This document shows, in pieces, positions 1-64,000 of a stretch of DNA of 64,000 nt; position 1 is the first letter of the stretch, and each line of letters begins with the position of its first letter. Below the pieces are notes generated by a model. That model was not told the DNA's origin and made no database searches. It worked only from the letters and a program-made list of their open reading frames with translations. The DNA lies in contig PERY01000002.1 in assembly GCA_002929055.1 (NCBI GenBank), positions 1 through 64,000 on the forward strand, in the 5' to 3' direction. The translations under genes and the position numbers were made by a program. Source of the DNA: Methylocystis sp. (GTDB taxonomy: Bacteria; Pseudomonadota; Alphaproteobacteria; Rhizobiales; Beijerinckiaceae).

Positions 1-1170
1 GCCAACCTTCGGATGGCGGAGATCAACGAAGCTTATGAGGTTCTCAAGGACCCAGATAGGCGGCGGACATATGACAAAACGCGCGAATTAAATGAACAAG
101 CTCAGGATGGGCAGAACGGGCACAAGGAAGCGGAGGAAGCCGCTACGCGCAAACATAAAGAGCGACAAACCGAGCAAAGAAAGGCGAACAGCGATGCCCT
201 CAAAAATGATTGGGAGATCGTTTCAGAATATTACCCGGACCTCAAAGAAATTGATCTTCGTCTTTCTAAAATATCATCTCAACTACACCTAGAGTATGTG
301 GCTTTTATGCTAGAACAAAAATCATTTGATAATAGACTTTCTCAAGCTGCATTCATGGAGGAGCAGTATCTCCGTAAGTATTTTGGATCAAATAAAGATA
401 TAATTACATTCGGACGTCATTTGGTTTTATCCGGGAACAAGCCTGCCGCTAAAGAGCTCAATAGAGTTGTTTCATTACTTGGTAGCAGCATAGTAGCGGA
501 TGATATCATACCAAAAATCGTCAAGGATTTTGAGCTGTTTCATATCCATAGGAAAGGCAGCTCTCAGGGTGCAGATGAGGCATCGAAACATCAGACAGCA
601 CGCATCGAAGAAAGCCAGAGGGCTACGCTTTCGCAAATTCAGCAACTACCTCCGAAAATCCAACGAAAATTGACGACATACTTGTTTGAGAAGATAGACA
701 AATCTGTGCGGCCCGCGCTTTTTGTAATGTTTGCTTTGTCAGCGGCATCCGGGGTGCTGTCCAACTTTTCGACGCACTCGGCACCATTACCTCAACCGCA
801 TACACAGGGCAAAAATAAAGACAGTAAAATTATCGAACAAAGGATATCGACAACAATAGAAGAGGCATTTATAGTTTCTGCCGAAAAGCTCAATTCCCAA
901 TCTCCTAAACAAATCGACGATATGACAACACTTTATGGGGCAATTGCGAATGATAAAAAATTCACCTATGTCTATAAATTAAATACTTACGCCAATCAGA
1001 TTGATAGAAACAAACTTAGGGCGGAAATTCTTCCGAAGCTCGTTTATGAGCGCTGCAATCAGAAGACCGCAAAAAATACAATACACAATGGTGCCGTGTA
1101 TGCTTACAGATATATCGACCTCGTCGGCGATTTTATCGATGAGTTAGAGGTAAGTCATTGTGCGAATTAA
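1..1170 (+). CDS. J-domain (DnaJ-like) protein, 5' end outside window
   Basis: The frame is open from base 1, so the start lies upstream; about 389 residues are visible. The first visible residues (EINEAYEVLKDPDRRRTYD) are the last helix of a J domain, which stimulates the ATPase of DnaK-type Hsp70. The diagnostic HPD loop would be outside the window. A charged Gln/Lys/Glu-rich stretch follows. One probable membrane segment (ALFVMFALSAASGVL) lies about 230-250 residues in, then a roughly 130-residue tail with no domain I recognise. Base composition is clearly more AT-rich than the core genome to the right, as expected for mobile-element cargo. It is not a canonical DnaJ, because Gly/Phe and zinc-finger regions are absent. 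Confidence 0.75.
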   Translation, partial: ANLRMAEINEAYEVLKDPDRRRTYDKTRELNEQAQDGQNGHKEAEEAATRKHKERQTEQRKANSDALKNDWEIVSEYYPDLKEIDLRLSKISSQLHLEYVAFMLEQKSFDNRLSQAAFMEEQYLRKYFGSNKDIITFGRHLVLSGNKPAAKELNRVVSLLGSSIVADDIIPKIVKDFELFHIHRKGSSQGADEASKHQTARIEESQRATLSQIQQLPPKIQRKLTTYLFEKIDKSVRPALFVMFALSAASGVLSNFSTHSAPLPQPHTQGKNKDSKIIEQRISTTIEEAFIVSAEKLNSQSPKQIDDMTTLYGAIANDKKFTYVYKLNTYANQIDRNKLRAEILPKLVYERCNQKTAKNTIHNGAVYAYRYIDLVGDFIDELEVSHCAN

Positions 1171-1274
1171 TCGCTATCAAAATCTAAGCCGAGCATGTCC
1201 GCTGCCAACCGCACGTCTTCACTTACACCAGCGGCCATGCAACCGACTGCTAATTGAGAGCTTATGGCATAGTT

Positions 1275-1652
1275 TCACGCTTGCACGGTCCTGCTCGGCG
1301 GATACCAAAGCGCGCTGAATGCGCCAGTGGAAGCACGCTGCCGCCCGCCGCGCCAGCAACGCGAACGCGTGTAAGACATCCGGCGCAGAGCGTCGGCAAC
1401 CTGCCCGGCCTGCGCACCCCGCCCGCCGACGCCCCGCAACCTCCTGCGGATGGTTTCGAGTGACAAGCCCTCGCCCTGCACTTCAAAAGGGATTTCTGCG
1501 AGCAGCTTCGCGAGGCGCACGTCCAGCGGAATGAGCCGTTGCCGAGCCGCCTGCGCTGCGGCGCGGGCCTTCTCTTCGCGGGCGTCCTCGTGGCGAGCAC
1601 GCTCGGCTTCGGCGGATCGTTGCAGGGTTTGGACGTAGGCGGACATGGACAT
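1275..1652 (-). CDS. small hypothetical protein of the mobile element
   Basis: This is a 125-residue protein of unknown function. The start (MSMSAYVQTLQRS) is chosen because GGAG lies about 9 nt upstream; a TTG five codons earlier would overlap that site. The N-terminal half is a strongly charged Ala/Arg/Glu-rich helix, probably coiled coil (about residues 8-45). A short segment follows (LDVRLAKLLAEIPFEVQGEG), then a basic region containing SLETIRRRLRG that could be a DNA-binding helix. The gene lies directly downstream, on the minus strand, of an operator-like inverted repeat (1686-1706) and next to the iteron array. A regulator or replication accessory is plausible, but no family is recognised. 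Confidence 0.5.
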   Translation of the reverse strand: MSMSAYVQTLQRSAEAERARHEDAREEKARAAAQAARQRLIPLDVRLAKLLAEIPFEVQGEGLSLETIRRRLRGVGGRGAQAGQVADALRRMSYTRSRCWRGGRQRASTGAFSALWYPPSRTVQA

Positions 1653-1685
1653 TGTCGAGGGCTCCAAAATTGAAGTTGCGGTGAT

Positions 1686-1713
1686 TTCACATTATTTTAG
1701 TGTGAATTGTCAA
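1686..1713 (-). promoter_or_regulatory. operator-like inverted repeat with -35-like hexamer
   Basis: TTCACA (1686-1691) and TGTGAA (1701-1706) form a perfect 6-bp inverted repeat with a 9-nt AT-rich spacer. On the minus strand a TTGACA hexamer (1713-1708) immediately precedes it, so the repeat overlaps the likely promoter core of the small gene starting at 1652. This is the usual geometry of a repressor operator. The binding protein is unknown. Confidence 0.4.
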
Positions 1714-1815
1714 GCCTGTCGCCGCTCTGTGGGCCTACGCAACCATTCAACGCGTTATTTCTAAACCCCGGTTTCGAGCCCCTTTTTCCTCTGGGAACCT
1801 TCTTCCGCGCATTTA

Positions 1816-1940
1816 GGTCGTAGCGGTCGTAGCTCACCTGGTTTTCCGGGCTTTTTCGGTCGTAGCGGCCCTCTGAAATTCTTAAACCCGCTACGACGTG
1901 TTTTCCTTTATTTTTCAATGCCGCTACGACCGCTACGACC
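1816..1940. repeat. symmetric iteron array: six copies of a 9-mer
   Basis: GGTCGTAGC occurs at 1816-1824, 1825-1833 and 1858-1866. Its reverse complement GCTACGACC occurs at 1890-1898 (8 of 9 bases), 1923-1931 and 1932-1940. The two halves are mirror images about position 1878: a tandem pair, a single, then an inverted single and an inverted tandem pair. Centres of neighbouring sites are 32-33 bp apart, close to three helical turns, so the sites would face the same side of the DNA. The sequence between the repeats is not itself palindromic. Position beside a Prim-Pol primase and a helicase-like ATPase suggests an origin, a partition site or a shared operator. Confidence 0.75.
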
Positions 1941-1989
1941 TATTTGCGTGTTTGGAGGTCTCAAGTGCGAAAAACCTCCCCGCTCAGCC

Positions 1990-3819
1990 TTAGGAGCCCT
2001 CACCAAGAACGGCCGCCGTCAGCACGTAAACGCGGACATTCTGACCTCCGACCTTCCTGACCGACGCGAGGTTCTTTTGGTCTTGGCGGCGAAGCATCCC
2101 ATTCGCCGCGAGCGTCTTGGCGACGAAGGCCGGGTCCTGACCGTCGCAGAACTCGCTCTTCCACACCTCGGCGGTTATCCACCACTCGCGCTCAGCGCCC
2201 TCGCCCTTGCGCCAGCCGAGGCGGCTGTGAACCTTGTCGATGCCTATGTTGCTCTCGACATCCGAGAGCGTCTCGAAGCGGCTCTCGCCATAAAGGGCGA
2301 TCATGCGGCGGACCTGTTCGACGGCCTGACGCTCCTCATAGGAGCCCGCGCCGCCGCGTTTCGCGAGCCACGCCGCGAACGCCTCCTCGGACGCGCGACG
2401 GGCGCTGCCCTTCGTCCATGGCGCGATCCTGAACGTGATCGCCAACTCGCCAGCGACGGCGGCGAGGGCGAAGCGCTTAGCGGCTCGGCCGACCTGTTCC
2501 GCGGCACACTTCGGGACCACCTTTTCGATGAACTTGGCCATACGGTCTTTAACGATCGCGGCGAGCTGCGCCTGATCGTGATTGAGCAGCGCGCGAACGA
2601 AAGCCGGGCCTGCTGTTCCATACGCTGAGCCGGCGGCTTCCTTGAACGCGTCGGCCAGTTTACCGGCATGGGGCTTACCCGTGGCGTCGATAAAGCCTTC
2701 CGCGCTGTCAAACGCGCCGAAGCCGAGCCCTCGATTGGCGGGGACATCCAAGAGCCTGACGGTCTGTCCAGCGCGCACCTTGCGGCCGCGATCTTCTTCG
2801 ATCTTCGTATCGACCGACACCTCGCTGCTCGACAGGAGCTGCATCCGCCAGCTATTGGCCTTGCGCGCAGAGCCGTCGCGATTGGCGCGCCCCTTCCCCA
2901 CGCCGTTGGCCAGCCGATAGATGGACGGACCGACTTCGCGCGCTTCTGCAACGCCAAGCTCATCTAGAATGAGGCAGGTGTCGCTCGCGCTCGCGGCCGC
3001 GCCCTCAAGGCCGTTTGACGTGGAACTCCACGAACGGATGAAGCCATTCTTATCGGAGCCTTTGCCCCAAACGCTCGCGCCGGCACACAGCAGAGACGAC
3101 TTGCCGATGGAGGTCTGTCCGAGAAAGTTGAACCCGCCGCTCTCGGCGTTGACAAGCTCGGCAAGCGGTCCGCTGAGCGCGATGCTAATGGCGAAGCGCG
3201 CAAAAGCGTGGTCTGCCGACAACGCGCCGACGCCAGCCTGCCAGTCCTTCAGCGCGCCCTTCGCGTCGTAGGGGCCATGCGCGACGCTGTTGAGGATCAC
3301 GCGTTCGTCGAGGCCAGACGAAGCGATCGTCTCACTCGGCAGCACGAAAGCGAAGCTTTTGTCGATCTTGTGCCAGCCCGTTCGTTCGACGTGAGTGACG
3401 CGCGTGGGAACCTTCACGCTCGAAAGATACTCGGTAATATCGCGCTGATGCGCACGGCTGATGCTCAGACCCTCGCTGGCGAGCTTTGCGCAAAGAGCGG
3501 CCTGATCGCCGTGGAGCTCCGCATCGGTGACATGCGCGTCATGCACCCGACCATCGGCGTCGCGAAAGCGAATGAGCTTACCCCACTCGCGTCCGTTCGG
3601 ATCGCGGCAAACGCCGAGCACCTCGAAAGGATGGCTCACCTTCACGGTTTCGACACGCGGGTTATTGCCGCCGCCCTTGACCTCTTGTTTAGTAAGGCCG
3701 TTCTGTTCGTCCATGACGAAGCGACCGAACGAAATGAACGTTTCGGCTTTCAGCACGTTGGCAATCGAGCCGTCTTCGATAGCTGCCACCATCTCTTCAC
3801 GCGTCATCATCTTAGTCAT
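1990..3819 (-). CDS. DUF927-family helicase-like ATPase
   Basis: This 609-residue protein matches the DUF927 superfamily, large ATPases found in integrated elements and phage satellites next to primases, where they are thought to act as replicative helicases. A Walker A-like loop (GQTSIGKSS, about residues 234-242) and a Walker B-like strand (LILDELG, about 283-289) are visible. The C-terminal third resembles a winged-helix DNA-binding region (DKVHSRLGWRKG). The ATG at 3819 overlaps the end of the primase gene by 8 nt (ATGACTAA), which implies translational coupling. A longer open frame upstream lies inside the primase gene and is not used. It is the last gene of the minus-strand operon, and the iterons lie just beyond it. 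Confidence 0.85.
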   Translation of the reverse strand: MTKMMTREEMVAAIEDGSIANVLKAETFISFGRFVMDEQNGLTKQEVKGGGNNPRVETVKVSHPFEVLGVCRDPNGREWGKLIRFRDADGRVHDAHVTDAELHGDQAALCAKLASEGLSISRAHQRDITEYLSSVKVPTRVTHVERTGWHKIDKSFAFVLPSETIASSGLDERVILNSVAHGPYDAKGALKDWQAGVGALSADHAFARFAISIALSGPLAELVNAESGGFNFLGQTSIGKSSLLCAGASVWGKGSDKNGFIRSWSSTSNGLEGAAASASDTCLILDELGVAEAREVGPSIYRLANGVGKGRANRDGSARKANSWRMQLLSSSEVSVDTKIEEDRGRKVRAGQTVRLLDVPANRGLGFGAFDSAEGFIDATGKPHAGKLADAFKEAAGSAYGTAGPAFVRALLNHDQAQLAAIVKDRMAKFIEKVVPKCAAEQVGRAAKRFALAAVAGELAITFRIAPWTKGSARRASEEAFAAWLAKRGGAGSYEERQAVEQVRRMIALYGESRFETLSDVESNIGIDKVHSRLGWRKGEGAEREWWITAEVWKSEFCDGQDPAFVAKTLAANGMLRRQDQKNLASVRKVGGQNVRVYVLTAAVLGEGS

Positions 3820-4837
3820 TTTCCACCCCCCGCTCATGATATTCCGGCGACCGATCCCATTGACGCGGCGCGCGCCAACCGTTCTCTTCGGCCCGATGGC
3901 GAAGCGAGCCGAGCGTGATCTTCTTGCCGGAGTAGTTGCTACCGAAGCTCCCCCAGCGCGCCTCGAAATCCGTTTCCGCCGCCTTGTCGGGACAGCGGTT
4001 AGAGAATTTCTTCCACAGCGCGAGGCCAACAGCGCCATCGTCGAAGTCGTGAAGCGCGAACCCAACATCTCGCCAATGGCGATAGTCGCTCACATAGCTG
4101 TCAGGCAGCGCGTCGAGCATGGACATGATGATGACAATATTCGTCGGATTGACAGGCAGGCGCTTAAAGAGGTTCGTGTTTTCGCCAAGCGCGAGATCGT
4201 TATGCGAGAGCTCGCCAAGCGGCGTGCGGCGCGGCTTCGACGACAAGCCATCGGCTTTCGCAGCTTCCGCTTCGATAAATTCGAGCAAGCCTTCCGGCAG
4301 TGTCGCCGGCTTCACGCCGGACACGACCTCATACCGGCCGCCGCTCTTATGCAAAGACGGCGGGAGCACGCAAAAGCCGCGATCACCCTTCACGTCGAGT
4401 TTGATCGAAGTGTTCGCGCGCGTCGTGACGTGAAAGCCCGGATGGCGAAAGTAGCGATGCAGACCGCGCCCGCTGCCGCTATGCACAGTGAAAGTCTCCG
4501 GCAGAGCGCCATGCCCCTCTTCAAAAGAGGCAAGGACGGCTTCGCCTTCAGGCCCGTCGCTTTCGACTACTACGATGCTGCTGATAGCGCCGGTAATGAA
4601 GCCGACGCCACCCGAAAACTTCGCGTGCCAATCCTTCAGTTCGTCGTCAGTGACGCGGCGCTCTTGAAGGTCCGTCCATTTGACCGCAGGGCACTTTTTT
4701 TCGGGGCTTCGCGGAACGACATTGAAGCCGCGCTTGTGGAATTCTCGCGCCCAGCGATAACAACGATCAGCCTCGCGAAAGGCTTCGTCGTCATCGTCGT
4801 CGAAGCCCTCGACAATGAGAGCGCGGAAGGCTCTCAC
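3812..4837 (-). CDS. Prim-Pol type DNA primase/polymerase
   Basis: This 341-residue protein has a bifunctional primase/polymerase N-terminal domain (about residues 25-190) and a C-terminal primase-associated helical domain of the PriCT type (about 235-325). Visible motifs are VVVESDGPEGE (acidic metal-binding motif), HSGSGRGLHRYF and the RGFCVLPPSLH segment. It probably primes, and perhaps extends, replication of the element together with the adjacent ATPase. The start is a GTG at 4837 that overlaps the stop of the upstream peptidase gene by 4 nt, with GAGGTG upstream as ribosome binding site. The first acidic residue of the usual Asp-x-Asp pair appears as Glu here. Confidence 0.85.
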   Translation of the reverse strand: MRAFRALIVEGFDDDDDEAFREADRCYRWAREFHKRGFNVVPRSPEKKCPAVKWTDLQERRVTDDELKDWHAKFSGGVGFITGAISSIVVVESDGPEGEAVLASFEEGHGALPETFTVHSGSGRGLHRYFRHPGFHVTTRANTSIKLDVKGDRGFCVLPPSLHKSGGRYEVVSGVKPATLPEGLLEFIEAEAAKADGLSSKPRRTPLGELSHNDLALGENTNLFKRLPVNPTNIVIIMSMLDALPDSYVSDYRHWRDVGFALHDFDDGAVGLALWKKFSNRCPDKAAETDFEARWGSFGSNYSGKKITLGSLRHRAEENGWRAPRQWDRSPEYHERGVEND

Positions 4838-5583
4838 GGCGACACCTCAGCGACTAACCGAATGATGTCATCGCAAGCGTGCTGAGCCTGCGGCGAGATG
4901 GTGCAAGAGGCGCTCACACCGCCTTGCACGCGCTTCAGAATTTTTCTGACGGACGGTGAGGAAGCCGTAATTTTCTTGCGCTTTTCCAGCAGTTCCGCGA
5001 GGGCCTCAATCTCTTTCGCATATCGCTCAACCAGCGCCGCCGCCTCGCGGACGGTCTTGATCCAAAGGCTTTCAGGATCAACGAACAGCAGTTCCGCAGC
5101 ACGCTCGACACAAATCCGCGCCCCGACCAGCTCCGCAATAGACGACGCCAGCGAGCCGGACTGCGACAGAAGCTCTTCGGCGATCGGACCTGCGAGCGTG
5201 GCGCGAGCTTCAGCCAGAAAATGCGGAGCATCGACATAGCTCCCAAAATCGCGCGCACGCTGCGCCAGACCGCACCACTCGTGGCCGTTAGAGCCACCGT
5301 TAATTTTTGCGGACCACGCAATAAGATTTTCGGCTTCAAAGGCGACGAGATGACCACACTCGTGAATGGCAGCGTCATCGAGGCTCGCAGAACGTGGCGG
5401 GCGCGTGAAAAGAAAGCGATTAAGCCGGTCGATCGACACAAAACGATCGACACTCGCATTATTGCCGTAAGCAACCTGCGCGTCGTGAGAGATGAGCCTC
5501 ATCCGGTTTCGCGTTGCGGCGCACGGCGTGCCGCCAAAGGACGAGTGCGGTTGCGCCGCTTTCGGGCGAGTGCTATTCGTCAT
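4834..5583 (-). CDS. M41-like zinc peptidase domain protein
   Basis: This 249-residue protein carries an HExxH zinc motif (AIHECGHLVAFEAE, His74-Glu75-His78) and, some 55 residues later, AGPIAEELL. The spacing and wording resemble the peptidase domain of FtsH (HEAGH and GGRVAEE), family M41. No AAA ATPase domain and no membrane segment are present, so it would be a free-standing peptidase. The C-terminal region (about 150-205) is helical and coiled-coil-like. The start at 5583 is preferred because AAGGTGG lies 9 nt upstream; an ATG at 5610 gives 9 extra residues. It sits in the replication operon and overlaps the primase start by 4 nt. The substrate is unknown; cleavage of a host or element regulator is conceivable. 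Confidence 0.7.
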   Translation of the reverse strand: MTNSTRPKAAQPHSSFGGTPCAATRNRMRLISHDAQVAYGNNASVDRFVSIDRLNRFLFTRPPRSASLDDAAIHECGHLVAFEAENLIAWSAKINGGSNGHEWCGLAQRARDFGSYVDAPHFLAEARATLAGPIAEELLSQSGSLASSIAELVGARICVERAAELLFVDPESLWIKTVREAAALVERYAKEIEALAELLEKRKKITASSPSVRKILKRVQGGVSASCTISPQAQHACDDIIRLVAEVSP

Positions 5584-5609
5584 GATGTCCAACCACCTTG
5601 AATTGTTCA

Positions 5610-5641
5610 ACCCGGTCGGCGATTGGCGTCACCGACCGGGT
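5610..5641. promoter_or_regulatory. 10-bp stem-loop between alpA-like and peptidase genes
   Basis: ACCCGGTCGG (5610-5619) and CCGACCGGGT (5632-5641) form a perfect inverted repeat with a 12-nt loop. It lies just downstream of the AlpA-like gene (ends 5664) and about 27 nt upstream of the peptidase start (5583). No T-run follows on the minus strand, so it is not a clear terminator. It may be an operator, an RNA-processing hairpin or a partial terminator that sets the ratio of regulator to replication genes. Confidence 0.45.
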
Positions 5642-5663
5642 AGTTTCGTTTTCAGGGGAAGAG

Positions 5664-5894
5664 TTAGGCCGCCGCTTCGGCGCTGGCGTGCCTCTTGTCG
5701 GCGATATAGGCGTCGGCCGCATTGAGGTCGAACAGCGTCACACCGGGCGACATCTTGATCGGCTTCGGGAACAGCGGATCGTCGCCGACGCGACGCCACG
5801 CGGTCGCAGGCGAGATACCCAGGTAAACGCACAGGGCGCGCATCCGCGCGTAGCGGCGCACCGGTGTAGAGGTTTGTGACCCTTTGATTTTCAT
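5664..5894 (-). CDS. AlpA-like DNA-binding protein (excisionase/activator)
   Basis: This 76-residue basic protein has a MerR/AlpA-type winged helix-turn-helix (ALCVYLGISPATAWRRV, then FPKPIKM and the wing). AlpA and similar proteins of P4-like elements act as excisionases or as activators of integrase genes. The ATG at 5894 is preceded by GAGG, and that site lies inside the 3' arm of a perfect palindrome (5897-5927), so access to the start may be controlled. Position between the integrase block and the replication block is typical. The exact role, excision or transcription control, cannot be told from sequence. Confidence 0.8.
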   Translation of the reverse strand: MKIKGSQTSTPVRRYARMRALCVYLGISPATAWRRVGDDPLFPKPIKMSPGVTLFDLNAADAYIADKRHASAEAAA

Positions 5895-5896
5895 TT

Positions 5897-5927
5897 TTTG
5901 ACCTCGCTGATACTGAGCGAGGTCAAA
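5897..5927 (-). promoter_or_regulatory. 12-bp palindrome covering the alpA-like ribosome binding site
   Basis: TTTGACCTCGCT (5897-5908) and AGCGAGGTCAAA (5916-5927) are perfect inverted copies with a 7-nt loop. Read on the minus strand, the 3' arm contains the GAGG ribosome binding site of the AlpA-like gene and ends 2 nt before its ATG (5894). As RNA the stem would hide the start; as DNA it is a perfect dyad operator. It is not a terminator, because no T-run follows on either strand. Confidence 0.6.
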
Positions 5928-5947
5928 GTAGACACGGTGGAATTTTT

Positions 5948-6370
5948 TCAGCTATTTGGCCCGACAATTTTTCGCATGGCGACGATGCGCTTCCACAAAG
6001 CGCGGCGTCCAACTCCAAGGCTCTTATTTTGACTTACCATGCGTCGAACGACAGCCGAAGGCGATAGGCGCAAATTCAAAATGAGCGACGTGTTCTCTTC
6101 CGCGACGCGCTCTAATTTTTTCAGTGCGTCTTGTTTTCTTCTCTTATTCGCATTGTTGCGGTCCTCGCGATACGCGTTGCACACGCCCTCGCTTACCCGC
6201 TGCCGGCGATATTCTTCGCGGTAAGCTTTAATTTGATCAACCGCTTTTTGAGTGATGTTCGGCCTCACGCTGAGGGCGTCGAGAGCTGCATTGATGGATG
6301 CAACAGCGTCTCTCATCCAATCGAAAGGGGCCGGGTTCCGTGGCCGTCCCACCTTGCACTTCAATTTCAT
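5948..6370 (-). CDS. hypothetical basic protein downstream of integrase
   Basis: This 140-residue, highly basic, Arg/Lys-rich protein has no family I recognise. The central part (about 60-95, with EDRNNANKRRKQDALKKLE) is predicted helical and charged, probably coiled coil. The C-terminal part (SPSAVVRRMV...VGRRALWKRIVAMRKIV) may form a DNA-binding helix-turn-helix. The ATG at 6370 overlaps the integrase stop by 4 nt (ATGA), so it is translationally coupled to the integrase. A role as recombination accessory or small regulator would fit its position, but this is inference from context only. Confidence 0.6.
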   Translation of the reverse strand: MKLKCKVGRPRNPAPFDWMRDAVASINAALDALSVRPNITQKAVDQIKAYREEYRRQRVSEGVCNAYREDRNNANKRRKQDALKKLERVAEENTSLILNLRLSPSAVVRRMVSQNKSLGVGRRALWKRIVAMRKIVGPNS

Positions 6371-7599
6371 GCGCGCCCCCTCAGTGCAATGACGTTTGGC
6401 GACGAGCCGGCGTCATCCACATGCTGCGCCCATGCCTCCATGAGCGCGCGTCGCTTTTCGAGAGCATCCCCGCGCCGGTAGGCTTGCTCTGCCTTGTCGC
6501 CAATCACATGTGCCAATGCAGCTTCCGCGACTTCGCGCGGAAAATGCGTCTCGTTCCCCGCCCAGTCACGAAAGGCGCTGCGGAAACCGTGAACCGTGAC
6601 GTCGTCTTGCTTCATTCTGCGCAAGACCATTTCCATAGCCATCGACGAAAGCGGCTTGTCGGCACATTGACCCGGAAACACGAACTCGCCAACGTTCGCC
6701 TCGGCGAGCTTCTTTAGGACGGCAACGGCGCGGCCGGATAGCGGGACGCGATGCTCCCGCGCCGCCTTCATGCGCGACGCAGGGACGGTCCAGACCCTCG
6801 CCCCCATCTCGATCTCAGCCCAGCGCGCGCCAAGAACCTCGCCCGAGCGCGCTGCGGTCAGGATGGTGAACTCCAAGGCAATCGCCGCGATGGCTTCGCT
6901 TCCCCGCAATTTGACGACGAATGCCGGCACATCGGCGTAAGACATCGCCGGGTGGTGGCCGCGAGAGAGTTGCTGGCGCTTCGGCAAGAGCTTGTCGAGA
7001 TGGCCGCGCCAGCGGGCCGGGTTGGCGTCGTTTTGCGGAATATGACCCTTAGCGCGCGCGGCGTCTAACACGACTTCGATCCGCCCTCGCAGGCGCGCGG
7101 CGGTTTCCGGCTTTCTGTTCCAGATCGGTTGAAGGACCGAAAGGACCGCCTCTGTGTCGATTTGCTCAACGGGCCGGTTTCGCAACGGCGCGGCATATTT
7201 TGTTAGGGTCATTCGCCATTGCGCGCCGTGTTTCTCATTACGCCATTCCGCGCTCTTGGCCTCTATGAACGCGTCGGCGACGTTCCCGAAGGTCGGCTTG
7301 CCTGCTTGCTCACGCCGTGCCGCTTCTCGCGCCGCAATCGGGTCGCGCCCCGCTCGAACAAGGCGTTCAGCTTCGTCTCGGGCCTTACGCGCCTCCGCGA
7401 GCGAAACAGCCGGAAAGCCGCCGATCCCCATTTCGCGCCGCTTGCCACTCCAATTGAAGAGGTAGAGCCAACGGCGTCGCATCGTCGCGCCCTCGCCGTC
7501 GATGACGAGATACAGCGACCCGCCATCAGAGTGACGCCCGGGCTGCAAAGAGAGTGCTGCCACCCCTCTTGTCGTCAGTTTGTTTCGCGCTCGCGCCAT
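6367..7599 (-). CDS. P4-type tyrosine integrase
   Basis: This 410-residue protein catalyses site-specific integration and excision of the element. The N-terminal DUF4102-type arm-binding domain (about 1-95, including a DGGSLYLVI motif) and SAM-like core-binding domain (about 100-190) precede the catalytic domain. Catalytic residues are readable: Arg251 (TAARSGEVLG), His337 and Arg340 (HGFRSAFRDW), His364 (AHVIG) and Tyr374 (EQAYRRGD). It is the first gene of the minus-strand block and marks the right end of the element. Integrases of this type often use the 3' end of a tRNA gene, but no tRNA is visible between here and 7800. Confidence 0.93.
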   Translation of the reverse strand: MARARNKLTTRGVAALSLQPGRHSDGGSLYLVIDGEGATMRRRWLYLFNWSGKRREMGIGGFPAVSLAEARKARDEAERLVRAGRDPIAAREAARREQAGKPTFGNVADAFIEAKSAEWRNEKHGAQWRMTLTKYAAPLRNRPVEQIDTEAVLSVLQPIWNRKPETAARLRGRIEVVLDAARAKGHIPQNDANPARWRGHLDKLLPKRQQLSRGHHPAMSYADVPAFVVKLRGSEAIAAIALEFTILTAARSGEVLGARWAEIEMGARVWTVPASRMKAAREHRVPLSGRAVAVLKKLAEANVGEFVFPGQCADKPLSSMAMEMVLRRMKQDDVTVHGFRSAFRDWAGNETHFPREVAEAALAHVIGDKAEQAYRRGDALEKRRALMEAWAQHVDDAGSSPNVIALRGRA

Positions 7600-7611
7600 C
7601 GGCTCCGCCTA

Positions 7612-7635
7612 ACTTCCGGCCCCACTTCCGGCCCC
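7612..7635. repeat. tandem 12-bp repeat upstream of integrase
   Basis: ACTTCCGGCCCC occurs twice in direct tandem (7612-7623, 7624-7635), followed by a partial third copy (ACTT). It lies 13 nt upstream of the integrase ATG, near where the element should meet the chromosome. Repeats in this position may be integrase arm-type sites or an integration footprint. The matching left-end sequence is outside the window. Confidence 0.5.
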
Positions 7636-7804
7636 ACTTTAGAATTGAGATCGGATGATGCGTCGGGAGATGGCTTGCGTCAATACCATTAAATATCTGC
7701 ATGTTATTGGATGATTGAGACGGTGAGAGATGCGGAGAGACGGGTTTTCGGCGGACACCTCTTCCGCCAATTGAACCCGCCGCGAGCATGAATTGGAGAC
7801 GGAT

Positions 7805-8131
7805 ATGACGCGTTTTCTTGCAACTTTTGCTGTCTCCGCGAGCCTCCTTCTCGCGGCCGGAGTCGTCCATGCGCAGACGCCCGAACCTGCCACTCCGGCC
7901 CCGGCCGCAGCGACGCCAGTCGCGCCGCCGGCCCCGGACTGCGCCGCTCAGGCGACCGACAAGAAGCTCGCCGGCGCCGCATTGACCAGCTTCATGAAAA
8001 AATGCGAGCGCGACGCCGTCGCGAAGGGGTGCGAGGTCCAGGCGGCCGATAAGAAATTGAAGGGCGCCGCGAAGGCCAGCTTCACGAAGAAATGCGTGAA
8101 GGATGCAGCCGTCGCTCCAGCCGGCCAGTGA
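7805..8131 (+). CDS. PsiF-repeat secreted protein
   Basis: This 108-residue protein has a clear signal peptide (MTRFLATFAVSASLLLAAGVV, cleaved after HAQ) and a Pro/Ala-rich linker. Two PsiF-type repeats follow (QATDKKLAGAALTSFMKKCE and QAADKKLKGAAKASFTKKCV). PsiF repeats are named after a phosphate-starvation-inducible E. coli protein whose biochemical role is unknown. The start at 7805 is chosen because GGAG lies just upstream (ggagacggatATG). It is the first gene of the core genome to the right of the mobile element. Confidence 0.8.
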   Translation: MTRFLATFAVSASLLLAAGVVHAQTPEPATPAPAAATPVAPPAPDCAAQATDKKLAGAALTSFMKKCERDAVAKGCEVQAADKKLKGAAKASFTKKCVKDAAVAPAGQ

Positions 8132-8282
8132 GCCTGGGCGGCGCGCCGCGCGGCTGGCGATGAGGACGACGACCAGACCCGCTCACGTCACAATCCCGCC
8201 CTCAGGCCGGGTGAAAGTCCTTCGTGGAATCACAGCTTGCGCCCCGCATTGTGGCGACGCGCCGCGAGAGGAAAAGAATAAG

Positions 8283-8594
8283 ATGTTCGAGATTGGAACG
8301 GCTCGCGCCGCCTTTGTCTGCAGCCTGCTGCTCCCAGCGTTCCTCGCGCAGCCGGTTTCCGCGCAGCAGCAGAATTACCGCCAATATCGCGAAAGCCTGC
8401 AGCAGGAGGGCTGGAAGCCCGTTACGAGCTACGGTCTGAAGACGGCTTCGGGAAAACCGCTCTACCAGTTTCCCGAGCTCGTCTGCGGCCCGGAGCTTTG
8501 CCTTGCAAAATGGCGCGACAGGCAGGGCGCGGAAAAGTCGCTTTCGGTCCTGCGCGGCAAGACGGCGGACGATTATCAACTCGTCTCCCAGTAA
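8283..8594 (+). CDS. small secreted hypothetical protein
   Basis: This 103-residue protein has an N-terminal signal sequence (AAFVCSLLLPAFLAQPVSA, probable cleavage after VSA-QQ). The mature part is about 77 residues, with two cysteines close together (VCGPELC) that may form a disulfide and a Trp/Arg segment (LAKWRDRQG). The start at 8283 has GAGAGG upstream. No family is recognised with confidence. It is followed within 13 nt by another small secreted protein gene on the same strand. Confidence 0.6.
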   Translation: MFEIGTARAAFVCSLLLPAFLAQPVSAQQQNYRQYRESLQQEGWKPVTSYGLKTASGKPLYQFPELVCGPELCLAKWRDRQGAEKSLSVLRGKTADDYQLVSQ

Positions 8595-8607
8595 ATTCGA
8601 AGTTCTG

Positions 8608-8850
8608 ATGCGCGTCGTTGCAGCGATTCTTTTTTCCGCCGCCCTTGCCGCGCTTAGCGTCTCTCCGGCGAACGCGCGGCGCGGCGCGCGCGGCGCCCCG
8701 CATGCGGCGCTCTCTGGAGAGCCTGCGGCCCCGCCGGGCGTGAAGGCGCGCGCGGACGAGAAGAACATTTCGACCGAGAAGGGCGGGCCGTGGGGCGGGT
8801 TCTACGGCGGCTTGAATTCCGGCAGGGCGTGGAGCGACGAGGCGCGCTGA
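8608..8850 (+). CDS. small exported hypothetical protein
   Basis: This 80-residue protein has a signal peptide (MRVVAAILFSAALAALSVSPANA). The mature part is short and low-complexity, Ala/Arg/Gly-rich, ending with a Gly/Trp segment (GGPWGGFYGGLNSGRAW) that resembles the start of outer-membrane porin-like proteins of Rhizobiales. The short length could therefore mean a remnant. The ATG at 8608 follows the previous gene by 13 nt. No function is assigned. Confidence 0.45.
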   Translation: MRVVAAILFSAALAALSVSPANARRGARGAPHAALSGEPAAPPGVKARADEKNISTEKGGPWGGFYGGLNSGRAWSDEAR

Positions 8851-8861
8851 CTTTCGCCGCG

Positions 8862-9656
8862 TTACGCCCGTCGCGCGTTCTGAATCCGCAGAATCAGGCC
8901 GAAATCGACGCCCATGCCGCCTGAAGCTTCGAGCGAGGCGCCGTAAAGTATTGCGTTGGCGTTCGACGCGCCGGTCTCGATTGCTCCGGCGTTCTTCAGA
9001 TCGTACATCGCCGCAAAGCGCGCAATGAAAGCGTCGAGCTTCCTGGGGTCGGCGAAGTCCTTGATGTCGAGCTTCGCCTTGAGAAGGCGCGCCTGCGTGT
9101 CCACCGGTTGGGCGGAGGTTCTGGGTGAAATGTCGAGCCCCGTCTGCACGACCTCCAGCAGCTTCTTATCGGCGAGAACGCCGTAAATCGTCGTGAGCTT
9201 CGGAGCCTTCTCGCGAAAATAGAGCGCGAGTTCGACGGCGCGGTTTTGCTTTCCCTGCTGGCTCTGCATCGCCTGCTCGACATAGCGGGCCTTCACATCC
9301 GCCGTGAGCGCCGCCGAGGGAACGGCTGCGCCCTTGCCCGCGAAGTCGAAAGCCTTGACGAATGCGAGGATATTGGGGTCGCGCAGCGTATTGGCGAGCG
9401 CTTTCGGATCAACGGCGCCCTGCTCCAGCGCCTTGCGCATCAGGCCGAGCGCAAATGTCTTGTCGCCGAGCCCGAAGGCCTTCATGGCGTAACTGAACAA
9501 CCGCCTGTCCTTCAACAGCGCGTCGATCGATGTCGCCTTGCCGATGTTGGCTTCGAAATATTTCGTCTCCCCGGCCACGTCCGGCGCTTTCGCCGCGACC
9601 GCGCGCCATCGGCCAAGGTCGTTGGCGACCATAAGATAGGAGTTCAACGTGGTCAT
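8862..9656 (-). CDS. DUF1217 family protein (flagellum-associated)
   Basis: This 264-residue protein belongs to the DUF1217 family, common in alphaproteobacterial flagellar clusters but also found singly. Family members contain repeated helical segments with FSYAMKAFGL- and DPNILAFVKAFDF-type motifs, both present here. There is no signal peptide or membrane segment. No other flagellar gene is in this window, so the copy is isolated; its precise role is not known. The start MTTLNSYL is used, with no better upstream alternative. Confidence 0.75.
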   Translation of the reverse strand: MTTLNSYLMVANDLGRWRAVAAKAPDVAGETKYFEANIGKATSIDALLKDRRLFSYAMKAFGLGDKTFALGLMRKALEQGAVDPKALANTLRDPNILAFVKAFDFAGKGAAVPSAALTADVKARYVEQAMQSQQGKQNRAVELALYFREKAPKLTTIYGVLADKKLLEVVQTGLDISPRTSAQPVDTQARLLKAKLDIKDFADPRKLDAFIARFAAMYDLKNAGAIETGASNANAILYGASLEASGGMGVDFGLILRIQNARRA

Positions 9657-9759
9657 CGCGCAGGCCTGCTGCGGGGCGCAGAACGCTGCGCCGCCTCAAC
9701 CGAAATAATACATCAGCCTTGCCGCGATCTGACATCCGTTTCGCGTCGACATTAATGCG

Positions 9760-10584
9760 CTATTTCTTGCAGGGCGTCGCCGCAGTGATGGCGAGTTCCT
9801 TCATCTCCCCCTTGAGAACGAAATCGCCGTAATCGAGCTTCAGGGCGCGCGAGACGCCATTCTCGTAAAGATCGAAGGAGAGCACATAGATCGGCTGGCC
9901 GTCGCGCTTGCCGGGCTCGAAATAGGAAACCGCCGTGGGCCAGCGCGCCATCCCCTTGAGCGCGTCGAGTTGCGCCGCCTTCTCGGGCGCCGGGGCTGGC
10001 GAGGCCTTGCCGATCACCGTCAGCGTGTCGAAGGCCTTGCCGCCGTCTCCGGTGCCGTCATAAACGCGCGCCTCGATGAGCGTTTCGCCCGCGCGGGCCG
10101 CCTCGACGACCTTGCGCAAATGCTCGGTCGGGAAAAGCGCGGGCCCGCGAATGTCGAGATGCGCGCGCTTGGGGCGCGCGATGTCGACGGCGAGCTTGGC
10201 CTCCACACCCTTTTGCGCCTTGCCGTCGACGGACTCGGCGAGGGTGTTATCGATTCGGGTTTCGACATTGAAACGATAGTTGGACGCGTCGAGCGCCTCA
10301 TATGTCGCCGAACGCATGTCCGAGAGCTTGCTCGAGCCTTCCGGCGGCTGCATTTCCGTGATCTGGCGAAAATTCTGCACATAGCCGTCGCAGGAGACGG
10401 AAAAGTCGAAGGCGATTCGGCCGCGCGCCTGCGCGGGAGCCTTGGCGCCAGAGCCTCTGTCCAGCGACAATTCGTAGACGGCGCGGTGGCTTGCGAAGGG
10501 CATCGGGGCCTCGGCATGCGCAGCCGTGATCGACAAAGGCGCAGCGGCGAGAGCGGCGGCGGCGAGCGCGCGGGGCAAGATCAT
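9760..10584 (-). CDS. EipB-like (DUF1849) periplasmic envelope protein
   Basis: This 274-residue protein has a signal peptide (MILPRALAAAALAAAPLSITAAHA). Its mature domain matches the EipB/DUF1849 family (ASHRAVYELSLD, RGRIAFDFS, FRQITEMQPPEG, ALKLDYGDFVLKGEM). Characterised members form a spiral beta-sheet shell in the periplasm and support envelope integrity. Two conserved cysteines, one in VSCDGYVQNF and one near the C-terminus (TPCKK), could form a disulfide as in the family. The start at 10584 has AAGAGG upstream; a longer frame adds 16 basic residues that would spoil the signal peptide. Confidence 0.8.
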   Translation of the reverse strand: MILPRALAAAALAAAPLSITAAHAEAPMPFASHRAVYELSLDRGSGAKAPAQARGRIAFDFSVSCDGYVQNFRQITEMQPPEGSSKLSDMRSATYEALDASNYRFNVETRIDNTLAESVDGKAQKGVEAKLAVDIARPKRAHLDIRGPALFPTEHLRKVVEAARAGETLIEARVYDGTGDGGKAFDTLTVIGKASPAPAPEKAAQLDALKGMARWPTAVSYFEPGKRDGQPIYVLSFDLYENGVSRALKLDYGDFVLKGEMKELAITAATPCKK

Positions 10585-10698
10585 CAGGCCTCTTCTTTTG
10601 CGGAAGACGAGCGCGCCGCCATTGCGTCGCACGGTGGACGAAATTAGGGTCAGCCATGCTGGGGAGCAAATGTTTTCTCTAAAAAGGGAGGGAGGGTC

Positions 10699-11181
10699 AT
10701 GGCCGCTTCAGAAGGCGCCGCGCCGCTCGAGCGTCTTGCCGCCCTGGGGCTCGTCCTGCCGCCAGCTGCTGCGCCCGTCGCCAATTACGTTCCATTTGCG
10801 CGGACCGGAAATCTGCTGTTCGTCTCGGGACAACTGCCGATGGGCGCCGGCGGCGTCGATCCATCGCACAAGGGCAAGCTCGGCGCCGGCGTTTCTCTCG
10901 AGGACGGCCAGGCCGCGGCGCGCCAGGCGGCGCTCAACGTGCTGGCGCAAGCTAACGCCGCTGTCGGCGGCCTTGCGAAGCTGAAGGCCGTCCGCATCGG
11001 CGGCTATGTCAACAGCGCGCCGAACTTCGGCCAGTTGCCGCAGGTCGTCAACGGCGCCTCGGATCTCTTCGCCGCTGTGCTGGGCGAAAACGGCCGACAT
11101 GCGCGCTTCGCTGTCGGGGTCGCGCAACTCCCGCTCGACGCGGCGGTGGAAGTCGAAGGGATATTCGAAATCCTGCCATGA
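10699..11181 (+). CDS. RidA family protein (enamine/imine deaminase type)
   Basis: This 160-residue protein of the RidA/YjgF/UK114 superfamily typically hydrolyses reactive enamine or imine intermediates released by PLP enzymes. It contains LLFVSGQLP, a conserved Arg/Ala-rich helix (AARQAALNVLAQ) and the C-terminal VGVAQLPLDAAVEVEGIFEI strand pair. The roughly 25-residue N-terminal extension places it in the longer YjgF-like subgroup rather than classic RidA. A strong AGGGAGGG ribosome binding site precedes the ATG. Its end overlaps the following phosphodiesterase gene by 4 nt. Confidence 0.88.
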   Translation: MAASEGAAPLERLAALGLVLPPAAAPVANYVPFARTGNLLFVSGQLPMGAGGVDPSHKGKLGAGVSLEDGQAAARQAALNVLAQANAAVGGLAKLKAVRIGGYVNSAPNFGQLPQVVNGASDLFAAVLGENGRHARFAVGVAQLPLDAAVEVEGIFEILP

Positions 11182-11951
11182 CCAGCCGCGATCTCGCCTC
11201 GATGACGGCGCAGCCGATCGCGCATCGCGGTCTGCATGACGAACCGCGCGGCCTTATCGAGAACTCGATCGGCGCGGCGATGGCGGCGATCGCCGCGGGC
11301 TACGCGATCGAATGCGACGTTCAGGCCACGAAGGACGGCGATCTGGTCGTCTTCCACGACGACGCGCTGGATCGGCTCACTGTGCAGGCCGGCAGGGTTG
11401 GCGCGCGCACGGCGCGTGAGCTCGCGGCGATAAAGCTCAGGGGCTCGCACGAAACGATCCCGACCTTCGCGGAGTTTCTAGCAGCCATTGGCGGGCGCGC
11501 GCCGCTCGTCGTCGAAATCAAAAGCGACTTCGACGGCGCCGTGGCGGCTGCGCGACGCACGGCCGAGTTGCTCTCGCGCTACGACGGCCCCGTCGTTATC
11601 GAGAGCTTCGACCCCGACCCGATCGTTTTCCTTCGCAAGAATGGCGCGGCGCTCGGCGTCGCGCATATTCCGCTGGGCATCGTGAGCGAAGCGGCCTATG
11701 GCGCGAGCGACTGGCCGATGTTGTCGCAACAGCAGCGGCTGGAAATGACCCATTTCCTGCACTATCCGCGCACACGGCCGGATTTCGTCTCGTGGAATGT
11801 CGCGGACCTTCCGCACGCGATCCCCTTTCTCGCGCGGGAAGGCTTGCGCATCCCCGTGACCGTATGGACCGTGCGTTCACGCGAACAAGCCGCCACAGCC
11901 TTGAAATGGGCGGATCAGATTGTCTTTGAAGGCTTTGCGCCTTCGTTCTGA
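11178..11951 (+). CDS. ugpQ: glycerophosphodiester phosphodiesterase
   Basis: This 257-residue cytoplasmic GDPD-family enzyme hydrolyses glycerophosphodiesters to sn-glycerol 3-phosphate and an alcohol. Visible catalytic motifs are AHRG near residue 15, IENS, ECDVQATKDGDLVVFHDD (metal-binding Glu/Asp and the second His) and VVEIKSDF. The C-terminal VTVWTVRSREQ and FEGFAP strands complete the TIM barrel. No signal peptide is present. It overlaps the RidA gene by 4 nt, so the two are probably co-transcribed. The symbol follows the cytoplasmic E. coli type. Confidence 0.88.
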   Translation: MTSRDLASMTAQPIAHRGLHDEPRGLIENSIGAAMAAIAAGYAIECDVQATKDGDLVVFHDDALDRLTVQAGRVGARTARELAAIKLRGSHETIPTFAEFLAAIGGRAPLVVEIKSDFDGAVAAARRTAELLSRYDGPVVIESFDPDPIVFLRKNGAALGVAHIPLGIVSEAAYGASDWPMLSQQQRLEMTHFLHYPRTRPDFVSWNVADLPHAIPFLAREGLRIPVTVWTVRSREQAATALKWADQIVFEGFAPSF

Positions 11952-11962
11952 GGCCGGCGTGA

Positions 11963-13528
11963 TCAGGCGGCCACCATGCCGTTCACCGGCGCCGCAAGAC
12001 CCCGGACATTCTTCAGCTCGACGCGGATTTTGTTGTCCGCAGCGGCTTTCAGAAAGTCCTCGAACGTCTCCATGATGTCCTGATCGATGAAGGTCGCGCG
12101 CGTGCCGTCGATGACGAGGAAGCTTTCCTCCTCGATGTCCGCGAGCATGCTGCGGAGGGGCGCCTTATTGAGGAAGGAGACATCTTTTTGCAGGCGCAGG
12201 AGATAATTGCTGCCGTCGCGGGTGAGCGAGAAGGCCGAGTGGTAGTTCGCACGCAGCACGAAGAAAAGGCCGACCGCCATCCCCACAGCCATGCCTTTCA
12301 GCAGGTCGGTCATGAGGATCGCCGCGATAGTCACCGCAAAGGGCGCGAACTGGTTGAAGCCTTTCGCATATTGATCGATCACCAGCTTCGGCTTCGCAAG
12401 CTTGTAGCCCGTGAGAAGAAGCACGGCGGCGAGGCAGGCGAGCGGTATCATGTTGAGCACGGCCGACAGGAACATCACGGCCAGCAGCAAGAGCGCGCCA
12501 TGCACGATGCAGGCGACCTTGGTGTGCGCGCCGGCGTCGATATTCGCGGAGCTTCGAACGATGACCGCCGTGATGGGCAGACCGCCGATCATGCCGCTGA
12601 TGAAATTGCCGAGACCCTGCGCTTTCAGTTCCTGATTCGTGGGCGCCGTGCGCTTGAGCGGATCGAGCTTGTCCACGGCCTCGAGGCTGAGGAGCGTTTC
12701 GAGGCTGCCGACGAGCGCGAGCGTCGCGGCGGCGACGTATATATGAATATCGGTCAGCTTCGTCAGATCGGGAAAGCGAAATTCGCCGAGAAACTGCATC
12801 GGCCCCGAAATCGCTGGGAGAGTGACGAGATGCTGGGGCGCGATCGCCAGCGAGGGCGCGACGGCTTGAGCGATCGCGTTGAAGACGACGCCGAAGACCA
12901 CCGCGACGAGCGGGCCGGGGACAACGGAAAGGTAGCGATTGCCCTTTATCCTCTTCGAATCCCAGGAAAGCAGAATGGCGATCGAGACGAGCGAGACAAG
13001 GGTCGCGCCCGGGGAGATGGAGTCCAGCGACGACCAGACGAAGGAAAAGGTCGTGTGGCTGTCGTCCTCGAGGAAGGAAAGATCGCTGTCCGCGTCCGCG
13101 TCATAGCCGACCGCGTGAGGCAGTTGCTTCATGATGAGAATGAGGCCGATCGCCGCCAGCATGCCCTTGATGACCGCCGACGGGAAATAGGCGCCGATCA
13201 CTCCGGCGCGCGCAAAGCCCATCGCCAACTGTATGAGCCCGGAAAGCGCCACGGCGAGCAGCATTCCGTCCAGGCCCAGTTTTTCCACCGCGCCGGCGAC
13301 AATCACGGTCAGACCGGCCGCGGGGCCGGAGACGCTGAGTTGCGAGCCGCTGACGATCGAGACGACAAGTCCCCCGACGACGCCCGCGATGACGCCGGAA
13401 AAAGGCGGCGCGCCCGAGGCGACGGCGATGCCGAGGCACAATGGCAACGCCACGAGAAAAACGACGATTCCCGCCGGAACGTCGTGGTCGAGATGGCGCA
13501 TATAATAGTCTAGATGCTTGCGCAGCAC
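11963..13528 (-). CDS. SulP family anion transporter, probable bicarbonate carrier
   Basis: This 521-residue inner-membrane protein has about 10-12 membrane segments and a C-terminal STAS domain (about 430-515). SulP signature stretches are DVPAGIVVFLVALPLCLGIA, the QLSVSGPAAGLTVI loop and the GMIGGLPITAVIVRSSANI region. It lies 40 nt downstream of a beta-carbonic anhydrase gene on the same strand. In this arrangement SulP proteins are usually annotated as bicarbonate transporters, though sulfate cannot be excluded. Substrate assignment is therefore an inference from context. Confidence 0.85.
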   Translation of the reverse strand: MLRKHLDYYMRHLDHDVPAGIVVFLVALPLCLGIAVASGAPPFSGVIAGVVGGLVVSIVSGSQLSVSGPAAGLTVIVAGAVEKLGLDGMLLAVALSGLIQLAMGFARAGVIGAYFPSAVIKGMLAAIGLILIMKQLPHAVGYDADADSDLSFLEDDSHTTFSFVWSSLDSISPGATLVSLVSIAILLSWDSKRIKGNRYLSVVPGPLVAVVFGVVFNAIAQAVAPSLAIAPQHLVTLPAISGPMQFLGEFRFPDLTKLTDIHIYVAAATLALVGSLETLLSLEAVDKLDPLKRTAPTNQELKAQGLGNFISGMIGGLPITAVIVRSSANIDAGAHTKVACIVHGALLLLAVMFLSAVLNMIPLACLAAVLLLTGYKLAKPKLVIDQYAKGFNQFAPFAVTIAAILMTDLLKGMAVGMAVGLFFVLRANYHSAFSLTRDGSNYLLRLQKDVSFLNKAPLRSMLADIEEESFLVIDGTRATFIDQDIMETFEDFLKAAADNKIRVELKNVRGLAAPVNGMVAA

Positions 13529-13568
13529 TGCGCTTTCTCCCTTGCGAAAGGATCAGCCGGCTCGGGCG

Positions 13569-14201
13569 TCATTCCCATTCGTAGATGCGGTCTATCTTGC
13601 TATCCGGCCCAATTGTGACAAGCTGTTTAAGCAGGCCGTCGTCGAGCGCATATACCCATCCGTGAACCATCGGGCGCTGCTCGGATTTCCAGGCGTTTTG
13701 CACAATCGACGTGTACGCCAGATGATTTGCCTGTTCGATCACGTTGAGTTCCACAAGCCGGTTCGCCTTGTCGTCGAAGGAGTCGATCGCGTCCAACTCC
13801 TCGCGATGCAGCCGGTAAACGTCCTTGACATGCATCAGCCATTTGTTGAGCAACGTGAAATCCGAGCGCTGATGCGAAAGCGCGGCCTTCACGCCGCCGC
13901 AGTTGTAATGCCCGCAAACGATGATGTGCCGCACCTTCAGAACCTGGACGGCGTATTGCACGACGCTCAGACAGTTGAAGTCGGTGGCGATAACCTGGTT
14001 GGCGATGTTGCGATGCGCAAAGATGAGCCCCGGCTCGGCGTTCACGATGATGTCGGCGGGCACGCGGCTGTCGGCGCAGCCGATCCATAGAAACTCCGGC
14101 TGCTGACCGCGCGCCAGCCGCTCGAAATAGTCGGGCTCCCTGTGTTTGACCTCTTCCGCCCAGGCCTTGTTTTCGAGCAGAAGCTTTTCATGGGACCGCA
14201 T
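13569..14201 (-). CDS. beta-class carbonic anhydrase
   Basis: This 210-residue cytoplasmic enzyme interconverts CO2 and bicarbonate. The zinc-binding and catalytic residues of the beta class are present: Cys and the Asp-Arg dyad in GCADSRVPA, and His and Cys in CGHYNCGGV. The HRNIANQV motif is also conserved. The start MRSHEKLLLEN at 14201 has GGCTGGAA just upstream; an open frame 26 residues longer begins with non-conserved sequence. It probably forms an operon with the SulP transporter gene 40 nt downstream, and together they would supply or export bicarbonate. Confidence 0.93.
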   Translation of the reverse strand: MRSHEKLLLENKAWAEEVKHREPDYFERLARGQQPEFLWIGCADSRVPADIIVNAEPGLIFAHRNIANQVIATDFNCLSVVQYAVQVLKVRHIIVCGHYNCGGVKAALSHQRSDFTLLNKWLMHVKDVYRLHREELDAIDSFDDKANRLVELNVIEQANHLAYTSIVQNAWKSEQRPMVHGWVYALDDGLLKQLVTIGPDSKIDRIYEWE

Positions 14202-14446
14202 TTCCAGCCAGCCTGTCTTTCTCCGTGATTCACGGACGGCAATAATTGGGTCAGTGTAGTCAGCCGTTATCCGCCGCACAAGGCAGCCAGGATCAATGCT
14301 TTAGGTCCACATCGTATTTGTTTTGTGACGCCAGAGCCGTAAAGCTTCCCAGGATTGTCAAATTGTCCTCGACGCATCGGCTTGACGCCGGGCGCTCCAA
14401 GCGTCTTTCGACCGGCGCCTTCACCGCTGATCGCGCGCGCGTGCGC

Positions 14447-15979
14447 TCAAGCCTCGGTGAGTTCGCGCCAGACCTGCGGGAGCGTCGGGGTGATGTCGTC
14501 GGCGATGAGGCCTGGGCCGAAAAGCTCCGCCGCGCGCGCGTGCATCCAGGCCGCGCATGAGGCGGCGAGGAATGCGTCCATGCGCTGCGCCAGAAGGCCC
14601 GCGACGATCCCGGTCAGCACGTCGCCCGATCCGGCCGTCGCGAGCCAGGGGCTCGCATAGGTGATGATCGAGGCGCGTCCGTCGGGCGCCGCGATCACCG
14701 TGTCCGGGCCCTTGTAGAGCACGACGGCGCCGCTCACGCGCGCCGCGTCCCGCGCCTTGTCGAGCTTCGAGCGCAGCGCGCGGTCGCCGTCGCATTCGGC
14801 GAAGAGCCGCGCGAATTCCCCCGCATGGGGCGTCATGACGACCGGACCCGGGGCGCCGCGAGTCGCGCGCCACAGACGGAACGGGTCGCTCTCGAAACTC
14901 GTCAGCGCGTCGGCGTCGAGCACGGCGGCGCGGCGGTAGGCCTGAGGCGTGAGCGCGACCTCCACCTGCTGGCAGCTTTCCTCGGAGACGCCCAGCCCCG
15001 GACCGAGCGCAACCGCATTCTTGCGCTCGTCCGCCAGCACGACGGCGAGTCCCGTTGCGCCATCCGCAGGACGGACCATGACCGAAGTGAGCGCGCTGGC
15101 GTTCACGGGGAGCGCGTCGCTGGGGCTCGCGAGCGTCACGAGCCCCGCGCCCGCCCGCAGCGCCGCCGCCGCCGACAGCCGCGCCGCGCCGGTGAAGGAG
15201 GCGCCCCCGGAGACGACGAGCGCGTGGCCGCGGGAATATTTGTGCCCATCCACCTTTGGCTTGGGAAGCGCAGGCAGCCACAGTTCCGGGGCGTTGGCGA
15301 AGGCCTTGACGCCCATCGACTCCAGCGTCGAGGACCGGATGCCGATATGGGCGCAGGTGAGCTTGCCGCAGCGCGTGCGGCCGGGAAGGAGCAGATGGCC
15401 TGTCTTCACGCGAAAGAAGGTGATCGTCTCGTCGGCCTCGACCGCCGCGCCCCGAATCGCGCCCGTCGTCCCGTCGACGCCGCTCGGAATATCGACCGCG
15501 ACCACGCTCTGCTTCGTCTCGCGACGCCACTGGTTCAGCCGGTTGACGAGCGCCTGGGCCGCCGGATCGAGATCGCGCGCGAGGCCGGTCCCAAACAGCG
15601 CGTCGATCACGAGGTCGACGCCGTGGAAGTCGCACTCATGCGCGGGAATCAGCGTTCCCGTCCAGCCAGCGGCGGCCCTTGCGGCGTCCCCGCGCAGGCG
15701 ATCCGGCGGAACAAGAGAGGCGACGCGCACCTTGTAGCGCTGGGCGCGCAGCAGCCGCGCGGCCACATAGCCGTCCCCGCCATTGTTGCCCGGCCCGCAC
15801 AGAACGACGACACGGCGGCCGCTGGTGCGTTGCAGGATCCGGGTCGTCACGCGCGCGATGGCCACTCCCGCGCTCTCCATCAAATCCATGCTCGGCACGC
15901 CGCTCTCGATCGTCATGCGATCGGCGCGCGCCATTTGTTCTGTTGTGAGGAGTTCGAGCGGAAAGGGGCTGAGCGGCAT
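14447..15979 (-). CDS. nnr: bifunctional NAD(P)HX epimerase/dehydratase
   Basis: This 510-residue enzyme repairs hydrated NADH and NADPH. The N-terminal YjeF epimerase domain (about 1-215) shows VVLCGPGNNGGDGYVAARLL and VVAVDIPSGVDG. The C-terminal ADP-dependent dehydratase domain (about 235-500) shows HALVVSGGASFTGAARL, VMTPHAGEFARL and the signature ATAGSGDVLTGI with its catalytic Asp. Length and domain order match the fused bacterial family. A gene-free gap of about 245 nt separates it from the carbonic anhydrase gene, and nothing distinct was seen there. Confidence 0.93.
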   Translation of the reverse strand: MPLSPFPLELLTTEQMARADRMTIESGVPSMDLMESAGVAIARVTTRILQRTSGRRVVVLCGPGNNGGDGYVAARLLRAQRYKVRVASLVPPDRLRGDAARAAAGWTGTLIPAHECDFHGVDLVIDALFGTGLARDLDPAAQALVNRLNQWRRETKQSVVAVDIPSGVDGTTGAIRGAAVEADETITFFRVKTGHLLLPGRTRCGKLTCAHIGIRSSTLESMGVKAFANAPELWLPALPKPKVDGHKYSRGHALVVSGGASFTGAARLSAAAALRAGAGLVTLASPSDALPVNASALTSVMVRPADGATGLAVVLADERKNAVALGPGLGVSEESCQQVEVALTPQAYRRAAVLDADALTSFESDPFRLWRATRGAPGPVVMTPHAGEFARLFAECDGDRALRSKLDKARDAARVSGAVVLYKGPDTVIAAPDGRASIITYASPWLATAGSGDVLTGIVAGLLAQRMDAFLAASCAAWMHARAAELFGPGLIADDITPTLPQVWRELTEA

Positions 15980-16101
15980 GGCGTCGTGATGGTGACCGAT
16001 GGCGCGGACCGACGCAATGCCCGGCGCCCAGTGAATGGCGCTTAAGCTCGTTTATTTGGCGCCGCATTCCGCCGCGCTATTCTTTCCGCTATGCATCATT
16101 G

Positions 16102-16617
16102 ATGCTGACCGCAATCCTCCTCGCCTATGACGAGCCCGCCCAGCCGCTGCGGCGTGACGCCATCGCGCGCAGCCTCGCCTCCCTCGTGGACGCCTGCGTG
16201 CAGGGGCTTGTCGCCGACGCGGTTCTGGCGGGGGCGCCGGACAGGGGACTCGATCAGATCGCCGACGAAGCCGGCTGCGCGCTGGTGGAGACCGCGAAGG
16301 CCCCGGACGGGCTGACGAAAGCCCTTTCCATCGCGCGCCATGACGACGTGTTCCTGCTGCTTGCGGGACATGCCGTGGAGCGCGGTTTCACCGACGAGGT
16401 CAACGACGCTTTCGCCTATGGCGCAAGGGATCAGGCGTTGATCCTGCGGCGTGCGCCCGATTCCTTTCTCACGCGCCTCGCCCCGCGGTTCGCGACGGTC
16501 GTCGGCGTCGTCGCGCGAAAGGCGGCTTTGCGCGAGGCCGGCGGCGCCGACCTCAACCGCATCGCGAGAGCGCTGCGCGGCGCGGAGCTCAATAGCGCCG
16601 CGCGCCGCACATTCTAG
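16102..16617 (+). CDS. small glycosyltransferase-like protein
   Basis: This 171-residue protein resembles the nucleotide-binding half of family 2 (GT-A) glycosyltransferases found as short conserved proteins in Rhizobiales (MLTAILLAYDEPAQPLRRD, then HDDVFLLLAGHAVERGF). A clear DxD catalytic motif is not seen, so activity is uncertain. The ATG at 16102 is used; a TTG one codon earlier is possible. The gene is convergent with the zinc metallopeptidase gene, whose stop lies 10 nt away. Confidence 0.6.
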   Translation: MLTAILLAYDEPAQPLRRDAIARSLASLVDACVQGLVADAVLAGAPDRGLDQIADEAGCALVETAKAPDGLTKALSIARHDDVFLLLAGHAVERGFTDEVNDAFAYGARDQALILRRAPDSFLTRLAPRFATVVGVVARKAALREAGGADLNRIARALRGAELNSAARRTF

Positions 16618-16626
16618 CCGCCACCG

Positions 16627-17532
16627 TTACCGGTTGAAGGTGTTGCAGTCGTCGACCCGGCCGTTCTTGAGGCCGCGCAGCAGCCATTCGGTGCGCTGCG
16701 CCGAGGAGCCGTGCGTGAAGCTGTCCGGCACGACGCGGCCGCCCTGAGCCCGCTGCAACCGGTCGTCGCCGATCGCCTGGGCGGAGGCGACCGCCTTTTC
16801 GATGTCCCCTTCCTCCAGAAACCTGTTGCGGGCATTGCCATTATGCGCCCAGACGCCCGCAAGGCAGTCCGCCATCAGCTCCACGCGCACGGAAAGGCCG
16901 TTCGCCTCCGCGCGGCTGCTGGCGCGGGCCTGCGCGCGCTGCACCTTGGGCAGGATGCCGAGCAGATTCTCAATGTGGTGGCCCATCTCGTGGGAGATGA
17001 CATAGGCATAGGCGAAATCGCCGCCGCCGCCGAAGCGCTGCTTCATGTCGCGGAAGAAGGAGGTGTCGAGATAGATTTTCTGGTCGATGGGGCAATAGAA
17101 CGGCCCCATGGCCGACTGCGCCGTGCCGCAGCGCGAATTGGTGACCCCGTCGAAGAGGACAAGGCGCGGCGCCTTGAACTGGATGCCCGCCTGCTGGGGC
17201 AGCACCTGCGACCAGACCTCCTCATTGGAGCCGAGCACCTTGGAGACGAACAGGCCCATCTGATCCGTAGGCTGAGACGCCTCGCGCTGCGGCCGCTCCT
17301 GCTGGACGACCTGCCCGCCGCCGCCGCGCATCTTGCCGAGCATTTCCGCGCCGCCGATCAACAGCGCGGGATTGATGCCCAGCGCCCAGCCGATGACGCC
17401 GAGAACCACCATGGTGCCAAGGCCGACGCCGCCCCCGCCGATCGACGGGCCGCCGCCGAACATGCCGCCGCCGCCCTCTTCGCCGCGGCGGTCCTCGACG
17501 TTCTGAGATGTCTGTAGATCTTCCCACTTCAT
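16627..17532 (-). CDS. ypfJ: YpfJ/KPN_02809 family neutral zinc metallopeptidase
   Basis: This 301-residue protein has a Gly-rich N-terminus, one membrane segment (about 37-60, MVVLGVIGWALGINPALLIGG) and a peptidase domain with HExxH at about 181-185 (VISHEMGHHIENLLG). It also has the family features LVLFDGVTNSRCG, FYCPIDQKIYLD and ELMADCLAGVWAH, whose Glu is the likely third zinc ligand. The start MKWEDLQ at 17532 matches the family N-terminus; an open frame 48 residues longer is Arg-rich non-conserved sequence. Substrates of this family are unknown. It would be anchored in the inner membrane. Confidence 0.88.
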   Translation of the reverse strand: MKWEDLQTSQNVEDRRGEEGGGGMFGGGPSIGGGGVGLGTMVVLGVIGWALGINPALLIGGAEMLGKMRGGGGQVVQQERPQREASQPTDQMGLFVSKVLGSNEEVWSQVLPQQAGIQFKAPRLVLFDGVTNSRCGTAQSAMGPFYCPIDQKIYLDTSFFRDMKQRFGGGGDFAYAYVISHEMGHHIENLLGILPKVQRAQARASSRAEANGLSVRVELMADCLAGVWAHNGNARNRFLEEGDIEKAVASAQAIGDDRLQRAQGGRVVPDSFTHGSSAQRTEWLLRGLKNGRVDDCNTFNR

Positions 17533-17626
17533 TTTTCTGGCTCGCTTCGCCGGGCCCCGCGCGGGCCAACCTCGCCTATTTAATGGACGGCGTCCCCACT
17601 GTGTAGAGCTTTGTGGCCGGGAGCCG

Positions 17627-18481
17627 TTATGGCGCCCCCCACTCCTGCGGCCACTCCGGCCGCAGCCGGCCCCCAAGGCGCACCGGCGCGATCATCGCGG
17701 CGAGGCCGTCGCGGCCGACCTCCACCGCCACGCCGCAGAGCGTCGCCTCGCCATTTGCCGGCTCGTAGCGGGCGCCCGGCGTCTTGCGGATGAAGCGGCG
17801 CAGCGGCTCCTCCTTCTCCATGCCGATGACCGAATCATAGTCCCCGGTCATGCCGGCGTCGGTCTGATAGGCCGTGCCGCCGGGCAAAATCTGCGCATCG
17901 GCGGTGGGGACATGGGTGTGAGTGCCGACGACGAGCGAGGCGCGGCCATCGACGAAATGGCCCATCGCCATCTTTTCGCTGGACGTTTCGGCGTGCATGT
18001 CGACGAGGATGGCGTCGCAGCCGACACCGAGCGGGCAAGCGCCCAGCTCGCGCTCGATCGCGGCGAAGGGATCGTCGATCGCGTCCATGAAGACGCGTCC
18101 CATCGGGTTGACCACGAGCACCTGCTGGCCGCGCGCGGCTGCGAAAAGGTTCGCCCCCCGGCCCGGCGTGCCCTGCGGATAATTGACCGGCCGCAGGAGG
18201 CGCGGCTGGCGCTCGATGAAAACGAGGGCTTCCCGCTGGTCGAAAGCGTGGTTTCCCAGCGTCACGCAGTCGACGCCCGCGGCGACCATCTCCTCGCAGA
18301 TCGCCTCGGTGATGCCGAAGCCCCCCGCGGCGTTCTCGCCATTACAGACCACGAAATCGAGCGCCCATTTTTCGCGCAGCCGCGGGACATAGCGCGTCAC
18401 CGCAGAACGGCCCGAGCGGCCGAGCACGTCGCCAATGAAGAGGATGCGCAGGGGATTGGCGGGTTTCGGGGCGTTGGACAT
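17627..18481 (-). CDS. ymdB: YmdB-type metallophosphoesterase (TIGR00282)
   Basis: This 284-residue cytoplasmic protein is a binuclear metal phosphoesterase. Metal-binding motifs are FIGDVLGRSGR (Asp), VVCNGENAAGGFG (Asn, Glu), LGNHAFDQ (His) and VVGTHTHVPTAD (His-x-His). The Bacillus homologue is a 2',3'/3',5'-cyclic-nucleotide phosphodiesterase that affects motility and biofilm choice; the alphaproteobacterial role is not established. It lies upstream of the zinc peptidase gene on the same strand, 94 nt apart, and is divergent from pabB. Confidence 0.88.
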   Translation of the reverse strand: MSNAPKPANPLRILFIGDVLGRSGRSAVTRYVPRLREKWALDFVVCNGENAAGGFGITEAICEEMVAAGVDCVTLGNHAFDQREALVFIERQPRLLRPVNYPQGTPGRGANLFAAARGQQVLVVNPMGRVFMDAIDDPFAAIERELGACPLGVGCDAILVDMHAETSSEKMAMGHFVDGRASLVVGTHTHVPTADAQILPGGTAYQTDAGMTGDYDSVIGMEKEEPLRRFIRKTPGARYEPANGEATLCGVAVEVGRDGLAAMIAPVRLGGRLRPEWPQEWGAP

Positions 18482-18609
18482 GGCCTTCCATAACCCGCGC
18501 AGCGGGGGAGATCAAAATCCGCGCGGGGAAATCCCGATTGCGGAAACGCCCCGCCTTTCATAGGTGAAGGCGTCTGATGTAACATATCCGTGAAACGAGC
18601 CCCCGAGAG

Positions 18610-19806
18610 ATGCACGACGCCGCCGCACGCCCCGACGCCCAGACGCAGACGCATGCGCCGGCGCGGCCTTATGTCGTCTTCGAGGACGGGCGCGAGGGCG
18701 GCCGGGCGCTGCTCTTCGACGAACCTGAAGAGATCATCGTCGCCCGCGAGGCGAGCGAGGTCTCCGACGCCTTCGCCCGCATGGAGGCGGCGACGGCGCG
18801 CGGACTCCATCTCGCGGGCTACGCCAGCTATGAACTCGGCTATGCGCTGGAGCCGAAATTCTGGGCCCAGACCACGCCGCGCTCGCGCACGCCGCTGCTG
18901 CTCTTTGGCGCCTTCAAGGCTCCCAAGCCCTGGACGCTGCCCCCCGCAGACAGTCCCGCGCCCTATATTCCGCTCACCCCCGCCTGGACCGAGGCGGAAT
19001 ACGCCGAGCGCTTCCGGGCGTGCCGCGACTATATTTTCGCGGGAGACGTCTATCAGATCAACCTTACCTTCCCGCTCTATGGGCGCTACGAGGGCGACCC
19101 GCTCGCCCTCTATCGCGGCCTGCGCAAGCGCCAGCCGGTGGCCTATGGCGGGGTCGTGGCGCTCGGCGAGGAGACGGTCGTCTCGCTCTCGCCGGAGGTT
19201 TTCTTCGAGGCGCAATTCAGGACCGGCGGGGAACGCCATATCCGCGCCCGGCCGATGAAGGGCACCGCGCAGCGCGGCTTCATGCCGACAGAGGATATGG
19301 CGCGCGCGCAATATCTCGTCGAGGACGAGAAATCCCGCGCCGAAAACCTGATGATCGTCGACCTCCTGCGCAACGACCTCTCACGGCTTGCTGAAGTCGG
19401 CTCGGTGAAGGTCACCGACCTCTTCACCATCCAGACCTATCCGACGCTCCATCAGATGACCTCGGGCATCGAGGCCAGACTGCGGGGGGACGTGCGGCTC
19501 GCCGACGTCTTCGCCGGGCTGTTTCCCTGCGGTTCCGTCACCGGCGCGCCCAAGATTCGCGCGATGGAGATCATCCGCGATCTCGAATGCGCGGCGCGAG
19601 GCGTCTATTGCGGATCGCTCGGCGTCATCGCCCCCAATGGCGACATCCGCTTCAACGTCGCCATCCGCACGCTGACGCTCTTCCCCGACCATGAACTCGT
19701 CTGCAATGTCGGCTCGGCCGTCGTCGCCGACTCCCGCGCCGCCCAAGAGTATGAGGAATGTCTGATCAAGGCCCGCTTCCTGACCGGGGCGAAGACTTCG
19801 GGCTGA
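18610..19806 (+). CDS. pabB: aminodeoxychorismate synthase component I
   Basis: This 398-residue chorismate-binding enzyme makes 4-amino-4-deoxychorismate for folate synthesis. Family motifs are FAGDVYQINLTFPL, SLSPEVFFE, RARPMKGTAQRG (with the catalytic Lys), LMIVDLLRNDL, LFPCGSVTGAPKIRAMEII and YCGSLGVIAPNG. A glutamine amidotransferase partner (pabA) is not in the window and must lie elsewhere. The 3' end overlaps the aminodeoxychorismate lyase gene by 49 nt in another frame, so the two steps of p-aminobenzoate synthesis are coupled. Confidence 0.92.
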   Translation: MHDAAARPDAQTQTHAPARPYVVFEDGREGGRALLFDEPEEIIVAREASEVSDAFARMEAATARGLHLAGYASYELGYALEPKFWAQTTPRSRTPLLLFGAFKAPKPWTLPPADSPAPYIPLTPAWTEAEYAERFRACRDYIFAGDVYQINLTFPLYGRYEGDPLALYRGLRKRQPVAYGGVVALGEETVVSLSPEVFFEAQFRTGGERHIRARPMKGTAQRGFMPTEDMARAQYLVEDEKSRAENLMIVDLLRNDLSRLAEVGSVKVTDLFTIQTYPTLHQMTSGIEARLRGDVRLADVFAGLFPCGSVTGAPKIRAMEIIRDLECAARGVYCGSLGVIAPNGDIRFNVAIRTLTLFPDHELVCNVGSAVVADSRAAQEYEECLIKARFLTGAKTSG

Positions 19807-20444
19807 TCGAGACGTTGCTGTGGACGCGCGAGGACGGCTTCGCCCTTCTCCCCGAGCATCTCGCGCGCCTCGCCGCCTCCAGCGCGGCCCTCGGTTTCGC
19901 TCATGATGAAGAGAAGGTGACGGCGGCATTGCGCGCGAGCGTCTCGCAGCCTGTGGCTCAACGTCTGCGCGCGCGTCTCGTTCTCGCGCGCGACGGCGCC
20001 ATCGAGACGAGCGCGACGCCCGTCGCGGCCATATCTCCAAAGACGGTCTGGCGGGTTGCGCTCGCCCGGCGCCGCTTCGACTCTCGCGACCCGCTGCTTC
20101 GCCACAAGACCACGCGCCGCGCTCTCTATGAGGATGAACTGGCCGAGGCGGCGAGGCGCAAGGGCGCGGACGAAGTTCTCTTCCTTAACGAGCGGGACGA
20201 GCTCTGCGAAGGCGCGCGCTGCAACCTTTTCGTGCAGGCGGGCGACACGCTGCTGACGCCGCCGCTGTCCAGCGGACTTCTGCCCGGGACGCTTCGCGCC
20301 AGGCTGATCGCCGAAGGCCGTGCGGCCGAAAGGCTATTGCCCCAGGATGCGCTCGCCGCGCCTTTCTTCATGGGCAATTCCGTGCGCGGACTCGTGCGTG
20401 CAGGGCTGATCGTTGACGGAGCGTTCACCAAACGATGCGGATGA
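19758..20444 (+). CDS. pabC: aminotransferase class IV, probable aminodeoxychorismate lyase
   Basis: This 228-residue PLP enzyme would convert 4-amino-4-deoxychorismate to p-aminobenzoate and pyruvate. It is shorter than the typical 270-290 residues, lacking part of the N-terminal segment. The PLP lysine is in LLRHKTTRRALYEDE, and DEVLFLNERDELCEGARCNLFV and SSGLLPGTLRARLI are conserved. It overlaps pabB by 49 nt, which supports the pathway assignment over other class IV members such as D-amino-acid transaminases. The ATG at 19758 lies inside pabB with no strong ribosome binding site, consistent with coupled translation. Confidence 0.85.
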   Translation: MSDQGPLPDRGEDFGLIETLLWTREDGFALLPEHLARLAASSAALGFAHDEEKVTAALRASVSQPVAQRLRARLVLARDGAIETSATPVAAISPKTVWRVALARRRFDSRDPLLRHKTTRRALYEDELAEAARRKGADEVLFLNERDELCEGARCNLFVQAGDTLLTPPLSSGLLPGTLRARLIAEGRAAERLLPQDALAAPFFMGNSVRGLVRAGLIVDGAFTKRCG

Positions 20445-20533
20445 ATTGGGAACGCTAAAGTTTATCCAATTGCATATCGAGGCGATTAACGCGACACGCG
20501 ACACCTTCCTCGGGATTGATCTGTGGGGCAGCC

Positions 20534-20692
20534 ATGATCGCGTTCATGCAAATGATATTCGCACATCCGATCGCGTCGAGCTGGCTCGCCGCCGTCATGT
20601 GGGTCTGGATCGCAACATACGCCGCCACTGGCGGCGCCTGGCGTCGCCGCCGCCGCTTCAAAGCTTCGGACTCTATGTCTGACCTGGCTTGA
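20534..20692 (+). CDS. small single-pass membrane protein
   Basis: This 52-residue open frame was read directly from the sequence. It has a hydrophobic helix (about 12-33, PIASSWLAAVMWVWIATYAA) followed by a strongly basic stretch (AWRRRRRFK) and a polar tail. That is the classic pattern of a bacterial small membrane protein with its C-terminus in the cytoplasm. GTGGGG lies about 8 nt before the ATG. The last 20 nt overlap the convergent SleB-type gene. No homologue is known to me; conservation would decide whether it is real. Confidence 0.45.
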   Translation: MIAFMQMIFAHPIASSWLAAVMWVWIATYAATGGAWRRRRRFKASDSMSDLA

Positions 20693-22007
20693 GCCGGTAG
20701 AAGACATGCCGGCCGATCATGTCCATCCGGGTCAACGCGCGCGCCCAGCGCGGTTTCACATAGGTCGCGTGATAATGCGTCGAGCGGCCCACGTCGGTGA
20801 TGTAGGTGCGCCCATCCATCACCTCATTGGCGATGCGCACCGCCGTCGCCCATGACTCCGGCTCGGTGATGCGCAGCGACTTGCCTTCGCAGGCGAAGGA
20901 AAACTGGCATGCCTTGTAGCGATGGCGGTTCTGATAGACGACGCCGCAGATCGACGCCGGATAGAGCCCGCTCTGAACGCGATTGAGCACCACCTGCGCG
21001 ACGCCCGCCTGTCCGTCTTCTGGCTCGCTGCGCGACTCGAAATAGACGGCCTCCGCGAGACAGCGGCGCTCCGCATCCATCTTGCCATGATCGACCAGCG
21101 CGGCGTAATCGGGGCGCCCCGCCTCCGCTTTGTCGACCGGCTTGCCGGGCGCGGCCAGCGCGAGAGTGGCGCGCGGGAAATAGGAGACTTCGATCGGCAC
21201 GGCGTCGGGCTGCGCCGGAGTCGACGAACCCAGCGACACCGCGCGCGTCACCTGGGGCGTCGCGCCATGCAGCGCGCGCTCGGCGAGCGCCTGATGCTCT
21301 CGCGGCGGCTCGGCGGTGGCGGCCGCCGCGCTGGTGCGGGTGCCGGCTTGCGCGGGCGAGGCGGCCGCCGTCGACTTCTGCGTCTGTGTCGTGGATTGCG
21401 CCTCGGCCCTCGCTGCTTCCGCCTCGTAAAGCGCGTCGTCGCCCGGCACGGCGCCACGCGGCGCGAGCGGCGCCGACATGCGCGGCGCGCCCTTGCCATT
21501 AATCTGGAACGACAGCCGCGCCGGCGCGGCGAGCCCGAGAGTCGAAGGGTTGATGACCCTGGTCTCGAAACCGGGACGCATGGCGACGATGGGATCGCCC
21601 TTGTGCGTGCGATCGACCTCCGGAAAATGCTTCACATCGGGCTTGAGTTCGACATGGGGCTCGCGCTCATCGGGGATCGACCGCACCTCGTCAGGGGCGC
21701 CGACGACGAGCCGCGCGCTCTGGATCAGCGCTCGGCTCTGCCCGTCAAGGCCCAGTTCGCCGGTGGCGACCTCGCCGAAGGATGCGAACTGAAAGGCGGC
21801 AGGGCCGCCGGTGGCGCGGGCCCGCGCGGTCAGGGGCGCAACGTTCCAGTCGCCCGCGGAGTTCTGCCCCGCATCCGCGGTGAAGGATACCAGCGCCCCG
21901 ACGCCAAGCGCCCAGGGAGCCATGACATTGAAGGCCCAGGGGGCCATGACGCTCAATACCCAACGCGCTCTCGACTGACGACGCATAAGCTTGTCCAGAT
22001 CCGACAC
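20673..22007 (-). CDS. SleB-type cell wall hydrolase
   Basis: This 444-residue protein has an N-terminal membrane anchor or signal segment (about 17-40), a long low-complexity Ala/Pro/Arg linker (about 150-260) and a C-terminal hydrolase domain of the SleB/CwlJ type (about 315-440). The catalytic Glu is in CLAEAVYFESRSEPEDGQAG, and AQVVLNRVQS and STHYHATYVKPRWA are conserved. Homologues cleave or bind peptidoglycan; in Rhizobiales they are probably growth-related hydrolases, since these bacteria do not make endospores. The anchor contains a near-perfect 9-residue tandem duplication (VMAPWAFN/VMAPWALGV). Confidence 0.85.
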   Translation of the reverse strand: MSDLDKLMRRQSRARWVLSVMAPWAFNVMAPWALGVGALVSFTADAGQNSAGDWNVAPLTARARATGGPAAFQFASFGEVATGELGLDGQSRALIQSARLVVGAPDEVRSIPDEREPHVELKPDVKHFPEVDRTHKGDPIVAMRPGFETRVINPSTLGLAAPARLSFQINGKGAPRMSAPLAPRGAVPGDDALYEAEAARAEAQSTTQTQKSTAAASPAQAGTRTSAAAATAEPPREHQALAERALHGATPQVTRAVSLGSSTPAQPDAVPIEVSYFPRATLALAAPGKPVDKAEAGRPDYAALVDHGKMDAERRCLAEAVYFESRSEPEDGQAGVAQVVLNRVQSGLYPASICGVVYQNRHRYKACQFSFACEGKSLRITEPESWATAVRIANEVMDGRTYITDVGRSTHYHATYVKPRWARALTRMDMIGRHVFYRLKPGQT

Positions 22008-22164
22008 GGCTTTTCCTTCGAGGGCGCACTGCCGCCCTCCCAGGAAAATTTATCCAAAGCCATTATCCCTCCATTAGGCTTGCGGAACTGTTGCGACGCC
22101 ACCTGCGCTCTCGTACCAGAATGGGCCAGCCTGCACGCAGAGCCGTCATTCCTGCGGCGTGCGG

Positions 22165-22581
22165 CTAGTCGCCGATCAGATGCAGCGCAATTTCACGACG
22201 GTGCGGACGGCGTCGGTGCTCGAAGAGATAGACGCCCTGCCAAATCCCGAGAGCCGGCGCCCCGCCGATGATCGGAATCGAAAGCTGGGTCTGGGTCAGG
22301 GCCGAACGGATATGCGCCGGCATGTCGTCGGGGCCTTCCGTGTCGTGAGCGTAAGCGGCCCCCTCCGGCGCCAGTCGTGCAAACACGGCCTCGAGGTCGC
22401 GCAGCACCGTCGGATCGGCGTTCTCCTGTATGAGCAGCGAGGCCGAGGTGTGCCGGCAAAAGACGGTGAGCAGACCTTCTCGCATCTGGCCGGCGCGCAC
22501 GAAATCCGCGAGCGCGGCCGTGAAGTCGTGGAAACCCCGCCCGCCGGTCTCGATCCTGATCAGTCGCGTCGCCTGCCGCAT
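22165..22581 (-). CDS. yjbQ: YjbQ/UPF0047 family protein
   Basis: This 138-residue protein is of the secondary thiamine-phosphate-synthase-like UPF0047 family (YjbQ). Conserved blocks are GFHDFTAALADFV, LLTVFCRHTSASLLIQENADP, the HDTEGPDDMPAHIRSALT segment with family His/Asp residues, and GIWQGVYLFEHR. The start at 22581 (MRQATRLIRIETGG) matches the family length; the open frame runs 25 residues further upstream but with non-conserved sequence, and no clear ribosome binding site marks either. The physiological role of YjbQ is not settled. Confidence 0.88.
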   Translation of the reverse strand: MRQATRLIRIETGGRGFHDFTAALADFVRAGQMREGLLTVFCRHTSASLLIQENADPTVLRDLEAVFARLAPEGAAYAHDTEGPDDMPAHIRSALTQTQLSIPIIGGAPALGIWQGVYLFEHRRRPHRREIALHLIGD

Positions 22582-22688
22582 GGCGCAGGATGTGCAAAGC
22601 GAGGTCCAAAAGTCCAGTAGAACGCTGTCAGGTTCGCTTGTGTTGAACCTGCGCACAGGCTAAGCGCGGCGGAACGCAGCGAGGGACG

Positions 22689-23360
22689 ATGTCCGACTTG
22701 ATCGACACAGTGACGACCTTGGCGACCTCCGAGACCGGCAAAACCGCGGGCGCAGTGGCCCTGGGCGCCCTCGCCTGGGCTGAGGCCTCCGCCGTGGTCG
22801 GCGCCGCCTATTTCAAGCGCATGATCCCTCTGCGCATGACGGCCATGGTGGGCAACATACTCGGCGTCACGCTCGGGCTGCTGACCGGCAATCTGCCGAA
22901 CATCGCCAAACACGCCATCAACCTCCCGCTCAATTTCTCGCGCCTGCGGGAGATGCGCCGCCTCATCGACAGCGTGCGCGAGGCCAACTCCGGCGATCTC
23001 AACATCGAATGGCTGAAGCCCTTCATGCATCCCGAGAGCGTGCGCGCCTCGGACTACATCTTCCGAAAAGGCGCAGCCGGGAGCGAGGCCTATGTCCTGG
23101 TGGAGGGAAAGGTCGAGATCGCGGAGCGCGGAGTCATTCTCGAGCCCGGCGCGATCTTTGGCGAGATGGCGCTTTTCACGAAGTCTGGCAAGCGCACGGC
23201 GAGCGCCAAAGCCCTCACCGACGTGAGGCTCCTCACCATCACCTACGAGCAGTTCGAGCAGCTTTATTTCCAGAACCCGGAATTCGGTCTGTATCTCGTC
23301 AGGCTCATCGTGCGCCGTTTCGAGATGAACCATCGGGACGAGGAACTGGAGAGTTCCTGA
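22689..23360 (+). CDS. cyclic nucleotide-binding domain membrane protein
   Basis: This 223-residue protein has two hydrophobic segments in its first 75 residues (AGAVALGALAWAEASAVVGAA and MVGNILGVTLGLLTG). A cyclic-nucleotide-binding (Crp/EPAC-type) beta-barrel domain follows (about 105-215). The phosphate-binding cassette is recognisable in PGAIFGEMALF, although the usual Arg of the RxAxA element is partly retained only as KSGKRTASAKA. No DNA-binding domain is present, so it is not a transcription factor. It may sense cAMP or cGMP, or a related ligand, at the membrane. It is convergent with ppdK. Confidence 0.75.
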   Translation: MSDLIDTVTTLATSETGKTAGAVALGALAWAEASAVVGAAYFKRMIPLRMTAMVGNILGVTLGLLTGNLPNIAKHAINLPLNFSRLREMRRLIDSVREANSGDLNIEWLKPFMHPESVRASDYIFRKGAAGSEAYVLVEGKVEIAERGVILEPGAIFGEMALFTKSGKRTASAKALTDVRLLTITYEQFEQLYFQNPEFGLYLVRLIVRRFEMNHRDEELESS

Positions 23361-23378
23361 CGGCCCTGCCTCGCGGAA

Positions 23379-26057
23379 TTACGCCGTCCCTTCCGCCTGC
23401 TTTCCCAGCGCCGCCTGCGCGGCTGCGAGGCGCGCAATCGGCACGCGGAAGGGCGAGCAGGAAACATAGTCGAGCCCGATCTTTTCAAAGAACGCCACGG
23501 ACGCCGGGTCGCCGCCATGCTCGCCGCAAACGCCGAGCGCAATTTCCGGGCGCGCGGCGCGGGCGCGCTGGCAGCCGATTGAAACGAGTTCGCCGACGCC
23601 TTCCTGATCGATCGACACGAAGGGATCGTGCGGCAGAAGCCCCTTCTCGACATAGGCGTTCAGAAACGTGCCCGCGTCGTCGCGCGAGATGCCGAGCGTC
23701 GTTTGCGTGAGATCGTTGGTGCCGAAGGAGAAGAAATCCGCCGACGGCGCAATCTCGCCGGCGCGCAAGGCGGCGCGCGGCAGCTCGATCATCGTGCCGA
23801 TGTGATAGCCGGGGCGAATGCCCGTCTCCTCCTCGACAAGCGCCGCCATGGCGTCGACGCGCGCCTTGACGAGATCCAGCTCGGCGCGGGCGAAGACAAG
23901 GGGCGCCATGATTTCGATCTGCGCGGCTTCGCCTGTCGAAATGCCGGCCTCGATCGCGGCCTCGAAAATCGCGCGGGCCTGCATGTCGACGATCTCTGGG
24001 AAGACGACCGCGAGGCGCACGCCGCGAAAGCCGAGCATGGGGTTGAACTCGGAAAGCTGCAGCGCGCGGCGGCGCAACTTCACAGGGTCCGCGCCCATCG
24101 CGCGCGCCACCGCCGCCATCTCCGTGTCGGTATGCGGCAAAAATTCGTGCAGGGGCGGATCGAGCAGGCGGATCGTGACCGGCAGGCCCGCCATGATCTC
24201 GAAGAGATGCTTGAAATCTTCCCGCTGCATCGGCAGGAGCTTGTCGAGCGCGGCGCGGCGGCCTTCCGCGTCGTCTGCGAGAATCATCTCGCGCACGGCG
24301 ACGATGCGCTCGCCCTCGAAGAACATATGCTCGGTGCGCGCAAGGCCGATGCCCTCGGCGCCAAAGCGGCGCGCGGCGCGCGCGTCCGACGGCGTCTCGG
24401 CGTTGGCGCGCACCTTCAGGCGGCGCACCTCGTCCGCCCAGCCCATCAGCACGGCGAATTCGCCGGTGAGTTCGGGCCGCTGCATCTTCACTTCGCCGGC
24501 GATGACATGGCCCGCCGAGCCGTCGATGGTGATCTTGTCGCCCTTGGCGAAGCGCTTGCCGGCGACGGTGAAGCACTGCTCGTCATAGTCGATGCGCAGC
24601 ATCCCCGCGCCCGTCACGCAGGGCTTGCCCATGCCGCGCGCGACGACCGCGGCGTGCGAAGTCATGCCGCCGCGCGCGGTGAGAATGCCCTCCGCCGCGT
24701 GCATGCCGTGAATGTCTTCGGGGCTGGTCTCGGTGCGCACGAGAATGACCTTGCGGCCCGAGGTCGCGAGCGTCTCCGCCTCTTCAGGATTAAAGACGAT
24801 CTCGCCGAAAGCGGCGCCGGGCGAAGCCGGCAGACCTGTCGCGAGTATGTCGCGCCGCGCGGCGGGATCGATGGTGGGATGCAGCAACTGGTCGAGCGAG
24901 GTCGGCTCCACGCGCAGGATCGCCTCCTCGCGCGTGATGAGCCCTTCATTCGCCATGTCGACGGCGAGCTTGAGGGCGGCGCGCGCCGTGCGCTTGCCGC
25001 CGCGCGTCTGCAGCATCCACAATTTGCCGCGCTCGACGGTGAACTCCATGTCCTGCATATCGCGGTAGTGGCGTTCGAGCTTGTCGGCGACGGCGCTGAA
25101 CTCCCCGAAGATTTTCGGCATCGCCGCTTCGAGAGAAATCTTCTCGCCGGATGTGGCGCGGGAGGCGACTTCGGTCAGCGGCTGCGGCGTGCGCAGGCCC
25201 GCGACGACATCCTCGCCCTGCGCGTTCATCAGATATTCGCCGTAAAGCTCCTTCACGCCCGTCGAAGGGTTGCGCGTGAAAGCGACGCCTGTGGCGGAAT
25301 TGGCGCCCATATTGCCGAACACCATCGCCTGCACATTCACCGCAGTGCCCCAGCTTTCTGGAATGTTGTGCAGATGGCGGTAGACGGTCGCGCGATGATT
25401 CATCCAGGAGGCGAAGACCGCGCGGATGGCGCCCCAGAGCTGCGCGCGCGGTTCTTGCGGAAAGCTCTCGCCGGCGTTCGCTTCCACGATCGCCTTGAAC
25501 CGCTCCACCACGGCCCGCCAGTCGTCGGCTGAAAGCTGCGTATCGAGGGCGAGGCCCTTCGAGTCCTTCAGTTCCTCCAGCGCCTCCTCGAAGATGTGAT
25601 GCTCGACGCCGAGCACGACCGAGGAATACATCTCGATGAAGCGGCGGTAGCAGTCCCAGGCGAAGCGCGCATCGCCGGAGTAGTTCGCGAGCGCCTCGAC
25701 GGTCTCGTCGTTGAGGCCGAGGTTAAGCACCGTATCCATCATGCCGGGCATGGAGGCCCGGGCGCCGGAGCGCACGGAGACGAGCAGCGGCCATTTGGGA
25801 TCGTTGAAGGCGTGGCCGGCGACCCGGCCAATCTCGTTCATGGCGGCCTCGACCTGCGCCTCGAGTTCCGCCGGAAAGCTATGGTCCTGGGCGTAGAAAT
25901 GGGCGCAGACTTCGGTCGTGATGGTGAAGCCTGGCGGCACGGGCAGGCCCAGCGCCGACATTTCGGCAAGATTGGCGCCCTTGCCGCCCAGAAGGTCTCG
26001 CATGGCGGCCGAGCCTTCCGCGCGGCCCGCGCTGAAACTATAGACCCACTTCGTCAT
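23379..26057 (-). CDS. ppdK: pyruvate, phosphate dikinase
   Basis: This 892-residue enzyme interconverts pyruvate + ATP + phosphate and phosphoenolpyruvate + AMP + pyrophosphate. The N-terminal nucleotide-binding domain starts with FSAGRAEGSAAMRDLLGGKGANLAEM-type sequence. The central phosphohistidine domain has GGMTSHAAVVARGMGKPC (catalytic His). The C-terminal PEP/pyruvate TIM barrel ends with FGTNDLTQ and LGVCGEHGGDP (catalytic Cys). The start MTKWVYSF at 26057 follows the family; the open frame extends 20 residues further but is not conserved. The gene stands alone on the minus strand. Confidence 0.95.
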   Translation of the reverse strand: MTKWVYSFSAGRAEGSAAMRDLLGGKGANLAEMSALGLPVPPGFTITTEVCAHFYAQDHSFPAELEAQVEAAMNEIGRVAGHAFNDPKWPLLVSVRSGARASMPGMMDTVLNLGLNDETVEALANYSGDARFAWDCYRRFIEMYSSVVLGVEHHIFEEALEELKDSKGLALDTQLSADDWRAVVERFKAIVEANAGESFPQEPRAQLWGAIRAVFASWMNHRATVYRHLHNIPESWGTAVNVQAMVFGNMGANSATGVAFTRNPSTGVKELYGEYLMNAQGEDVVAGLRTPQPLTEVASRATSGEKISLEAAMPKIFGEFSAVADKLERHYRDMQDMEFTVERGKLWMLQTRGGKRTARAALKLAVDMANEGLITREEAILRVEPTSLDQLLHPTIDPAARRDILATGLPASPGAAFGEIVFNPEEAETLATSGRKVILVRTETSPEDIHGMHAAEGILTARGGMTSHAAVVARGMGKPCVTGAGMLRIDYDEQCFTVAGKRFAKGDKITIDGSAGHVIAGEVKMQRPELTGEFAVLMGWADEVRRLKVRANAETPSDARAARRFGAEGIGLARTEHMFFEGERIVAVREMILADDAEGRRAALDKLLPMQREDFKHLFEIMAGLPVTIRLLDPPLHEFLPHTDTEMAAVARAMGADPVKLRRRALQLSEFNPMLGFRGVRLAVVFPEIVDMQARAIFEAAIEAGISTGEAAQIEIMAPLVFARAELDLVKARVDAMAALVEEETGIRPGYHIGTMIELPRAALRAGEIAPSADFFSFGTNDLTQTTLGISRDDAGTFLNAYVEKGLLPHDPFVSIDQEGVGELVSIGCQRARAARPEIALGVCGEHGGDPASVAFFEKIGLDYVSCSPFRVPIARLAAAQAALGKQAEGTA

Positions 26058-26213
26058 CGCCTTCGTCTTCCCGCAACGCTGACCCGGGGGAGCCCCCTCG
26101 CGTTCGCAGGCGCACAATAGCAGATAGGTCTAAAAAATTATCGCGGCGAGGACTGATTTTTCAGCGCCGCTCGTCGGCTGACGGGGCGAGCCCGGCGATA
26201 AGAAACGCGTTCC

Positions 26214-26765
26214 TCACCGCGCCCGTCGTCTGATGACGTCCTGGGCGCTGCGGGCCTGCGGCTTCCTTTTGTGGACCACTTCGGCCGCGCCACTTCCGAA
26301 ATCCTCGAGCGTGCTGAGGATCGCGTGCCGCACCAGCGCGCCGAGAACCAGCAGCAAGCCAGCCCCGAACGCGGCGGCAAGGACGTCCCCCTGGACCTTT
26401 CCGCGATAGGCGAGCGGGGCCCAGACGCTCCAAGCCCACGCGCTGAGCGCCGCCCCGATGAGCAGGAGCCAGGCGTTGCCCGATGCCCCGAATCCTCTGC
26501 TGCGCAGCATGGCGTCAAAGAAGAAGCCCAGGGCGGCCAGGAACAGGCCCGCGACGAGCGTGTCGATAATGTAATGCACTTCCGTCACGTTGAGAGAGTA
26601 GAGCCACTGCGCCAGCGCATAGGTCGGATCGTTCTTGAAAAGAGGACGGAAATTCAGGCGGTTGCCCGGCACGAGAAAGACGCGCACCCGGTTCCACGCA
26701 AGTAGCGTGGCGACTAGAAGCGGGATCGAAAGGTCAAAGACATCCTGTTTGCTCGAGCCAGGCAA
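26214..26765 (-). CDS. hypothetical four-helix membrane protein
   Basis: This 183-residue protein has four hydrophobic segments (about 12-30, 60-85, 96-118 and 128-150) and a basic, cytoplasm-like C-terminus (VVHKRKPQARSAQDVIRRRAR). No catalytic motif or family is recognised. The start is open to question: the frame opens at MPGSSKQDVF with only weak ribosome-binding sequence. It lies between ppdK and the DUF1192 gene with no obvious operon partner. Confidence 0.6.
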   Translation of the reverse strand: MPGSSKQDVFDLSIPLLVATLLAWNRVRVFLVPGNRLNFRPLFKNDPTYALAQWLYSLNVTEVHYIIDTLVAGLFLAALGFFFDAMLRSRGFGASGNAWLLLIGAALSAWAWSVWAPLAYRGKVQGDVLAAAFGAGLLLVLGALVRHAILSTLEDFGSGAAEVVHKRKPQARSAQDVIRRRAR

Positions 26766-26858
26766 TAGCTGCCCGTGGATACTTGCGTTTGCTAAACTTT
26801 TGAATGCATCATTTGTGCCTTAACCAAACCTTGCGCCCGAAGGATCGAGAATGACGAT

Positions 26859-27047
26859 ATGAATGGCGACGACGACACGCCCCGCCCCGCGCCGCCCCTT
26901 GAGATCGGCAAGCCGCTCGACCTCCTCTCCGTCGCCGAACTGGAAGCGCGGATAAAGGCGCTGCGCCATGAGATCGCCCGGCTGGAGGCGGCGGTTGCGG
27001 CGAAGCGGGCGGCGAATGCGGCCGCCGAGGCCTTCTTCAGGAAATAG
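26859..27047 (+). CDS. DUF1192 family small protein
   Basis: This 62-residue acidic-to-helical protein is of the DUF1192 family, widespread in Alphaproteobacteria. The conserved core is [20 protein letters not shown] followed by an Ala-rich coiled helix. Function is unknown; the shape suggests a small coiled-coil adaptor. It is followed by aspS about 115 nt downstream on the same strand. Confidence 0.85.
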
Positions 27048-27163
27048 CAGCCTTGCCTTGCGTCCAGCTTGGCTTGACAGGGGCGAGGCCATTGCGCTTC
27101 TTGGCCCCCGACGCGCCGGGCCCGCCCCGGCATTCCTCTACGATCCCCACTCGAAAGCGGCCC

Positions 27164-28945
27164 ATGCATCGCTACCGTTCGCACAACTGCGGAGAGCCCA
27201 ATGAGGGCCTCGCCGGCCAGAAAATCCGCCTCTCCGGCTGGTGCCACCGCATCCGCGATCATGGTGGCGTGCTCTTCATCGACCTGCGCGACCATTACGG
27301 CCTGACGCAATGCGTGGTCGACCCCGATTCGCCGGCCTTCGCGCAGGCGGAAAAGCTGCGCTCGGAATGGGTGATCCGGCTGGACGGCGAGGTGCGCAAG
27401 CGCCCGGCCGGCACGGAAAACCCGGACATGCCCACGGGCCAGGTCGAAATCTATGTGAGCGAGATCGAAGTTCTCGGCCCCGCGGGCGAGCTGCCGCTCC
27501 CGGTCTTCGGCGACCAGAATTACCCGGAAGACACCCGCCTCAAATATCGCTTCCTGGACCTGCGCCGCGAGAAGCTGCACGCCAACATAATGCTGCGCGG
27601 CCGCATCATCGACAGCATTCGCGCGCGCATGAAGACGGGCGGCTTCTTCGAGTTCCAGACGCCGATCCTGACCGCATCGAGCCCCGAGGGCGCGCGCGAC
27701 TTCCTGGTGCCCTCGCGCATCCACCCCGGCAAGTTCTACGCGCTGCCGCAGGCGCCCCAGCAGTTCAAGCAATTGCTGATGGTCGCGGGCTTCGACCGCT
27801 ATTTCCAGATCGCGCCCTGCTTCCGGGATGAGGACGCGCGCGCCGACCGCTCGCCCGGCGAATTCTACCAGCTCGATGTGGAGATGAGCTTCGTCACGCA
27901 GGAAGACGTGTTCGAGGCGATGGAGCCGGTGCTGCGCGGGGTCTTCGAGGAATTCGCGAACGGCAAGCCGGTGACGCAGAAATTCACGCGCATTCCCTTC
28001 CGCGAGTCCATGCTGAAATATGGCTCCGACAAGCCGGACCTGCGCAACCCGCTCGTCATCGTCGACGTGTCGGAAGAGTTCGAGAGCGAGAACGTCAGCT
28101 TCAAGGCCTTCAAGGGCAAGACCGTGCGCGCCATTCCCGCGCCCGGCGCTGGCGCGCAGCCGCGCAGCTTCTTCGACAAGCTCAACGACTGGGCGCGTTC
28201 GGAAGGCGCGCCGGGGCTGGGCTATGTCATCTTTGAAGAAGAGAACGGCGCGCTCGTCGGCAAGGGGCCGATCGCGAAGTTCATCCCCGCCGACGTGCAG
28301 GCCGCCATCGCCGCCAAGGCCGGCGTGAAGGCCGGCGACGCCGTGTTCTTCTCGGCCGGCGCCGAGACGCCCGCGGCCAAGCTCGCCGGCATGGCGCGCA
28401 TCCGCATCGGCAATGAGCTTGGCCTCTCCAAGACCGACGTCTTCGAATTCTGCTGGATCGTCGACTTCCCGATGTATGAGTGGAACGAGGACGACAAGAA
28501 GATCGACTTCTCGCACAATCCCTTCTCCATGCCGCAGGGGGGGATGGAGGCGCTGGAATCGAAAGACCCGCTGGATATTCTGGCCTATCAATACGACATC
28601 GTCTGCAACGGCGTGGAGCTGTCGTCCGGCGCGATTCGTAATCATCGTCCGGAGATCATGAAAAGAGCCTTCGAGATCGCCGGCTATGGCGAGGACGTGC
28701 TGATCGAGAAGTTCGGCGGCATGTATCGCGCCTTCCAATATGGCGCACCGCCCCACGGCGGCATTGCGCCCGGCGTCGATCGCATCGTGATGCTCCTCGC
28801 CGAGGAAGAAAATCTTCGCGAAGTGACGCTCTTCCCGATGAACCAGCGCGCGGAAGATCTGCTGATGGGCGCGCCGTCGGAGGCCACGATGAAGCAGCTC
28901 CGAGAGTTGCATATCCGGCTGAACCTGCCGGAGAAGAGCGCTTAG
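27164..28945 (+). CDS. aspS: aspartyl-tRNA synthetase
   Basis: This 593-residue class II synthetase has an N-terminal OB-fold anticodon-binding domain (about 1-105), a catalytic core with the three class II motifs, and the bacterial GAD insertion domain (about 290-410). Motif 2 is [20 protein letters not shown] and motif 3 is [14 protein letters not shown]. Sequence type and length fit the bacterial enzyme, often non-discriminating (charging tRNA-Asp and tRNA-Asn) in Alphaproteobacteria. The start [11 protein letters not shown] at 27164 is the conserved one; the frame is open 37 codons further upstream. Confidence 0.95.
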
Positions 28946-28971
28946 CCGAAGGAACGCCGGCAGAAGGCTTT

Positions 28972-29070
28972 CCTCATCCTGAGGAGCGCGCGAAGAGCGC
29001 GTCTCGAAGGACGAGGAAAGTACCGCGGCGCATCCTTCGAGACGGCCGTTCGGTCCTCCTCAGGATGAGG
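28972..29070. repeat. nested palindromic repeat element between aspS and a peroxiredoxin gene
   Basis: CCTCATCCTGAGGA (28972-28985) and its exact reverse complement (29057-29070) form 14-bp outer arms. GTCTCGAAGGA (29001-29011) and TCCTTCGAGAC (29033-29043) form inner arms. The element fills the space between two convergent genes and could fold into one long hairpin. From general knowledge, sequences of this kind (CCTCATCCTGAGGAGC...CTCGAAGGATG) are dispersed in many Rhizobiales genomes. It may also serve as a bidirectional terminator. Confidence 0.75.
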
Positions 29071-29074
29071 TTTC

Positions 29075-29614
29075 TCACTTGGCGCTGGCCTTCCACTTCT
29101 TCACCGCCTCCAGCGCACTCTCAATGTGTTTGGTCGCGCCCGAGTCGGAGACGGCGGAGATGATCTTCCCTTCCGGCGAGATCACATAGGAAATCCGGCT
29201 GGCGAACACCGACCCAGCGATCGGCAGGTTGAACGCCGCGTCATAGGCCTTGATGACCTTGAAATCCGCATCGGCCCCCACGGGAAATTTGTCGCGGCAT
29301 TCCTTGGTGGAGAACTCGCGCTGCGTCTCGATCTTGTCGCCCGAGACGCCGATGACCCTCGTATTCAGCGCCGCGAACTGGTCCATGGCTTCAGCGAACT
29401 CATGCGCTTCCTCAGTGCAGACGCTGGTGAAGGACTTCGGATAGAAATAGAGGACCACCGGCCCCTTCTTCAGCGCCTCCTTCAGTGAAAAGGTGAAGTC
29501 CTTGCCGCCCTGCGCGGCCTGAATCGAAAAATCCGGCGCCGCGTCGCCGGGCTTGAGGCCGGCGAGGGCGGCGGTGGCGAAGAGTGCGAAGATGAGAGAA
29601 AGAATTGCGCGCAT
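29075..29614 (-). CDS. exported peroxiredoxin (AhpC/TSA, Bcp-like)
   Basis: This 179-residue thioredoxin-fold peroxidase has a signal peptide (MRAILSLIFALFATAALA). The mature domain begins LKPGDAAPDFSI. The peroxidatic Cys is in YPKSFTSVCTEEAHEF; in this subgroup the usual PxxxTxxC motif reads SFTSVC. A second cysteine (STKECRDKF) might act as resolving Cys. It probably reduces peroxides in the periplasm. The start at 29614 gives a proper signal peptide, while the open frame extends 46 residues upstream without one. It lies 31 nt from the next gene on the same strand. Confidence 0.85.
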   Translation of the reverse strand: MRAILSLIFALFATAALAGLKPGDAAPDFSIQAAQGGKDFTFSLKEALKKGPVVLYFYPKSFTSVCTEEAHEFAEAMDQFAALNTRVIGVSGDKIETQREFSTKECRDKFPVGADADFKVIKAYDAAFNLPIAGSVFASRISYVISPEGKIISAVSDSGATKHIESALEAVKKWKASAK

Positions 29615-29645
29615 CTTGTCGGTCCCGATCTGAGTCAACGAACCT

Positions 29646-30545
29646 TCATCTAAAGCGCGCCATCCCGATTTCCAGTAGGCTCGATGCGCGTGCAGGATCG
29701 TCGGCGTCGGTGACCGCGAAAAAGGTGAGACGATCCGCATCGCTGCTTGCATGCGCTAGGCCCTCCACCTTCTGGCCTTCGATTTCAATGAGGATGTCCG
29801 GCTCCTTGTCGATCCGTCCGATCGCCGAGCCGATGATCTTCCCATCATCATAGGTCGAGTCGCCGCCCTCGGCAGCGGCGGCGAAATAGAGCGCGCCCTC
29901 ATGGACGGCGGCGTCCGTGAAGGTGAGCCGCACGCCGCCCATTTTTGGCAGCCGCATTTCAGCTATCCGTGGCTTGAACCTGCGCCCGTCGCCGCCGTGC
30001 AGCCACGCGCCGAGCCGGTCGAGGTCGAACTCGATGAGCGCGTTGAAGCCTGCCTTGCCGTTGCCGCGCTGGAGGAGAACGACCTTGTCGCCCATGATCG
30101 CGCCGCCTTCGATGTTCAGGTCCGGTATTTCCTCGTCGAGACTTTTCAGGAGAGGCGACAGATCGATCTCGCGCGAGGCGCGCACGACGCCCTCCCTCAC
30201 CTGAATCTCGGCGCCGCGCACGCGATGGCGCTTCGAGCCAGAGGGAAGGGCGAGCAATATGCCATCGGCGCCGTTTGTCTCGAGCGCTATCAGGCATTCC
30301 GTGTCCGGCTTGACGCGCTTGCGCTCCTTCGCGTCCTCCGGCAGATCCCCCGGGAAAATCCTGTATCCGTCACCGATGAGGTCGCCGTTTTCGGGCAGCC
30401 TCACGACATGGTGCATGTCGTCCGCAGCGACCCAAAGCGCGCCCGCGGCCGCGACGAGTCCCGACCCCGCGCTGAGGGGATGGACCGTCTGCGTCTCAAT
30501 ATCCCGCCACGCGAGCCGGCCGATCTCCCGCCATGTCGCTTTCAT
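29646..30545 (-). CDS. hypothetical protein, beta-propeller-like
   Basis: This 299-residue protein without signal peptide is made of repeated beta-strand-like blocks (LVAAAGALWVAADDMHHVVRL, VVLLQRGNGKAGFNALIEFDL, EGALYFAAAAEGGDSTYDDG, KVEGLAHASSDADRLTFFAVTDADDP). These resemble the blades of a beta-propeller or esterase-like/lactonase fold. No catalytic residues can be assigned. The start overlaps the lpdA stop by 4 nt, so it is co-transcribed with the dihydrolipoyl dehydrogenase gene; a metabolic link is not evident. Confidence 0.7.
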   Translation of the reverse strand: MKATWREIGRLAWRDIETQTVHPLSAGSGLVAAAGALWVAADDMHHVVRLPENGDLIGDGYRIFPGDLPEDAKERKRVKPDTECLIALETNGADGILLALPSGSKRHRVRGAEIQVREGVVRASREIDLSPLLKSLDEEIPDLNIEGGAIMGDKVVLLQRGNGKAGFNALIEFDLDRLGAWLHGGDGRRFKPRIAEMRLPKMGGVRLTFTDAAVHEGALYFAAAAEGGDSTYDDGKIIGSAIGRIDKEPDILIEIEGQKVEGLAHASSDADRLTFFAVTDADDPARASSLLEIGMARFR

Positions 30546-31978
30546 GTGTGAATCACGCGCCCATAGGCGTCGAGCACGCTTTCGTGCATTGTCTCCGAGA
30601 GCGTTGGATGCGGAAAGACCGTGTGCATCAGCTCTTCTTCGGTCGTCTCCAGATTCATCGCGATTACGAAGCCCTGGATCAGTTCCGTCGCTTCAGCGCC
30701 GACGAGATGCGCGCCGAGCAGGCGGCCTGTCTCCTTGTCGAAGATCGTCTTCACGAGCCCTTCCGGCTCGCCGAGCGCAATGGCCTTGCCATTGCCGAGA
30801 TAGGGAAAGCGCCCGACGCGAATCTCGTAGCCCGCGGCTTTCGCCTTCTCCTCGGTGAGCCCCACCGAGGCCACCTGCGGATGGCAATAGGTGCAGCCCG
30901 GCACGAGGCTCTTGTCGAGGGGATGCGGGTTCATCCCCGCGATCGCTTCGACGCAAAGCACGCCCTCATGCTCGGCCTTGTGCGCCAGCATCGGCCCGCC
31001 CGCCACGTCGCCGATGGCGTAGACGCCCGCCACATTGGTGCGCCCCAGACCGTCCGTCTTGATGACGCCGCGCTCCAGCGCCACGCCCAGCGGTTCCAGC
31101 CCGAGATTCTCCACATTGGCGACGACGCCCGCAGCCGAAAGCACGCGCTCGACTTCGAGCCTCTGCGTTGCGCCATCGGCTCCTTTCAGCGTCGCGATGA
31201 CGCTGTCCTCTTTCTTCTCCAGCGCCGCGACCGTCGTCGCGGTCTTGATGACGATGCCCTGCTTTTCGAAGCTCTTGCGGGCGAAGGCGGCGATCTCGGC
31301 GTCCTCGACCGCAAGAATTTGCGGCAGCGCCTCGACCAGCGTCACCTCGACGCCGAAGGTGCGGAAGAAGGACGCGAACTCTACGCCGATGGCGCCGGCG
31401 CCGACGACGAGCAGCGACTTGGGGAAACGCTCCGGCTTCAGCGCTTCGAAATAGGTCCACACGAGCCGCCCGTCGGGCTCGAGACCGGGGAGCGCGCGCG
31501 GACGCGCGCCAGTCGCGATGACGACATGCTTCGCGCTGTAGACGCCTTCGCCCAGAGTCGTCTTGGGCGCGGGCAGTTGCGGGGTCACGGGCGGCTTGGT
31601 CGGCGGGCCGACTTTCACTTCGCCCTTCCCCAGCAGCGTGGCTTCGCCCCAGATCACGTCGATCTTGTTTTTCTTGAGCAGAAAGCCGACGCCGGCGTTG
31701 AGCCGCCCCGCCGCCTCCCGCGAGCGCGCGACGATCCGCGCCGCATCGAAGCCCGGCGCATCGCCGGTCACGCCGAAGCGCGCGCCGTCGATGGCGAGCC
31801 GGTAGACTTCGGCCGAGCGCAACAAAGCCTTTGTGGGAATGCAGCCCCAGTTGAGGCAGATGCCGCCAAGATGTTCGCGTTCAACGACGGCGGGCCTGAG
31901 GCCGAGCTGCGCGGCGCGAATCGCGGCGACATAGCCGCCCGGGCCCCCGCCGATGACGATGACGTCATAACCGCTCAT
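30542..31978 (-). CDS. lpdA: dihydrolipoyl dehydrogenase
   Basis: This 478-residue FAD enzyme is the E3 component of 2-oxoacid dehydrogenase complexes and reoxidises dihydrolipoamide with NAD+. It has an N-terminal FAD site (VIVIGGGPGGYVAAIRAAQ), a redox disulfide (GICLNWGCIPTKALL, about residues 39-53), an NAD site (LLVVGAGAIGVEFASFF) and the C-terminal HPTLSET active-site His/Glu. No dehydrogenase or transacylase genes are adjacent, so the partner complex is unknown. It overlaps the following hypothetical gene by 4 nt. Confidence 0.94.
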   Translation of the reverse strand: MSGYDVIVIGGGPGGYVAAIRAAQLGLRPAVVEREHLGGICLNWGCIPTKALLRSAEVYRLAIDGARFGVTGDAPGFDAARIVARSREAAGRLNAGVGFLLKKNKIDVIWGEATLLGKGEVKVGPPTKPPVTPQLPAPKTTLGEGVYSAKHVVIATGARPRALPGLEPDGRLVWTYFEALKPERFPKSLLVVGAGAIGVEFASFFRTFGVEVTLVEALPQILAVEDAEIAAFARKSFEKQGIVIKTATTVAALEKKEDSVIATLKGADGATQRLEVERVLSAAGVVANVENLGLEPLGVALERGVIKTDGLGRTNVAGVYAIGDVAGGPMLAHKAEHEGVLCVEAIAGMNPHPLDKSLVPGCTYCHPQVASVGLTEEKAKAAGYEIRVGRFPYLGNGKAIALGEPEGLVKTIFDKETGRLLGAHLVGAEATELIQGFVIAMNLETTEEELMHTVFPHPTLSETMHESVLDAYGRVIHT

Positions 31979-32128
31979 TCAGCCCCCGCTCGCTTTCTGC
32001 CGATGACGGCAGTGTTAGCCGGGGGCGATGGCGGCGTCGAGACGCAAGTTAGAAAGCGGCAGGGACCACCCTGCGCCGTCCCGCCCGAAGAATGGAGGCG
32101 GCGCAGGTTTTGAATGCGGTCGGCGCGC

Positions 32129-32260
32129 TCAACCGCGGCGGCCCCTCGATACGATGCGGACGGGAATAGGCCTCAACGCCGGTTCGGGGGCGCCAAGCGC
32201 CGCGCGCAGGGCCGTGATCAGCGACGCGGCCAAAGCGTCTAATGTATGCTTGCCTTTCAT
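32129..32260 (-). CDS. possible 43-residue small protein
   Basis: This short open frame was read directly. The protein starts MKGKHTLDALAASLITALRA and ends in a basic tail (PVRIVSRGRRG). An exact GGAG lies about 9 nt upstream of the ATG, and third-position GC is high in the middle. The N-terminal half would form an amphipathic helix. It lies between the rplT terminator and lpdA. It is too short for certainty, and homologues in related genomes would be needed to accept it. Confidence 0.35.
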   Translation of the reverse strand: MKGKHTLDALAASLITALRAALGAPEPALRPIPVRIVSRGRRG

Positions 32261-32340
32261 CTGTCATCACTCCTGTCTGCTCTCTCAGAAGGGTGCAACA
32301 TTCCAGCGCAGCGATTGATCCTGTGGAAATTGGAATAAGT

Positions 32341-32372
32341 CAAAAAAACACCCGCCGGCCTAGCCGACGGGC
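32341..32372 (-). terminator. rho-independent terminator of rpmI-rplT
   Basis: On the minus strand, CCCGTCGGC (32371-32363) pairs with GCCGGCGGG (32359-32351; one G-T mismatch region), and the stem runs into GTGTTTTTTT. It lies 27 nt after the rplT stop. The T-run of seven is the strongest terminator-like tail in the window. Confidence 0.8.
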
Positions 32373-32398
32373 GCTTCAACTATCTGGATGCGATGATT

Positions 32399-32764
32399 TT
32401 ACGCGGCAGCCGGCAGCGCGCCTTTGGCCTGCGCTACGATAGCGGCGAAGGCCTCCGGTTGCTCGATGGCGAGTTGCGACAGCACCTTGCGATCCACCGT
32501 GATCCCGGCCTTGGAGAGGCCGTCGATGAAGCGCGAATAGGTCAGGCCGTGCTCGCGCACAGCGGCGTTGAGGCGCTGGATCCAGAGCGCGCGGAAGGTG
32601 CGCTTCTTGGCCTTGCGGTCGCGCGTCGCATATTGCATCGAGCGGTCGACCGCCGCCTTGGCGGTGCGGATGGTGTTCTTGCGACGACCGTAAAAGCCCT
32701 TGGCGGCTTTCAGCGTCTTCTTGTGCTTGGCGTGGGAGGTGACGCCCCGTTTCACGCGAGCCAT
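32399..32764 (-). CDS. rplT: 50S ribosomal protein L20
   Basis: This 121-residue basic protein binds 23S rRNA early in large-subunit assembly. It begins with the conserved [16 protein letters not shown] and contains [17 protein letters not shown] and [16 protein letters not shown]. The length is typical. It follows rpmI on the same strand with a gap of about 50 nt. In many bacteria pheS-pheT come next, but here a strong terminator follows rplT directly, so the operon is short. Confidence 0.97.
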
Positions 32765-32813
32765 GACGAAACTCCTTCAGATTTCAGAATTCTGCGATTG
32801 ATTTGGGGACGGA

Positions 32814-33014
32814 TCAGCCGTTCGGCAGGAAGTATTTCTTGATATTGTCGCCGTCGGTCTTGAACAGAACATTGGTCCCGCGTAGATTCCTGATCTGCTT
32901 GTTGGTGCGCTTGATCATGCCGTGGCGCTTGCCCGACTGGGCGTACACTACTTTACCAGTGCCGGTGATCTTGAAGCGCTTTTTGGCGCCGGATTTCGTC
33001 TTCAGCTTGGGCAT
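32814..33014 (-). CDS. rpmI: 50S ribosomal protein L35
   Basis: This 66-residue basic ribosomal protein begins [20 protein letters not shown]. The conserved [19 protein letters not shown] block and the C-terminal IKKYFLPNG are present. The start at 33014 is certain from the family; the frame is open 32 codons further. It is co-transcribed with rplT. A sigma-70-like promoter lies at 33148-33177 upstream. infC is not adjacent. Confidence 0.97.
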
Positions 33015-33147
33015 TTTGCTCTCCTGGGCCGCAGGCCCTGTTGTTCTTGCCGCGCCGGGGGTCCGCTGGACCTTGCCGCCGCGTTTCGCGCGAGCGAAAA
33101 GAACCGCCACGGCAGCCCATCACTGGCCGGGCGGTTCAGAAGCGCGG

Positions 33148-33177
33148 CTTATACGGCAAACCCGGGATAGATTGCAA
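33148..33177 (-). promoter_or_regulatory. sigma-70-like promoter for rpmI-rplT
   Basis: On the minus strand TTGCAA (33177-33172) and TATAAG (33153-33148) are separated by 18 nt. The -10 element lies about 134 nt upstream of the rpmI start, leaving room for a leader. No clear L20-binding structure was identified in the leader. Confidence 0.5.
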
Positions 33178-33223
33178 GAGTAGTGGACAACTGGCTGGTT
33201 CCGCCATATTTCACGCCGCGGCC

Positions 33224-33271
33224 AAGCCCTCGGGGGGCTGCCTCGGCCATTCGAAGACGACGAGGGCTTTT
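33224..33271 (+). promoter_or_regulatory. leader hairpin hiding the amidinotransferase ribosome binding site
   Basis: AAGCCCTCG (33224-33232) and CGAGGGCTT (33261-33269) are perfect inverted copies with a 28-nt loop. The 3' arm contains the only visible ribosome binding site (GAGG, 33262-33265), 9 nt before the ATG at 33275. A competing smaller hairpin is possible: AGCCC (33225-33229) with GGGCT (33235-33239), closed further by GGCC (33220-33223) with GGCC (33245-33248). Forming the smaller one would free the binding site. The ligand or factor is unknown. Confidence 0.5.
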
Positions 33272-33274
33272 CCA

Positions 33275-34393
33275 ATGAACGTTCATGCGCCATTGCAGGA
33301 TGAAAAGGCGGTCGCGGGCGCCTGCCCGGTGAATTCTCACAATGAGTGGGATCCGCTCGAGGAAATCATCGTCGGGCGCCTCGAAGGCTCGACGATCCCC
33401 TCAGACCACCCGGTCGTGACCTGCAACATCCCCGGCATGGCCGCGCGGGCGCAGGCTCTGGCCGCCGGCTTTCGATTCCCCAAATTCATGATCGAGCCCG
33501 CGCAGCAAGAACTCGACGGCTTCATCAAGGTGCTGGAGCAGCTCGGCGTCACTGTTACGCGGCCTGACCCCTTCCCCCACAAGGCCAAGTTCTCGACGCC
33601 TTACTGGACCTCGCGCGGCTTTTGCAACTCCTGCCCGCGCGACTCGATGCTCGTCTTCGGCGACGAGATTCTCGAAACGCCAATGGCCTGGCCGTGCCGC
33701 TACTTCGAGACTCACTCATACCGGCCCATCCTGAAGGACTATTTCCGCCGCGGCGCGCGCTGGACCTCCGCGCCGAAGCCGCAGCTCACTGACGAGCTCT
33801 TCGATCCGAACTTCAAGCTGCCCGAGAAGGGCGAACCGATGCGCTATATTCTCACGGAATTCGAGCCGGTCTTTGACGCGGCCGATTTCTTCCGCTGCGG
33901 CCGCGACATCTTCGTCACGCTCTCCAACGTCACAAACGCCATGGGCGTCGACTGGCTGCGCCGGCATCTGGGCGAGGGCTATCGCATTCACGAGATCAAG
34001 AGCCGCTGCCCGAACCCTATGCATATCGACACGACGATACTGCCGCTCGGCCCCGGCAAGCTCCTCATCAATCCCGAATACATCAACCCCGACGAGCTGC
34101 CCGACATTCTCAAGAAGTGGGACATTCTCGTCGCGCCGGAGCCAGACCCCATCGAGGACAGGATCCTCAAGATCACCTCCATGTGCGGCAAGTGGCTCAG
34201 CATGAACATTCTGATGATCGACGAGAAGCGCATGATCGTCGATCCGCATCACACCAACATGATGCGGCAGGTGGAGAAGTGGGGCTTCGAGCCGATCCCC
34301 GTTCCCTTCCTGCACTACGCTGCTTTTGGCGGCGCCTTCCATTGCGCGACGCTCGACGTGCGCCGCCGCGGGACGCTGGAAAACTATTTTTAG
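33275..34393 (+). CDS. L-arginine:glycine amidinotransferase-type enzyme
   Basis: This 372-residue enzyme of the amidinotransferase (AGAT/StrB/SxtG) family typically moves the amidino group of arginine to an amine acceptor, giving ornithine and a guanidino compound. The catalytic residues of human AGAT are all matched: Asp204 (FDAADFFRCGRDIF), His250 (NPMHIDTTI) and Cys357 (FHCATLDVRRRG), with similar spacing. No signal peptide is present. The acceptor (glycine, lysine or another amine) cannot be told from sequence. The start at 33275 is set by the family N-terminus; the frame is open 78 codons further. It is convergent with a Gdx/SugE-type guanidinium exporter. Confidence 0.88.
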   Translation: MNVHAPLQDEKAVAGACPVNSHNEWDPLEEIIVGRLEGSTIPSDHPVVTCNIPGMAARAQALAAGFRFPKFMIEPAQQELDGFIKVLEQLGVTVTRPDPFPHKAKFSTPYWTSRGFCNSCPRDSMLVFGDEILETPMAWPCRYFETHSYRPILKDYFRRGARWTSAPKPQLTDELFDPNFKLPEKGEPMRYILTEFEPVFDAADFFRCGRDIFVTLSNVTNAMGVDWLRRHLGEGYRIHEIKSRCPNPMHIDTTILPLGPGKLLINPEYINPDELPDILKKWDILVAPEPDPIEDRILKITSMCGKWLSMNILMIDEKRMIVDPHHTNMMRQVEKWGFEPIPVPFLHYAAFGGAFHCATLDVRRRGTLENYF

Positions 34394-34437
34394 CGCGCGG
34401 ATGAAGCGGCGGCTTCGCGCCGCCGCTTCCTCTCCGG

Positions 34438-34758
34438 TTACTCCACCCCGCTCAACCGCAACCCCACCAGGCCCGCGACGATCAGGGCGAATGAGGCGAT
34501 TCGAAGCGGCGTCGCCGGCTCGTCGAACACGATCACGCCGACGATGGCGACGGCGGCGATGCTGCCGCCGGTCCACACAGCATAGGCCGTGCCGGCGGGG
34601 ATGCTCTTCATGGCGAGCCCGAGGCACCCCATGCTCGCCATCATGAAGAAGATCATGATGACGGTGGGCCACAATCGCGTGAAGCCCTCGGTGTATTTCA
34701 TGCCGACGAGCCAGCCGACTTCGCATAAGCTGCCGATCAGCAAGATAATCCAGGCCAT
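34438..34758 (-). CDS. gdx: SMR transporter, Gdx/SugE guanidinium-exporter type
   Basis: This 106-residue protein has four membrane helices and the essential proton/substrate Glu13 (GSLCEVGWLVGMKYTEGF). KYTEGF and GTAYAVWTGG are wordings of the SugE/Gdx branch rather than the EmrE multidrug branch. Characterised Gdx proteins are homodimeric guanidinium/proton antiporters. The start MAWIILL at 34758 has GGGGGA 9 nt upstream; a second ATG three codons earlier is possible. It is a single Gdx gene, not a paired heterodimer type. No known guanidine riboswitch was found upstream. It is convergent with the amidinotransferase gene. Confidence 0.85.
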   Translation of the reverse strand: MAWIILLIGSLCEVGWLVGMKYTEGFTRLWPTVIMIFFMMASMGCLGLAMKSIPAGTAYAVWTGGSIAAVAIVGVIVFDEPATPLRIASFALIVAGLVGLRLSGVE

Positions 34759-34890
34759 GCTCGTCATTCCCCCGAGTGAAACTTTGCAGCCCGTGTTTTT
34801 GGCGCTTCGCCATGCGCCGTCAAGCTTGCGGAGGAGCTCTTTGAATTTTCGTCTCCCGGTCCCAGGATAACCGGGAAAGGAGTCGCCGCC

Positions 34891-35769
34891 ATGAGGAAGA
34901 TAATTGGCGTCTATCCCGCGCCGGAGCCGGCGCATTGGGTCGGCGACGGCTTTCAGGTGCGCACGCTGTTCTCGCACCATTCGCACGGTGGGAGCGCGAG
35001 TCCATTTCTCCTTCTCGACTACGCCGAGCCGATGGAATTTCTCCCCGCCAGCCATCGTCGCGGCGTCGGCGTGCATCCGCATCGCGGATTCGAGACCGTG
35101 ACGATCGTCTATGACGGGGGAGTCGCGCATCGCGATTCGACGGGCGCGGGCGGGGTGATCGGACCAGGCGACGCGCAGTGGATGACGGCGGGGGCCGGCA
35201 TTCTACACGAGGAATTGCACTCCGAGGCGTTCTCCCGCAGCGGCGGGCGGCTGGAGATGGCGCAGCTCTGGGTCAATCTGCCCGCGCGCCTGAAGATGAC
35301 GTCGCCGCGCTACCAGACGCTTCACGACGCGGATATACCGCGCGTCGATCTTGAAGGGGAGCGCGGGCTCGTCCGTGTGATCGCGGGGGAATACGCGGGC
35401 GCCGTCGGACCGGCGCAAACGGCGACGCCGATGAATGTCTGGGACGTGCGCATCGACGAGGGGGAGACAGGCGCATTCTCCCTGCCCGAGGGAGATAATA
35501 TCCTCGTCGCCGTGCTCAACGGGCCGGTTGTCGTCAATGGCGAAGGGCATGCGCGGGCCGGCGAGACGATCGTCTTCGAGCGTTATGGCGGCGAGGTGGC
35601 CTTCACGGCGCAAGCCGCCGCCAAACTCCTGCTTTTGAGCGGCGCGCCGATCGACGAGCCGGTTGCGCAGGAAGGGCCCTTCGTCATGAACACGCGCGAC
35701 GAATTGCGGCAGGCTATCGACGACTACCGGTCTGGCCGGTTCGGGGCCATCACGCCCCCCGCCGGCTGA
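34891..35769 (+). CDS. pirin family protein
   Basis: This 292-residue bicupin is of the pirin family. The metal-binding His residues are in the N-terminal cupin (GVHPHRGFETVT and TAGAGILHEE). LQLWVNLP-type sequence (MAQLWVNLPARLKMTSPRYQ) and the C-terminal VLLLSGAPIDEPV are conserved. Some pirins are quercetinases and others regulators, and the sequence does not decide. The strong GGAAAGGAG binding site fits the ATG. The last 46 nt overlap the convergent histidine kinase gene. Confidence 0.88.
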   Translation: MRKIIGVYPAPEPAHWVGDGFQVRTLFSHHSHGGSASPFLLLDYAEPMEFLPASHRRGVGVHPHRGFETVTIVYDGGVAHRDSTGAGGVIGPGDAQWMTAGAGILHEELHSEAFSRSGGRLEMAQLWVNLPARLKMTSPRYQTLHDADIPRVDLEGERGLVRVIAGEYAGAVGPAQTATPMNVWDVRIDEGETGAFSLPEGDNILVAVLNGPVVVNGEGHARAGETIVFERYGGEVAFTAQAAAKLLLLSGAPIDEPVAQEGPFVMNTRDELRQAIDDYRSGRFGAITPPAG

Positions 35770-37490
35770 GGCGCTGCGCCGCGCCGCTCGGTCAGGCGCG
35801 GCGCGAGCCGCATCTCCTCGATCGTGGCGGCGAGCGCGGCGAAGTCGACTGGCTTGGTGAGGAAGGCGTCGACGCCCGCCGCGCGCGCGGCCCGCTCATC
35901 CTCCTCCTGGGCGCTGGCCGTGAGCGCGAGAATGGGCATGCGCGGGGAACCGGCGCGCGCCTCGGCCTCTCGAATGCGCCGTGTCGATTCGCGGCCGTCC
36001 AGTTCCGGCATGAAGAGATCCATCACGATGACATCGAAGGGCTCGCCCACCCCGCGCAGCGCGGCTGTGGCGAGCGCGGCCGCCTCCGCGCCATTGCGCG
36101 CGCGGATGGCGCGCGCGCCAAGTTTGCCGAGATGGCGGGTGAGAATGAGGGCGTTGACGTCATTATCCTCGGCGACAAGGACATTTAGCCCGTCGAGCGC
36201 GCGCACCGGCTCGGGCGCGCTGAGCCTTGGCGCATCGGCGCGCGGTTGGGAGAGGCGCGCGACGAGCGAGGCGATTCGCACCGGTTTCACCAGCCAGCCG
36301 TCGAAATCGCGTAGCGCCTCCTCGCCGAAGGCGCGGCGCTCGAGCGGCGAAAACAGCAGGAACAAACGGCGCGCCTGCGCCTTGCGGGCCGCGTCCGCCA
36401 GCCGCGCCGTGCTCTGCGGCCCCAGCGCGCAATCGACGATCACGGCGTCGAGCGGCGCGGCGGCGGCGTCCGCAAGCCGGGCGAGCCCGTTGTGCTCCGC
36501 GCGCAGGAGCTCCGCGTCCGCGCCCGATGATTGCAGGCTCTCCGCAAGATAGGGGCCTTCGAACAGGCTCCCGGCGACGATGAGCGCGCGCAAGCCAGCA
36601 AGCGGCTTCCCCCCGCCATCCGATGGCGTTCCTGCGGCAGGCAGAGTGAAAGCGAAGATGGAGCCGTTCTGCGAGCTTTCCGCCAGCGTGAGCGCGCCTC
36701 CCATCTGCGCGACGAGACGGCGGGAGATAGCGAGGCCGAGGCCGGTGCCGCCGTGGCGGCGCGTGGCCGACGCATCTCCCTGCTCGAACTCCTCGAAGAT
36801 CGCATCCCGCGCCGCCGCCGGCACGCCCGGCCCAGTGTCCCGCACCTCGAAGCGCAGCGTCTCCCGGGCGCGGGAGACACGCACGCCGACGCCGCCCGTC
36901 TCGGTGAAGTTCACGGCGTTGCCGATGAGATTGAGGAGAACCTGCCGCAACCGTGCGGGATCGCCTTCGATCTCGCGCGGCGCGTCGGGAGCTATGAAGC
37001 TTGCAATCTCGAGGCTCCTGGCCAGCGCTCGCGGCGCGAGCAGTTCGACGAGGCTTTCGACGAGCGGAGCGAGCGCAAAGGTCTCGCGGCGCAGGTCGAG
37101 TTTGCCCGCCTCGATCTTGGAGAAATCGAGAATGTCGTCAATCAGCTGGGCGAGCGAGCGGCTCGAATCCTCGATCGCCTCCACATAGCTGGCCTGTTCG
37201 GCGTCGAGGCGCGTCATCGCGAGCAATTGCGCAAGACCCATTACGCCGTTGAGCGGCGTCCGGATTTCATGGCTGACCGTCGCGAGAAAGCGCGACTTGG
37301 CGAGGCTTGCGGCCTCAGCCTTTTCGCGCGCGCCGGCGGCGGCGCGCAGTTCCCAGATCTCGTCGCGCAGACGCTCGAGTTCCGCCTCGCCGCCGCCGCG
37401 GGCCTTGCGCAAGGCGAAGAAAATCGCCGCCGCCAGCAGCACGACGCCGATCTGCGCCGCCACGAGAACGAGGCTATCGATGGCGCTCAC
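35724..37490 (-). CDS. hybrid sensor histidine kinase with two receiver domains
   Basis: This 588-residue kinase has one membrane segment (about 8-27), a short coiled linker and a HisKA domain with His74 (FLATVSHEIRTPLNG). HATPase boxes follow (NLIGNAVNF, DTGPGVP, GTGLGLAIS). The first receiver-like domain (about 298-410) starts ALIVAGSLFEGPY and lacks the acidic Asp pair, so it is a pseudo-receiver. The second (about 425-565) is intact, with AEDNDVNALIL, phospho-acceptor Asp in VMDLFMPELDG and a conserved Lys (LTKPVD). No sensor domain is evident, so input may come through the membrane helix or partners. It overlaps yifB by 4 nt. Confidence 0.88.
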   Translation of the reverse strand: MSAIDSLVLVAAQIGVVLLAAAIFFALRKARGGGEAELERLRDEIWELRAAAGAREKAEAASLAKSRFLATVSHEIRTPLNGVMGLAQLLAMTRLDAEQASYVEAIEDSSRSLAQLIDDILDFSKIEAGKLDLRRETFALAPLVESLVELLAPRALARSLEIASFIAPDAPREIEGDPARLRQVLLNLIGNAVNFTETGGVGVRVSRARETLRFEVRDTGPGVPAAARDAIFEEFEQGDASATRRHGGTGLGLAISRRLVAQMGGALTLAESSQNGSIFAFTLPAAGTPSDGGGKPLAGLRALIVAGSLFEGPYLAESLQSSGADAELLRAEHNGLARLADAAAAPLDAVIVDCALGPQSTARLADAARKAQARRLFLLFSPLERRAFGEEALRDFDGWLVKPVRIASLVARLSQPRADAPRLSAPEPVRALDGLNVLVAEDNDVNALILTRHLGKLGARAIRARNGAEAAALATAALRGVGEPFDVIVMDLFMPELDGRESTRRIREAEARAGSPRMPILALTASAQEEDERAARAAGVDAFLTKPVDFAALAATIEEMRLAPRLTERRGAAPQPAGGVMAPNRPDR

Positions 37491-39025
37491 GCGGCGATCC
37501 GCCCCGCTGACAGACCCGAGCGATAGGAGAGCGCTTCAGCGAGATGCGCACGCGTGACCTGTTCCGCGCCGTCGAGGTCGGCGATGGTTCGCGCAAGCTT
37601 GAGCACGCGGTGGAAGCCGCGGGCGGTGAGCGCGAAGCGGTCGGAGGCTTCGCGGATGAGCGCCGTTCCGGCTGCGTCGAGCTTTGCGACGCGCTCGATG
37701 ACGGCGGCGGGCGCGGCGGCGTTGGCCGTGACGGCGGGAAGCCCCAACGCCTCGTAGCGCTCGCGCTGCAGGGCGCGGGCGCAGGCGACGCGCGCGGCGA
37801 CCTCGCGCGAGCCTTCCGCGGGCGGCGGCAGCACGAGATCGGCGGCGGTGACGGCCGGCACTTCGATCTGCAGGTCGAAGCGGTCGAGCAGCGGCCCTGA
37901 AAGCCGCGACTGATATTGGGCGACGCAGCGCTCATTGGGCTGGCGCCTGCAGGCGAAACCGGGGTCGAGCGCATGGCCGCAGCGGCAGGGATTCATCGCC
38001 GCGACAAGCTGGAAGCGCGCCGGATAGACGGCGCGGTGGTTGGCGCGGGAGACGGCGACCTCGCCCGTTTCGAGCGGCTGGCGCAGGCTGTCGAGCACTT
38101 GCGGCTGGAACTCCGGCAGCTCGTCGAGGAACAGCACGCCGTGATGGGCGAGCGAAATCTCGCCGGGCCGCGCATGCGTTCCGCCGCCAACCAGCGCCGC
38201 CATCGAGGCCGAATGATGCGGCGCGCGGAACGGGCGCCGGTCGGTGAGTTCGCCCCCCGCAATCTGGCCCGCGATGGAGTGAACCATCGAGACTTCGAGC
38301 AACTCCCTGGGCGTGAGCGTCGGCAGGATCGACGGCAGGCGCGACGCGAGCATGGACTTGCCCGCGCCGGGCGGGCCGCTCATGAGCAGATTGTGGCCGC
38401 CCGCCGCCGCGATTTCGAGCGCGCGCTTGGCGCTCTCCTGCCCCTTGATGTCTGCGAGGTCGGGCAGGTCCGAGGCGAGAGCGCGCACGGCGGGCTCGGG
38501 CCGCGCGAGCGCCTGCGTTCCCTTGACGTGATTGACGAGCTGAATGAGCGAGCGGGGCGCCAGCACCTCCATCTCGCGCGAGGCCCAGGCGGCTTCGGGA
38601 CCGCATTCCTTGGGACAGATGAGCCCCTGCCCCTTTGCATTGGCGGCCACCGCCGCCGGCAGCACGCCGGCCACCGGCGTCAGCGTCCCGTCGAGCGCGA
38701 GTTCGCCGAGCACCAGGAATCCCTCCAGCGCGTCGGAGGGGATCGCGCCAATCGCCGCCATGACGCCGAGGGCGATGGGGAGATCGTAATGGCTCCCCTC
38801 CTTGGGCATGTCCGCGGGCGCGAGATTGACGGTGATGCGCTTGGCCGGAAGCGCGAGCCCGGAGGCCATCAGCGCCGCGCGCACACGCTCGCGTGATTCG
38901 GCCACCGCCTTGTCCCCGAGGCCGACGACGTTGAAGACGACGGAGCCGGGAGAAATTTGCACCTGAACGTCCACGGGCCGCGCCTCGACGCCTTCGAATG
39001 CGACCGTCGCCACCCTGACCGCCAT
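37487..39025 (-). CDS. yifB: YifB family Mg-chelatase-like AAA ATPase
   Basis: This 512-residue protein is of the YifB/ComM family. The N-terminal Lon-protease-S16-like domain (about 1-170) has VVGLGDKAVAESRERVRAA and LAPADMPKEGSHYDLPIAL. The AAA+ core follows with Walker A (MSGPPGAGKSMLASR), Walker B (GVLFLDELPEF) and a C-terminal helical domain (TARGFHRVLKLARTIADL). ComM in other bacteria is a branch-migration helicase that aids natural transformation. The ATG at 39025 has GGAG 10 nt upstream. It is probably co-transcribed with the histidine kinase gene (4-nt overlap). Confidence 0.92.
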   Translation of the reverse strand: MAVRVATVAFEGVEARPVDVQVQISPGSVVFNVVGLGDKAVAESRERVRAALMASGLALPAKRITVNLAPADMPKEGSHYDLPIALGVMAAIGAIPSDALEGFLVLGELALDGTLTPVAGVLPAAVAANAKGQGLICPKECGPEAAWASREMEVLAPRSLIQLVNHVKGTQALARPEPAVRALASDLPDLADIKGQESAKRALEIAAAGGHNLLMSGPPGAGKSMLASRLPSILPTLTPRELLEVSMVHSIAGQIAGGELTDRRPFRAPHHSASMAALVGGGTHARPGEISLAHHGVLFLDELPEFQPQVLDSLRQPLETGEVAVSRANHRAVYPARFQLVAAMNPCRCGHALDPGFACRRQPNERCVAQYQSRLSGPLLDRFDLQIEVPAVTAADLVLPPPAEGSREVAARVACARALQRERYEALGLPAVTANAAAPAAVIERVAKLDAAGTALIREASDRFALTARGFHRVLKLARTIADLDGAEQVTRAHLAEALSYRSGLSAGRIAA

Positions 39026-39195
39026 GATTCCGCGCTCCAAAACCCGTCCGCCTGAAACCTTCTCAAACTAGCTGCGGCCTCACTATTTCGCAAGAACAAT
39101 ATATGAACATCATGCATGCGGACCCGGCGAGGTTGCCGCTTCATCAAAATTGTTTAGGCTCGCGCACGTTTCGGGAAAGCCCCAGGAGGAGGCCG

Positions 39196-39990
39196 ATGAA
39201 GATTTTATCCACCGCCAGCGCGGCCGCGCTGATCTTGACGGCGCTGCTTGGCGCGGCGCCTGCGCAGGCGGCCCGTTGCGGCAATGGCGCGGGCGGTTTC
39301 GAAAGCTGGAAGCAGGAATTTGCGGAGGAAGCGCGCGGACGCGTCGGCGCCACCGCGATCAATGCGCTGATGGACACGCACTACAATACGGCGACGATCG
39401 GCGCCGACCGCGGCCAGAAGAGCTTCCATCTGTCGCTCGAGGGCTTCATGCAGAAGCGCGGCGCCAGCGCCATCGTCGCCAAGGGCCGCCAGCTTAAGCG
39501 TTCGATGTCCGGCCTGTTCCAGTCGATCGAGAGCCGCTATGGCGTGCCGCCGGGACCGCTGCTCGCGATCTGGGGCATGGAGACGGGCTTTGGCGCCGTT
39601 CACGGCAACCAGCATGCGCTGTCCGCCGTGGCGACGCTGGCCTATGACTGCCGCCGCTCCGAATATTTCACGGACCAGCTATATGCGGCGCTGGAGCTCA
39701 TCGATCAGGGGCGTCTCTCGCCGAGCGCCCGCGGCTCGATGCATGGCGAAATCGGCCAGACGCAGTTTCTGCCGAAGAACATCCTTCAATATGGAAGCGG
39801 CAATCTGGATAATTCGTCCGCCGCGCTGATGGCGACCGCGAACTTCCTGCGTGCGCATGGCTGGCAGGCCGGCGCCGGCTACCAGCCCGGCGAGCCCAAT
39901 TTCGCCGCCATTCAGGCGTGGAACGCCGCGACGGTCTATGAGCGCGCCATCGCGATCATCGGCAAGCAGATCGACGGCGGCGGAGACTGA
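39196..39990 (+). CDS. MltB-like lytic murein transglycosylase
   Basis: This 264-residue protein has a signal peptide (MKILSTASAAALILTALLGAAPAQA, no lipobox) and an SLT_2-type catalytic domain. The catalytic Glu129 is in LLAIWGMETGFGAVHGN, and GEIGQTQFLPKNILQYG and FLRAHGW are conserved. It cleaves peptidoglycan glycan strands to form 1,6-anhydro ends. The C-terminal peptidoglycan-binding domain found in many homologues is missing. A strong AGGAGGAGG binding site precedes 39196. A clear terminator follows the gene. Confidence 0.9.
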   Translation: MKILSTASAAALILTALLGAAPAQAARCGNGAGGFESWKQEFAEEARGRVGATAINALMDTHYNTATIGADRGQKSFHLSLEGFMQKRGASAIVAKGRQLKRSMSGLFQSIESRYGVPPGPLLAIWGMETGFGAVHGNQHALSAVATLAYDCRRSEYFTDQLYAALELIDQGRLSPSARGSMHGEIGQTQFLPKNILQYGSGNLDNSSAALMATANFLRAHGWQAGAGYQPGEPNFAAIQAWNAATVYERAIAIIGKQIDGGGD

Positions 39991-40012
39991 GCCGCCTCGC
40001 CGTAGCGAAAGA

Positions 40013-40045
40013 AGACCCGCCGCCCCAAGGGACGGCGGGTCTTTT
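40013..40045 (+). terminator. rho-independent terminator
   Basis: AGACCCGCCG (40013-40022) pairs perfectly with CGGCGGGTCT (40033-40042), followed by TTT. It lies 23 nt after the transglycosylase stop. The opposing gene ends at 40065, so it may work in both directions. Confidence 0.8.
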
Positions 40046-40064
40046 CAGACAGGCGCGGGAAACC

Positions 40065-40856
40065 CTATTCGGCGGCAGTTTTGTATTTGTCGGCGTCCTC
40101 GGGACCGTCGCCGACCGTGCCGCTCGCCGCCTCGCCCTTGCTTTCGGCGATGCTTTCCTCAGCATCCGGGCGCGCGGGCCCGTCATCGCCGGGGCCGCCG
40201 GAAGGCGGAAGAGGCGGCTCCTTGAACGCCGAAGCGGCTGTCGCGATCTGCGGCGGCGGCGTGCGGCGGCGATGGACGAGGTAGATCAGGAACGCGGCCA
40301 GAACGCCGAGGCCCATCGTCAGATAGGCTGGCAGGTCGCGCATAAAAGTCCGGTCGACCGAGAAGGGGAATCGGGACACCCAGCGCTCGCCGTGGTCGCC
40401 CGTGACCGTGACGATGCCGACGTAATATCCGCCCTCGTTGAACGTATGCTCGAAGTTGACCGTTCCTGACGGATAGACCTTGGGCGGCTGGTAGGCGACC
40501 GTCGCAGCCTCGAGATTCTCGTCCTCGGTATCCCCGCCGATGTCCTTGACGATCCGTAGCTCGATCTTCATGTCGCGAAGCTCTTGCTGCTCCGCGTCCA
40601 GCACCATGATCATCGGGCCGGTGGAGGGAATGTCCTCGCAAAATTCGTTCTTCGACGCCTCCGGCAGATAGCCGGTGAAGTTCATGGTGTCGGGGCCGAT
40701 ATAGAGACGGCAGCGTCCTTCCGCCGCGCCGAGACGCCCATGCGCCTCGGCTGGCGTGACGGCCGCGGCGAGGAGGGCGCAAACGGCGGCGAAAGTCAGA
40801 GGCTTCAAGAAACTCCCCAAGCGAAAGGGGAAAAGTGATGTAACATCGTCGCTCAT
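40065..40856 (-). CDS. membrane-anchored periplasmic protein of unknown family
   Basis: This 263-residue protein has an N-terminal signal sequence (LTFAAVCALLAAAVTPAEA). A periplasmic beta-rich domain follows (about 38-190, with two cysteines, GRCRLYIGPDTMNFTGYLP and NEFCEDIP). It has one C-terminal membrane helix (about 196-215, YLTMGLGVLAAFLIYLV), a basic stop-transfer RRR and an acidic low-complexity tail. The segment FEHTFNEGGYYVGIVTVTG reads like an immunoglobulin-type or YtkA-like strand pair. The start at 40856 has a perfect AGGAGGAG binding site. Function is unknown. Confidence 0.75.
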   Translation of the reverse strand: MSDDVTSLFPFRLGSFLKPLTFAAVCALLAAAVTPAEAHGRLGAAEGRCRLYIGPDTMNFTGYLPEASKNEFCEDIPSTGPMIMVLDAEQQELRDMKIELRIVKDIGGDTEDENLEAATVAYQPPKVYPSGTVNFEHTFNEGGYYVGIVTVTGDHGERWVSRFPFSVDRTFMRDLPAYLTMGLGVLAAFLIYLVHRRRTPPPQIATAASAFKEPPLPPSGGPGDDGPARPDAEESIAESKGEAASGTVGDGPEDADKYKTAAE

Positions 40857-41330
40857 GGTCTCCTCCTGGTCTTCGTGCGGCAAAGACACGCGACACTCAG
40901 GAAAATCTGGATGCGCCGCACAGCTTTCTCCTCTCCGGGAGAAGGGCGGACGACGCCTTTCAATCGATGTTAGCGTATTTCCACCGGGTAGCAAGGGTGC
41001 GACAATCGGTCATCTATCCTGCTTTGCAGCATGCTGTGGACCCGCGAAAACTGCGGCTTGGTCAAGGGACTAGGCCGCATGGAGGAGCGTGGCCGGCGAC
41101 CGCAGGCGGAAGCGCGGCGCGGGCGTGGCCACAGACTCGACGCCCCTCCGTCACGGGGACCGGCTGGCGGGCGGGAAGGCTCTCTTAAGCCTAGTGTCAC
41201 CTTAACAAGAGTTCATCCGCCCGCGCCTTGCCTCGCGCAACGGCCCAAGCCATATTGATTGGAGCCAGTATGCTAGAGGCCAGAGGCGGGGTTGCAAGCC
41301 ACGCCGGCCTTGGAGATCGAGAGGATCACG
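40857..41330. other. intergenic stretch upstream of Bax-inhibitor gene
   Basis: This 474-nt stretch lies between two divergent genes and should hold both promoters. Short open frames occur on both strands but without ribosome binding sites or codon bias. A GC-rich block (41080-41180) is followed by a more AT-rich stretch (41182-41215, ctcttaagcctagtgtcacc) that may contain a promoter, though no hexamers are convincing. No repeat or known RNA motif was recognised. Confidence 0.4.
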
Positions 41331-42095
41331 ATGTCTTACAACGACCGCAATACGAGCTTCGGCTACGGCCGCGGGGTCGCCCGGTCGACCACAGCCGAGA
41401 TCGACGAGGGCCTGCGCGCCTATATGCTCGGCGTCTACAACTACATGACCCTGGGCCTGGGCGTCACCGGCCTGGTGGCGATGGGCGTTTACATGCTCTC
41501 CGTGGCCAAGGCCGGCGCGGGCCAGATTGTGCTGACGCCTTTCGGCCAGATGATTTACACCAGCCCTCTGCGCTGGGCGATCATTCTGGCGCCGCTCGGC
41601 TTCATCTTCCTGATCAGCGGACGCGCTCAGGGCATGTCGACGGCTACGGCCCGCAACATGTTCCTCGGCTTCGCCGCAGTCATGGGACTGTCGATGTCGT
41701 CGCTGCTGCTGGTCTTCACCGGCGTGTCGATCGCGCGCGTGTTCTTCATCACGGCGGCTGCTTTTGGCGGCCTCAGCCTCTACGGCTACATGACCAAGCG
41801 TGACCTGTCGGCCTTCGGCTCGTTCCTGGTGATGGGCGTATGGGGTCTGGTCATCGCCGGCCTCGTCAACCTGTTCCTGCAGTCGAGCGGTCTTCAGTTC
41901 GCGCTGTCGATCATCACCGTGCTGGTCTTCTCGGGCCTCACCGCCTGGGACACCCAGCGCATCAAGGACCAGTATTACGAGATGGCCGACCATGAAGTGG
42001 CCCAGAAGCTGAGCATCTTCGGCGCTCTCTCGCTCTATCTGGACTTCATCAACATGTTCCAGTCGATGCTGTTCCTGTTCGGCGATCGCCGGTAG
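41331..42095 (+). CDS. Bax inhibitor-1/YccA family membrane protein
   Basis: This 254-residue protein has seven membrane segments. It opens with a soluble N-terminus (SYNDRNTSFGYGRGVARSTTAEIDEGL) and continues with family signatures YMLGVYNYMTLGLGVTGLVA, MSMSSLLLVFTGVSIARVFF, LTAWDTQRIKDQYY and the C-terminal LSLYLDFINMFQSMLFLFG. The family includes proton-sensitive calcium leak channels and FtsH regulators. The start at 41331 (MSYNDRN) has GAGAGG 6 nt upstream. A perfect terminator follows. Confidence 0.92.
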   Translation: MSYNDRNTSFGYGRGVARSTTAEIDEGLRAYMLGVYNYMTLGLGVTGLVAMGVYMLSVAKAGAGQIVLTPFGQMIYTSPLRWAIILAPLGFIFLISGRAQGMSTATARNMFLGFAAVMGLSMSSLLLVFTGVSIARVFFITAAAFGGLSLYGYMTKRDLSAFGSFLVMGVWGLVIAGLVNLFLQSSGLQFALSIITVLVFSGLTAWDTQRIKDQYYEMADHEVAQKLSIFGALSLYLDFINMFQSMLFLFGDRR

Positions 42096-42115
42096 GCCAC
42101 CGCTCGCGAAACACG

Positions 42116-42142
42116 AAAAGCCCCGCGCGAGCGGGGCTTTTT
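42116..42142. terminator. bidirectional rho-independent terminator
   Basis: AAAAGCCCCGC (42116-42126) and GCGGGGCTTTT (42131-42141) form a perfect 11-bp stem with a GCGA tetraloop. The T-run on each strand lets it end both the Bax-inhibitor gene and the convergent DUF2794 gene, whose stop codon starts in the stem. Confidence 0.85.
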
Positions 42143-42548
42143 AATCCTTGCCGACGACCCGGAAACCATCGAGCACGCGCAAGACCCGGGACAGGTCGTG
42201 ACCGCGCCGCATGATCAGCCCGCCGGCCGCTATCACCGCGTAAGCGCCCCGGCGGCGCGACAGCTCGGGGTTCTTTTCGACCCGGTAGAGCGGCGCCTCG
42301 CTCGACCGGCGAAAAATTGAAAAGACCGCCCTGGCCGGCGTGAAATCCAGCGCGTAATCACGCCACTCTCCCGCCGCGACCTTTGCGCCATAAAGATTGA
42401 AAAGCATGTTGAGTTCGCGTCGGTCGAAGGTGACCTGCGCCAGGCTGCGGCTCTCGTCTCGCCCCGGCGGCGACCGTCCGGACCCGGGCACCAGGACGAA
42501 GGCGGCGCGGCAGCGGCTGGGCTCCGTCGTCTCCGACTCAGCCATCAT
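42141..42548 (-). CDS. DUF2794 family protein
   Basis: This 135-residue protein is of the alphaproteobacterial DUF2794 family. The conserved part is VTFDRRELNMLFNLYGAKVAAGEWRDYALDF followed by AVFSIFRRSSEAPLYRVEK-type sequence. Function is unknown. The first 35 residues are low in conservation. The next gene on the other side, htpG, is divergent. Confidence 0.85.
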   Translation of the reverse strand: MMAESETTEPSRCRAAFVLVPGSGRSPPGRDESRSLAQVTFDRRELNMLFNLYGAKVAAGEWRDYALDFTPARAVFSIFRRSSEAPLYRVEKNPELSRRRGAYAVIAAGGLIMRRGHDLSRVLRVLDGFRVVGKD

Positions 42549-43006
42549 GTTCTCTCCTCGTTACCCATCCATGTTTGCGCGATGCAACCGTGACGGCAAG
42601 CCCTGCAACGTCGGCGCCGCGACATATATTCGCGGGCGGGCGGCTTGAACCAAGCCAATACGCAATAAAAATCATATTTTTGCCGGTATGCAGCCCCTTG
42701 CATGACAAACCCGGCGCCCAATATCTGAACTCATTGCCTCGCCCGGCTTCGATGCGCTTTTCCGGTTTTCGTCAGCCCCCCAGCCCCCCGGGATCGTGCG
42801 TTCGCTAGCCATCAGGGTCGCGGTAATGGACGGGTCGGCCGGGAGTGATCCCGCGCCGGCCCTGTCTCTTCGTGCGCCCCGCGTGCCGGGCGCCTTGCAA
42901 AAATCTCCGGAATGACGAACTCACCGGGCGTGGTCGCAAGACCGCCCTCTTTCACCTTTTCTGTCAGACGCTCCCGCTGCGGAGCCAGACCTCATTTGGA
43001 GACGAC
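42549..43006. other. intergenic stretch upstream of htpG
   Basis: This 458-nt stretch separates the divergent DUF2794 and htpG genes. It contains an AT-rich segment (42655-42685) and an RpoH-like promoter at 42697-42724. From 42845 on, the htpG frame is open, but the conserved HtpG sequence starts only at 43007. No ribosomal or structural RNA was recognised. Confidence 0.45.
42697..42724 (+). promoter_or_regulatory. candidate RpoH-type promoter of htpG
   Basis: CTTG (42697-42700) and CAATAT (42719-42724) are separated by 18 nt, close to the alphaproteobacterial sigma-32 pattern CTTG-N17/18-C-ATAT. It is about 280 nt upstream of the htpG start. htpG is a classic heat-shock gene, which supports the assignment. 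Confidence 0.4.
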
Positions 43007-44905
43007 ATGACGAACGACGCTGCTGCCGCCAATGCCCCACAGGCCGACAAATTCGGCTTCGAGGCGGATGTCGCGCAGCTCCTCGAACTGATGACGCATT
43101 CGGTTTATTCCGAACGCGAGGTGTTCCTGCGGGAGCTGATTTCCAACGCCGCCGACGCATGCGAGAAACTTCGCTACGAATCGCTTTCCGACGAAATGCT
43201 GGCCGCTCAGGCGAGCGCGCCCCTCGTCACGATTTCGCTCGACAAAAACAAGCGTCAACTCACCATCGCCGACAATGGCGTGGGCATGTCCCGCGAGGAA
43301 CTGATCAGCGCTTTGGGCGCCATCGCCAATTCCGGCACGCGCGCCTTTCTCGAAAAGCTCGGCAAGGACAGCGCCGATTCCGGCTCCTCGCTCATCGGCC
43401 GCTTCGGCGTGGGCTTCTATTCTGTCTTCATGGTGGCCGACCATGTCGAGGTCGCGACGCGGCGCGCGGGCGAAGACGAAGCCTGGCTTTGGGCTTCGGA
43501 CGGCAAGGGCTCCTACACGATTGCGTCGCTCGCGCTCGAGGACGCGCCATCGGTCGGCGCGCGCGTGACGCTGCATCTCAACGCCGAGAGCGACGAATTT
43601 CTCGATCCCTGGCGCATCGAAAGCATCGTTCGCGAACATTCGGGCGCGCTCTCGACGCCGATCGACCTTGTCGAGGAACCCGGCAAGGAGCCGCGACGCA
43701 TCGCGGACGGCGTCGCGCTCTGGACCAGGCCGAAAGCCGAAATCACGCAGGAGCAATATGTCGATTTTTACCGCCAGCTTTCCGGCGCTTTCGACGAGCC
43801 TGCGCTGACGGCCCATTGGCGCGCCGAAGGACGCACGGAATATACGGTGCTCGCCTTCGTTCCGGGCGCGCGGCCCTTCGATCTCTTCGAGCCCTCGCGC
43901 AAAAGCAAGTCGAAGCTTTACGTGCGCCGCGTGCTGATCTCGCGCGACGTGGATCTCCTTCCGCACTGGCTGCGCTTCCTGCGAGTCGTCGTCGACAGCG
44001 CGGACATTCCGCTCAACGTCTCGCGCGAGATGGTGCAGAAGAGCCCGGCTATCGCCGCCATCGGCAAGGCGGTCGCGACCCGCATGCTGCAGGAGCTCAA
44101 GAAACTCGCGGAGAACGAGCCCGGGAAATTCACGGCTGTCTGGGAGAATTTCGGCGCAGTGTTGAAGGAGGCCCTGCACGAGGATCCCAGCCGCCGCGAC
44201 GATCTCTTCGCCATCGCCCGCTTCGGCACGACGAAAGCCGAGGGCGAGACCCGCACGCTGAAGGATTACGTCGCCGATCTGCGCGAAAATCAGACGGCGA
44301 TCTACTACATCACCGGCGACGATGCGAAGCGCCTTGCCGCGAGCCCGCAGCTCGAAGGTTTCCGCGCGAGAGGCGTCGAGGTTCTGTTGCTGGACGACGC
44401 CGTCGACGCCTTCTGGGTGACGAGCGCGCTGGGCTATGAGGGCAAGCCGTTCAAATCGGTGACGCAGGGCGCCGCCGACATCGATGCTATTCCCCTTGTC
44501 GAGGACGCGAAGGCGGATGAGCCGCCCGCGACCGACGTCGGCGATCTGGTCGGCGCGCTGAAGGAGACGCTCGCCGAGTCGGTCGACGACGTCCGCGTCT
44601 CGACGCGCCTCACCCAAAGCGCCGCCTGTCTCGTGGCGTCCGACATGGGATTGGACAGGCAGCTTTCGCGCCTGCTCGCGGAGAGCGGCCAGAAGGGCAT
44701 GTTCGGAAAGCCGGTGCTGGAGATCAACGCGAAGCACCCAGCGGTCGCCGCACTTGCCGCAAATTTGCGCGAGAAGGGCCGTGAAGGCGCCGCTGACGGA
44801 CTGCATCTTCTTCTCGATCTCGCGCGAATCGCGGACGGTGAAGCGCCCGTTGATCCGGCTGCTTTCGCTCGTCGGCTGAGCGCGCTCATCGCCGGGAACG
44901 CTTGA
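43007..44905 (+). CDS. htpG: HtpG chaperone (Hsp90)
   Basis: This 632-residue cytoplasmic ATP-dependent chaperone has a GHKL ATPase N-domain (LRELISNAADACEKLR, ADNGVGMSREEL, IGRFGVGFYSVFMVADHVEV). The middle domain has YVRRVLISRDVDLLPHWLRF and GVVDSADIPLNVSRE-type sequence (VVDSADIPLNVSREMVQ). A C-terminal dimerisation domain completes it. Length and domain order are normal for bacteria. The start MTNDAAA at 43007 is used because conservation begins there. It is followed by prmC 30 nt downstream. Confidence 0.95.
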   Translation: MTNDAAAANAPQADKFGFEADVAQLLELMTHSVYSEREVFLRELISNAADACEKLRYESLSDEMLAAQASAPLVTISLDKNKRQLTIADNGVGMSREELISALGAIANSGTRAFLEKLGKDSADSGSSLIGRFGVGFYSVFMVADHVEVATRRAGEDEAWLWASDGKGSYTIASLALEDAPSVGARVTLHLNAESDEFLDPWRIESIVREHSGALSTPIDLVEEPGKEPRRIADGVALWTRPKAEITQEQYVDFYRQLSGAFDEPALTAHWRAEGRTEYTVLAFVPGARPFDLFEPSRKSKSKLYVRRVLISRDVDLLPHWLRFLRVVVDSADIPLNVSREMVQKSPAIAAIGKAVATRMLQELKKLAENEPGKFTAVWENFGAVLKEALHEDPSRRDDLFAIARFGTTKAEGETRTLKDYVADLRENQTAIYYITGDDAKRLAASPQLEGFRARGVEVLLLDDAVDAFWVTSALGYEGKPFKSVTQGAADIDAIPLVEDAKADEPPATDVGDLVGALKETLAESVDDVRVSTRLTQSAACLVASDMGLDRQLSRLLAESGQKGMFGKPVLEINAKHPAVAALAANLREKGREGAADGLHLLLDLARIADGEAPVDPAAFARRLSALIAGNA

Positions 44906-44935
44906 AAGCCTCGAGCAGGAGCCATGTAAATCAAG

Positions 44936-45856
44936 TTGCGCCGCGACCAAGCAAGCCGCCCCGCCAAGCCGGAGGCAAGGATCGAACCCTCGCCCTCCCG
45001 CGCGCAGGCGATTGCGCAGGTCGCGGCCTATCTTGTCGAATGCGGCGTCGACGCCGGACAGGCGCAGGACGACGCCCGCGCGCTTTTGCGCGCAGCGACG
45101 GGATTGAGCCGGCTGCAACTCGCCATGTCGCCCCAGGCGCCGCTGTCCGATGTGGAAGCCGACAGGCTCTCGCGCTACGCCGCCCGCCGGGCCGCGCGTG
45201 AGCCCGTGTCGCGCATACTCGGGCAACGCGGCTTCTGGACGCTCGATCTCACGGTCGCGGCCAATGTGCTCGACCCGCGACCCGACACGGAAGCGCTGGT
45301 CGAAACCACCCTGGCGCTGACGGAGAAGCCAGACGCGCCCTTGACCATTCTCGACCTCGGCGCCGGCTCGGGCGCCATCACCTGCGCGCTGCTCAGCGAA
45401 CTTCCCGCCGCGCGCGCCGTCGCCGTCGACATTTCTCCCGACGCCTGCGTGGCGACGCAGGCGAATATCGCCCGCTGCGGCTTGTCGGGCCGCGCCAGCG
45501 TGCTGCGCGGCCGCTGGGGCGACGCGCTTGCGGGCAAGTTCGACATTATCGTCTCGAACCCGCCCTATGTGCGCGCCGGCGACATCGCGGGCCTCGAGCC
45601 GGAGGTGAGGCTTTACGATCCGACGCTCGCGCTCGACGGCGGCGCCGACGGCCTGGACTGCTACCGCGAAATCGTCGCCGACCTCCCGCGCCTCCTGGCG
45701 CCGAACGGACTCGTCGCATTCGAGGTCGGTTCCGATCAGGCTGTCAGCGTCGCGTCGCTGCTTGGCGCAAGGGGATTTTCGATCGCGCGCGTGGGCCGGG
45801 ACGCAGGCGGGCATGAGCGGGTCGTAGCAGCGCGCCGGGCGCCGCCAAGGTCGTGA
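44936..45856 (+). CDS. prmC: peptide chain release factor glutamine methyltransferase
   Basis: This enzyme of about 306 residues methylates the GGQ glutamine of release factors RF1 and RF2 using S-adenosylmethionine. It has an N-terminal helical domain, then motif I (TILDLGAGSGAITCALL) and the catalytic NPPY motif (IIVSNPPYVRAGDI). The only in-frame start that keeps the N-terminal domain is a TTG at 44936, with a CAGGAG rather far upstream (about 14 nt). A start at an ATG in the helical domain would truncate it. It lies 30 nt after htpG and may be co-transcribed. Confidence 0.88.
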   Translation: MRRDQASRPAKPEARIEPSPSRAQAIAQVAAYLVECGVDAGQAQDDARALLRAATGLSRLQLAMSPQAPLSDVEADRLSRYAARRAAREPVSRILGQRGFWTLDLTVAANVLDPRPDTEALVETTLALTEKPDAPLTILDLGAGSGAITCALLSELPAARAVAVDISPDACVATQANIARCGLSGRASVLRGRWGDALAGKFDIIVSNPPYVRAGDIAGLEPEVRLYDPTLALDGGADGLDCYREIVADLPRLLAPNGLVAFEVGSDQAVSVASLLGARGFSIARVGRDAGGHERVVAARRAPPRS

Positions 45857-46380
45857 CAAATTCGCTACAGTGCCCGGTTTTTCGCCACCTCGCGGCCGGC
45901 CGCACTTGGCGTGGGAGGGGTGAGCCACTATAGTCACATTCAAATCCAGCTGTTCGTAGAAATCGAGACAGGGGTCTCGAGAATTTTTCCGGCTCCGCCT
46001 CGCGAGCGGACGTCAGGACCGGCCGGTGAGAGGCCGGCGTAAAAGCTGCATGATCCCGGCGGGTAAGGCCACGTCGATCGTCGTCGCCTCGTGCATCCTT
46101 TGAAGGTGCGCGACATCGAGTTCCGCCAGGCACGCAAAACAACGACCGCTCGGCTCGAGGCGGCGATCCGGCTGACGTTCAAAAAGCGACGCGCCAGCGG
46201 GTGGCTGCTCGGGCTTCGAGAGGGCAAGAAGCGCGGGGCAAGACGCCCTGCCGATCAAATATGTTTGCGCCGGACCGCCTGTCTTTCGGCCATTCCTTCC
46301 ATCGAAGGGAATGAGACTGCGGCAAGCAGGCGATTTGCGTCAGTTGCGCACCAGGGGTGCGAAAGCTTTCGGGGGAGTGG
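45857..46380. other. intergenic stretch prmC to DUF4167
   Basis: This 524-nt stretch contains a short hairpin with T-run (45964-45989) that probably ends prmC. The rest has no recognised gene. A 97-residue frame at 46091-46384 lacks a ribosome binding site and codon bias. The final 60 nt contain small inverted repeats before the DUF4167 start and could be a leader. An untranslated regulatory RNA here cannot be excluded. Confidence 0.4.
45964..45989 (+). terminator. probable terminator of prmC
   Basis: CGAGAC (45964-45969) pairs with GTCTCG (45974-45979) around AGGG, followed by AGAATTTTT. The stem is only 6 bp, so it is weaker than the others in this window. It lies about 108 nt after the prmC stop. 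Confidence 0.5.
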
Positions 46381-47292
46381 ATGAGACCAGGACAGAACAA
46401 GCGCATGCGGGGACGCAGCGGCCGGAAAGGCCCCAACCCGCTGACCCGCTCCTATGAATCGAACGGCCCGGACGTCAAGATTCGCGGCACCGCGCAGCAC
46501 GTCGCCGAGAAGTATCTGCAGCTCGCGCGCGACGCCCAGTCTTCCGGCGACACCATCATGGCCGAGAGCCTGTTGCAGCACGCCGAGCATTACTTCCGGC
46601 TGATCGCCGCCGCCCAGCAGGCGCAGCAGCAGGCCAACAACTTCGGTGGCCGCGCGCCGACCGAGGCCGAAGTCGACATCGACGACGATGACGATTTCGC
46701 CGCCCTGCCCGACCGTTTCGCGTCGCTCGCCGAGCGTTTGCCGCCGCCGGTCTATCAGGCCCAGCCGCAGCCTTTCGCGCAGCAGCCGCATCCGCATTTC
46801 TCCCAGCCGCAGGCCCAGCCGCAGCCCTTCGAGGAACGCCCTATCGGCGAGATGCGCGTGGATATGCGGCCGGAGCGCGGCGAGCGCATGGACCGACAGG
46901 AGCGCGGCGAGCGTCCGCAGCGGCCGGACCGCCCGCCCTTCCGCGAGCGCCCCAGCAACAATGACGGCGAGCCGCGCCGCTTTGAGCGCAACCGCGACAA
47001 CCGGCGCTTCCCGCCGCGTGTCGAGCAGGTGGAGGCCGAGCCGGCCCCCGGCCTGCCCTCCTTCATCACCGCGCCCCCCGCGCGCACCGCCGCGACCGAG
47101 GGCGAGGCGCCCGAAGCCGGCTTTGCGCCCGCCGACCGCCCGCAGGGCCGCGACGCCGAAGGGGTGAACTTCCACTTGAGTTCGCGCCGCCGGCGACGCC
47201 CCCCGCGTCCGCAACTCGAAGAGGGCGGCGACGAGGGGCGCGAAGAGGCGCCGCAACCGAGCGAACTGCCCTTCGAGCCCGATCGCTTCTAG
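46381..47292 (+). CDS. DUF4167 family protein
   Basis: This 303-residue protein has the conserved N-terminal DUF4167 domain (about 1-85, MRPGQNKRMRGRSGRKGPN, YESNGPDVKIRGTAQHVAEK, AESLLQHAEHYFRLIAAAQQ). A long disordered Gln/Pro/Arg/Glu-rich tail follows, full of GERMDRQERGER-type repeats. The basic, Arg-rich N-terminus suggests RNA or nucleic-acid binding, but the function is not established. The ATG at 46381 has GGGGGAG just upstream. A strong terminator follows. prmC upstream is the usual neighbour in Rhizobiales. Confidence 0.88.
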   Translation: MRPGQNKRMRGRSGRKGPNPLTRSYESNGPDVKIRGTAQHVAEKYLQLARDAQSSGDTIMAESLLQHAEHYFRLIAAAQQAQQQANNFGGRAPTEAEVDIDDDDDFAALPDRFASLAERLPPPVYQAQPQPFAQQPHPHFSQPQAQPQPFEERPIGEMRVDMRPERGERMDRQERGERPQRPDRPPFRERPSNNDGEPRRFERNRDNRRFPPRVEQVEAEPAPGLPSFITAPPARTAATEGEAPEAGFAPADRPQGRDAEGVNFHLSSRRRRRPPRPQLEEGGDEGREEAPQPSELPFEPDRF

Positions 47293-47298
47293 AGACCG

Positions 47299-47326
47299 AA
47301 AGAGCCGCCCAATGGGCGGCTCTTTT
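47299..47326. terminator. bidirectional rho-independent terminator
   Basis: AAAGAGCCGCCC (47299-47310) and GGGCGGCTCTTT (47314-47325) form a perfect 12-bp stem with a 3-nt loop, and T-runs exist on both strands. It sits between the convergent DUF4167 and MOSC genes and can serve both. Confidence 0.88.
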
Positions 47327-47327
47327 G

Positions 47328-48086
47328 TCAGGCGAGCGTGACCGTGTCGCCGACGGCGATGCGCCCGCCAGACTCGATGCGCGCGTAAACGCCGCAATCG
47401 ATATGGCCGAAGCTCTTACGCAGGGTCTGCACGAGGTCCATGTCGCGCCGGCCCGTGCCGGGCTCGACGCCGGTCGCCGCGCAGCGGTCGGTCATCTTCA
47501 GCACCTCCAGCGTCGCCCCGCCGATCTGCAGCCTGCGGCCGGGCCATTCCGCCTCCGCCCAGGGGGCCGCGCCCTCGATATAGAGATTGCCGCGAAAGCG
47601 CAGCGGATCGACCGTCGCGCCCTGCGCCGTCTCGATCTCGGCGACGCTCGCGAGATTGACGAGCGAGACGAAGCCGGATTTCGAATCGGTGAAGCGGAAG
47701 CCGCCTGGCGCCGCCAGCAGCTTCACCGGGCCGCGCAGTTCGGGCGCGGCTAGAAAATCCGTCAGAAACCCTTCGATCGCCGCGCGCCCTTCCGCAGTGT
47801 CGAGATCGCCGCTCGCGGCCTCGCGCCCGTCCTTCAAAATGGTCAGCACGCCCGACGCCTCGTCGTAACGCGTGCCGAGTCCCGCCAGCGCGCCGTTCTT
47901 CATGAGCATCAGAAACTTGATCTTCGGCTGATGCTCCGGCGCGGCGGCGTCGAAACCGGAGGGGCCGTTCTCCAGCGCGAACAGCCGGTCGCAAGGGAAG
48001 TAGCCGCCGGCGGGGAGTTCCGCCGCCTCCAGCGGCTCCGGCGAGAGGCCCTTGACGGGATAGCGGTAGAGTTTTGCGAGGCGCAT
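47328..48086 (-). CDS. MOSC domain protein (molybdenum-cofactor type)
   Basis: This 252-residue protein has an N-terminal MOSC beta-barrel domain (about 1-85, LYRYPVKGLSPEPL, GYFPCDRLFALENG) and a MOSC sulfur-carrier domain (about 100-250). Conserved features are MTDRCAATGVEPGTGRRD with its Cys and the C-terminal CGVYARI. Relatives such as YiiM, YcbX and mARC use molybdenum cofactor to reduce N-hydroxylated compounds. A C-terminal ferredoxin domain (as in YcbX) is absent. The start at 48086 is the family one; the frame is open 52 codons further into low-quality sequence. Confidence 0.88.
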   Translation of the reverse strand: MRLAKLYRYPVKGLSPEPLEAAELPAGGYFPCDRLFALENGPSGFDAAAPEHQPKIKFLMLMKNGALAGLGTRYDEASGVLTILKDGREAASGDLDTAEGRAAIEGFLTDFLAAPELRGPVKLLAAPGGFRFTDSKSGFVSLVNLASVAEIETAQGATVDPLRFRGNLYIEGAAPWAEAEWPGRRLQIGGATLEVLKMTDRCAATGVEPGTGRRDMDLVQTLRKSFGHIDCGVYARIESGGRIAVGDTVTLA

Positions 48087-48745
48087 GCGGGGCTCCAAGG
48101 TTGCCGAGCTTGAAGGCAAGAGCGCGCTCGCCTTGTCAAGCGGGCAGCGCCAAAGCCCCGCCGCCGAAAAGCCGGCGCGGGCGATGCAGGAAGCCGGGAC
48201 GCCCCGGCCCCGTTCGGCCGAGAGCGTGTGAGAGAAGCGCATCGGGGCATGAAGCGTCCCGGCTGCGGTCTTTCTTCGCGCGCACCTTTCCGATCCGGGG
48301 TGGGGTCATCCAGATGACCTTGGCCCATCCGGCGCGGCCGCCAGACGGCGCCCGCTTCTTTCCCGGGCAGCGTTTCCCGCGCCCTCATGCAGAAGCAGGA
48401 GGGTGCGGGGTTCACCGCCCGGGCGCGCGCAAGGGTTCACATGCGCCGCCTCGAGTCCGCCGGCGCTTTCCCTTTCGGTACTCGGGCCGCGTGTCGCGGA
48501 CTTCGAAATTAGGCCCAGCCTTTTGCGCGGATCGCTCCGCGCAGCCTCCGCACGAGGGAGAGACCCGGCATGCGACGCCCGATTCCCGCGCGGAACGAGG
48601 GTCGCCGCCCCGCGCTTAACCGACCCCGCCAGCGCCGCCGACCCGACGACGCCCCTGTTGGTTGGCGAGGCGTGGGAAGTATGGGGGAGGTTCGGGGAGT
48701 GGGGATACATTCGGGGCCCCCGCGCGGTAGGGGGACAGCATCTTA
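48087..48745. other. 659-nt gene-free stretch, possible repeat or RNA
   Basis: No convincing gene was found. Long frames on both strands are Arg/Pro/Gly-rich, overlap each other and lack ribosome binding sites. A perfect 7-bp hairpin with a TCGC loop lies at 48526-48543 (GCGCGGA/TCCGCGC), just after a CTTTT run. Similar peptide-like translations (GGEPRTLLLLHEGAGNAARER on the minus strand) are, to my recollection, common among annotated hypothetical proteins in Rhizobiales. That would suggest a dispersed element or conserved RNA, but I cannot verify it. The stretch ends at the GC shift into the nuclease gene. Confidence 0.4.
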
Positions 48746-49621
48746 CTATCCGCGCGACGATTTGGGGCTGATGTTCTCAAACACTTCTATCCCAAGGACG
48801 TTTCGCAGCGGGATAAGCTCCTGCGCGAACGGCCCTTCAAGGACAAGAACGGCGCGCGCCTCGCGAGCACGACCCTCCGCAGCTTGAACAGCCTCCATTA
48901 CTGCCCGATACTTCACGCATTGAAACATACCCCGCACGACGTCGGCCGCGTTTGATAGCGCCGATTTCACCTCGGCAGCCACCCACTCGTCACTAGCGCG
49001 AAACGACACGTCTAAGCAGTCGCCCGAGGGTAGGGATACCTCATTGCTTCCTGCTGACACCGAGCTTGGCAAACCAATGCACTGGGGATTTTTCGCAACA
49101 TACTCCTTGAGTATGCGGTGCTCGTCACTTTCCCCGCCTCCGCCACGATCGCGGCTGGCCTCAGATACAACGGTCGCAAAATTTGGCGCCGCTGAAGGAA
49201 GCGGCAGAACTTCTAAAACGGCTTCCCAGCGAGGATAAGCATAAATAAGAGCGTGCGCCCCGGCCACGACCTCTTTCTGGCGACGGCGCGGAAGTGATTT
49301 GAAATCCCCCCATTCGCGCAGGAAAAAATTGATGCCTTCCCCAGGCAGCCCAGTGTTTTTGTTGAACACCAAACATTGGATAGGCGGAATCTTTTCAGCC
49401 CATAATGCGGATAAACTCTCCAAGGTGGAACCTATACTTCCGAGGGGATAGTTTAGATTCCTTGGGTTTGGCATGCCGAGCTCTTCAGCGAGGTCAGAAT
49501 ATGTTATTGGCTTTCCCGCTTCTGCCTGTCGCACAAGAAGAGGCAGTGCGACCCGTGCGCGTTGGTTATAGAGCTGGTCACCAGCAATCGGTGCCGCAAT
49601 TCTAGCGGTTTCGCGTGACAT
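48746..49621 (-). CDS. PD-(D/E)XK nuclease-like protein with helical N-terminal domain
   Basis: This 291-residue protein has a C-terminal part (about 160-290) that fits a PD-(D/E)XK nuclease fold. ESDEHRILKEYV supplies the N-terminal Glu helix, DCLDVSFRASDEWVAAEVKS the Asp204...Glu217-x-Lys219 core, and DVVRGMFQCVKYRAVMEAV the following helix. The N-terminal part (about 15-75, ALPLLVRQAEAGKPITYSDL) resembles a winged-helix DNA-binding or alkyltransferase-like domain. The ATG at 49621 has AGGGGG about 10 nt upstream. Base composition is visibly more AT-rich than clpB and the MOSC gene, so horizontal acquisition is likely. A stand-alone restriction or defence nuclease is possible. Confidence 0.65.
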   Translation of the reverse strand: MSRETARIAAPIAGDQLYNQRARVALPLLVRQAEAGKPITYSDLAEELGMPNPRNLNYPLGSIGSTLESLSALWAEKIPPIQCLVFNKNTGLPGEGINFFLREWGDFKSLPRRRQKEVVAGAHALIYAYPRWEAVLEVLPLPSAAPNFATVVSEASRDRGGGGESDEHRILKEYVAKNPQCIGLPSSVSAGSNEVSLPSGDCLDVSFRASDEWVAAEVKSALSNAADVVRGMFQCVKYRAVMEAVQAAEGRAREARAVLVLEGPFAQELIPLRNVLGIEVFENISPKSSRG

Positions 49622-49762
49622 AACGCCCCCTAAAGCAGCTTGGTTAGAACTATAATAAGCATCGCAATTTATCGCGCTCAAGTTTTTGCTCGCTTGAGCG
49701 GTTACGGTATAGCCGCGCTGCTTCGCCGCACCTTCCCCCGCAAAGCTCTGGCGCGGCTCCCC

Positions 49763-49790
49763 CTTCAACTCCCGGAAGCCCTCCCCATAT
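49763..49790 (+). promoter_or_regulatory. RpoH-type promoter of clpB
   Basis: CTTCAA (49763-49768) and CCCCATAT (49783-49790) are separated by 14 nt. The -10 octamer is an exact match to the sigma-32 consensus and the -35 differs by one base. It lies about 90 nt upstream of the clpB start, a classic heat-shock gene. Confidence 0.75.
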
Positions 49791-49878
49791 CGCTCTCAAG
49801 GCCGCCGCAAGGGGCCGTTGTGACGCTGGCCGCCTCGCTTGCATGAGGACGCGGCCCGAAGGTCGAGAGGGGATGTAA

Positions 49879-52506
<2,628 letters not shown>

Positions 52507-52522
52507 GGCGGCCCCCTCCCTG

Positions 52523-52625
52523 TCCCTCCCCCGCTTCGCGGGAGAGGGGACGCTAACGATCAGCGCTGGCGTAAATCTCGATGAAGGCGCCGGTTGAACT
52601 CCCTCTCCCGCGAAGCGGGGGAGGG
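52523..52625. repeat. palindromic element with perfect 25-bp arms
   Basis: The 25-bp arm at 52523-52547 (core CCCGCTTCGCGGGAG) is repeated in exact inverted form at 52601-52625 (core CTCCCGCGAAGCGGG), with a 53-nt spacer. Each arm is itself partly palindromic (CCCGC/GCGGG around TTC). It fills the gap between the convergent clpB and coaA genes. It could form one large hairpin and act as a bidirectional terminator. Confidence 0.85.
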
Positions 52626-52638
52626 TTGGGGTGGGGGC

Positions 52639-53598
52639 TCACAACTTCCTAAGCGCCACTTCCTCGATCCTGTGATCGGCGCCCTTGGTCAAAATCAGAC
52701 TCGCGCGCGGGCGCGTCGGCGCGATGTTGCTGCGCAGGTTCTCGAGATTGATGCGCGTCCAGATGTCTTTCGCGACGCGCACCGTCTCCTCGTCGGAAAG
52801 TTCGGCGTATTTACGAAAGTAGGAGCGCGGGTCTTTGAAGGCCGTCTCGCGCAGGCGCAGGAAGCGCGAGACATACCAGCGCTCCAGCGTTTCCTCATCC
52901 GCGTCGAGATAGACCGAGAAGTCGAAGAAGTCGGAGACGAAGGGAATTTCCTTCGGCTGGCGCGACGGGCGCGCGGCCAGCACGTTGACGCCTTCGACAA
53001 TGAGAATGTCAGGCCCGTCGACGCAGGTCGTCTCGTTCTGCACGACGTCATAGACGAGATGCGAATAGACCGGCGCGCAGACGTGGCGCTGTCCCGCCTT
53101 CACCTCGGAAAGAAAGCGAAGCAGCGCCTTGTTGTCGTAGCTCTCGGGAAAGCCCTTGCGCTCCATCAGCCCTTCGCGCTCGAGCATCGCGTTGGGCATC
53201 AGAAAGCCGTCGGTCGTCACGAGTTCGACCTTGGGCGTATTGGCCCAGCGCGACAGCAGCGCCTTGAGAATGCGCGCCGTCGTCGATTTTCCGACAGCGA
53301 CGGAACCCGCGACGCCGATGATGTAGGGAACCTTGCCGTCCTCGGCCCCCAGAAAGCGCTGCGTCGCCTTGAACAACCCCTGCGTCGCCGCAACGTAGAG
53401 CGCCAGCAGGCGCGAGAGCGGCAGATAAATCTCGATGACTTCTTCAAGCGAGATCGGATCGCCGACGGATTTCAGCCGCGCGAGATCGTCGAGCGTCAGC
53501 GTCAACGGCGTGTCGGCGCGCAGGCTCGCCCATTCAGCGCGGGTGAAGCGTCGGTAGGGCGAGATCGCGCCATTCGCCGACGCGCCGGGATCGTTCAT
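52639..53598 (-). CDS. coaA: pantothenate kinase type I
   Basis: This 319-residue enzyme phosphorylates pantothenate, the first and often limiting step of coenzyme A synthesis. The P-loop is [18 protein letters not shown]. The substrate region [30 protein letters not shown] and [11 protein letters not shown] are conserved. Length and motifs are those of the bacterial type I enzyme, which is feedback-inhibited by CoA. It overlaps hisE by 4 nt (53595-53598), an arrangement typical of Rhizobiales. Confidence 0.95.
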
Positions 53599-53918
53599 TT
53601 GGCGTCTCCACGAGCCGCCTTTTCCGCCAGCCCGGACTGGTTTGTGCGCCGCTCCAGCTCGAGCAACACTTCGCTCAGCGAAATCTCGCGCGCCTCCAGT
53701 AACACGAGCAGATGGTAGAGCACGTCGGCGGCTTCATTGGTGAGGCCCTTCCTGTCTCCCTCCATCGCCGCGATAACGGCTTCAAAAGCCTCCTCGCCAA
53801 ACTTCTTGGAGATGCGCGGGACGCCGGCGTCGAAAAGCTGCTTCGTATAGGAGTTAGAGGCTCTGTCGCCGCGTCGCGATTTGATGAGCGCAGCGAGATC
53901 GTCGAGAGTGAATGTCAT
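53595..53918 (-). CDS. hisE: phosphoribosyl-ATP pyrophosphatase
   Basis: This 107-residue enzyme performs the second step of histidine synthesis, hydrolysing phosphoribosyl-ATP to phosphoribosyl-AMP. MazG-like helical motifs are [18 protein letters not shown] (Glu metal ligands) and [18 protein letters not shown]. The true start is the ATG at 53918 ([17 protein letters not shown]); the frame stays open far upstream through hisF in another frame, and that part is a shadow. A palindromic repeat cluster separates it from hisF. Confidence 0.93.
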
Positions 53919-53930
53919 GGCGAGCCCCCC

Positions 53931-54059
53931 ACCTCCCCCTTGAGGGGGGAGGTCGTTCGCCGAAGGCGAGCGGGTGGGGGTGACAAACGACAAAGGTACA
54001 GGGCGCCACCCCACCCCGAAGCGCTTCGCGCTTCGACCCTCCCCCTCGAGGGGAGGGTG
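53931..54059. repeat. palindromic repeat cluster between hisF and hisE
   Basis: The region holds several hairpins. ACCTCCCCC and GGGGGGAGGT lie at 53931-53952. CGTTCGCC/GGCGAGCG surrounds GAA at about 53954-53971. A pyrimidine/purine palindrome CCTCCCCCTCGAGGGGAGG-like lies at about 54040-54058. Outer GGGTGGGG and CCCCACCC segments also pair. It interrupts an otherwise tight his operon on the minus strand, so it is transcribed and may affect the hisE-coaA level. Confidence 0.7.
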
Positions 54060-54078
54060 TAACCGGCGTCGCTTCGCA

Positions 54079-54855
54079 TCACGTCCCCTCCAAACCGTCG
54101 AGCCGCATCGGCAATCCCGCCGCGGCCATGTGCCGCTTCGCCTGCGGGATCGAATATTCGCCGAAGTGGAAGATCGAAGCGGCGAGCACCGCCGTGGCGT
54201 GGCCTTCGCGAACGCCCGCGACGAGATGATCGAGGTTCCCGACGCCGCCCGAGGCGATGACCGGCACGGTGACAGCGTCGGCGACGGCGCGCGTGAGCGC
54301 GATGTCGAAGCCGATCCTGGCGCCGTCGCGATCCATCGAGGTGAGCAGGACTTCTCCGGCCCCCAGCGACGTAACCTCACGCGCAAATTCCACCGCGTCG
54401 ATTCCCGTCGGGCGGCGCCCGCCGTGCGTGAAGATTTCCCACTTCCCTGGGGCGACCTGCTTGGCGTCGATGGCGACGACGATGCATTGCGCGCCGAATT
54501 TCTCCGCCGCCTCGCGTACGAACTGACGGTTCGAGACGGCGGCGGTGTTGATGGAGGCCTTGTCCGCGCCGGCCAGCAGCAGTTTGCGAATGTCGTCGAG
54601 CGTGCGCACGCCGCCGCCGACTGTGAGCGGCATGAAGCAGGCTTCGGCCGTGCGTTGCACGACGTCCAGCAGAATGCCGCGGTTCTCGTGGCTCGCGGTG
54701 ATGTCGAGGAAGCAGAGCTCGTCCGCGCCCGCCGCGTCATAGGCGATGGCGCATTCGACGGGATCGCCGGCGTCGCGCAGATCGACGAAATTGACGCCCT
54801 TGACGACGCGGCCTTCCTTCACGTCGAGACAGGGGATGACGCGGGCTTTCAGCAT
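54079..54855 (-). CDS. hisF: imidazole glycerol phosphate synthase, cyclase subunit
   Basis: This 258-residue TIM-barrel enzyme works with HisH to form imidazole glycerol phosphate and AICAR. The two catalytic Asp are at the start ([24 protein letters not shown]) and in the second half ([13 protein letters not shown]), as expected. Phosphate-binding loops are [15 protein letters not shown] and [15 protein letters not shown]. It overlaps the hisA stop by 1 nt. The order hisB, DUF2628, hisH, hisA, hisF, hisE is a conserved alphaproteobacterial operon. Confidence 0.96.
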
Positions 54856-55589
54856 CAGCCTCGCGCCTTCTTGATCAGGGCCAGCGCTTCCCCGGGATCG
54901 AGCCGCCCGTCATAAAGCGCGCGGCCGGTGATGGCGCCGGCGAGTCTCGCGCAATCGGGCTGAATGAGGCGTTCGATGTCATCTAGCGACGCAAGGCCGC
55001 CCGAGGCGATGACGGGGATGGTGAGCGCATTGGCGAGGCCGAGCGTCTGCTCGATGTTCAGGCCTGTCAGAATCCCGTCGCGCGAAATATCCGTGTAGAT
55101 GATCGCGCTGACGCCTGCGTCTTCAAAACTCTTGGCGAGATCGAGCGAGGGCATGCGCGTCGTGCGCGCCCAGCCGTCGACCGCGACCATGCCGTCCTTT
55201 GCGTCGATGCCGACCGCGACGCGGCCGGGATAGACGCGCGCGGCCTCGCGCACAAAGGAAGGATCCTTCACCGCCGCCGTGCCGATGATGACGCGCGCAA
55301 CGCCCTTCTCCAGCCAGCGCGAAAGCGTGCGCATGTCACGAATGCCGCCGCCGAGTTGCACGGGAATCGTCAGCGCGCCCAGAATGGCCTCGACCGCCGC
55401 GGCATTGCGGGGCACGCCCGCAAAGGCGCCGTCGAGATCGACGACATGAAGATACTCGAAGCCCTGCGCCTGAAAGGCGCGCGCCTGATTGGCCGGATCG
55501 TCGCTGAAGACGGTGGCGCGGTCCATATCGCCCTGCGCGAGGCGAACGCACTGGCCTTCCTTCAGATCGATTGCGGGAAACAGAATCAC
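54855..55589 (-). CDS. hisA: ProFAR isomerase (HisA)
   Basis: This 244-residue TIM-barrel isomerase of histidine synthesis is related in sequence to HisF. It has [22 protein letters not shown] at the N-terminus (first catalytic Asp) and [16 protein letters not shown] (second). The start is the GTG at 55589, which overlaps the hisH stop by 4 nt (GTGA). The frame is open far upstream through hisH in another frame, which is a shadow. Phosphate loops are [14 protein letters not shown] and [16 protein letters not shown]. Confidence 0.95.
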
Positions 55590-56236
55590 GGACGCCACCT
55601 CAGGAAATTCGCGATGAGCGCGAGGCCGAGCCTCTGGCTCTTTTCGGGATGGAACTGCACGCCGACGAGATTGTCGCGCGCAACCGACGCTGTGAGCGGC
55701 GCGCCATAGTCGCTCGTGGCGAGCACATGGGCCGGGTTCGACGGCGTAAGATGATAGGAATGGACGAAATAGGCATGGAGGCCTGTCTCGCCCGTGGCGA
55801 TGCCGGCGAAGACCGGATGTTCGCGCGTGAGCCGGAGCGTGTTCCAGCCCATATGCGGGATTTTCAAAGAGGGATCGCCGGGCTCGATCGCCACGACGTC
55901 GCCGCCGATCCAGTCGAGGCCGGGCGTCTCGCCATGCTCCAGCCCGCGCGCGGCCATGAGTTGCATGCCGACGCAGATGCCGAGGAACGGCCGGCCGCGG
56001 TCGATGACCGCCTCCTGCAGCGCCTCGTAAAGCCCCGGTAGCGCGAGCAGCCCGCCACGGCAGTCCGCGAAGGCGCCGACGCCCGGCAGCACGACGCGCT
56101 CGGCGGCGCGCACGGCGTCCGGGTCGTTGGTCACGCAGATGTCGCCCGCCAGCCCGGCCTCGCGGGCGGCGCGCTCGAAGGCCTTCTGCGCCGAATGCAG
56201 ATTGCCGGAACCGTAGTCGATGATCGCTGTGCTCAA
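55586..56236 (-). CDS. hisH: imidazole glycerol phosphate synthase, glutaminase subunit
   Basis: This 216-residue class I glutamine amidotransferase feeds ammonia to HisF. The catalytic Cys is in [14 protein letters not shown], and the His-Glu pair is in [13 protein letters not shown]. The N-terminal [14 protein letters not shown] and VLPGVGAF oxyanion strand are conserved. It overlaps the upstream DUF2628 gene by 4 nt and hisA by 4 nt, which keeps subunit levels linked. Confidence 0.96.
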
Positions 56237-56643
56237 GCGCCGCTCTCCGCGGCAGGGGTTGGCGCGGCGGCGCCGGCGCGGCGGCCGAAGTAGACCTCCT
56301 CGGCCTCCTCTTCATTGTCGCCAATCACCACATCGCCCTCGACATAGCCCCGTCGTTGCAAAGTCCATGCGAGGATGCGGTCGCCTTCGAAACCGAGGAT
56401 GCCCGCCGCCGCAAGTCCGGCGAAGGACATGGCCTCGGTCGGTATCTTGAGCAGCGCGCCTATCCCCCCGATGGCGGCGAGCAGCAGCGCCCAGCCCACT
56501 GCGGCGATCCAGGCCCGCTTCCACAACAGCCAGAACGGGCCGAACAGGAAAGCCGGCGTCGAGAAGCCGTCGCGCAGGAACACGATCTTCTCCGGCGCGG
56601 CGGCTTCGCCCTGCGCCGAAATATGAACGGTGAATGTGGCCAT
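56233..56643 (-). CDS. DUF2628 membrane protein in the his operon
   Basis: This 136-residue protein is of the DUF2628 type. A small soluble N-terminus precedes two or three membrane segments ([29 protein letters not shown] and [23 protein letters not shown]). The wording [12 protein letters not shown] is the family signature. Function is unknown, yet the gene is regularly found in alphaproteobacterial histidine operons. It overlaps hisH by 4 nt and follows hisB by 40 nt. Confidence 0.85.
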
Positions 56644-56683
56644 TGGCCGTTCCTCCTCGTGGAGCCGTCCGCCAGCCGCCGTC

Positions 56684-57280
56684 TCAGGCGGTCAGCGTTC
56701 CCTTGGTGGAGGGCGCCTCGCCCTGGACGCGGCGGGGGTCGATCGCCACCGCCTTGCCGAAGGCGCGGGCGAAGCCCTTGAACGTGCTCTCGGCGATATG
56801 ATGGCTGTTGACGCCCTTGAGGCTGTCGATATGCAGCCCGATGCGCGCCTGCACGGCGAAGGCCTGGAAGAATTCGCGCATCAGCTCGGTGTCGAATTCG
56901 CCGATCCGCTCCGCCGGAAACTCCACGCCATAGACGAGATAGGGCCGGCCGGAGACGTCGATGACTACGCGGGTGAGCGCCTCGTCGAGCGGGACATGGG
57001 CGTCGCCATAACGCGCGATTCCCTTGCGGTCGCCGAGAGCCCGGTCCACCGCCTGCCCCAGCGCGAGGCCGACATCCTCAACCGTGTGGTGGCCATCGAT
57101 ATGCAGGTCGCCCTTGGCGAGCACGGTCAGGTCGAGCGGGGCGTGGCGGGCGATCTGGTCGAGCATATGGTCGAAAAAGCCGATTCCCGTCGAAATGTCG
57201 GACTTTCCCGAGCCGTCGAGGTCGACGGCGACGGAGATCGTCGTTTCCTTGGTGTTGCGCTCGATCTTCGCGCTGCGCAT
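56684..57280 (-). CDS. hisB: imidazoleglycerol-phosphate dehydratase
   Basis: This 198-residue monofunctional enzyme dehydrates imidazole glycerol phosphate to imidazole acetol phosphate. Manganese-binding His clusters are [16 protein letters not shown] and [10 protein letters not shown], with a second pair in the internal duplication ([34 protein letters not shown]). The start at 57280 ([13 protein letters not shown]) is the family start; the frame is open 45 codons upstream. It is the first his gene of the operon in this window. hslV and the secreted protein gene lie divergent. Confidence 0.95.
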
Positions 57281-57463
57281 GGAGAAAAGGCCTTCCGAAA
57301 GACGCCGCCAGACCAAATCGGCCGCGAGCCGCCAGCTTGTATCAATTCTGTCGCATCTTCGCCACCCGGGAAGGTGGTTCATCAGGCTTACTGGCCGTAT
57401 CGCCCACGCTTGCATATGATCATGCTCAAGGTCTTAACGTTGAACCGGTTTCGAGGGGGATTG

Positions 57464-58357
57464 ATGAGACCAGCGCTGTTCGCCCTGCCCGCGCTCCTGC
57501 TCAGCGCCGCCGTCGCTTGGGGCGGAACGCCGGAGGAGGACTACGTCGCCGCTCGCGACGCCGCGATCGCCAAGATCAAGAAGGCCGCGGCGAAGAGCCG
57601 GGACGCCGACCTCAGCAAGATGGACCAGAAGGCCCTCGCCGATCTCGATCGGCGGCTTCAGCCGGTTGTCGGCGGGCTCTCGGCGAAGCCCTATCCGGCG
57701 CGCGGCAAGATCGCCACCGACACGCTCGTTGAAGACGACGTCGGGTTCGGCGTTCTCGACGCGCTCCGTTTCGCCCAGGGCGAGGGAGATCAGCAGGCTT
57801 TCGTGACGACAGAGTCCTTGCTGACCAGATGGCTGGCCAAGCCCGAAGATTGGTGGACCAAGACCCGCAAGACTCCGCCCTCGATCGACGAAGCGCTCTC
57901 GAATGAGGAGTTCTACACCTACGCCATCGGCCCCGACGCCGCCTTCACGAAAACCGCGGAGCTGCCGATCGCGAAACCGGATGGCGCGACATACGCTTTC
58001 GCCATGCTCGGCGGCTGGGCGCAGGACGTGGGGCCGAACCCCAATCAGGAAATCATCGTCGCGCTGCGCAAGGGCGGCAAGGTCTATATCGCCAGCGAGA
58101 CGGCAAAGAAATACAAGGCCATTCCCGCCTGCGAGAAGATCTGGAAAGACGCCGAGGCGAAGGCCAATGCGCTTTACAAGACATATACCGACAGCGGCGC
58201 CAAGGACCAGAAGATATTCGACGCCTACAACGACGTGAACGGCAAGGCCGACAAGGACTATCGCGCCTGCTACGCGGAGCGCACGCCCCGGGAAGCTTTC
58301 TTCCCCGAACTGACGCGGGAGGCGCAAGCCATCGCCGACCGCTTCAAGGGCGAATGA
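57464..58357 (+). CDS. secreted hypothetical protein
   Basis: This 297-residue protein has a signal peptide ([20 protein letters not shown]). A Lys/Ala-rich helix follows ([20 protein letters not shown]), and then a globular domain with Trp-rich patches ([15 protein letters not shown]) and a pair of cysteines (PACEKIW, RACYAER). No family is recognised. The ATG at 57464 has GAGGGGGATTG upstream. It lies directly before the hslV promoter, on the same strand, and is divergent from hisB. Confidence 0.7.
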
Positions 58358-58376
58358 ACGGCGTTGGGCGCGCGCA

Positions 58377-58405
58377 CTTGTTGAAGCCGCGCCCAGCCCC
58401 TACAT
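58377..58405 (+). promoter_or_regulatory. candidate RpoH-type promoter of hslVU
   Basis: CTTG (58377-58380) and CCCTACAT (58398-58405) are separated by 17 nt, near the alphaproteobacterial sigma-32 pattern. It lies 30 nt before the hslV ATG at 58435, just after the preceding gene ends. hslVU is a heat-shock operon in many bacteria. Confidence 0.5.
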
Positions 58406-58434
58406 CGGCCACAACGATTTCTCGGCAGGCGCAA

Positions 58435-58997
58435 ATGGACAAAGAACAAGAAAAGTCGCCGCTTATGCATGCGACGACCATCATTCTGGTCAAAAAGCAG
58501 GGAGAAACGGTGATCGCGGGCGACGGGCAGGTCAGCCTTGGCCAGACGATCATGAAGGGCAACGCGCGGAAAGTGCGCCGGCTGGGCAAGGGCGAGGTGA
58601 TCGCGGGCTTCGCGGGCGCCACGGCGGACGCCTTCACGCTTTTCGAGCGGCTCGAAACCAAGCTCGAACAATATCCCGGCCAGCTCATGCGCGCTTGCGT
58701 GGAACTCGCCAAGGACTGGCGCATGGACCGCTATCTGCGCCGTCTGGAGGCGATGATGCTCGTCGCGGACAGGAATGTCGGGCTGGTGCTGACAGGCTCC
58801 GGCGATGTGCTGGAGCCCGAGACGAGCGAGGGCGGCGCCGTGGCCGCCATCGGCTCCGGCGGCAATTACGCGCTCGCAGCGGGCCGCGCCCTGATCGACA
58901 CGCCCGCCGACGCCGAGGCCATCGCGCGCCGTGCGATGACCATCGCCGCCGACATTTGCGTCTACACGAACCACAACATCGTGGTGGAGAAAATCTG

Positions 58998-58998
<1 letters not shown>
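58435..58998 (+). CDS. hslV: HslV, ATP-dependent protease peptidase subunit
   Basis: This 187-residue N-terminal-nucleophile peptidase forms the proteolytic core of HslUV. The catalytic Thr is the first Thr of [21 protein letters not shown]; residues before it must be removed. The called ATG gives 13 residues before that Thr, while an ATG at 58465 (MHATTIIL) would give three. Alphaproteobacterial homologues often carry such a short extension. Further conserved blocks are [33 protein letters not shown] and [14 protein letters not shown]. It overlaps hslU by 1 nt. Confidence 0.94.
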
Positions 58999-60302
<1,304 letters not shown>

Positions 60303-60319
60303 CCCCCTGCCCTCTCCCC

Positions 60320-60352
60320 AACCCTCTCCTTATGCCGGGAGAGGGTTGCTTT
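60320..60352 (+). terminator. hairpin terminator after hslU
   Basis: AACCCTCTCC (60320-60329) pairs perfectly with GGAGAGGGTT (60338-60347), followed by GCTTTTG. The arms resemble the CCCTCTCC core of the 52523-52625 repeat element, so it may be a degraded copy of the same family. It lies 18 nt after hslU. Confidence 0.6.
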
Positions 60353-60419
60353 TGCGCACTTGCGCCCGCGCCCGGGCATTGCGATAAGACCCGCCAACGT
60401 TCCCAACGCGGCCAGTCAC

Positions 60420-61454
60420 ATGTCCAGCTTCTCCCAGCGCGTCTTCTCCGGCGTGCAGTCCACCGGCAATCTGCATCTCGGCAACTATCTCGGCGCCATC
60501 GTCAAATTCGTCGAGCTGCAGAAGAGCTTCGATTGCCTTTATTGCGTCGTCGACCTGCACGCGATCACCGTGCCGCAGGATCCAATCGAACTGCGCAACA
60601 ATACGCGCGAGATCGCCGCGGCCTTTCTCGCCTGCGGCATCGACCCGAAGAAAAACATCGTCTTCAACCAGAGCCAGGTGCCCGAGCACGCCGAGCTCGC
60701 CTGGGTGCTGAACTGCGTCGCCCGCATCGGCTGGCTGAACCGCATGACGCAGTTCAAGGACAAGGCCGGCAAGGACCGCGAGAACGCCTCCGTCGGCCTG
60801 CTGGATTATCCTGTGCTGATGGCCGCCGACATTCTCATCTACCGCGCGACCCATGTGCCAGTGGGCGACGACCAGAAGCAGCATCTGGAACTCGCGCGCG
60901 ACATCGCGCAGAAGTTCAACAACGACTTCGGCGCCTCGATCGAGCGCAATGGTTTTGGCGAAGCCTTTTTCCCCCTGCCCGAGCCGCTGATCTCCGGCCC
61001 CGCGACGCGCGTCATGAGCCTGCGCGACGGCACGAAGAAAATGTCGAAGTCCGACGCGTCCGACTATTCGCGCATCAATCTCTCCGACGACGCCGACGCC
61101 ATTGCGACGAAGGTGAAGAAGGCGAAGACCGATCCCGAGCCCCTGCCCTCCGAGGAAAAGGGGCTCGAGGGCCGCCCCGAGGCGGATAACCTCGTCGGCA
61201 TTTTCGCCGCGCTCTCAGGGCGCGCCAAGGCGGATATTCTCGGAGAATTCGGCGGCGCCAATTTCTCGACCTTCAAGAATGCGCTGGTCGATCTGTCGGT
61301 CGCGAAGCTCTCGCCCATCACCGCCGAAATGCGCCGCATCAAGGCCGAGGATGGCTATATCGACGGCGTGCTGCGCGACGGCTCGGAGCGCGCCCGCGTC
61401 ATCGCCCGCGAAAACATGAATGCGGTGAAGGATATTGTGGGGTTCTTGAGGTAA
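60420..61454 (+). CDS. trpS: tryptophanyl-tRNA synthetase
   Basis: This 344-residue class I synthetase has the HIGH-type motif [13 protein letters not shown] and KMSKSD at about residue 210 ([17 protein letters not shown]). The substrate segments [12 protein letters not shown] and [15 protein letters not shown] are conserved. The start is the ATG at 60420 ([16 protein letters not shown]); the frame is open 20 codons further. It lies 117 nt after hslU and ends before a palindromic repeat that separates it from the convergent glcF. Confidence 0.95.
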
Positions 61455-61460
61455 GCCTGC

Positions 61461-61542
61461 CGTCATTGCGAGCGCAGCGAAGCAATCTGGAGCGGCATCC
61501 GACCACCGGATTGCTCCGTCGCTTTCGCCCCTCGCAATGACG
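61461..61542. repeat. palindromic element between trpS and glcF
   Basis: CGTCATTGCGAG (61461-61472) and CTCGCAATGACG (61531-61542) are perfect 12-bp inverted arms. Inner arms are AGCAATC (61481-61487) and GATTGCT (61509-61515). Sequences starting CGTCATTGCGAGC are known as dispersed palindromes in many bacterial genomes. It lies between two convergent genes and could form a long terminator-like hairpin. Confidence 0.8.
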
Positions 61543-61544
61543 CC

Positions 61545-62831
61545 CTAACCGATCGACGACGGCTTTGGCCCGCCGGTCGCCCAGTCCAGCAATTCCACCG
61601 TGTGCACGATAGGGGTCGCCGTCCCCGCGCCGATCTGCATCATACAGCCGAGGTTTCCCGCGGCGATCACGTCGGGCGCGACGCTCTCGATGTTTGCAAC
61701 CTTGCGCGCGCGAAGCGCGCCCGCCATTTCCGGCTGCAGCAAATTATATGTGCCTGCCGAACCGCAGCAGATGTGGCCTTCCGGAACGGGAAGCACATCG
61801 AAGCCCGCGCGCTCGAGCGCCGCAACCGGCTCCCGCGTGATTTTCTGGCCATGCTGCAAAGAACACGCCGAATGATAGGCGACCCTGAGGCGCGGCGTAG
61901 CCCCGGAAGCTGCTAAATCCAGCATCTCGATCACTTCGCTGACATCGCGCGCAAGCGACGAAATGCGCGCCGCCTTTTCGGCGAGCCGCGCGTCATTGCG
62001 GAACATGAAGCCATAGTCCTTCACGCTCGTGCCGCAGCCCGAGGTGTTGACGACGATATGATCGAGCCCGCCATTCTCGATCTCGCGCGTCCATGCTTCG
62101 ATGTTGCGCCGCGCGAAGGCGTGGGACTGCCCGACCTTGCCAAGGTGATGCGGCAAGGCCCCGCAACAGCCTGCGCCCTCCGCCACCACCACCTCGACGC
62201 CGTGACGCGTCAGCAGGCGCACGGTCGCTTCGTTTATGCGCGTGTCCAGCACCGATTGAGCGCATCCGTTGAGCAGCGCAACGCGCATCCGGCGCGCGCC
62301 CTGCGCCGGGAAAACCTGCGGGCTATCCACGTCTGAAGCCGGTGGAAGCGATTTCGGCGCGAGCGCGAAAAGCGCGCGCAGACGCTTCGGCAGTCGCCCG
62401 GCGAAGGGTTTGAGCGGCGTCGCGATGCGCAGCGCCAGGCGAAACAGCGCCGGGCGCGGCAACACGAAGGCGAGCAGGCTGCGCAGGAGTCTTTCTTGTA
62501 GCGGCCGCGGAAACGTCTTCTCGATATGCGCGCGCGCATGATCGACGAGATGCATGTAATGCACGCTCGAGGGACATGTCGTCATGCAGGAGAGGCACGA
62601 GAGGCAACGGTCGATATGGCGCGTCGTGCGCGCGTCGGCCGGCAACTCCTTCTCCAGCATTTCCTTGATGAGATAGATGCGTCCTCTCGGTGAATCGAGT
62701 TCGTCGCCGGTAAGGAGATATGTCGGGCAGGTCGCCGTGCAGAAGCCGCAATGCACGCAGGCGCGGATGATCTTTTCGGATTGAGCGACATCCGGGTCAG
62801 CGAGCGCGGTGAGTGAAAAATGCGTCTGCAT
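61545..62831 (-). CDS. glcF: glycolate oxidase iron-sulfur subunit
   Basis: This 428-residue protein has two [4Fe-4S] cluster motifs (CVHCGFCTATCPTYLL near 26-40 and CLSCLSCMTTCPSSVHY near 76-92). Two CCG-type domains follow (GAGCCGALPHHLG, NTSGCGTSVKDYG, AYHSACSLQHGQ, HICCGSAGTYNLLQPE). It passes electrons from the flavin subunits to the respiratory chain during glycolate oxidation. The start at 62831 lies 1 nt after the glcE stop, so the two are co-transcribed. glcD should be upstream of glcE, beyond the window. Confidence 0.93.
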   Translation of the reverse strand: MQTHFSLTALADPDVAQSEKIIRACVHCGFCTATCPTYLLTGDELDSPRGRIYLIKEMLEKELPADARTTRHIDRCLSCLSCMTTCPSSVHYMHLVDHARAHIEKTFPRPLQERLLRSLLAFVLPRPALFRLALRIATPLKPFAGRLPKRLRALFALAPKSLPPASDVDSPQVFPAQGARRMRVALLNGCAQSVLDTRINEATVRLLTRHGVEVVVAEGAGCCGALPHHLGKVGQSHAFARRNIEAWTREIENGGLDHIVVNTSGCGTSVKDYGFMFRNDARLAEKAARISSLARDVSEVIEMLDLAASGATPRLRVAYHSACSLQHGQKITREPVAALERAGFDVLPVPEGHICCGSAGTYNLLQPEMAGALRARKVANIESVAPDVIAAGNLGCMMQIGAGTATPIVHTVELLDWATGGPKPSSIG

Positions 62832-62832
62832 C

Positions 62833-64000
62833 TCAAAACTCCGCGCGCATGCGGCCTCGCTCCAGCACATGGGCCGGATCGAAGCTTTCCTTGACGCGCT
62901 TCGTCAGGGCGGCGAGCGGCCCCGGCTGGGGATGAAAAACCTCTACGCGCGCCCGCGTGTCCTCCGACGCGCGCATCAGCATCGCATGGCCGCCGTAAGC
63001 GTCGACGGCGGAGCGCACGGTCTCGGCATGCGCATTGAGCGCCGGTTCGAGGCAAAGCCAGATGAGCCCGCCGGCCCAGTCGAAGAGATGCGCAAGGATC
63101 GGCGTTCCCGCCCCGCGCAACGCCTCGACGACCTTGAACCCGTCGGAAGGCGCGACCGACAGACGCCAGATCTGTCCCGAGCGCGCAACGACCGGCGCCG
63201 CGTCTCTGACTTCGGCCCAGAGCCCGGCGGATTTTTCCTGGTCGAGGACATCGAAGCTTGCGCCGCAGTCCTTCAACTGTGCGATCAGCGCATCCCGACG
63301 CATCGCGACGGAAATCTGCGGCCCCTCGATGCGAATTGCGGCGACGGCCCCCTCCGGCGAAAGCGGCGTGACCCCCGCCGGCACGACGGCGAAGGAAGAC
63401 GCCTCATGGGGCATGCCGGAGGCGCGGCGCAATTGCGCGAGACCTTGCGCCTCGTCGAGACCGTGCAGCAACAGAGTCTCCTGCGTCTCCGGCTTCGGCA
63501 GCACTTTGAGCGTCACCTCGGTGAGGAGCGCCAGCGTGCCGTAAGAGCCGCAGACGAGCTTGGACAAATCATAGCCGGTGACGTTCTTCATCACGCGGCC
63601 GCCCGACTTCACAATCTCTCCGCGCCCATTGACGCATTGGAATCCGAGCAGATGGTCGCGCGCGGCGCCCGCCTTGATGCGGCGCGGTCCTGAGGCGTTC
63701 ACCGCGATCACGCCGCCGATTGTCGCGCTGCGCGTCGCGCCGCCGAAAAGTCTCGCATGGTCCATCGGCTCGAAGGCGAGTTGTTGGCGATGCGCGTCGA
63801 GAAGCTCTTCTATCTCGCGCAGAGGCGTGCCTGCGCGCGCCGAGAGAACCAGCTCTTCGGGCTCGTAAAGCGAGACGCCCGAGAGCGCCTTTGTCGACAA
63901 TTCGCGCGGCTGCGGGGCATGCCGGCCAAGGCGCTTCTTCGAGCCCGCGCCGACGATGGCGAAAGACGCATTGCGGCTTCTGGCGAGGCTGATCGCTTCG
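62833..64000 (-). CDS. glcE: glycolate oxidase FAD-binding subunit, start outside window
   Basis: The frame is open to the window edge on the minus strand; about 388 residues are visible. The N-terminal FAD site is partly seen (FAIVGAGSKKRLGR), followed by ALSGVSLYEPEELVLSARAGTPL and GGATRSATIGGVIAVNASGPRR. The C-terminus FHPQPGPLAALTKRVKESFDP is typical. GlcE is the smaller flavin-linked subunit of the GlcDEF complex that oxidises glycolate to glyoxylate. A TTG at 63900 is an internal codon and not the start. Confidence 0.9.
   Translation of the reverse strand, partial: EAISLARSRNASFAIVGAGSKKRLGRHAPQPRELSTKALSGVSLYEPEELVLSARAGTPLREIEELLDAHRQQLAFEPMDHARLFGGATRSATIGGVIAVNASGPRRIKAGAARDHLLGFQCVNGRGEIVKSGGRVMKNVTGYDLSKLVCGSYGTLALLTEVTLKVLPKPETQETLLLHGLDEAQGLAQLRRASGMPHEASSFAVVPAGVTPLSPEGAVAAIRIEGPQISVAMRRDALIAQLKDCGASFDVLDQEKSAGLWAEVRDAAPVVARSGQIWRLSVAPSDGFKVVEALRGAGTPILAHLFDWAGGLIWLCLEPALNAHAETVRSAVDAYGGHAMLMRASEDTRARVEVFHPQPGPLAALTKRVKESFDPAHVLERGRMRAEF

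Follow-up and report, generated by a model that had tools for sequence, protein, structure and literature searches.

Origins of SaPIs have been described directly 3' of the helicase gene, and the C-terminal domain of the SaPI Rep protein recognises iterons located directly 3' of its own gene; binding by the C-terminal domain has been shown for Cch2 (excerpted text of PMC7581432). In Gram-negative PICIs, namely several from E. coli, the origin consists of two iteron sets around an A+T-rich region and lies 3' of the initiator gene; the rep-ori segment of one of them, EcCICFT073, maintains a plasmid in E. coli, less well when the ori is missing (excerpted text of PMC6092414). In the P4 record (NC_001609), crr with its type 1 repeats is annotated directly 3' of alpha, and a second set of repeats is present at the annotated ori. 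In the archaeal plasmid pRN1, a stem-loop located 3' of the gene for the primase-helicase is required (excerpted text of PMC4234260).

Here we analysed a stretch of 64,000 nucleotides from Methylocystis sp. (the window), in which six 9-bp sites follow a DUF927 helicase gene. We consider it very probable that a small integrative, satellite-like element starts its replication at this array and that the array is bound by the DUF927 helicase of this element. The origin reading, one of several offered in a preliminary description of the locus, has gained good support, because the array is placed directly 3' of the helicase gene, as are the SaPI and Gram-negative PICI origins, P4 crr and the arrays in 44 of 78 clusters of related loci. 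The same description regarded the arrangement as not of a standard type. As SaPI, PICI and P4 origins share its placement, this part is unsupported, and the array is most likely an origin of this known kind with an unusually tidy layout.

The six-site array and its host element

The array (1816-1940) is composed of five exact GGTCGTAGC sites and one site with a single mismatch (CGTCGTAGC), with start-to-start spacings of 9, 33, 32, 33 and 9. Added together, the coordinates of each mirror pair give 3756 (1816+1940, 1825+1931 and 1858+1898), and the centre therefore lies exactly at 1878. Six 9-mers, one of them mismatched, in mirror order about this point had been noticed in the preliminary description, and we could confirm them with exact positions (Table 1); the spacing of 32-33 bp given there fits only the three inner steps, the outer ones being 9. 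It was also roughly right that the sequence between the sites is not palindromic, but complementarity between the outer arms (1783-1833 and 1923-1973) reaches 75% over 51 nt, a figure biased upward by the arm-finding tool, which lengthens arms while identity is high. Outside the sites, about 20 of 33 arm positions are complementary. The A+T content is 52% at the array centre and 71% in one side gap (1899-1922), with no strong central A+T-rich segment. By shuffling, a weak test here, the symmetry of the six sites was not significant (p 0.087; 0.022 for the nearest relative, L005).

Within the window, 26 GGTCGTAGC sites with at most one mismatch were counted, six of them inside 125 bp, compared with 13.3 in 100 shuffles (sd 4.2, largest 24). 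In the genome assembly to which the window belongs (3.01 Mb, 89.4% complete), exact GGTCGTAGC is present 39 times, 34 of these outside the array, versus 56 occurrences of the reversed control word. The word is thus not enriched genome-wide, and its clustering is the special feature. The preliminary description had made its reading depend on the 9-mer not being equally frequent elsewhere in the genome, and no other clustering was indeed found there. The exact 18-bp doublet occurs twice in the assembly, both times within the array, and at one other place with two mismatches; among 397 genomes of the order it was detected in this genome and two others, once in each of the latter (L034/G516 and L035/G617).

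Genes of the element run leftward in the order integrase, 140-aa, 76-aa and 258-aa proteins, Prim-Pol and DUF927 helicase, followed by the array, which starts 49 bp beyond the helicase stop codon (1990-1992). The Prim-Pol and helicase genes overlap by 8 bp if the helicase starts at 3819. The helicase reading frame is open, and the gene gives the only DUF927 match in its genome. Contig C2 and the window start at the same base; another contig, C61 (3,335 bp), carries a tRNA-Ser gene and ends within an apparent DnaJ-domain gene that continues in the window, so that this gene is probably split across the two contigs, with its start on C61. Integrase-arm-like repeats are found near both 16-bp copies of the attachment core, on C61 and in the window. 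The gene continuation, the 16-bp core and the arm-like repeats lead us to infer that an element about 8.35 kb long, which has one array, is inserted at tRNA-Ser. The junction of C61 with C2 is likewise inferred and not assembled. Both an integrase and a specific attachment site are present in the element, the far end being on the other contig. When flanking DNA was used to look for an empty site in 39 genomes of the genus, 29 matched, mostly only over 7920-8110, and none showed an empty site; the search pointed to contig C61.

No packaging or capsid gene was recognised among the eight element ORFs (Pfam, PHROGs), PADLOC returned no match when five of these eight proteins were scanned, and an Rfam scan of window positions 1-8200 gave nothing at gathering scores. 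Two further types of origin were considered for this element and rejected: a RepA iteron-plasmid origin, as Pfam and PHROGs detected no RepA/Rep_3-type initiator in the eight ORFs, and a P4-type two-site origin, as neither a second array nor another site within one mismatch of the repeat turned up in the searched element parts (window 1-1815 and 1941-11577, and the element part of C61). At window 1740-1764 and at 3121-3145 of C61 (L175) lie two copies (92%) of a 25-bp sequence around AACGCGTTATTTC, both apparently intergenic and in the same element.

Table 1. Positions of the array, its sites and the surrounding features in the window
Feature	Position	Strand	Basis
DnaJ-domain protein, probable cargo	1..1170	+	PF00226, weak (under its cut-off)
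ORF of 130 aa past the array, without known family	1275..1667	-	Pfam, PHROGs
Mirror array of six sites centred on 1878, proposed replication origin	1816..1940	.	layout in L005; arrays likewise placed in 44/78 clusters
Outer iteron doublet, GGTCGTAGC twice head to tail	1816..1833 (1816-1824, 1825-1833)	+	exact matches
Inner iteron	1858..1866	+	exact match
Inner iteron, inverted, CGTCGTAGC	1890..1898	-	one mismatch
A+T-rich gap (71% A+T), possible but weak melting segment	1899..1922	.	composition
Outer iteron doublet, inverted	1923..1940 (1923-1931, 1932-1940)	-	exact matches
DUF927 helicase, 609 aa, proposed initiator	1990..3819	-	PF06048, E 5e-67; profile matches PDB 5dgk, 8tch
Prim-Pol primase with PriCT_2	3812..4837	-	PF09250, PF08707
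258-aa protein	4834..5610	-	no match in Pfam or PHROG
Small protein of 76 aa, resembling AlpA by eye only	5664..5894	-	no Pfam match; weak PHROG 4996 (function unknown)
140-aa protein	5948..6370	-	no Pfam match; weak PHROG 12624
Tyrosine integrase	6367..7599	-	PF00589, PF13356, PF22022
CGGCCCCACTT repeats, probable integrase arm sites	7617..7649	+	partly repeated on contig C61, 88% over 33 bp
Attachment core, 16 bp	7756..7771	+	identical to tRNA-Ser 3' end on contig C61 (2758-2773)

Arrays and helicases of related elements

DUF927 relatives with E of 1e-10 or better were found in 32 of 248 genomes of the family, the present one included. The nearest relative, L005, belongs to the same genus and its helicase is 61% identical; it has six sites in the same mirror order, spaced by 9, 33, 30, 33 and 9, five of them within one mismatch of GGTCGTAGC and the sixth two bases off. 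When the two arrays were aligned, 50 of 54 site bases agreed, as against 39 of 70 bases between the sites. Two other relatives have close variants of the repeat: L015 carries GGTCGTAAC in eight sites with full mirror symmetry, whereas the GGGCGTAGC sites of L008 are not mirrored.

The survey covered 142 loci, i.e. the window, 126 loci from two scans of genome and viral collections (the best 80 of 98 in one, the matches listed in the other) and 15 of the 29 genome relatives L005-L033, with L012, L017, L020 and L023-L033 excluded as partial or distant. Exclusion of L021, L051, L071 and L101, which had no stop or fewer than 300 bases beyond it, left 138 loci. Greedy clustering at more than 80% C-terminal similarity gave 78 clusters, the window forming one of its own; in the L136 cluster of 21 near-identical viral loci, the gene end is approximate by a few codons. 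Scores were computed de novo from 9-mers that recur, on either strand, within 330 bp past the helicase gene, and 4.5 or more was regarded as strong. Applied to known systems, the array scan recovered GGTGAACA of P4 and GGTAGACA of EcCICFT073 at the expected places (no control tile scored as high among 31 and 144, respectively) and an array with inverted outer triplets in phiAH14b (0 of 45). It gave no signal in phage vB_Pae_U10, in which 8 of 26 control tiles were as high with 8-mers and 18 of 26 with 9-mers.

Strong scores were obtained within 330 bp 3' of the gene in 44 of the 78 clusters (window included), compared with 44 of 2,423 control tiles from the same loci. In 42 clusters the score after the gene exceeded every control tile of its own locus, and in 45 the best tile of the whole locus overlapped or adjoined this place (offset -220 to +330). 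Against the origin reading, 30 of the 78 clusters scored below 4.0 after the gene. These array-poor clusters include the largest one, L054, with 27 pseudomonad loci, and L036 (3.8), which holds L007 from the genus of the window. In several of these clusters an array is found at another place, +110 to +3,080 bp away or about 5.8 kb upstream. In the representative of L054, a cluster of CGTGTAACG repeats lies upstream, about 5.8 kb from the helicase stop, and there is no array after the gene; the origin may have moved away from the helicase gene in this cluster. In L057, L064, L077 and L097, strong arrays were situated about 1.1-1.3 kb past the DUF927 gene, which is roughly one gene length. Genes that follow the arrays differ, for example an IS66 transposase gene in L005 and a phage portal gene in L125 (7497-8699) and L160 (9059-10279); because of the portal gene, the latter two look like satellites or prophages that bear capsid genes.

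Symmetry and second arrays were studied in 43 strong arrays and co-variation in 41; here the threshold of 4.5 was applied to a segment whose start lay 20 bases earlier. Five to twelve sites were present per array, and head-to-tail sites were kept in most of them. Full mirror symmetry was found in six of the 43 (L041, L067 and L159 with 12 sites, L015 with eight, L005 and the window with six) and was incomplete in the other 37, with site phase and orientation assigned automatically and ambiguous where a repeat is near-palindromic. In nine arrays, the window not among them, symmetry exceeded that of shuffles at p <0.05. The exact order '++-+++' was observed in L018, L042, L050 and L123, and close variants of it in seven others (L044, L053, L063, L119, L125, L128 and L160). 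The preliminary description would count as refuted if homologous elements lacked the symmetric arrangement while keeping the primase/ATPase genes, and on this the outcome is mixed: the closest relative keeps the mirror, while many more distant relatives retain repeats with incomplete symmetry (37 of 43 arrays) and 30 of the 78 clusters have no strong array past the gene.

In 11 of the 43 loci, the repeat of the helicase-proximal array forms another cluster 2-8 kb away (L125, L053, L160, L130, L044, L063, L119, L128, L106, L112 and L114) versus none of 43 for the reversed word. Seven of these loci were viewed; the gene preceding the second array could be identified in five and encoded an integrase in every case. 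The second array lay at most 30 bp past the integrase stop in L125, L053, L160 and L130 and about 560 bp past it in L044, and fell inside crude ORF calls in L119 and L063. Such second arrays suggest a P4-like two-site origin.

The profile of the window helicase matched PDB 5dgk, which is SCCmec Cch (E 2.9e-27), and 8tch, a protein of a pathogenicity island (E 4e-23), and its match to the NCBIfam model of SCCmec Cch1 was weak (64 bits, cut-off 700). With the profile of the C-terminal domain alone, no convincing match among solved structures was obtained (best E 0.39). Repeat letters vary among elements (e.g. AGGTGTAAC, AGGTGGAAC, AGGTGCTAC and CGGGGTTAC), their family likeness being judged by eye. 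Over 41 arrays, the distance between repeats correlated with that between residues 491-609 (Spearman 0.352) and with that between ATPase cores (0.254). In partial Mantel tests, whose permutations ignore shared ancestry, the correlation of repeat with C-terminal domain given the core was 0.267 (3 of 2000 permutations as high), and that of repeat with core given the C-terminus was 0.09 (297 of 2000). That the repeat tracks the C-terminus better than the core points, at the level of sequence, to the last ~120 residues of the helicase as the proposed iteron-binding domain.

Taken jointly, these observations allow a broader reading which we offer tentatively, as possible rather than probable. In proteobacterial satellites, DUF927 helicases might form one evolving recognition system together with the origins, in which a 9-bp, mostly GGT-headed repeat changes its letters with the C-terminal domain of the helicase and is laid out in at least two geometries. 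Single mirror arrays (window, L005, L015, L041, L067, L159) might seat two opposed helicases, and asymmetric '++-+++' arrays, several of them paired with a second array of their repeat kilobases away (just past the integrase gene in four checked elements), might act as a P4-like two-site origin. Were this true, array geometry would set the mode of replication start.

Proposed function and alternative readings

In the mechanism we propose, the C-terminal domain of the DUF927 helicase would bind the six 9-bp repeats, and each of the two inverted half-arrays would seat one hexamer, or part of it, in opposite orientations. DNA between or beside the half-arrays would then melt and the two helicases would move apart, with the neighbouring Prim-Pol priming synthesis once the integrase has excised the element, which may live as a satellite.

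The alternative that deserves most attention, though we find it unlikely, is a stem-loop origin like that of pRN1, in which the inverted repeats would work through single-strand folding and not (only) as protein-bound duplex. The array of the window folds as single-stranded DNA far better than shuffles (z -8.45), and so do those of its mirror-symmetric relatives L005 (z -4.78) and L015 (z -10.42) and the non-mirror arrays L110 (-3.38), L106 (-2.88), L050 (-2.23), L018 (-3.30) and L042 (-3.49), i.e. eight of the nine tested (z -2.2 to -10.4). However, inverted repeats fold by construction, and the ninth array, L123, was unremarkable (z -1.31, 22 of 200 shuffles as good). The kinds of fold also differ; since mirror arrays pair their ends and '++-+++' arrays form a local hairpin between neighbouring sites, there is no single shared fold, and the head-to-tail sites retained in most arrays are of no help to folding. 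In pRN1 itself, the authors found no iteron-based origin (excerpted text of PMC4234260). Slightly less likely again is an operator or other regulatory site, at which a small regulator (the 76-aa or 140-aa protein) would control ORF 1275-1667 or transcription would be stopped. The array does lie between this ORF and the helicase gene, and the promoter scan gave one promoter-like match on the - strand (1722-1694; mean 0.2 in shuffles). Two terminator-like matches, of which one falls within the array (+ strand), compare with 1.3 in shuffles, and we see nothing convincing in the promoter and terminator matches. On the other hand, arrays follow the helicase gene in elements in which the next gene differs (portal or IS66 transposase), the repeat tracks the helicase C-terminus, five to twelve sites exceed a usual operator, and the regulatory hub of the preliminary description would stand downstream, not upstream, of the primase and helicase genes.

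Iteron-like arrays serve as plasmid centromeres too, and this would favour a centromere-like partition site, also considered in the preliminary description. We regard such a site as very improbable, as the element is integrated and none of its eight ORFs matched a partition protein (Pfam, PHROGs, E 0.01). Hardly credible at all is chance or a decayed element, that is, an ordinary word repeated without function. GGTCGTAGC occurs 34 more times in the genome, but within its own genome the exact doublet is confined to the array; L005 keeps both layout and site letters though the intervening sequence has diverged, strong arrays recur at this place in 44 of 78 clusters, and the helicase frame has stayed open.

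If the array is the origin, an unannotated repeat becomes a testable origin for widespread, little-studied integrated elements, and its six symmetrical sites offer a minimal substrate for how self-loading, MCM-like helicases get set in opposite directions. The two array geometries and the repeat/C-terminal co-variation seem to us most worth following; the latter could be read as a recognition code, which would aid prediction of origins from sequence.

Comparison with described origins

Like the array of the window, the pRN1 origin lies 3' of a primase-helicase gene, and the array is foldable too. Unlike it, the pRN1 origin is defined by a stem-loop, and its authors found no origin there by iterons (excerpted text of PMC4234260). 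As with the sites of the window, the type 1 repeats of P4 (GGTGAACA) stand in 9-bp tandem pairs and in inverted orientation, and the region that contains them starts 45 bp past alpha. P4 differs in having a second site (ori) about 4.5 kb off, whereas the window element has one array, and in that alpha is one protein.

In EcCICFT073, iterons are found immediately 3' of the primase/rep gene and include two outer inverted doublets, as in the window. However, there are ten sites as opposed to six, and the outer doublets face the opposite way relative to the GGT head. One primase gene (pri-rep) is annotated instead of the Prim-Pol and DUF927 pair, and the centre is described as AT-rich (excerpted text of PMC6092414), a feature that is weak in the window. 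In the window, two iteron sets are present as mirror images, with 52% A+T at the centre and 71% only in 1899-1922. For the AlpA regulator of Gram-negative PICIs, the 76-aa protein is a candidate by eye, with no Pfam match.

SCCmec Cch (5dgk) and 8tch are sequence homologues of the window helicase, though distant. SaPIs possess a DUF927-type self-loading helicase (Rep of SaPIbov1 being related to the DUF927 protein Cch), a primase, and iterons directly 3' (excerpted text of PMC7581432), the likeness of their origin to the array being drawn from this published description. Two features of a SaPI/PICI rep-ori are present in the window element as well, namely a DUF927 initiator helicase with an adjoining primase, and iterons immediately 3' of the initiator gene.
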